From: Deltaproteobacteria bacterium
GTDB taxonomy: Bacteria > Campylobacterota_A > Desulfurellia > JAGGSF01
DNA length: 27,619 nt
Assembly: GCA_021159235.1 (NCBI GenBank)
Contig: JAGGSF010000027.1
Span: 1 to 27,619 of the forward strand
Direction: 5' to 3'
Shown here piece by piece: positions 1-27,619 of the stretch. The notes below the pieces were generated by a model. It saw only the letters and a list, made by a program, of their open reading frames with translations, was not told the origin of the DNA and made no database searches. How positions within the stretch are numbered: the first letter of the stretch is position 1; each line of letters opens with the position of its first letter. A program made the position numbers and the translations under genes.

Positions 1-699
1 GTACTCCTTAACCTTTTTTCTTAAAATCCTGAATGCATTAGATTTTTTAAAAAACAAAATTCCCTCGTTTTCAGAAACAAATTCTGCCAGATAATCCCTC
101 AACCTTTTATCATCTTCCATGCAATCTGCAGAAAGTCTCCATCTTTTTGTGTATACAGGGATGCCCAGCCGCCTGTCCTTGGCTATTTCATAGAACCATC
201 CGCCTATATTACCATCATTGAATTTAACGATTTTTTCTGAAGAAAAACAGGCCCTATGATAATGAGAATGGGATTCTACTTCTATTAAACCGCTTTTCTG
301 CATTTCTTCCAGTTCTCTCCAGCTCATAAATTCACTATCCTTAACGAATGTATGGACCTCTTTCATACTAAAGCCCATTTCCCTTATCTCTGATGACAGT
401 GGTCTTCTTAAGTTCTTATTACTTATTTTTGATGTTATCACAAATACTGTGCCAAAAAAACCGTATTGTTTCAGCAATGGATAGGCATAGATGAAGTTGT
501 CCACATAACCGTCATCAAATGTCAGATGGACAGACCTTTTTGGCAGACTTTTTTTACCCTTGATAAAATCATAAATGTCTCTCAGTTTAACGGGAGAAAA
601 TCCTTCCTTTTTTAAAATCCTTAGGTGTTCTTCAAATGTCTCAGGATCTATCCTTTCCCCATCTTTTATATGGTGATAACAGAGAATCAGTGCGCCCAT
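1..699 (-). CDS. Polysaccharide deacetylase (NodB-type), 3' end cut by window edge
   Basis: About 233 residues are visible, open from the ATG at 699 to base 1, so the C-terminus lies outside. The N-terminus MGALILCYHHI is typical of the family. The NodB metal site is visible as LTFDDGYVDN (Asp62-Asp63) and a histidine cluster SHSHYHR further on. Family members remove acetyl groups from N-acetylated sugars using a divalent metal. The start overlaps the end of the upstream glycosyltransferase gene by 13 bases, so the two are probably translationally coupled. Its place after two envelope glycosyltransferases suggests it acts on a cell-surface glycan or lipid-linked sugar; the substrate cannot be read from sequence. 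No signal peptide is seen, so a cytoplasmic or membrane-associated role is likely. Confidence 0.85.
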   Translation of the reverse strand, partial: MGALILCYHHIKDGERIDPETFEEHLRILKKEGFSPVKLRDIYDFIKGKKSLPKRSVHLTFDDGYVDNFIYAYPLLKQYGFFGTVFVITSKISNKNLRRPLSSEIREMGFSMKEVHTFVKDSEFMSWRELEEMQKSGLIEVESHSHYHRACFSSEKIVKFNDGNIGGWFYEIAKDRRLGIPVYTKRWRLSADCMEDDKRLRDYLAEFVSENEGILFFKKSNAFRILRKKVKEY

Positions 700-1670
700 A
701 TCTTCTCCATAAAGGGTTTTAGTTTTTCTTTTACCTCCTCTACACTCAATGTTTTTAAACATTCAAGTGTTTTGCAGCTTTTCTTATTGCAAGGCTGACA
801 GGATAGCCCCTTTGTAGTATATATATGCCTGGGATTGTCTGGGGGATGCCATCCTGAGGGATCACTCTTTCCAAATATTGTAAAAGACGGTGTATTTAGT
901 GCAACGGCAATATGCTTTGGTGCAGAATCATTCCCTATATGCAGGTTTGCCCTTTTTATTAAAGCGGTAAGTTCGGAAATGGTTGTGTTTTTTAAGAATG
1001 TGTGTTTTTTAGAAGATAAAGACAGTGCCTCTTCTACATATTCTATTTCATCCGGTGCAGATATAAATACAACTCTTGCTCCTGAATCATTCAGCCAATC
1101 TGCAATCTGTATGAACTTTTGTTTACACCATCTTGCAGTCTCTCTTCTATGTGTAATGTCCATCGTTACCAGAAAGTCATCTTTTTTTATACCAAGTTTC
1201 TCCAATTTATCATCTATCTTATTTTTGGATTTTTCAGAAATAAACAATCTTGGCTTTGCGCCTTTTGCATCTACGCCTATTGCTTTTATAAGTTCCAGTC
1301 TATCGAAAACTGTATATCCCCTATCTATAAAATACGGTGTAACATTATAGAATATGTTCTTCCACCAGTGTTTTCTGTGAAAGGCAACTCTTTTCTTAGC
1401 TTTGGAAAAGATAGTATAGATGATACTTTTAAAATTGTGTATAAAATCTACTGCAACATCAAATTTTTCTCTTCTGATTTCAAGAAGTGTTTTAAATCCG
1501 TCTTCTATGGTGTAAATTTTATAGATTGCAGGGTCATTCTGCAAGATCTCTTTCCCCATTTTATTTGTTAAGAAGGATGTTTTTATGTTGTTTTTTATCA
1601 GTGCATCTATGAGTGGGGTGGTGAGCACTATATCACCTAACCTTTTGAATTGAATGAGAAGCGCCTTCAT
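687..1670 (-). CDS. Glycosyltransferase family 9 (ADP-heptose:LPS heptosyltransferase-like)
   Basis: A 327-residue protein of usual length for the family. The N-terminus MKALLIQFKRLGDIVLTTPL is the GT9 signature for the first Rossmann fold. The C-terminal nucleotide-sugar half has IGNDSAPKH (245-253), then FGKSDPSGWHPP. The cysteine cluster Cys291, Cys294, Cys299 and Cys304 near the end is common in WaaF/WaaC-like enzymes. The family transfers heptose from ADP-heptose to the inner core of lipopolysaccharide; which acceptor is used here is unknown. The start lies 38 bases inside the end of the preceding gene, so expression is probably coupled. No good Shine-Dalgarno is seen before the ATG. Confidence 0.88.
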   Translation of the reverse strand: MKALLIQFKRLGDIVLTTPLIDALIKNNIKTSFLTNKMGKEILQNDPAIYKIYTIEDGFKTLLEIRREKFDVAVDFIHNFKSIIYTIFSKAKKRVAFHRKHWWKNIFYNVTPYFIDRGYTVFDRLELIKAIGVDAKGAKPRLFISEKSKNKIDDKLEKLGIKKDDFLVTMDITHRRETARWCKQKFIQIADWLNDSGARVVFISAPDEIEYVEEALSLSSKKHTFLKNTTISELTALIKRANLHIGNDSAPKHIAVALNTPSFTIFGKSDPSGWHPPDNPRHIYTTKGLSCQPCNKKSCKTLECLKTLSVEEVKEKLKPFMEKIWAH

Positions 1671-3123
1671 CTATTACTACCCAGTTTCCCTTCCTGTATA
1701 TCATTTTTCCTTTCAAGTAAGAAATCTTTGATGGTTTGGTGACAATATACCTGCTTTTTTTGTTTTCCACAACCCTTCCATTGTAATAAAAAACAAGAGA
1801 GAAAGGAGAAACATAAAAGGTAGATATTGTTTGATGAGGACAGGTACGATTTAAGAATCCTGCTACATCTTTTGCACTGCAGTAAGGAGATAAGTAATTC
1901 GTGGCCACGAAGAGCGTCACTAAAAATATTACAGTCATACTTGCTATGTTACCTGCAATTAAATTTCGTCCATACAGATATACTGCAGCCAAAAAGGGTA
2001 TAGACAATCCCATGAAGAGATAGAGCAGTGTATCTTCTGCATGTAGTTTGTAATAGAAGTGAATTGAAGCGCCAGCAACAATGAGTGTGTACAGTATTAT
2101 CTGCAAAAAAAGGAAACTTTTAGGTAGGCGAATGGATTTAATGTAACTTGCGCAGATTATAGCTGCTGCCGGGAAAAGAGGGAGAATATAATGGGGTAAT
2201 TTAGAATGGGAAAGACTGAAAAAGATAAATACTATTCCCAGCCACAATAAAGAGAAGAACTGTATTTTGTCCTTCTTTTTCCATATTAATTTTACCTTTT
2301 TTGCTATGCATAGACAAAAATATATACTCCAGGGAAAGAATCCGGCCAGGAATACAGGAATGTAATAAACGATGGGACCGGTTCGGTGATACTGGGATGT
2401 AAGAAATCTCAATATGTTTTCATGAAGCAAGAAATTACTTGAAAATCCGGGATAGGCATGTTCTACCATCAGATACCATGGCAGGTTGATGAAAAAAACA
2501 ACAGGCAATCCTAAATGTAAATAAAGCAGTTTTATGGATTTTGTAAAGTTATAGTGAAATAGTAGAAAGATAAAAGATATCAAAATGGGTAAGATTAAGG
2601 CTACGGGTCCTTTGGTTAAACACCCCAAACCCATAGAAATATAGGAAATAAAAAGATAGTATTTGTTCTTTTCTTTAAAATAAAGGTAAAAAAGATAGAG
2701 TGAGACGGAGAAGAAGAAGGTCAGGGTTGCATCAAATATCACATAGCGGGCATAGATAATGTATTCAAGAGATGTGGCCAATATAAGAGCTGAATAAAAG
2801 GCAAATTCCTTGGAAGATATTCTTCTTATAAAAAGATAGGTGGCTAATATAAGCAGCAGAGAAAATACAGCAGAGGGTAAGCGAGCCTGGCATTCTCCCT
2901 TTCCAAAAATTTTCATGGAAAAAGCGTCCATCCAGTAAAAAAATACAGGCTTGGAGATGTGAGCCTTTCCATTAAAAGTAGGCAATGCATAGTTTTTGTT
3001 TTTAGCCATCTCAAATGCTACTTCTGCATTCCTCCCCTCATCGGGGTCAAACAATGGACGAACATTTAGCAGGAAAAAAAAGAAAAACAAACATAGGACA
3101 AAAAGAACCAAGGCATTTTTCAT
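1633..3123 (-). CDS. GT83/ArnT-like membrane glycosyltransferase
   Basis: A 496-residue polytopic membrane protein, with roughly ten or more hydrophobic segments. The first periplasmic loop has DPDEGRNAE (26-34) and KPVFFYW (58-64), the conserved acidic and Lys-Pro motifs of the PMT/ArnT fold (GT39/GT83), whose members use polyprenyl-phosphate sugars as donors. ArnT itself adds aminoarabinose to lipid A; other members glycosylate other lipids or proteins, so the exact substrate is open. The ATG is only 11 bases past the 3' end of tRNA-Met and has no Shine-Dalgarno, so the mRNA is probably released by tRNA processing. It heads an envelope operon with the GT9 and deacetylase genes. Confidence 0.85.
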   Translation of the reverse strand: MKNALVLFVLCLFFFFFLLNVRPLFDPDEGRNAEVAFEMAKNKNYALPTFNGKAHISKPVFFYWMDAFSMKIFGKGECQARLPSAVFSLLLILATYLFIRRISSKEFAFYSALILATSLEYIIYARYVIFDATLTFFFSVSLYLFYLYFKEKNKYYLFISYISMGLGCLTKGPVALILPILISFIFLLFHYNFTKSIKLLYLHLGLPVVFFINLPWYLMVEHAYPGFSSNFLLHENILRFLTSQYHRTGPIVYYIPVFLAGFFPWSIYFCLCIAKKVKLIWKKKDKIQFFSLLWLGIVFIFFSLSHSKLPHYILPLFPAAAIICASYIKSIRLPKSFLFLQIILYTLIVAGASIHFYYKLHAEDTLLYLFMGLSIPFLAAVYLYGRNLIAGNIASMTVIFLVTLFVATNYLSPYCSAKDVAGFLNRTCPHQTISTFYVSPFSLVFYYNGRVVENKKSRYIVTKPSKISYLKGKMIYRKGNWVVIDEGASHSIQKVR

Positions 3124-3134
3124 ATTAGGTGAAG

Positions 3135-3208
3135 TGGCGGTGAAGGGACTCGAACCCCTGACACTGCGGATATGAGCCGCATGCTCTTACCAGCTGAGCT
3201 ACACCGCC
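3135..3208 (-). tRNA. tRNA-Met (anticodon CAT), elongator type
   Basis: A 74-base cloverleaf can be drawn in full: 7-bp acceptor stem GGCGGTG/CACCGCC with discriminator A, D-stem GCTC/GAGC, anticodon stem TGCGG/CCGCA around loop CTCATAT, and a T-arm with TTCGAGT. The anticodon is CAT. The first pair is G-C, not the mismatch of initiator tRNA, so it is elongator Met; a lysidine-modified tRNA-Ile2 cannot be fully excluded. The CCA tail is not encoded. It has its own promoter upstream and a protein gene starts 11 bases downstream. Confidence 0.95.
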
Positions 3209-3219
3209 TCAGGATAAAA

Positions 3220-3247
3220 GATATAATATGATTACACCAATTGTCAA
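3220..3247 (-). promoter_or_regulatory. Sigma70-type promoter of tRNA-Met operon
   Basis: A perfect -35 box TTGACA (3242-3247) is followed after 16 bases by TATATC (3220-3225), 11 bases before the mature tRNA 5' end. The -35 is a full match and the -10 a 4/6 match to consensus. It probably drives tRNA-Met and the three envelope genes behind it. Confidence 0.65.
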
Positions 3248-3321
3248 GGAAAATGCTTCAGGCATTTCCCTTGCAAAAATTAAAAATTTTTGTCAAGGGA
3301 TTAGAAATGCTTAAGCTATTT
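3241..3321. repeat. Imperfect duplication with two hairpins after the Rieske gene
   Basis: Two diverged copies of a segment occur: 3241-3268 and 3290-3321 both read TTGTCAAGG, then AAATGCTT, then a run ending in ATTTC, with a 4-base insertion in the second. The second copy includes the Rieske stop codon. The space between holds a 12-bp stem with one mismatch (3245-3256 with 3262-3273) and a 7-bp A/T stem (3274-3280 with 3286-3292). The first stem could slow or end transcription of the Rieske operon, but no T-tract follows it on the minus strand, so I do not call it a terminator. Confidence 0.5.
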
Positions 3322-3694
3322 CAACTGTGATTTTCCCGTTTTTTTTCACGAATGGTAGCTTATCTAATCCTCTTTTGGTTGGTCCGCATATGCGTTTACC
3401 ATCTATTGCATATTTGCTTCCATGACAGGGACACTCGAAGATGTTTTTCTTTCTGTTAAAGTTTACAATACATCCCAGATGGGTGCAGTGGGCAGAAAAG
3501 GCCATTATCCTTCCTTTCAAATTTACGACAAATACCTCATCTTTATAGGCTACTTTATCTAATTCCGCTTCTGTGAAGGTCACTTTTCTTTTCCCTTTGG
3601 GATTGAATAGTATAAAGGAAACTGCAGGAATGGCAAGGACACACACTGTAATGAGTGAGAGGATAAAATCTCTTCTACCTGTTTTTCGCTTCAT
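3311..3694 (-). CDS. Rieske [2Fe-2S] protein with Tat-like membrane anchor
   Basis: A 127-residue protein. The N-terminus has GRRDFI, a twin-arginine-like motif, followed by one hydrophobic segment (about 11-30), so it should be anchored on the outer face of the inner membrane. The cluster motifs are CTHLGC (ligands Cys70 and His72) and CPCHGS (Cys88 and His91). Cys75 and Cys90 are placed to form the disulfide typical of high-potential bc1-type Rieske proteins, so an electron-transfer role is likely rather than a dioxygenase ferredoxin. No cytochrome b gene is next to it, which is unusual for a bc complex subunit. The start overlaps the TorD-like gene by 20 bases. Confidence 0.92.
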   Translation of the reverse strand: MKRKTGRRDFILSLITVCVLAIPAVSFILFNPKGKRKVTFTEAELDKVAYKDEVFVVNLKGRIMAFSAHCTHLGCIVNFNRKKNIFECPCHGSKYAIDGKRICGPTKRGLDKLPFVKKNGKITVEIA

Positions 3695-4217
3695 CGGTAA
3701 TTACTCTTTCCACCAGGTCAAAGAGGATTCTGTAGAATTCTACCTTTGTGTTCTGTCTTACCTTTTTACTCAACTCTGATATCCATTTTATAAGATGTTT
3801 ATTTAAAAATTCCTGTTTTTGTTCGTAAAGTTTTTTCTCCTCTAAATAGTCTAAAAATGAGAGTTCTACAGAGAAGTGGTCGGGCAGATCGGGGAAGTCT
3901 TCTCTCAATTCCAGTCCTGCGTTTTTATACATACCTGTTATATCATCCACACAATCAGCCATCACCCTCTTTTCTTCTGTGATATAGGTGGACTCATAGG
4001 GAGATACGGGGAGTTCCGGATAGGAAGAGATAAACAATCTTGTATATTCTACACGCAACCTTTCCACATTTTCTCTTTCTACATGCAAGGACAACCTTTC
4101 TACCAGATCTCTTTCCCGCCCGCTTTGTAAAAGAAAATCAATAACATCTGGCCACAATTTAACTATTTCATCCCCGGGAAAGAGGGAGAGATAGGTCAAT
4201 GCACGAAAGATATTCAT
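3675..4217 (-). CDS. TorD/DmsD/NarJ-family maturation chaperone
   Basis: A 180-residue, mostly helical protein. It has the family's EYTRLF (57-62), VSPYES (71-76) and the DLPDHFSVEL segment (110-119), matching the conserved P-hinge and PDH motifs of TorD-like chaperones. Known members bind the Tat signal of molybdoenzymes and hold them until the cofactor is loaded. No molybdoenzyme gene is in this window; the directly following, overlapping gene encodes a Tat-like Rieske protein. A Shine-Dalgarno GAGGG lies 5 bases before the ATG, 7 bases after galE ends. Confidence 0.85.
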   Translation of the reverse strand: MNIFRALTYLSLFPGDEIVKLWPDVIDFLLQSGRERDLVERLSLHVERENVERLRVEYTRLFISSYPELPVSPYESTYITEEKRVMADCVDDITGMYKNAGLELREDFPDLPDHFSVELSFLDYLEEKKLYEQKQEFLNKHLIKWISELSKKVRQNTKVEFYRILFDLVERVITDEAKNR

Positions 4218-4224
4218 TTAACCC

Positions 4225-7186
<2,962 letters not shown>

Positions 7187-7187
<1 letters not shown>

Positions 7188-8122
7188 TATCTATTTAAGC
7201 CTTTAAAAAACATCTTTCCTGAAAATACTCCTTGTTCTATACTTCTTTCTTGTTTCAACTTTTCAAGTGTAGCTTTCATAGTCTGTTCGTCTACATCAAA
7301 GGCGCGGGTTAAATCCTCCAAGGTGCAGGGCCTTATGGCTATCATCTTCAATACCGCTTTGTCCAAATTTACCAGAAAATCGACGTTTGACTTGTCAAAT
7401 TCTCTAATGGTTTCTACTGGTGCGTGGCATAACTTAGTTAATTCTTCTTTTATGCTATTCAGCTTTTCAGCTGCCACCGGCAGGGCATAGTCTTCTACCC
7501 CGGGTCTTGTTACTGTTCCCAGCTGCACCTTGGAGGGATTTATGACATTTATCGCCTCTGCAATTTTTCTTGTCTCATCTTTTGTATCGTTCATCCCTCT
7601 AACCAGAAGAACCTCTAACCACAGCTTTCCCTTGAATGATTGGGTGAAATCTTTTATTCCTTCAATAATCCTGTTGATATTTAGAGAGGGATGAGGGCGA
7701 TTAATCATTTTAAACATATTTTCACTTGCTGCATCTAAGGAAGGAATAATTACATCTGCATTCTTCAGCTCTTTTTTTACTTCATCCATCCACAATAATG
7801 AGCCGTTGGTCAAAACAGCTACAGGTTTATCCGTTTCATCTTTAACCCTGTTTATCAAAACACCTATATCCTTGTTTAAAGTAGGCTCGCCGCTTCCGCT
7901 GAGTGTTACATAATTTAACTTTCCTACTTTGTTTATATAGTCACAGAACTCCTGAATGATTTCATCAGGAGAAAAAAAGGATTTCCTTTTTACCGTGAGT
8001 CTTGTTGTTTTGCCTACCTCACAATATATGCAATTATAGCTGCAGGTTTTATAAGGAACGATATTTATACCCAGAGAAAGCCCCAATCTTCTTGAAGGAA
8101 CAGGTCCATAGATGTATTTCAT
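7187..8122 (-). CDS. Radical SAM protein (COG0731-like) with C-terminal winged helix
   Basis: A 311-residue protein. The N-terminus [15 protein letters not shown] precedes CSYNCIYC (Cys27, Cys31, Cys34), which binds the SAM-cleaving [4Fe-4S] cluster. SGSGEPT follows, as in the TYW1-related COG0731 branch. Residues from about 245 look like a small winged helix ([20 protein letters not shown] region), so it may sense or bind nucleic acid. The reaction is unknown; annotation should stop at radical SAM. It overlaps ribF by 4 bases (ATGA) and uvrB by one base. Confidence 0.85.
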
Positions 8123-9060
8123 CTCTTTTCGCCTACCTTTATAATTTTATTTTGCCAGAATGCTTCAGCTATCTTTATGTCCATCTCTATTTGCTTTTTC
8201 AAGGCTAAGGCATCTTTAAATTTTATTTCATCTCTTATCCGATCGACAAATTCAATATTCAATCTCTTATTGTAGAGGTTTCCCTCAAATCTCAAAATAT
8301 GTGCTTCTAAATGCATTACATCATCACTGAAGGTGGGATTGCTCCCCACATTGATTACAGCCTGAAGAAGTCTTTCATCTATTTTTACCCTCCCTATGTA
8401 TACACCGCTTTTGGGCAGAAGCTCATTCCTGGGATATATATTTGCGGTGGGAAACCCCAGTTGTTTACCCCGTGACATCCCCTTTCTTACATATCCTTCA
8501 ATGGAGTAATGTCTGCCCAGAAAGAGATTTGCTTCTTTTATCCTTCCATCTCTTATCAGTTTTCGCACTGCATTGGAGGAAACAACGTCATTTCCCACTC
8601 TTACCGGTGGAATAACATACAATTTGAAATGGTACTTCCGACTGTAGTTGAGCAGTGTTTCTACCGTTCCCTTTCCGCCTCTACCGAATGTATAATCGTA
8701 TCCAATACATACCTCCTCTACCCCTAAAGCATCTAAAAGTACCTGTTTGACGAATTCCTCTGGATATATGCTGGCAAATCTCTTTGTAAACCGCGCGCAA
8801 ATCATCACATCCACGCCAAAACTTCTTATAATATATGCCTTCTCTCTGAATGTCTGGATAAGGGGAGGGATTTTGTTGCTTATCACTTTCAACGGATGGG
8901 GGTAAAATGTAAATACAACAGATGTACCATCTATTTCTCTTGCTCTTTTTACGATCTTTTTTATAAGAGCTTGATGCCCTACATGCACGCCATCAAAATT
9001 CCCTAATGCTACAACAGGCCTCTTAAAATTCAGATGTTCCAGATCTCTTACAATTTTCAT
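8119..9060 (-). CDS. ribF: Bifunctional riboflavin kinase / FAD synthetase
   Basis: A 313-residue protein with the usual two domains. The N-terminal adenylyltransferase has ALGNFDGVHVGH (18-29). The C-terminal kinase has RGKQLGFPTAN (197-207) followed by SGVYIGRV. It makes FMN from riboflavin and then FAD, both in the cytoplasm. It is the first protein gene after tRNA-Arg: the ATG lies 16 bases beyond the tRNA, behind GGAAGAAG, a reasonable ribosome binding site. The flavin link to other genes of this operon is not obvious. Confidence 0.96.
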   Translation of the reverse strand: MKIVRDLEHLNFKRPVVALGNFDGVHVGHQALIKKIVKRAREIDGTSVVFTFYPHPLKVISNKIPPLIQTFREKAYIIRSFGVDVMICARFTKRFASIYPEEFVKQVLLDALGVEEVCIGYDYTFGRGGKGTVETLLNYSRKYHFKLYVIPPVRVGNDVVSSNAVRKLIRDGRIKEANLFLGRHYSIEGYVRKGMSRGKQLGFPTANIYPRNELLPKSGVYIGRVKIDERLLQAVINVGSNPTFSDDVMHLEAHILRFEGNLYNKRLNIEFVDRIRDEIKFKDALALKKQIEMDIKIAEAFWQNKIIKVGEKR

Positions 9061-9076
9061 AGTAGCTTCTTCCAGA

Positions 9077-9149
9077 TGCGCCTGAGGGGATTCGAACCCC
9101 TAACCGGCGGATCCGAAGTCCGCTGCTCTATCCGTTAAGCTACAGGCGC
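9077..9149 (-). tRNA. tRNA-Arg (anticodon TCG)
   Basis: A 73-base cloverleaf: acceptor GCGCCTG/CAGGCGC with discriminator A, D-stem GCTT/GAGC, anticodon stem GCGGA/TCCGC with loop CTTCGGA, T-arm AGGGG/CCCCT around TTCGAAT. The anticodon TCG reads CGA and related CGN codons. CCA is not encoded. It stands between purL and ribF and heads the ribF operon. Confidence 0.95.
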
Positions 9150-9155
9150 ACCGTT

Positions 9156-9183
9156 AATTTATCTATAAAAAGGTGATTGTCAA
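9156..9183 (-). promoter_or_regulatory. Probable promoter of tRNA-Arg/ribF operon
   Basis: TTGACA (9178-9183) overlaps the purL stop codon; after 16 bases comes TAAATT (9156-9161, 4/6 match). The -10 ends only 6 bases before the mature tRNA, so the primary transcript would have almost no 5' leader. The perfect -35 with 16-base spacing is the same as for tRNA-Met. Confidence 0.55.
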
Positions 9184-11330
9184 CTGAATAGTTTTTCAAA
9201 AAAGCTTTCTCTTGCCCGTTCTATTTCCTTTAGATTTATATCTATTGTGTTTTCAACGCGGAGCCTGTTTCCTTGTGTTTTTCCTATTTCTGTTATATTT
9301 ACCCCTTCCTTTTCTGCTGCAATTTTTATCTTTTCTTTATCTTTTGTGGTTATTATAATAACCTCCTGCGATTCGGAAAACAGCAAGAAGTCTTTTCTAC
9401 CTGGAAATGAAAGCTTTACTTTTGCACCTATTTTATTTTTTATGCTCATCTCTGCTAATGAGACAGCTATGCCTCCATCGGATATATCGTGAGCACAGCT
9501 GATTACATCTCTGCATGTTGTTATTATCTTTTGAAGTTTCTTTTCCATGTTTATATCGGGCTTAGGTGGTTTCCCTTCCACTTTGTTGTGTATCCATTTG
9601 AGATATGCGCTGCCTCCCAGTTCTCCCTGCTTCAGATTACCCAGAACGAGTATATCTTCTCCTTCATCTGTAAAAAATGATGGAATGCAGTGTTCTGCTT
9701 TTTCCAATATTCCTACCATGCCAATGACGGGGGTAGGGTAGATAGAGGTTTTATCCGTTTCGTTGTAAAAACTCACATTTCCACTGACTACAGGTGTATT
9801 TAGGATTTTTGCTGCCCGAGCAATACCTTCTACTGCTTTTTTAAATTGCCACATTATCTCTTCATTCTCTGGATTGCCAAAGTTCAGACAATCTGTCAAT
9901 GCAACGGGTTTTCCTCCACAGCAGGTGATATTTCTATAGCTTTCACATACTGCATTCATGCCTCCTGTAAACGGATCTAAATATGTATATCTCATATTTC
10001 CGTCTACTGTTATGGCTATGGCTTTATCTGTTTCTTTTATTCTAATTACACTGCAATCTGAACCAGGTCCCAATACAGTATTTGTTCCTACGGAAAAATC
10101 GTACTGTTCGTAGATCCATTTCTTTGAACAGAGGTCGGGAGAGGATAGCATTTTTAACAGTGTTTCGTTATAATCTTTTGGTTCTGGCAGGGAATTGTAG
10201 TTGGATTTACCTGTTGTTTTTAGATAAGAAGGCATCTTTGTCTTTCTCTTGTATTTTGGAGCTTTCTTTACCACAGCTGTTGTGGGCAAGGAGCAGATTT
10301 CATTTTCCTTAGAATAAATCTTTATACATCTTTCTTTTATCACTTCCCCAATTATCTCTGCATCCAACCCCCATTTTTTAAATATATTTATTACATCTTT
10401 TTCTTTCCCTTTTTTAGCTATGATAAGCATTCTTTCCTGTGATTCTGAGAGCATAATCTCTCTTGGGTTTAACTTTTCTCTTAAGGGCACTCTATCTAAG
10501 TGTAGTTTCATGCCCCTTTTTCCCCTGTCTGACATTTCAAAGGAAGAGGATGTTAGCCCTGCTGCTCCCATGTCCTGCATTCCCTCGATGAGTTTTTTGT
10601 CCATTACCTCTAAACATGCCTCCAAGAGAAGCTTTTCTGTAAATGGATCACCAACCTGAACAGCGGGTCTTTTTTCTTCTGCTTTTTTATCAAAGGATTG
10701 AGAGGCCATAACAGCTCCCTGTATTCCATCTCTTCCTGTCTTTGAACCTGCATAAATGACAGGGCTACCTATGGTTTTTGCCCTTCCCAGGATTATATTT
10801 TCTCTTTTTGTAATACCTACACAGAATGCGTTTACTAAATTATTCCTGTTGTAAGATTCATCAAAGTAGGTCTCTCCGCCTACGGTGGGAATACCCGTAC
10901 AGTTTCCGTAATCACCGATTCCTCTCACCACACCATCAATTAGATACTTTGTTTTTCTATCCCTGGGATGTCCAAATCTTAATGAATTGAGCATGGCGAT
11001 GGGTCTTGCTCCCATTGTGAATATATCCCTTAGAATCCCCCCTACGCCGGTAGCTGCTCCCTGATAGGGTTCGATGAATGAAGGATGATTGTGGCTCTCC
11101 ATTTTAAAGACAGCCACATATCCACTGCCAATATCTACTACTCCTGCATTTTCTCCCGGCCCTACGATAACTCTTTTCCCTTTAGTGGGCAGCTTTTTTA
11201 GGATGTACTTGGAGGATTTGTAGCTGCAGTGTTCACTCCACATGGCACTTATGATATCCAGTTCTAAGGGAGATGGTTCTCTTTTTAATATTTTCAAAAG
11301 ATATTTGTATTCTTCTTCATTTAGTTTCAT
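9180..11330 (-). CDS. purL: Phosphoribosylformylglycinamidine synthase, large subunit (PurL)
   Basis: A 716-residue protein, the length of the small-type PurL that works with separate PurS and PurQ. Seen motifs are WSEHCSYKS (31-39), ESHNHPS (78-84) and GAATGVGGI (91-99), which belong to the ATP and FGAR binding site. The enzyme makes FGAM from FGAR, glutamine-derived ammonia and ATP in purine synthesis. purS and purQ are not in the window. The gene is divergent from nuoA and has no clear ribosome binding site (only AAAGAG two bases before the ATG). Confidence 0.97.
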
Positions 11331-11337
11331 CGCTCTT

Positions 11338-11366
11338 TATTTAGCATTATTGCTGTTTTGGGTCAA
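11338..11366 (-). promoter_or_regulatory. Possible purL promoter, leaderless geometry
   Basis: TTGACC (11361-11366), 17 bases, then TAAATA (11338-11343), which ends 7 bases before the purL ATG. The -35 matches 5/6 but the -10 only 3/6, so this is a weak call. It is noted because the same 7-base distance is found at two other genes here. Confidence 0.35.
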
Positions 11367-11400
11367 CATTGTTTACACATAAAAAAATTGTAAAAAATCC

Positions 11401-11428
11401 TTGACAGAAAATTTATAAGATGTAAAAT
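11401..11428 (+). promoter_or_regulatory. Sigma70-type promoter of the nuo operon
   Basis: TTGACA (11401-11406) is followed after 16 bases by TAAAAT (11423-11428), matches of 6/6 and 5/6. The start of transcription would fall near 11435, giving a leader of about 25 bases that ends in the strong ribosome binding site AAGGGGTGAG (11449-11458) before nuoA. No operator-like palindrome is seen. Confidence 0.75.
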
Positions 11429-11460
11429 AAACTTCCGAGTTCATCTTTAAGGGGTGAGAT

Positions 11461-11817
11461 ATGCAAGATGCAGAATGGTTGGTGGTGGGTATTGGTTGGT
11501 TTCTTCTCTTTGTTGTTTTTCTTATTTTAATTGCTCTTGCCCGATATTTAGCTCCTAAGGAGTACTATAAAGAGAAATTCGATTTATACGAGTGTGGCGT
11601 TCCTTTCGTGGATGAAGCCAAGGAGTTTAATATCAGGTTTTTCATTATTGCAGTTTTATTTACAATTTTTGATGTTGAAGCCATCTTCATGTATCCCTGG
11701 GCAGTAGACTTTAAGGAGCTGGGGGTTTTAGGCGTGGCAGAGCTTTCCATATTTATTGTCCTTGTATTTATTGGATGGATTTATGCCTGGGGAAAAGGAG
11801 CACTGAAATGGGAGTAG
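11461..11817 (+). CDS. nuoA: NADH-quinone oxidoreductase subunit A
   Basis: A 118-residue membrane protein with three hydrophobic segments. The conserved loop between the first two reads [13 protein letters not shown], followed by [21 protein letters not shown], both hallmarks of NuoA. The loop cysteine sits near the quinone channel in known structures. It opens the operon behind a strong Shine-Dalgarno. Its last 10 bases overlap nuoB. Confidence 0.96.
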
Positions 11818-12272
11818 AAAATGTAGTTATAACGGAAAAGCTGGATAAGCTAATCAGCTGGGGAAGGAGATGGTCTTTTTGGCCTCTTACCTGTGGTTTG
11901 GCTTGCTGTGCTATTGAAATGATGGCTGCTTCAGCTGCGCGTTTCGACTTTGCAAGATTTGGTTCGGAGGTGTTCCGACCATCTCCTCGTCATGCAGATG
12001 TATTTATAGTTGCTGGAACTTTGACCAAGAAGATGGCACCTGTGGTGCGTAAGCTATACGATCAAATGCCGCATCCCAAATGGGTTGTCGCCATGGGTAG
12101 CTGTGCTGAAACAGGAGGGGTGTTTGATACCTACAGTGTAGTTCAAGGTGTGGATACCGTTATACCAGTGGATGTATATGTCCCTGGTTGTGCACCTACA
12201 CCGGAAGCCTTACAGTATGCCTGGATAAAGTTGCAGGATAAGCTGAGAAAGGAAGGGTCGCTTAAGGCTTGA
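11808..12272 (+). CDS. nuoB: NADH-quinone oxidoreductase subunit B
   Basis: 154 residues from the ATG at 11808. This start is chosen over an upstream ATG at 11775 because AAGGAG (11795-11800) lies 7 bases before it and because the sequence from here on is what the family shares. The ligands of cluster N2, the last before quinone, are all present: Cys33 and Cys34 in CGLACC, Cys99 in MGSCAETGG and Cys128 in [11 protein letters not shown]. It sits in the peripheral arm at the junction with the membrane arm. Confidence 0.97.
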
Positions 12273-12287
12273 TAGAAGGGGAGGCTT

Positions 12288-13028
12288 ATGAAAAATGATG
12301 AAATTGTTGGTTTGTTGAAGGGAAATTTTGGTGAGGCATTCAGGGGATCAGAAGAGTTAAGCGGTGATCTAACGGTTAAGGTAGATTTAGACAGGTTACA
12401 TGAAGTTTTGCAGTTCCTTCGTTCTCATCCTTCTCTTGAATTTGATTATCTTCCATTTATGACCGCCATTGATTATTCGGTTTATCCAAAACCGAAGACA
12501 AAAGAAATGGAAACTAAATTAAAGGAAGCAAAAGCAAAAGAAGAAAAGATAAAGGAAAATGAAGAAAAACTGAAAGAAGCGAAAGAGGAAGAAGCGGAAA
12601 AGTTGAAAGAAGAAATAGCGAGGTTGAAAGAAGAAGTAGTTAAGGCAAAAGAAGAATCAGAGAAATTGAAAAAAGAGGCAGAAAGGGAAGAAAGAAAGAA
12701 ACGATTTGATATTGTTTATCAATTGCGCTCTACAAAACATCCATATGATATAAGAGTTAAAGCAGAAGTGGGTGAAGAAGATATAGTAGAAAGTGCGACA
12801 GATATATGGAATTCTGCAGGGTGTGATGAATGTGAGATTTATGATATGTTTGGCATTAAATTCAAGAATCATCCTGATTTGCGTAGAATACTTATGCCCG
12901 AAGATTGGGTAGGGCATCCATATAGAAAGGATTATCCGCTTAAGGGAAGAAAAGAGGATGATGAATATTTGGATACACATTTACCAGAAGGTCAGCTTAA
13001 AAGGCCAGAACATACAAGGATGCCTTAA
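12288..13028 (+). CDS. nuoC: NADH-quinone oxidoreductase subunit C with inserted coiled coil
   Basis: 246 residues, longer than most stand-alone NuoC. Residues 1-68 and 139-246 make the normal fold: [31 protein letters not shown] and [18 protein letters not shown] are recognisable. Between them, residues about 69-138 are almost only Lys, Glu, Ala and Leu with heptad-like spacing, a predicted long charged helix or coiled coil. The conserved stretch usually like WHEREVYDMFGI here reads [12 protein letters not shown], so Trp and Arg positions are Cys179 and Cys182. The reading frame is open throughout and the ribosome binding site GGGGAGG is good, so this is a working gene. Confidence 0.93.
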
Positions 13029-13039
13029 GGGGTGCGGGA

Positions 13040-14212
13040 ATGAATAGTGTGGAAGAGACAAGAAGAGTAGAGATAAATATGGGGCCACAGCATCCGTCAA
13101 CACATGGTGTGGGAAGATTTATATTGACATTGAATGGTGAGATAATAGAAGATGTCAAGCCAGTTTGTGGTTATTTGCATAGAGGATTGGAGAAATTAGC
13201 GGAAAACATGACCTATCAACAATTCATGCCCATTGTGGATAGATTGGATTATGTGGCAAGTATGAATAATGATTTGGCTTACTGTTTGGCAGTAGAAAAA
13301 CTGTTAGGAATGGAAGTTCCAGAAAGAGCAGAATATATCAGAGTAATAGTAGCAGAGCTGGGCAGAATTGCTTCTCATCTCATCTGGTTGGGTACGATGG
13401 CACTGGATATTGGCGCATTAACTCCCTTTTTCTATACATTTAGAGACAGAGAAACAATCTATGATATGTTTGAAGAGATATGCGGTGCAAGATTGATGTA
13501 TAACTATGTGAGGATTGGTGGTGTGGCAAAAGACATTACACCTAAGTTCATGGAAATGTTAAAACATTTTTTAGATACATTTCCAAGATTAATGAAGGAA
13601 ACAGATGGTCTTTTGACCAAGAACAGGATATGGATGAGAAGAACAAAGGATGTGGGTGTAATAAGTTACGATGATGCTATAAATTGGGGGCTTTCTGGTC
13701 CCTCTCTGCGTGGTTCTGGTGTTAACTGGGATTTGAGAAAAAACAGACCTTATGGGATTTATCCTTCTCTTGAATTTGATGTACCCTATTTTCCTGAAGG
13801 AGATGTTTATGCCAGATATTTGGTGCGATTAGAAGAAATAAACCAGAGTGTTAGAATATTGAGGCAGTGTGTGGAAAAGATACCAGCTGGTGAATATATG
13901 AATCCAGAATCTCCTTTTGTGCGCCCAATGAAGAAGCCGAAAGAAGGCATAGCCTTGAAAGATTTTGTTTTACAGATTAGAGGAGTAAAAATGCCGGTAG
14001 GTGAGATTTACTTTGGTGCAGAAAATCCAAAGGGTGAATTGGGGTTTTATATAGTGAGTGATGGTGCAGGAAAACCTTATAGAATGAAGATTAGAACACC
14101 TTCTTTTGTTCATGTGTTTGCATTACCAAAAATAGTTAAGGGTGGTTTAGTAGCAGATATAGTATCTGTGATAAGTAGTTTGGATTTTGTTTTTGGTGAG
14201 GTAGATAGGTGA
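13040..14212 (+). CDS. nuoD: NADH-quinone oxidoreductase subunit D
   Basis: 390 residues, full length. The N-terminal loop MGPQHPSTHGV (14-24) lines the quinone site, and the C-terminus ends DFVFGEVDR as in the family. NuoD is descended from the large subunit of NiFe hydrogenases but lacks the metal-binding cysteines. It is separate from nuoC here. In most operons nuoE, F and G follow; here nuoH follows 9 bases later. Confidence 0.97.
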   Translation: MNSVEETRRVEINMGPQHPSTHGVGRFILTLNGEIIEDVKPVCGYLHRGLEKLAENMTYQQFMPIVDRLDYVASMNNDLAYCLAVEKLLGMEVPERAEYIRVIVAELGRIASHLIWLGTMALDIGALTPFFYTFRDRETIYDMFEEICGARLMYNYVRIGGVAKDITPKFMEMLKHFLDTFPRLMKETDGLLTKNRIWMRRTKDVGVISYDDAINWGLSGPSLRGSGVNWDLRKNRPYGIYPSLEFDVPYFPEGDVYARYLVRLEEINQSVRILRQCVEKIPAGEYMNPESPFVRPMKKPKEGIALKDFVLQIRGVKMPVGEIYFGAENPKGELGFYIVSDGAGKPYRMKIRTPSFVHVFALPKIVKGGLVADIVSVISSLDFVFGEVDR

Positions 14213-14221
14213 GGTGAAATT

Positions 14222-15244
14222 ATGGCAATGCATGTGCTTACCGGTGTAATAAAATTTATTGTTGCTTTTGCTGTGCTGGGGATTTATGCGTTGGTTATGC
14301 TTTGGTTTGAGCGTAAGGCATTGGGATTTTTTCAAATAAGAATAGGCCCGAAGCTCGTATCATCTGGCCTTGAAGGATTGCTTCAACCAGTTGCAGATAT
14401 GTTGAAGAGTTTGTGGAAAGAGGACATTGTTCCCCATCGAGCGGACAAACTGGTCTTCTGGGTTGCACCTGTTATTGGTGGTATGTTTCCATTTGCGGCG
14501 GCGTTGGCCATGCCATTTGGTCCTCCTATAAAGATTGGTGGTAGTTACTTTTATCTCTCGATTGTTCATGTAAATGTGGGCATCCTTTATATTCTCGCGG
14601 CATTAGGGCTTACTTCTTACAGTATTTTGTCTGCAGGTATTGCTGCTGGCGGGAATAAATACTCGTTGATAGGTGCTCAGAGAGAAGTGGCACAAATGGT
14701 TAGTTATGAAGTGGTTATGGCTTTGGCATTGCTCAATCCTATTTTAATGGCCCGTTCGCTGGATCTTTATGAAATCGTAGCTGCGCAATCTCACCATTTG
14801 TGGTTTGTTTTCTATCAGCCTGTGGCTTTCGTTGTATTTTTGATCTGTATGTTTGCAACAGCGGCAATTGTTCCCTTTGACCTTCCGGAAGCAGAACAGG
14901 AACTGGTGGCAGGATACAATACGGAGTATTCCGCAATGAAGATGGCCATGTTTCCCTTTGGTCAGTTTATAACGGTGCTCGTTATGTCTTCATTGATGGT
15001 AATCTTCTTTTTAGGAGGTTGGACAGGGCCTTATTGGGATGGCCATCCCTGGATACTGGGCTTCATATGGTATTGGGTAAAGGTTCTGTTTTTTGTATTT
15101 TTATTTATCTGGTCCTGGGGTACATTTCCGCGTTATCGTTATGATCAGTTGATGAATATGTGCTGGAAAATCCTGCTTCCGATATCTGTGTTAAATGTTT
15201 TGTGGACAGGTTTTGCGTTGATTGTGCATTTACCGATGATTTAA
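14222..15244 (+). CDS. nuoH: NADH-quinone oxidoreductase subunit H
   Basis: 340 residues with about eight membrane segments. The conserved cytoplasmic loop appears as IGPKLVSSGLEGLLQPVAD with LKSLWKED after it, and the acidic loop as PFDLPEAEQELVAGYNTEYS. NuoH contacts NuoB and NuoD and links quinone reduction to proton movement. It has the ribosome binding site GAGGTGA. Confidence 0.97.
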   Translation: MAMHVLTGVIKFIVAFAVLGIYALVMLWFERKALGFFQIRIGPKLVSSGLEGLLQPVADMLKSLWKEDIVPHRADKLVFWVAPVIGGMFPFAAALAMPFGPPIKIGGSYFYLSIVHVNVGILYILAALGLTSYSILSAGIAAGGNKYSLIGAQREVAQMVSYEVVMALALLNPILMARSLDLYEIVAAQSHHLWFVFYQPVAFVVFLICMFATAAIVPFDLPEAEQELVAGYNTEYSAMKMAMFPFGQFITVLVMSSLMVIFFLGGWTGPYWDGHPWILGFIWYWVKVLFFVFLFIWSWGTFPRYRYDQLMNMCWKILLPISVLNVLWTGFALIVHLPMI

Positions 15245-15253
15245 GGAGTAAGG

Positions 15254-15700
15254 ATGATGATGAAAGAACATATACTGTTTGCAGATTTGATTAAAGGTCT
15301 TTCTATAACGATTAAGAAGTTCTTCGGACCCAGTGTTACACTGCATTATCCTATTGAAAGAAGGGAAACTCCAGAGAGGATGAGATTCTTGCATAAGCTT
15401 GTTCTGAATTCTGCAGGTAGACCTAAGTGTATAGCTTGTGGATTTTGTGAGAGAATCTGTCCACCAAAGTGCATAAAGATAACGCGTGGAAAGCGTGAAG
15501 ACGGGAAAATAGGTCTTACAGGATATGAGCTTGATATAGGTAGGTGTATATTCTGTGGATTGTGTGTGGAGGTGTGCCCGGAAGAGGCTATCAGTATGAC
15601 AGATATTTACGAATTGGCAACATATAATAGGGCAGAGGCGGTTTATACAATGGACAGATTGGTGAGAGATGTCCCGGAAAAGAGAGAGGAAGAGGGGTAA
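15254..15700 (+). CDS. nuoI: NADH-quinone oxidoreductase subunit I (2x[4Fe-4S])
   Basis: 148 residues. The two clusters N6a and N6b are bound by Cys59, 62, 65, 69 (CIACGFCERICP) and Cys98, 101, 104, 108 (CIFCGLCVEVCP). Three ATGs stand in a row at 15254, 15257 and 15260; the first is taken, 5 bases from AAGGAG, but the second is equally possible. NuoI carries electrons toward NuoB and would be the entry point for any alternative electron donor in a complex without NuoEFG. Confidence 0.97.
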   Translation: MMMKEHILFADLIKGLSITIKKFFGPSVTLHYPIERRETPERMRFLHKLVLNSAGRPKCIACGFCERICPPKCIKITRGKREDGKIGLTGYELDIGRCIFCGLCVEVCPEEAISMTDIYELATYNRAEAVYTMDRLVRDVPEKREEEG

Positions 15701-15706
15701 TATAAA

Positions 15707-16219
15707 ATGACTGGTATTGAAGCGTGTGTTTTTGCTATCGTATCTTTGATGGCTATTGTGGGAGCATTAGGTGTGGTTTTTTGCAGGAATCCCTATCATA
15801 GTGCTCTGTGGATGGTTTTTTCCTTTGTCGGCATTGCCGGTTTATTTGCTCTTCTGCAAGCTTATTTTCTCACTGCTTTACAAATTATTGTTTATGCCGG
15901 TGCTATTGTGGTTATGATTGCCTTTGTAATGATGACCATAGATTTTAGAAAGGTGAGGGGGTTGAGTAAGTTTGTCCCTCAATGGCTGTGGGGTCTTATT
16001 ATTTCATTTGGTATTTTGATAGATCTGTTTATTCTTACATCTAAAATGAAGATTGATGTTTCTCAAGCAGGTAAGAATTTGGCAATAGCAGGAAGCAACA
16101 CGAAAGCATTGGGAATGGAGTTGTTTACCAGTTATCTCTTTCCATTTGAGATGGTAGCTGTAATTTTGCTGGTTGCCTTGATTGGTGTTGTTGTTTTGAC
16201 AAAAAGAGGAATAAAGTGA
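15707..16219 (+). CDS. nuoJ: NADH-quinone oxidoreductase subunit J
   Basis: 170 residues, five hydrophobic segments. The third has IVYAGAIVVMIAFVMM, which matches the conserved pi-bulge helix of NuoJ. It lies between nuoI and nuoK as usual, 6 bases from each. Confidence 0.95.
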   Translation: MTGIEACVFAIVSLMAIVGALGVVFCRNPYHSALWMVFSFVGIAGLFALLQAYFLTALQIIVYAGAIVVMIAFVMMTIDFRKVRGLSKFVPQWLWGLIISFGILIDLFILTSKMKIDVSQAGKNLAIAGSNTKALGMELFTSYLFPFEMVAVILLVALIGVVVLTKRGIK

Positions 16220-16225
16220 GGTAGA

Positions 16226-16531
16226 ATGATGCAGTATTATGTTCCCTTTTTGATGGTGGCTTTCATCCTCTTTGCTGTTGGTGCAATAGGTGTTTTGGTA
16301 AGAAGGAATTTCTTCGTTGTGCTTATGTCATTGGAGATAATGATTAATTCCGCAGGTCTGGTGTTTGTTATACTCTCTTATTTCTCAGGAACTATTTCCG
16401 GGCAGGTGTTTTTTATATTTGTAGCTGCTGTTGCTGCATCGGAAACGGCTGTAGGCTTGGCGATAGCGGTTTTGATGTACAGGGTAAGGCATACGGTGGA
16501 TGTAACTGAATTTAGTATAATGAAACGCTAA
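16226..16531 (+). CDS. nuoK: NADH-quinone oxidoreductase subunit K
   Basis: 101 residues with three membrane helices. The conserved glutamates in the membrane are seen in MSLEIMINSA and AAVAASETAVGLAI. Two ATGs are adjacent; the second at 16229 is 6 bases from GAGGT and may be the true start. Confidence 0.95.
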   Translation: MMQYYVPFLMVAFILFAVGAIGVLVRRNFFVVLMSLEIMINSAGLVFVILSYFSGTISGQVFFIFVAAVAASETAVGLAIAVLMYRVRHTVDVTEFSIMKR

Positions 16532-16543
16532 GAGGGGAAGCTT

Positions 16544-18427
16544 ATGGAATGGTTATTGCTTTTATGTGTACTTTCTCCGGCAGTAGGTTGTATTATTAAT
16601 GGCCTTTTTGGTAGATGGACCTATAGGGCTGCTGGTGTTATTGGTTCTACCTTTCTGGGTATATCTTTTGCCCTTGCTATTCCACTGATTATCTATGCCA
16701 TTCAGGGTCACATTATAGATTACGATTATTATCACTGGATCATATCTGGAAAGCTTGATGTGCCCTTTGGCCTGCGCTTAGACAGTTTATCGGCCATGAT
16801 GCTGGGTGTCGTGACCTTTGTGAGTTTTATGATTCATATATATTCTATCGGATATATGGGTGGTCATAAGGGATATGCCAGATTCTTTGCCTATCTCAAC
16901 CTCTTTGTCTTTGCAATGTTGCTCTTATGTATGGGCAACAATTACTTGACCTTATTCATAGGTTGGGAAGGTGTGGGTTTCTGTTCTTATATTTTAATTG
17001 GTTACTACTATGAGAAGAAAACAGCGGCGGATGCAGGCAGAAAAGCATTTGTTACAACCAGGATAGGTGATGTTGGCTTTACCATTGGTATACTTTTTAT
17101 CATTTTGTATTTCGGTTCTGTAAAATTTACGGATATCTTTCCTCAGGCTCATATACTCCCTCCAATGATAGCAACGATTATTACATTGGCTTTGTTCTTT
17201 GGTGCAACGGGGAAATCTGCACAGTTTCCGCTGTATGTGTGGTTGCCGGATGCAATGGAAGGTCCTACACCTGTTTCTGCATTGATTCATGCTGCAACCA
17301 TGGTTACAGCAGGTGTATATATGGTTGCTCGTTCAGCCCCGTTGTATGCATTGTCTCCGACGGGTAGTTTGGTGGTGGCAAGTATAGGAGCGTTTACAGC
17401 TTTCTTTGCAGCTACGATGGCTTTGACCCACTTCGATTTGAAGCGTATTCTGGCTTATTCTACCATCAGTCAGATAGGATATATGATGATTGGTGTGGGT
17501 GTGGGCGCTTACTGGACGGGCATGTTTCATTTGATGACACATGCTTTCTTTAAAGCCCTCTTGTTTCTTTCCGCAGGTGCTGTTATGCATGCTATGCATG
17601 GAATACTGGATATGAGATTGATGGGAGGATTGAGACACAAGATGCCTCAGACATGTGCTGTTATGATTATTGCCTCGTTGGCTATAGCCGGGATTCCACC
17701 GTTATCTGGTTTCTTTAGCAAGGATCATATATTGGGAGAAGCATTGATGTTGGGTCATCCCATCATTTGGATGGTAGGAGTGATTACAGCATTTATGACG
17801 GCGTATTACATGTTTAGAATGGTGTTTTTTACCTTCTTTGGAGAATCCAGGGTGCCGGAGGGGTTACATCCTCATGAAGCGCCAAATGTCATGCTGGTGC
17901 CATTATGGGTGCTTGCTGTGGGTTCTATTGTAGTGGGTGCAATTTTTGGAATAAAGATGCACGGTCATATACCAATAGAGCATTTCATTTCTCTTACTTC
18001 ACCAGTTGCATTCCCGAAGGTGTATGAGGTAAATGAAAGCTTGCTTATAATTATCTCCATTGTAGCTGGTGTTCTGGGCATTGCTGTAGCCTGGTTATCT
18101 TATATTCCTAAATGGGCACCTAAGTGGCGTTCTTGGTTTGTTCGTACTTTCCATCCTCTGTATAGATGTTGTTTTAATCTGTGGTGGGTGGATGAGGTAT
18201 ACAACTGTTTGTTCTGTCGTCCATTCTGGCATGTTTCGGAGAGGTTTTTATGGAAGGTTGTGGATGACAAACTCATCGATGCTGGAGTGGATGATGTAGG
18301 TCGGATTGCAGGTCTGGCGGGAAAGGCTGTTAGAATACTTCAAACCGGGTTTATAAATAACTATGCTTACTGGGTTTCTGCAGGGGCGTTGATTGTTTGT
18401 GGCTGGTATTTATTGAAGATTATGTGA
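16544..18427 (+). CDS. nuoL: NADH-quinone oxidoreductase subunit L
   Basis: 627 residues, an antiporter-like proton channel subunit with about 16 membrane helices. Typical segments are NLFVFAMLLLCMGNNYLTLF, GWEGVGFCSYILIG and KSAQFPLYVWLPDAMEGPTP with SALIHAATMVTAGVYM. The C-terminal part carries the long lateral helix of NuoL and a last membrane anchor. It has the ribosome binding site AGAGGGGAAG. Confidence 0.97.
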   Translation: MEWLLLLCVLSPAVGCIINGLFGRWTYRAAGVIGSTFLGISFALAIPLIIYAIQGHIIDYDYYHWIISGKLDVPFGLRLDSLSAMMLGVVTFVSFMIHIYSIGYMGGHKGYARFFAYLNLFVFAMLLLCMGNNYLTLFIGWEGVGFCSYILIGYYYEKKTAADAGRKAFVTTRIGDVGFTIGILFIILYFGSVKFTDIFPQAHILPPMIATIITLALFFGATGKSAQFPLYVWLPDAMEGPTPVSALIHAATMVTAGVYMVARSAPLYALSPTGSLVVASIGAFTAFFAATMALTHFDLKRILAYSTISQIGYMMIGVGVGAYWTGMFHLMTHAFFKALLFLSAGAVMHAMHGILDMRLMGGLRHKMPQTCAVMIIASLAIAGIPPLSGFFSKDHILGEALMLGHPIIWMVGVITAFMTAYYMFRMVFFTFFGESRVPEGLHPHEAPNVMLVPLWVLAVGSIVVGAIFGIKMHGHIPIEHFISLTSPVAFPKVYEVNESLLIIISIVAGVLGIAVAWLSYIPKWAPKWRSWFVRTFHPLYRCCFNLWWVDEVYNCLFCRPFWHVSERFLWKVVDDKLIDAGVDDVGRIAGLAGKAVRILQTGFINNYAYWVSAGALIVCGWYLLKIM

Positions 18428-18440
18428 TTAGGAGATAGGT

Positions 18441-20018
18441 ATGAATCAGTTGCATTTTCCCATTCTCTCATTTATAACATTTTGGCCGCTGTTGGGCGTA
18501 TTTATTCTTCTGTTCATAAACAGGAAGAATGAAACGGCGATAAGAATTGTTACCTTCGTTTTCATGTTGATAGATTTTCTCGTTTCCACCCTTCTCTATT
18601 TCTATTTTGATCCTACCACCTGGCAACCACAGTTTGTAGATAAGATTCCCTGGATCAGCAGTCTGGGAATGAACTATTATCTGGGAATAGATGGGTTGAG
18701 TTTGTTCCTGGTTATTCTTACTACCTTTTTGAGTGTCGTTGGCCAGTTTTCTACCTGGAGTGCAATAAAGGAGAAGGTTAAAGAATTCAACATCGTTTTT
18801 CTCCTCTTGCTCACCGGTATGCTGGGTGTATTTGAATCGTTGGATGCGTTTCTGTTTTATGTGTTCTGGGAATTTGAGCTTATTCCCATGTATCTTATGA
18901 TTGGTATATGGGGTGGACCGCATCGTGTTTTTGCCACTATGAAATTCTTCTTATATACATTTGCTGGTTCTGTATTTATGTTAGTGGCTATCATGGCTAC
19001 CTATTTCCTGTTTCACCATTATACGGGCACATATACATTTGATATGTTTCAACTTGCCTCTCATCCTCTTCCCCATCATCTACAATTCTGGTTGTTTTTG
19101 GCTTTCTTCCTGGCCTTTGCCATTAAGGTGCCCATGTTTCCGTTCCATACCTGGTTGCCGTGGGCACATGTGGAAGCACCGACTGCAGGTAGCGTGCTCT
19201 TAGCCGGGGTTCTGCTGAAGATGGGAACTTATGGTTTCTTGAGATTCAATCTACCCATGTTTCCCAGCATGACCCATGCTCTGGGCATACTGGTTATTGT
19301 TCTTGCCATTACAGGGATTTTCTACGGTGCAGTGGTGGCTATGGTGCAACCTGACTGGAAGAAGCTTGTTGCTTATTCCAGTGTAAGCCACTTGGGTTAT
19401 GCCATGCTGGGTATGTTTGCCTTAAATAGCCAGGGAATGGAAGGCTCCATTATGGAAATGATCAATCATGGCGTATCAACCGGGGCATTGTTCCTTATGG
19501 TGGGCATACTTTATGAGAGAAGGCATACCAGACTGTTTTCAGAATATGGAGGGATAGCCGCTATTATGCCCCGGTATGCAGTGTTGGCTGGTGTTGTTAC
19601 CCTTTCTTCACTGGGTCTTCCTGGTACAAATGGATTTATCAGTGAATTTCTCTGTTTAATAGGTGCATTTAAAGCCAACATCTGGTATGGAATAGTGGTG
19701 GCAGGAGGCGCTGTTGTAAGCGCAGTTTATCTTTTGATGATGTTCCAGAAGGTATTCTATGTGAAGACCAGGAATGTTAAGAATCTGGGATTGAAGGATT
19801 TGGATTTGAGAGAAACCGTTTATATGGGTATATGTGTGCTGGGTATCTTATGGATAGGTCTTTATCCCAATCCTCTCCTTTCCAGGATGCATGTGTCTGT
19901 GGAACACCTGTTGCAACATGTAAATAGCTATTCTAAACAGATTACAATAAATGTAGACAAGAATCTTACCTGTAATAAATTAGCGAAGATAAATGTGATA
20001 AGTAGGGGTGGGTTATGA
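18441..20018 (+). CDS. nuoM: NADH-quinone oxidoreductase subunit M
   Basis: 525 residues, antiporter-like subunit. Conserved parts are FYVFWEFELIPMYLMIGIWG and KVPMFPFHTWLPWAHVEAPT, with the expected membrane lysine and glutamate. The last 30 residues after the final helix are hydrophilic and longer than I would expect. The stop overlaps nuoN by 4 bases (ATGA). Confidence 0.96.
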   Translation: MNQLHFPILSFITFWPLLGVFILLFINRKNETAIRIVTFVFMLIDFLVSTLLYFYFDPTTWQPQFVDKIPWISSLGMNYYLGIDGLSLFLVILTTFLSVVGQFSTWSAIKEKVKEFNIVFLLLLTGMLGVFESLDAFLFYVFWEFELIPMYLMIGIWGGPHRVFATMKFFLYTFAGSVFMLVAIMATYFLFHHYTGTYTFDMFQLASHPLPHHLQFWLFLAFFLAFAIKVPMFPFHTWLPWAHVEAPTAGSVLLAGVLLKMGTYGFLRFNLPMFPSMTHALGILVIVLAITGIFYGAVVAMVQPDWKKLVAYSSVSHLGYAMLGMFALNSQGMEGSIMEMINHGVSTGALFLMVGILYERRHTRLFSEYGGIAAIMPRYAVLAGVVTLSSLGLPGTNGFISEFLCLIGAFKANIWYGIVVAGGAVVSAVYLLMMFQKVFYVKTRNVKNLGLKDLDLRETVYMGICVLGILWIGLYPNPLLSRMHVSVEHLLQHVNSYSKQITINVDKNLTCNKLAKINVISRGGL

Positions 20019-21460
20019 TTTCTTATAGTTTAGCAGATTTTAAGCCGATTGTTCCGGAGCTTGTGCTTCTTTTCTTTACATTTCTTATCCTGTTTGTTGA
20101 TTTTGCTATACCGAAAGCAAAAAAGAAGATAAATGGTTTTATTGCTTTGATTGGCGTTGTAATTACCTTTGTTGTTGTTCTTTCTCTGTATGGTTCAAGC
20201 TGGACGGGATTTAACGACATGATCGTGTTTGATAAAGCATCCGGTTTTGTAAATGTTGTTCTTTTGCTTACTGCTTTTGTTGCTATTTTGATGTCCCTTG
20301 ATTTTATTAAAAGGGAAGAGATAAATTTTGGCGAATACTATGAGATATTGCTCTTTTCGCTTGTTGCCATGCAGGTGTTTGGTTCCACCTATAATCTTAT
20401 CGTGATGTTTTTGGCGGTAGAGACACTGTCTATTGCCATGTATATTCTCACTGCAATAAAGAGAAATGGTTTAAGGTCTACGGAAGCGGCTATGAAATAC
20501 TTTATTCTGGGTTCGTTTGCTTCTTCATTCCTCATTTTAGGTATTGCGCTCATCTATGGTTTGTTCGGTACGGTGGACCTTCTAAGGACAAAAGAGCTGT
20601 TGACAGGAGCAGACACTCTCCATACCTGGATAGCAATTGTTTCTTTTGTCCTTATCCTTGTGGGATTTGGTTTTAAGATTGCCGCCTTTCCGTTCCATGC
20701 CTGGACACCCGATGTTTACGAAGGAGCGATTACCCCCATCTCTGCTTTTATGTCTATTGCTCCTAAGGCAGCCAGTTTTATGGCTTTGATGAGGTTGCTC
20801 GTGGTGGGAATGTTCCCCATCCAGGTAGAGTGGACAAAGCTTTTGTGGGTTATTGCTGTCTTTACGATGTTCTTTGGTAACCTCGTTGCATTGTGGCAGA
20901 AGGACTTAAAGAGACTTTTAGGATATTCGAGTATTGCACATGCCGGCTATATGCTGGTGGGCATCACCGCGGCAAACAGTTTGGGATATGGTGCAGTCTT
21001 GTTTTATCTGTTTGGTTATATATTCATGAATTTGGGTGCTTTTTCTGTTGCCGAATACATCAGTAAAAAGGATGTAGAAGGCTGTCTCATAGATGATTTG
21101 AGAGGTATGGGATATAAGTATCCTTTAACAGGAGCGGCTATGCTCATCTTCATGTTTTCCTTAGCCGGTGTTCCTCCCACGGTAGGATTTGTAGGAAAAT
21201 ACTATCTGTTTTCAGCAGCAGTGAAATCACACTTGTATTGGCTTGCTGTTTTAGGTGTGATAAATAGCGCAATCTCTGCATATTTTTATCTGAATATTAT
21301 AGTTACAATGTACATGAAAGGCGGGGCAAAAGAAGAGGTTGTTTCTTTTCCCTCTCCGTATCTGAGAGCGGCCATTGCAATCGGAGCTGTAGGTACAATT
21401 TTGTTTGGTGTTGCTCCAGGTTCTGTCTTGAATGCGGCCCTTTCTTCAATAGTGTTCTAA
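20015..21460 (+). CDS. nuoN: NADH-quinone oxidoreductase subunit N
   Basis: 481 residues, third antiporter-like subunit. It has KIAAFPFHAWTPDVYEGAIT, the signature of NuoN, and GYSSIAHAGYMLVG. It closes the operon; the convergent gene ends only 8 bases away and no hairpin terminator fits in that space. Confidence 0.96.
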   Translation: MISYSLADFKPIVPELVLLFFTFLILFVDFAIPKAKKKINGFIALIGVVITFVVVLSLYGSSWTGFNDMIVFDKASGFVNVVLLLTAFVAILMSLDFIKREEINFGEYYEILLFSLVAMQVFGSTYNLIVMFLAVETLSIAMYILTAIKRNGLRSTEAAMKYFILGSFASSFLILGIALIYGLFGTVDLLRTKELLTGADTLHTWIAIVSFVLILVGFGFKIAAFPFHAWTPDVYEGAITPISAFMSIAPKAASFMALMRLLVVGMFPIQVEWTKLLWVIAVFTMFFGNLVALWQKDLKRLLGYSSIAHAGYMLVGITAANSLGYGAVLFYLFGYIFMNLGAFSVAEYISKKDVEGCLIDDLRGMGYKYPLTGAAMLIFMFSLAGVPPTVGFVGKYYLFSAAVKSHLYWLAVLGVINSAISAYFYLNIIVTMYMKGGAKEEVVSFPSPYLRAAIAIGAVGTILFGVAPGSVLNAALSSIVF

Positions 21461-21468
21461 GGGTTTGT

Positions 21469-22575
21469 TTATTCGTCGAATTTAATGTTCTCTATTTCTG
21501 CTTCGTTATCCAGAGGTATGATGGTGCCGAAGGGAGCGGTTTTTTTGCCACCCACTGAGATCCAGATGACAGGGTATATGGGTTTTTCAGGAGGGAATTT
21601 CCCCCAAAGGTCTGTTAGATAAATTAAACAGGGAGGGAAGGATATATTCTCCGCTACCCATTGAAATACCGGTCTGAAATCTGTACCTCCGCCTCCCTTT
21701 ATTTCTACTATTACTTCTTGCATCTGTTCCACGTTGTTTACGGTATATGTCTTTTGCACCTTAACATCACAGAATATAAGGGTAAAAAGGTAAGAAGGGA
21801 AACTATGAACTATATACATAATTTCTGAGATAAACGCAGTTAATTCTTCTTTAGTGATAGAACTGGAGGTATCTATGGCGATAGGTATGTTTGCTTCTTC
21901 TTTTCTTAAGCTGGGCAGGACAAATCCAGTTTGAAGATGCCTTTTGGATGGTGGATACCAGCTCCAGTCTGTGCGTACATTTTCTGTAATGAGTTGTCTT
22001 AATATTCTTCCCCAGGGAAGGCGAGGTTCGAAAAGGGAATCAACGGAACGCGGCGCCGAAGATGTACCATCCCCAGGGAAACGACTATGAGAGAACAACC
22101 TGATCCTTCTCATATATTTTGCCCTTTTCATTGCAGTCAAATCTATAAAATTTTCCATGTGTTTATCTATGATTATAAAATTTTCATCGGGCAGTAAATC
22201 GTAGATTTTTTCTGCATATAGATTGTGGAATTTCCTACTATACAGTGCATGAGCAGGTTTTTTACCTATGTTTGCCTCTATCAGTATGTCATTCACTGCA
22301 AAATCACAAGCCGCATCCCATTTATTTTTTAATCTTGCCCCACGCCGGGAAAAATGATCAAATACACAGTGCAGAATTTCGTGTCCAATCATAAATTCAA
22401 GTTCTTCTATGGACATAATGGCTGCGAATTGAGGATTTACATATATCTTTTCATAATCTGTAGTTATCGTTCCCACAGACCAGGTAGTGGTAATTTCAAA
22501 GCATGTGGCAAGCTGACCAAAAAATGGACTTTTAACCAGAAGCTCTTTACGTGCCTTCTCTAACTTCTTTTTCAT
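21469..22575 (-). CDS. Putative metallopeptidase / VWA-like protein (DUF2201, COG3864-like)
   Basis: 368 residues in two parts. The N-terminal half has HEILH (His65, Glu66, His69) with a further His74, a zinc-metallopeptidase-like site. The C-terminal half is a VWA-like domain with metal-ion motif DTSSS (235-239), GGTDF (296-300) and TDLWG (321-325). Proteins of this type are partners of MoxR AAA+ ATPases; together they are thought to remodel or activate other proteins. It overlaps the moxR gene by 4 bases (ATGA), so the pair is surely co-expressed. Whether it cleaves peptides is not known. Confidence 0.85.
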   Translation of the reverse strand: MKKKLEKARKELLVKSPFFGQLATCFEITTTWSVGTITTDYEKIYVNPQFAAIMSIEELEFMIGHEILHCVFDHFSRRGARLKNKWDAACDFAVNDILIEANIGKKPAHALYSRKFHNLYAEKIYDLLPDENFIIIDKHMENFIDLTAMKRAKYMRRIRLFSHSRFPGDGTSSAPRSVDSLFEPRLPWGRILRQLITENVRTDWSWYPPSKRHLQTGFVLPSLRKEEANIPIAIDTSSSITKEELTAFISEIMYIVHSFPSYLFTLIFCDVKVQKTYTVNNVEQMQEVIVEIKGGGGTDFRPVFQWVAENISFPPCLIYLTDLWGKFPPEKPIYPVIWISVGGKKTAPFGTIIPLDNEAEIENIKFDE

Positions 22576-23570
22576 GATATAAGATGCTCAAATAAATGTT
22601 GAAATTTATTCTGAAATTTTCCCCATTCCTTACATTCGTTTAGTGGAATGCCGCATTCTAATGCATCCCGGGCTAAAACAACGGAAAACTCTTTCTTTTT
22701 TATGCTGAGGATGTAATCTAACAATTTCTCTTTTTCCCTCATATGATTTTGCACATAATGTATGAGTATTTCGCAGACGGCGTACATTTGCGAGGGTTCT
22801 TCGAACTGGATTTTTCTGGAAAGAATATGAGCAGGGGAGGGCAGATCTCTGTATATTTTTAAAAAAGCTGATAACTCTGTTGCTGCACCTTCGCCCACCG
22901 AAGAGAGGGCAGCTGTCTCTATATCTAATCCTGACTCTATAGCGCGAGAGCAGAATTCCCAGCTTCGAGGCGTGGGAAATGCATTCTTCTTTTTATCGAA
23001 TTTGAATAGGAGTTCAGGGCGAAAATTCAGAAATGCGATGATGCGTTTATCTATATTGTTTTTGAATGCCCATATCTTCCAGTCTTCTAAGTTTGGTTCT
23101 AACTCAAGATGTAAAAAGCGATTTTTTAATGCTGCAGGCATCTGGAATGTAACTGTTGCATCTTCCATTCTATTTCCGGCAGAAACAATGGACCATCCAG
23201 AAGGCAAAGTATATTCTCCCACTTTTCTGTCCAGGATCAGCTGATAGGCTGCAGCTTGAACAAGAGGTGGAGCGACATTTAATTCATCTAAAAACAGCAC
23301 TCCCTTTTCTTTGTTTCTATTTGGTTGGGGAAGAAAGGTTGGCGAGAGCCATAGGGCATGATCACCCTTTATAGCTGGCAATCCCCTTAAATCTGTGGGG
23401 TCAAGCTGGGATAATCTTACATCTATAAAATCAATACCCATTTTTTCTGCTACTTGCTGAGTGATAGCAGATTTTCCTGTTCCTGGTGATCCCCATACAA
23501 ATACTGGGAGGCGCGCCTCTATAGTCTTTTGCAGGATGGAATGAAGTTCTCTGGGTGTTACCCTTTTCAC
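22572..23570 (-). CDS. MoxR-family AAA+ ATPase
   Basis: 332 residues from the GTG at 23570. Walker A is GSPGTGKS and Walker B is VLFLDELN, followed by PLVQAAAYQLILDRKV, as in MoxR proteins. An upstream in-frame TTG at 23606 would add 12 hydrophobic residues, but this TTG is the first half of a near-perfect -35 box, so GTG is the better start. The ATPase probably works on or with the metallopeptidase/VWA protein encoded next. The target of the pair is unknown; nuo lies convergently beside it, but that alone does not link them. Confidence 0.88.
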   Translation of the reverse strand: MKRVTPRELHSILQKTIEARLPVFVWGSPGTGKSAITQQVAEKMGIDFIDVRLSQLDPTDLRGLPAIKGDHALWLSPTFLPQPNRNKEKGVLFLDELNVAPPLVQAAAYQLILDRKVGEYTLPSGWSIVSAGNRMEDATVTFQMPAALKNRFLHLELEPNLEDWKIWAFKNNIDKRIIAFLNFRPELLFKFDKKKNAFPTPRSWEFCSRAIESGLDIETAALSSVGEGAATELSAFLKIYRDLPSPAHILSRKIQFEEPSQMYAVCEILIHYVQNHMREKEKLLDYILSIKKKEFSVVLARDALECGIPLNECKEWGKFQNKFQHLFEHLIS

Positions 23571-23577
23571 ATGGATT

Positions 23578-23606
23578 ATTATAAGTATGAATATAATCTT
23601 TTTCAA
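23578..23606 (-). promoter_or_regulatory. Strong promoter of moxR, probably leaderless
   Basis: TTGAAA (23601-23606), 17 bases, then TATAAT (23578-23583), matches of 5/6 and 6/6. The -10 ends 7 bases before the GTG at 23570, so transcription should begin at or within a base or two of the start codon. No Shine-Dalgarno is present. The -35 lies 3 bases from the end of the exchanger gene. Confidence 0.75.
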
Positions 23607-23609
23607 CTG

Positions 23610-24587
23610 TTAAAAATCGACAGGGAACCACAAATTTCTGACATATATATAAGTAAGATATACGCATATCAGGGCTATTGCATTTTTCTTCTTTAGAATT
23701 TCATGTTTCCATAAGAAATATAATATTAATAATGCCGTAAAAATTTTGAAAGGAAGATCAAGTAAAATTACAACTTGTGGGACGGTATAGGTTGAGATTA
23801 ACGCACCCAACCCTAATGCGAACATGGGATTTGTGACATTACTTCCAATAAGAATTCCAGCAGAAATCGCCTTTTTCTTTTTAAATATGGCAATCAATGA
23901 TGTGGTTAACTCTGGCATAGCGGAGGCAACTCCCAGAACGATGATACCAAAGTATGAAGCACTTATATGTAGCTGTTTTATAAGCATTTCAGAGGAATCG
24001 ACTACCTTATCGGCAGAAAAAGCCATAATTGTGAAACTTAATATAAGAATAATAATATTTTTAAATACCTGTTTTTTTTGAATCTTAACTATGGATTTTT
24101 CTTCAATCATACCTCGTTTTTTTAGCATAAAGAGGTATAGAATATATCCGAAAAATAGTATAAACCCTTCAAATCGGGATATTATGCCGTTGAGTCCAAA
24201 TATAAGAACCAGCAGAGATGCAAAAATCAGTCCACCCATATCCTTGAACAGATGGTTTTTTTCTACAGTAACTATACCTACAATGGCAACTATGCTCAGG
24301 ACAAAATTTTGTTGAAATATGTCTGAACCAATGTTTGTTCCCAGCACCAGTCCTGACAGATTATTTAAAAGCTGTGGATGCTCGAGTATTTTGAGACTGC
24401 ATACGATGTGAGTCATTATTTCTGGCAGGCTTGTTCCCACTGATAAGACAGTCATCCCGATAAGTTCGTCGGAGAGGCCAAAGTGATAGCCTAAAACTAC
24501 ACTGCTTTTCACAGAAAAATAGGCAGTGAGAAGAACAGCAATAGAGCCTATTATAACAATAAGAAAGTTTACAAGCACTATGCTCAT
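23610..24587 (-). CDS. Calcium/sodium (CaCA) exchanger family protein
   Basis: 325 residues, about ten membrane helices in two inverted halves. Each half has the ion-binding repeat: SVGTSLPEIMTH in the first and GVASAMPELTTS in the second, with the acidic residue in the Pro-Glu pair. GTNIGSDIFQ and GSNVTNPMFA follow the two repeats. The family exchanges Ca2+ for Na+ or H+ at the inner membrane; the ions cannot be told from sequence. It is its own transcription unit or read through to moxR. No Shine-Dalgarno precedes the ATG. Confidence 0.9.
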   Translation of the reverse strand: MSIVLVNFLIVIIGSIAVLLTAYFSVKSSVVLGYHFGLSDELIGMTVLSVGTSLPEIMTHIVCSLKILEHPQLLNNLSGLVLGTNIGSDIFQQNFVLSIVAIVGIVTVEKNHLFKDMGGLIFASLLVLIFGLNGIISRFEGFILFFGYILYLFMLKKRGMIEEKSIVKIQKKQVFKNIIILILSFTIMAFSADKVVDSSEMLIKQLHISASYFGIIVLGVASAMPELTTSLIAIFKKKKAISAGILIGSNVTNPMFALGLGALISTYTVPQVVILLDLPFKIFTALLILYFLWKHEILKKKNAIALICVYLTYIYVRNLWFPVDF

Positions 24588-24594
24588 GTTGCAT

Positions 24595-24623
24595 ATAATA
24601 AGGCATTTAGATTTTTAAGTAAA
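24595..24623 (-). promoter_or_regulatory. Probable promoter of the CaCA gene, leaderless geometry
   Basis: TTTACT (24618-24623), 17 bases, then TATTAT (24595-24600), matches of 4/6 and 5/6. The -10 ends 7 bases before the ATG at 24587, as at moxR, so the message likely starts at the ATG. Confidence 0.55.
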
Positions 24624-24677
24624 ATAAATTTTGGAAATCAAATTATCATAAAAATCTCTGGTTTTTGGGAGGTTTTT

Positions 24678-24848
24678 ATGCTAATTGGTTAAGTAATGTA
24701 AATAAAATTCAGCAGGGATGAATTGGACCTGCTCTCATCCAGAGAGATGTATATACGAAGTAGTTCAGGTATACTGCCGAGTTGGGATGATATGCGAAAT
24801 ATTGCGGATATGACGAAGTTATATGAAATAGCCCGTAAGAGGTGTTAG
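24678..24848 (+). pseudogene. Small broken ORF crossing the cassette boundary
   Basis: A good ribosome binding site GGGAGG stands 5 bases before an ATG at 24678, but this frame meets TAA at 24690 and again at 24699. The same frame then stays open from 24702 to a TAG at 24846-24848 (48 codons: IKFSRDELDLLSSREMY and so on). A TTG at 24723 preceded by CAGGG could start a 41-residue product. The last nine codons lie inside cassette 1, so the ORF is a hybrid of chromosome and cassette. It ends one base before the SIR2 ATG and contains its ribosome binding site, so it might couple translation. I do not recognise the protein. The remaining 24588-24677 is AT-rich and holds only the promoter described above. 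Confidence 0.4.
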
Positions 24849-25999
24849 AATGAATATTAAGGATGTAATAATCTTGGGTGCAGGAGCTTCAAAAAGTGAA
24901 GGTGCACCATTACAAAATGAACTATTTAAAGAATTCTTTGAATACTACAAACAGGTTTTAAAAGGTAAGGTATGGAGTTTATCGAAAAAACAAGAAAAAT
25001 TGATAGTAGAATATTTTAAGAAATTTTGGGGTATTGATATTGAAAATTTCCAAAATCGGGATGTAAAATTCCCTACCTTTGAGGAATGCTTAGGGGCCTT
25101 GGATTTGGCCTATCATCGTGGTGAAAGCTTTAAAGGTTATTCTAAGGAAAAAATAGAACAAATTAGAAATGCTTTAATCTTCCTCATAGCTAAAGTATTA
25201 GACGAAAAATTACGAGGAAAAATAATTCACCATAGAAAACTAGTTGATAGACTTAAAAATGAAGAAAGTCTTAAGCAAACTGCTTTTTTGAGCCTAAACT
25301 ATGATATAATTATTGATAACGTTTTAGTAGATTTATACGAAGAATTTCATCTTGATTATGGAATAGATCTTATAAATTTCGAAAGAAGAAGTGATTGGAA
25401 AAGACCCGATAAAAATAAGGCAGTGCTACTTTTGAAAATACACGGATCTTTGAATTGGTTATATTGCCCCACGTGTAATCATATTGAACTAACACCGAAA
25501 GAAAAAGGAGCTATTAAAGCCTTTTATAAAGTAGAGAAATGTACTGAATGTAAAACACCAATGGAACCCGTTATTATTCCTCCAACGTTTTATAAGGAAA
25601 TGACAAACCCATTTATTCAAAAGGTATTTTTAAAGGCGGATAAGGTTCTAAGAAGTGCTGAAAGAGTATTTGTATGTGGGTACTCTTTTCCAGATGCAGA
25701 TTTACATATCAAATATCTACTAAAAAGAGCTGAACAATTTAGGGAAGAGACTCCAGAAATATATGTAATTAATAATCATCCAAACAAAACAGATCAGCAA
25801 AAAGATGAAGAAAAGCAAGAAATTTGCAAATTCTTTAAGAACAAAGAAAAGATCCATTACACAAATTTATCGTTTGAAAAATTTGCAGAGAAAGGTGTAG
25901 AAAATGTATAAGCGGGCTACTTCATATAACAGCGGACATACGGCTACGCTACGCTTCGCCAAAATTCGGCAAAGCCGAACTTCGTATGTCCGCATACCG
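24819..25999 (+). mobile_element. Integron-type gene cassette 1 (SIR2-like gene)
   Basis: The unit is bounded on the left by G|TTATAT at 24818/24819 and on the right by G|TTATAT at 25999/26000, the expected crossover point of integron integrases. It holds one gene in the usual orientation with the attC site at its 3' end. Length is 1181 bases. The 19 bases at 25912-25930 pair with 24818-24836 in 17 positions, so a circle made of this unit would carry a continuous long stem. Confidence 0.75.
24850..25911 (+). CDS. SIR2-like domain protein with zinc ribbon (possible defence NADase)
   Basis: 353 residues. The N-terminus IILGAGASKSEGAP (7-20) is the nucleotide-binding loop of the sirtuin fold. 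LSLNYD (148-152, with Asn150) and KIHGSLNW (196-203, with His198) take the places of the TQN and HG motifs. A zinc ribbon follows, CPTC (206-209) and CTEC (231-234), then FVCGYSFPDADLHI near the C-terminus. SIR2-like proteins of this bacterial type often degrade NAD+ in anti-phage systems; deacetylase action is also possible. The ribosome binding site GAGGTG is good. Its base composition is AT-rich and unlike nuo. No effector or partner gene such as HerA is beside it; it stands alone in a cassette. Confidence 0.82.
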   Translation: MNIKDVIILGAGASKSEGAPLQNELFKEFFEYYKQVLKGKVWSLSKKQEKLIVEYFKKFWGIDIENFQNRDVKFPTFEECLGALDLAYHRGESFKGYSKEKIEQIRNALIFLIAKVLDEKLRGKIIHHRKLVDRLKNEESLKQTAFLSLNYDIIIDNVLVDLYEEFHLDYGIDLINFERRSDWKRPDKNKAVLLLKIHGSLNWLYCPTCNHIELTPKEKGAIKAFYKVEKCTECKTPMEPVIIPPTFYKEMTNPFIQKVFLKADKVLRSAERVFVCGYSFPDADLHIKYLLKRAEQFREETPEIYVINNHPNKTDQQKDEEKQEICKFFKNKEKIHYTNLSFEKFAEKGVENV

Positions 26000-26010
26000 T
26001 TATATGAAAT
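25919..26010 (+). repeat. attC-like recombination site 1
   Basis: An imperfect inverted repeat with the layout of an integron attC. R'' is ATATAAC (25924-25930), L'' GCGGACATACG (25932-25942), L' CGTATGTCCGC (25983-25993) and R' GTTATAT (25999-26005). L'' and L' pair perfectly over 11 bases. R'' and R' pair perfectly over 7. One base separates R'' from L'' while five separate L' from R', giving the unpaired bases that set strand choice. The 40-base centre (25943-25982) can fold further through TTCGGC/GCCGAA. Confidence 0.78.
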
Positions 26011-27177
26011 TCGGCTCGGCGGCTTTGAAATGGAGGTGGAAATATGGCAACAGAAATAAAAGTATGGCAAATTATTAACGGTAAATTGGAGCCTATTGAG
26101 ATAACAATGGTTGAAGCGGGACGAAAAGAACCAGATGACCTTGAGAAATGGATTAAAAGCAATCCCCAAATCCTTGGAGAAGATATATTGATTATAGGGG
26201 AGCAAGTGCCCACAAAATCAGGCCCAATGGATTTTCTTGGGATAGATAAATCAGGAAATCTTGTTGTAGTTGAATTAAAAAGAGATAAGCTCCCAAGAGA
26301 TGTATTAACTCAAGCTATTGATTATGCCTCAGATGTTTCTTCGTGGGACGTTGATAAACTCAGCGAAATATGTACCAAGTACACTAACCAAAGTTTGGAA
26401 GACTACTTAAGTGAGAAATTTGAAGAAATTGATCTAGAAGATTTAACCATAAATAAAACTCAGAGAATTCTCCTTGTTGGCTTTTCGATTGAGGAGTCAT
26501 TACAAAGAATGATTGAATGGCTTTCAAATAATTATGGAGTTAGTATCAATGCAGTCATTTTGAAATATGTGAAAACGAGGAACGGTGAAGAGCTTATTGC
26601 TCGAACGGTAATAATACCGGAAGAGATCGAGAAAGAAAGAATTAGAAAAAGGCAATTTAAAATTTTAATGTCCGACGAACCTGGGAAATACAATGAAGAT
26701 GAACTTAGAGATTTGCTGACTAACTATTTATCAGAGGCTAGAACTACTCCCCATCGTATAAGGGAAATTCTGCTTCCTCTGTGTTTAAAACACGAAGTTG
26801 TAAATAGAGAAATGATTAAAAAAGAATTACTTAAAAGAGGAGAGGCCAAAGATGATACACAGGCAGGTATTATATTGACGACCATTTCTAGAGAGATCGG
26901 AATCGCTAAAAGAGATTATTTAAGACAGATTATTCAATATGAAAAGGACCCATCAAAACCTTGGGAAAAGGAAAACTATGGACTAGTAGAACGTCACAAA
27001 GATTTGGTAAAGAGTGTATTAGAAGAACTGAATAAACAAAAAAAGGAAGAGTGATATGCCGCCGAGCCGAACTCTCCGCTTCGCTTTGGTGCTAACGCAC
27101 TCGGACAACAGGAGGATATGTGGCTTGCTTTGCTACGTCCAAATTTGCTTCCGCGAACTTCACATGTCCGCAAAACG
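26000..27177 (+). mobile_element. Integron-type gene cassette 2 (NucS-like nuclease)
   Basis: Bounded by the crossover points G|TTATAT (25999/26000) and G|TTAAGT (27177/27178), 1178 bases long with one gene. The 18-base direct repeat TGAAATTCGGCTCGGCGG begins both this cassette (26005-26022) and the next (27183-27200). The 14 bases GCCGCCGAGCCGAA at 27058-27071 pair fully with this cassette's own start at 26010-26023. Confidence 0.72.
26044..27054 (+). CDS. PD-(D/E)XK nuclease, NucS/DUF91-like
   Basis: 336 residues. The N-terminal 100 residues carry the nuclease core: Glu34 in LEKWI, Asp63 in PMDFLGID, Glu77 and Lys79 in VVVELKRD, and Gln90 with AIDYA. This order is that of the NucS/DUF91 branch, whose members cut branched or mismatched DNA. 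The C-terminal part (about 200-336) is helical and charged and I do not recognise it. The ribosome binding site GGAGGTGG is strong. Alternative roles are a restriction-like nuclease or a repair enzyme. It is alone in its cassette. Confidence 0.8.
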   Translation: MATEIKVWQIINGKLEPIEITMVEAGRKEPDDLEKWIKSNPQILGEDILIIGEQVPTKSGPMDFLGIDKSGNLVVVELKRDKLPRDVLTQAIDYASDVSSWDVDKLSEICTKYTNQSLEDYLSEKFEEIDLEDLTINKTQRILLVGFSIEESLQRMIEWLSNNYGVSINAVILKYVKTRNGEELIARTVIIPEEIEKERIRKRQFKILMSDEPGKYNEDELRDLLTNYLSEARTTPHRIREILLPLCLKHEVVNREMIKKELLKRGEAKDDTQAGIILTTISREIGIAKRDYLRQIIQYEKDPSKPWEKENYGLVERHKDLVKSVLEELNKQKKEE

Positions 27178-27200
27178 TTAAGTGAAATTCGGCTCGGCGG
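27058..27200 (+). repeat. attC-like recombination site 2, long and asymmetric
   Basis: R' is GTTAAGT (27177-27183), a perfect GTTRRRY match. L' CACATGTCCGC (27161-27171) pairs with GAGGATATGTG (27112-27122) at 9 of 11 positions. The left core GGACAAC (27103-27109) keeps only the AAC of R''. The outer arms GCCGCCGAGCCGAA (27058-27071) and TTCGGCTCGGCGG (27188-27200) pair, but about 31 extra bases lie between the left arm and the left core, unlike site 1. Confidence 0.65.
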
Positions 27201-27619
27201 TTTATCAATAGATTTAAAAGGTTGGAATCAATTATAGTATTGTGGAGAGAACAATCATGAACCAAGAAATTAAAACCAAAGGAGAAATAATGCTAGAAAA
27301 AGCAGAAAAAATAGGAGATTTTTGGGCATTTAAAGAGGAACCATTATCCAAAGAAAAACAGTTAGTGTTATTTGACAATGTCCAATTTATCTACGAATTA
27401 GCATTGGCACAACTTGAATTAAAGGCTTTGGGAGTAGAATTTGAAGTTACCAATGGATTAAGGGAGTTTAGACTTTTAAAAGAGCCTGAAGATACAAAAT
27501 CACTTAAAAGAAAACTTGCATATTTTAAATTGATTAAAGGTGAATATACAGATTATTTTTACATTGTAAGGAAAAACCGCACAAGGTCGGTAAATCAGTA
27601 TTTGACCCACTGGATATAT
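27178..27619 (+). mobile_element. Integron-type gene cassette 3 (cut by window edge)
   Basis: It begins at the G|TTAAGT crossover (27177/27178) with the same leader TGAAATTCGGCTCGGCGG as cassette 2, followed by about 55 bases of AT-rich sequence and one gene. The attC at its end is outside the window. Confidence 0.6.
27257..27619 (+). CDS. Unidentified protein, N-terminal 121 residues; possible DNA methyltransferase
   Basis: Open from ATG at 27257 to the edge, with ribosome binding site GGAGAG 7 bases upstream. The visible part is charged and mixed helix/strand, without signal peptide or membrane segments. The segment RSVNQYLTHWIY at the very end resembles, from memory, the stretch that comes before the SAM-binding motif in some DNA methyltransferases of the N4/N6 amino group; this is a weak resemblance and the catalytic part would lie outside. 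Treat as hypothetical. Confidence 0.55.
   Translation, partial: MNQEIKTKGEIMLEKAEKIGDFWAFKEEPLSKEKQLVLFDNVQFIYELALAQLELKALGVEFEVTNGLREFRLLKEPEDTKSLKRKLAYFKLIKGEYTDYFYIVRKNRTRSVNQYLTHWIY

What the first reader, a model, noticed from the sequence alone, without database searches (positions are those of the whole stretch)
24819..27619. Integrase-less array of integron gene cassettes carrying SIR2 and nuclease genes
Three single-gene units in the same direction are separated by attC-like inverted repeats with R'', L'', L' and R' boxes and GTT crossover points. No integrase gene is present in the window; the left neighbour is an ordinary transporter gene. Cassettes outside class 1 integrons seldom have known functions, and this set (SIR2-like, NucS-like nuclease, possible methyltransferase) looks like a mobile store of DNA-defence genes. 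The box layout is seen directly; the integron assignment rests on established attC structure; the defence role is inference.
Basis: partly seen in the sequence, partly recalled or inferred. Interest (0 to 1): 0.88.

Follow-up and report, generated by a model that had tools for sequence, protein, structure and literature searches.

The report
Integrase-less integron array of defence genes
The end of this contig is a real row of integron gene cassettes, starting at an attI-like docking site but with no integrase gene found in the genome, and its cassettes resemble anti-virus genes: a well-formed new example of a known kind of element.

Summary
attC1 (25920-26008) and attC2 (27099-27186) belong to a structured site family. 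The model includes both; it finds two further sites in the same genome that were not used to build it (contigs C59 and C22), plus sites in related genera. In 13 aligned sites the inner stem is 89.5% paired, with two-sided changes at 7 of 11 pairs. Each cassette's 5' end is complementary to its own 3' end (15.5 and 14; 0 of 1000 shuffles), as in class 1 controls.

The array begins at an attI-like site: ATATGAC-GAA-GTTATAT, compare attI1 CTAAAAC-AAA-GTTAGGC. In a congener the same sequence leads, exactly at GTTA, into a different cassette (methyltransferase plus MjaI-type restriction enzyme). No intI was found in the three genomes of the genus, only Xer-type recombinases. C59 carries an Hma-like defence system behind an attC. 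Cassette 3 is the start of a DNA methyltransferase cut by the contig end.

This is a CALIN-type integron remnant (or a platform served from outside) holding defence genes. The kind is known. Modestly new: attI-like site without intI, one attC family shared across lineages, a side-arm in some sites. Defence function is inferred.

The parts
24770..24821 (+). block conserved in congener G001 (87%), ending at the GTTA junction; contains the attI-like site
   Evidence: homology stops exactly at the crossover
24808..24824 (+). attI-like simple site: L box ATATGAC, GAA, R box GTTATAT
   Evidence: compare attI1 CTAAAAC-AAA-GTTAGGC in L039; only 1 of 865 GTT sites in the window (both strands) has such an L/R match at this spacing
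24819..25999 (+). cassette 1
   Evidence: bounded by GTT crossovers; own-end complementarity 24818-24835 / 25913-25930, 17 of 18
24850..25911 (+). SIR2-like protein, 353 aa (P0001)
   Evidence: Pfam SIR2_2 31.5 bits, over cut-off; PADLOC SIR2 6.6e-15
25920..26008 (+). attC1 (R'' 25924-25930, L'' 25932-25942, L' 25983-25993, R' 25999-26005)
26000..27177 (+). cassette 2
   Evidence: GTT crossovers; own-end complementarity 26010-26023 / 27058-27071, 14 of 14
26044..27054 (+). NucS_C-like PD-(D/E)xK protein, 336 aa (P0002), PADLOC candidate PDC-S11
   Evidence: 78-88% identical relatives in other lineages
27072..27102 (+). side-arm insert 5' of R'' (hairpin GTGCTAACGCAC at 27089-27100), conserved in several other sites
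27099..27186 (+). attC2 (R'' 27103-27109, L'' 27114-27123, L' 27161-27169, R' 27177-27183)
27178..27619 (+). cassette 3, cut by the contig end
27242..27619 (+). N-terminal 126 aa of a DNA methyltransferase (P0003)
   Evidence: 78% identical to a 438-aa methyltransferase with SGTT and TSPPY motifs; its relative L057:9113-10408 matches type II methyltransferase models

Best explanation
This is the left end of a chromosomal integron cassette array whose integrase gene has been lost, or that is served by an integrase from outside: a CALIN that still keeps an attI-like site. Shown: structured attC sites, cassettes with self-complementary ends, an attI-like junction, and different first cassettes at that junction in two species of one genus. 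Inferred: an integron integrase (IntI) recombined folded bottom-strand attC sites of single-stranded cassettes with the attI-like site; the cassettes encode a SIR2 NADase-type abortive protein, a PD-(D/E)xK nuclease, and a restriction-modification system, kept as a swappable store of defence against phages and plasmids. The array probably runs on through contig C59 (Hma-like system) and may end at C22 next to argG. Confidence that these are integron cassettes is about 0.95; the number below is for the whole statement including the missing integrase.
For: attC1 stem score above all 300 shuffles and fold z -6.9. 13-site alignment: inner helix 89.5% paired, 7 of 11 pairs with two-sided changes, 0/500 shuffles reach the covariation score, slid controls at most 45% paired. 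Two untrained sites elsewhere in the same genome. Own-end complementarity of cassettes 1 and 2 (15.5 and 14, 0 of 1000 shuffles), G009 cassette 15, class 1 controls mostly 8-13.5. attI-like site with a different cassette behind the same GTTA in G001. No intI in G000, G001, G002; best hits 84-86 bits against a cut-off of 265, while a true intI elsewhere gives 448. Cassette genes match defence families.
Against: All three genus genomes are draft assemblies, and arrays break assemblies, so an intI on a missing contig cannot be excluded. IntegronFinder and its attC model could not be run, and a class 1 trained model misses both window sites. R2 includes both window sites, so its hits on them are not independent. 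attC2 alone has a poor short fold. The attI assignment rests on architecture and two genomes only. The G001 cassette has only what looks like a decayed attC, not found by the model, and its end complementarity is not significant (p = 0.24). No recombination or defence activity was measured.
Confidence: 0.68

Rival explanations
1. A complete integron whose intI is merely absent from the draft assembly or was binned elsewhere.
For: 122 contigs, the window ends inside the array, attC at the starts of C59 and C22; draft genomes overestimate CALINs (PMC9024848). A sister family (G005) has an intI-like gene of 240 bits, with a stop, at a contig end.
Against: intI normally sits beside attI, but here an ordinary transporter gene starts 230 bp left of the attI-like site with no integrase between; three genomes of the genus at 95-100% completeness all lack it.
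Confidence: 0.2
2. Cassettes inserted at a non-integron genomic site (attG-like) by an integrase acting from a plasmid or from passing DNA; 24818 is not an attI.
For: No intI next door; attG insertion is described (PMC12901181). In the closed genome G009 a two-gene cassette lies between two attC sites next to transposase genes and no intI.
Against: The same 52-bp sequence leads into different cassettes in two species and has attI1-like box spacing, as expected of a reused docking site.
Confidence: 0.18
3. An ordinary defence island with chance or unrelated inverted repeats.
For: Defence genes often cluster; Xer-type recombinases are the only tyrosine recombinases that the intI search found in this genome.
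Against: Structure with compensatory changes, exact GTT junctions, own-end complementarity with class 1 positive controls.
Confidence: 0.03

Closest known systems
[quoted passage not shown] IntegronFinder, PMC9024848)
   Same: At least two attC sites with cassettes and no intI nearby.
   Different: Keeps an attI-like site at the left edge; attC sites are of a divergent family that a class 1 trained model misses.
Sedentary chromosomal integrons as stores of anti-phage genes (Darracq et al. 2024 preprint, seen only as a citation in PMC12137116)
   Same: Cassettes with defence-like genes.
   Different: No integrase found; a 1.1-Mb genome of an unnamed lineage; only three cassettes in the window, the last one cut.
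Archaeal integrons with shared bacterial attC types (Ghaly et al. 2022, PMC9668308)
   Same: The same attC family and an 87% identical P0002 relative lie on a contig binned as Aenigmatarchaeota.
   Different: That contig is 3.9 kb; its archaeal origin was not verified here.
Class 1 integron attI1 / attC
   Same: attI1 box layout, GTT crossover, own-end complementarity of cassettes.
   Different: Site sequences diverge; no clear extrahelical base in the inner stem of attC1; some sites carry an extra side-arm.

Membership tests
Integron gene cassette | attC with paired R''/R' and L''/L' boxes and GTT crossover | tested here: met
   (L''/L' 89.5% paired; R''/R' 61.5%, AAC/GTT nearly invariant)
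Integron gene cassette | cassette ends complementary, so that circularisation rebuilds attC | tested here: met
   cassettes 1 and 2, with class 1 controls
Integron gene cassette | gain or replacement at the exact junction between related genomes | tested here: met
   G001 has another cassette behind the same GTTA; one comparison only
Integron gene cassette | recognised by the IntegronFinder attC model | not testable with these tools
   model not available; a home-made class 1 model does not hit
Integron gene cassette | recombination by IntI | not testable with these tools
   needs an experiment
CALIN | two or more attC sites without intI | tested here: met
   draft genome caveat
Complete integron | intI gene present beside attI | tested here: not met
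   none in the window or genome
Complete integron | attI site | tested here: inconclusive
   attI-like architecture and conserved block; function not shown
Anti-phage defence genes | homology to defence families | tested here: met
   P0002 is only a candidate family (PDC-S11)
Anti-phage defence genes | measured protection against phage | not testable with these tools
   needs an experiment

The most novel reading that the evidence does not exclude
One attC family, including a subtype with a conserved side-arm 5' of R'', circulates among several bacterial lineages and possibly archaea in genomes without intI, and carries mainly restriction, nuclease and other DNA-defence cassettes: a specialised defence-gene exchange network moved by integrases in trans and docked at attI-like sites that lack a resident integrase.
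Probability: 0.25. Interest if true: 0.68.

Novelty: new member of a known kind. Interest (0 to 1): 0.48.

Why it matters
It shows how an integron platform can persist and change its cassettes in a small-genome lineage where no integrase was found, and links one attC family to defence cassettes in several lineages. That makes testable whether such cassettes are exchanged by foreign integrases, and gives a way (attC-bounded searches with a lineage-specific model) to find uncharacterised defence genes outside classic defence islands.

Tried and rejected
Class 1 attC model as an independent detector: too narrow, misses the window sites. One mixed MAFFT alignment of class 1 and local sites: misaligned, not used. 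Rfam has no hit on the sites. IntI candidates in the own genome: both are Xer-type, 274 and 296 aa. Compact 283-aa integrase of G009: not called intI; its match leaves out model positions 180-239, so it seems to lack the IntI-specific insertion. attC-like site left of 24818: none convincing. Relatives of the SIR2 and nuclease genes among IMG/VR viral contigs: none found. Plasmid relatives are only distant. Side-arm folding of the long attC2 type: the fold varies between members, so its structure is left open. End complementarity of the G001 cassette and of one cassette on the Aenigmatarchaeota-binned contig: not significant.

Full report
What is there. The window is a whole contig of a draft genome (G000:C10, 27,619 bp; genome 1.13 Mb in 122 contigs), and the finding lies at its right end. 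Left of it is an ordinary stretch of chromosome (respiratory complex I genes, a transporter gene on the other strand; named from the translations).

Are the sites real? attC1 scores 21.4 in a stem scan, while 300 dinucleotide shuffles of the region never exceed 17.2 and the next site on the + strand of the whole window scores 14.1. Its bottom strand folds at z = -6.9. attC2 is less regular on its own, but it aligns column by column with attC1 and with sites found next to relatives of the cassette genes. A covariance model of six such sites, which include attC1 and attC2, found two more in the same genome that were not in the training set, at the starts of contigs C59 (65 bits) and C22 (32 bits), and others in genera of the same class (only 150 candidates per genome were scored, so counts are lower bounds). 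In an alignment of 13 sites made without the structure, the L''/L' helix is 89.5% paired, 7 of 11 pairs show changes on both sides, no shuffle of 500 reaches the covariation score, and slid controls drop to 45% paired or less. Ten of the 13 were placed with the help of the model or were in its training set with attC1, so the site boundaries lean on it. The R''/R' helix is weaker (61.5%), apart from the AAC/GTT core.

Are they cassettes? In a true cassette the 5' end was joined to its own 3' end in the circular form, so the two ends should be complementary. Cassette 1: 17 of 18 bases; cassette 2: 14 of 14; neither is reached in 1000 shuffles. The cassette of the closed genome G009 gives 15 of 15. 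Class 1 resistance cassettes, run as controls, mostly give 8 to 13.5.

The left edge. The 17 bases 24808-24824 read ATATGAC-GAA-GTTATAT; attI1 of class 1 integrons reads CTAAAAC-AAA-GTTAGGC. Of 865 GTT sites in the window (both strands) only one has an inverted L/R match of 6 or more of 7 at this spacing. (attI1 itself and G001 share the layout, not that degree of L/R match: 3 and 4 of 7.) In G001, a second species of the genus, the preceding 52 bases are 87% identical and lead, exactly at GTTA, into a different gene pair: a DNA methyltransferase and an MjaI-type restriction enzyme, followed by what looks to the eye like a decayed attC (the model does not find it) and then a core gene. So the same docking site holds different first cassettes in two species. 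In G002 the same left neighbour is kept, but homology fades before 24770; it has what reads as another restriction-modification set in the cassette direction, without recognisable attC.

The integrase. The intI model finds only Xer-type recombinases in G000, G001 and G002 (best 84-86 bits; cut-off 265; a true intI in G049 gives 448). A sister family has an intI-like gene with a stop codon at a contig end (G005, 240 bits). The definition of CALIN (PMC9024848) is met, with the caveat given in the same paper that drafts overcount CALINs.

What the cassettes encode. P0001 has a SIR2_2 domain over the Pfam cut-off. P0002 has a NucS_C-like PD-(D/E)xK domain (solved relative 2vld) and matches the PADLOC candidate family PDC-S11. 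P0003 is the first 126 residues of a DNA methyltransferase; relatives are 431-438 aa and in G011 the next gene is a type II restriction enzyme. C59 has, right behind its attC, a helicase matching HmaA at 686 bits, a nucleotidyltransferase-type protein, and an HmaB-type methylase. C22 has its attC directly before argG, which may be the right end of the array. Attached to sites of the same family elsewhere are further methyltransferase and nuclease pairs in G009, G011 and G023. G007 has an HNH nuclease and a P0002 relative next to attC sites. That these protect against phages is inference from homology.

Spread. P0002 has relatives of 88% identity in Thermoanaerobacter wiegelii (no attC found there), 87% in a 3.9-kb contig binned as Aenigmatarchaeota with attC sites on both sides, and 78% in a WOR-3 contig with an attC behind it. 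Bacteria and archaea sharing attC types is already reported (PMC9668308). The archaeal binning was not checked.

An odd detail. In attC2 and several other sites (C59, G009, G016, WOR-3, possibly a third site on the Aenigmatarchaeota-binned contig) a stretch with a GTGC-NNNN-GCAC-like hairpin sits just 5' of R''; the 3' arm of G009's site is nearly identical to that of attC2 although the host family differs. Its folding differs between members, so its role is open.

Verdict. Integron cassettes: about 0.95. CALIN-type remnant with an attI-like site and no resident integrase: about 0.68. The kind is known; this is a clear new member with some uncommon features.

Noticed in passing
L083 (G000:C59) 156-5910: attC followed by an Hma-like system: HmaA-type helicase (686 bits), nucleotidyltransferase-type protein, HmaB-type methylase; a 136-aa ORF between them has no match.
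   Followed up: partly
L084 (G000:C22) 118-200: attC directly before argG and other core genes; possibly the right end of the array.
   Followed up: partly
window 27072-27102; L083 about 120-155; L085 minus strand near 10660; L087 minus strand near 600: Conserved side-arm with a GTGC-NNNN-GCAC hairpin 5' of R'' in a subset of attC sites.
   Followed up: partly
L029 5974-7013 (Thermoanaerobacter wiegelii): 88% identical P0002 relative without attC, lying between similar short coding stretches (the same peptide motif appears on both sides).
   Followed up: no
L011 / L022 (G005:C14:32253-33195): intI-like gene with in-frame stops at a contig end in a sister family.
   Followed up: partly
L034 (G049:C360) 14228-19142: intI over the curated cut-off (448 bits) with an attC-like site (17 bits) further along in the same direction.
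   Followed up: no
L036 (G002:C73) 1-2389: What reads as a restriction-modification set at the same chromosomal place, same direction, without recognisable attC.
   Followed up: partly
L044 (IMG/VR contig): 57% identical relative of the P0003 fragment on a contig listed as viral.
   Followed up: no
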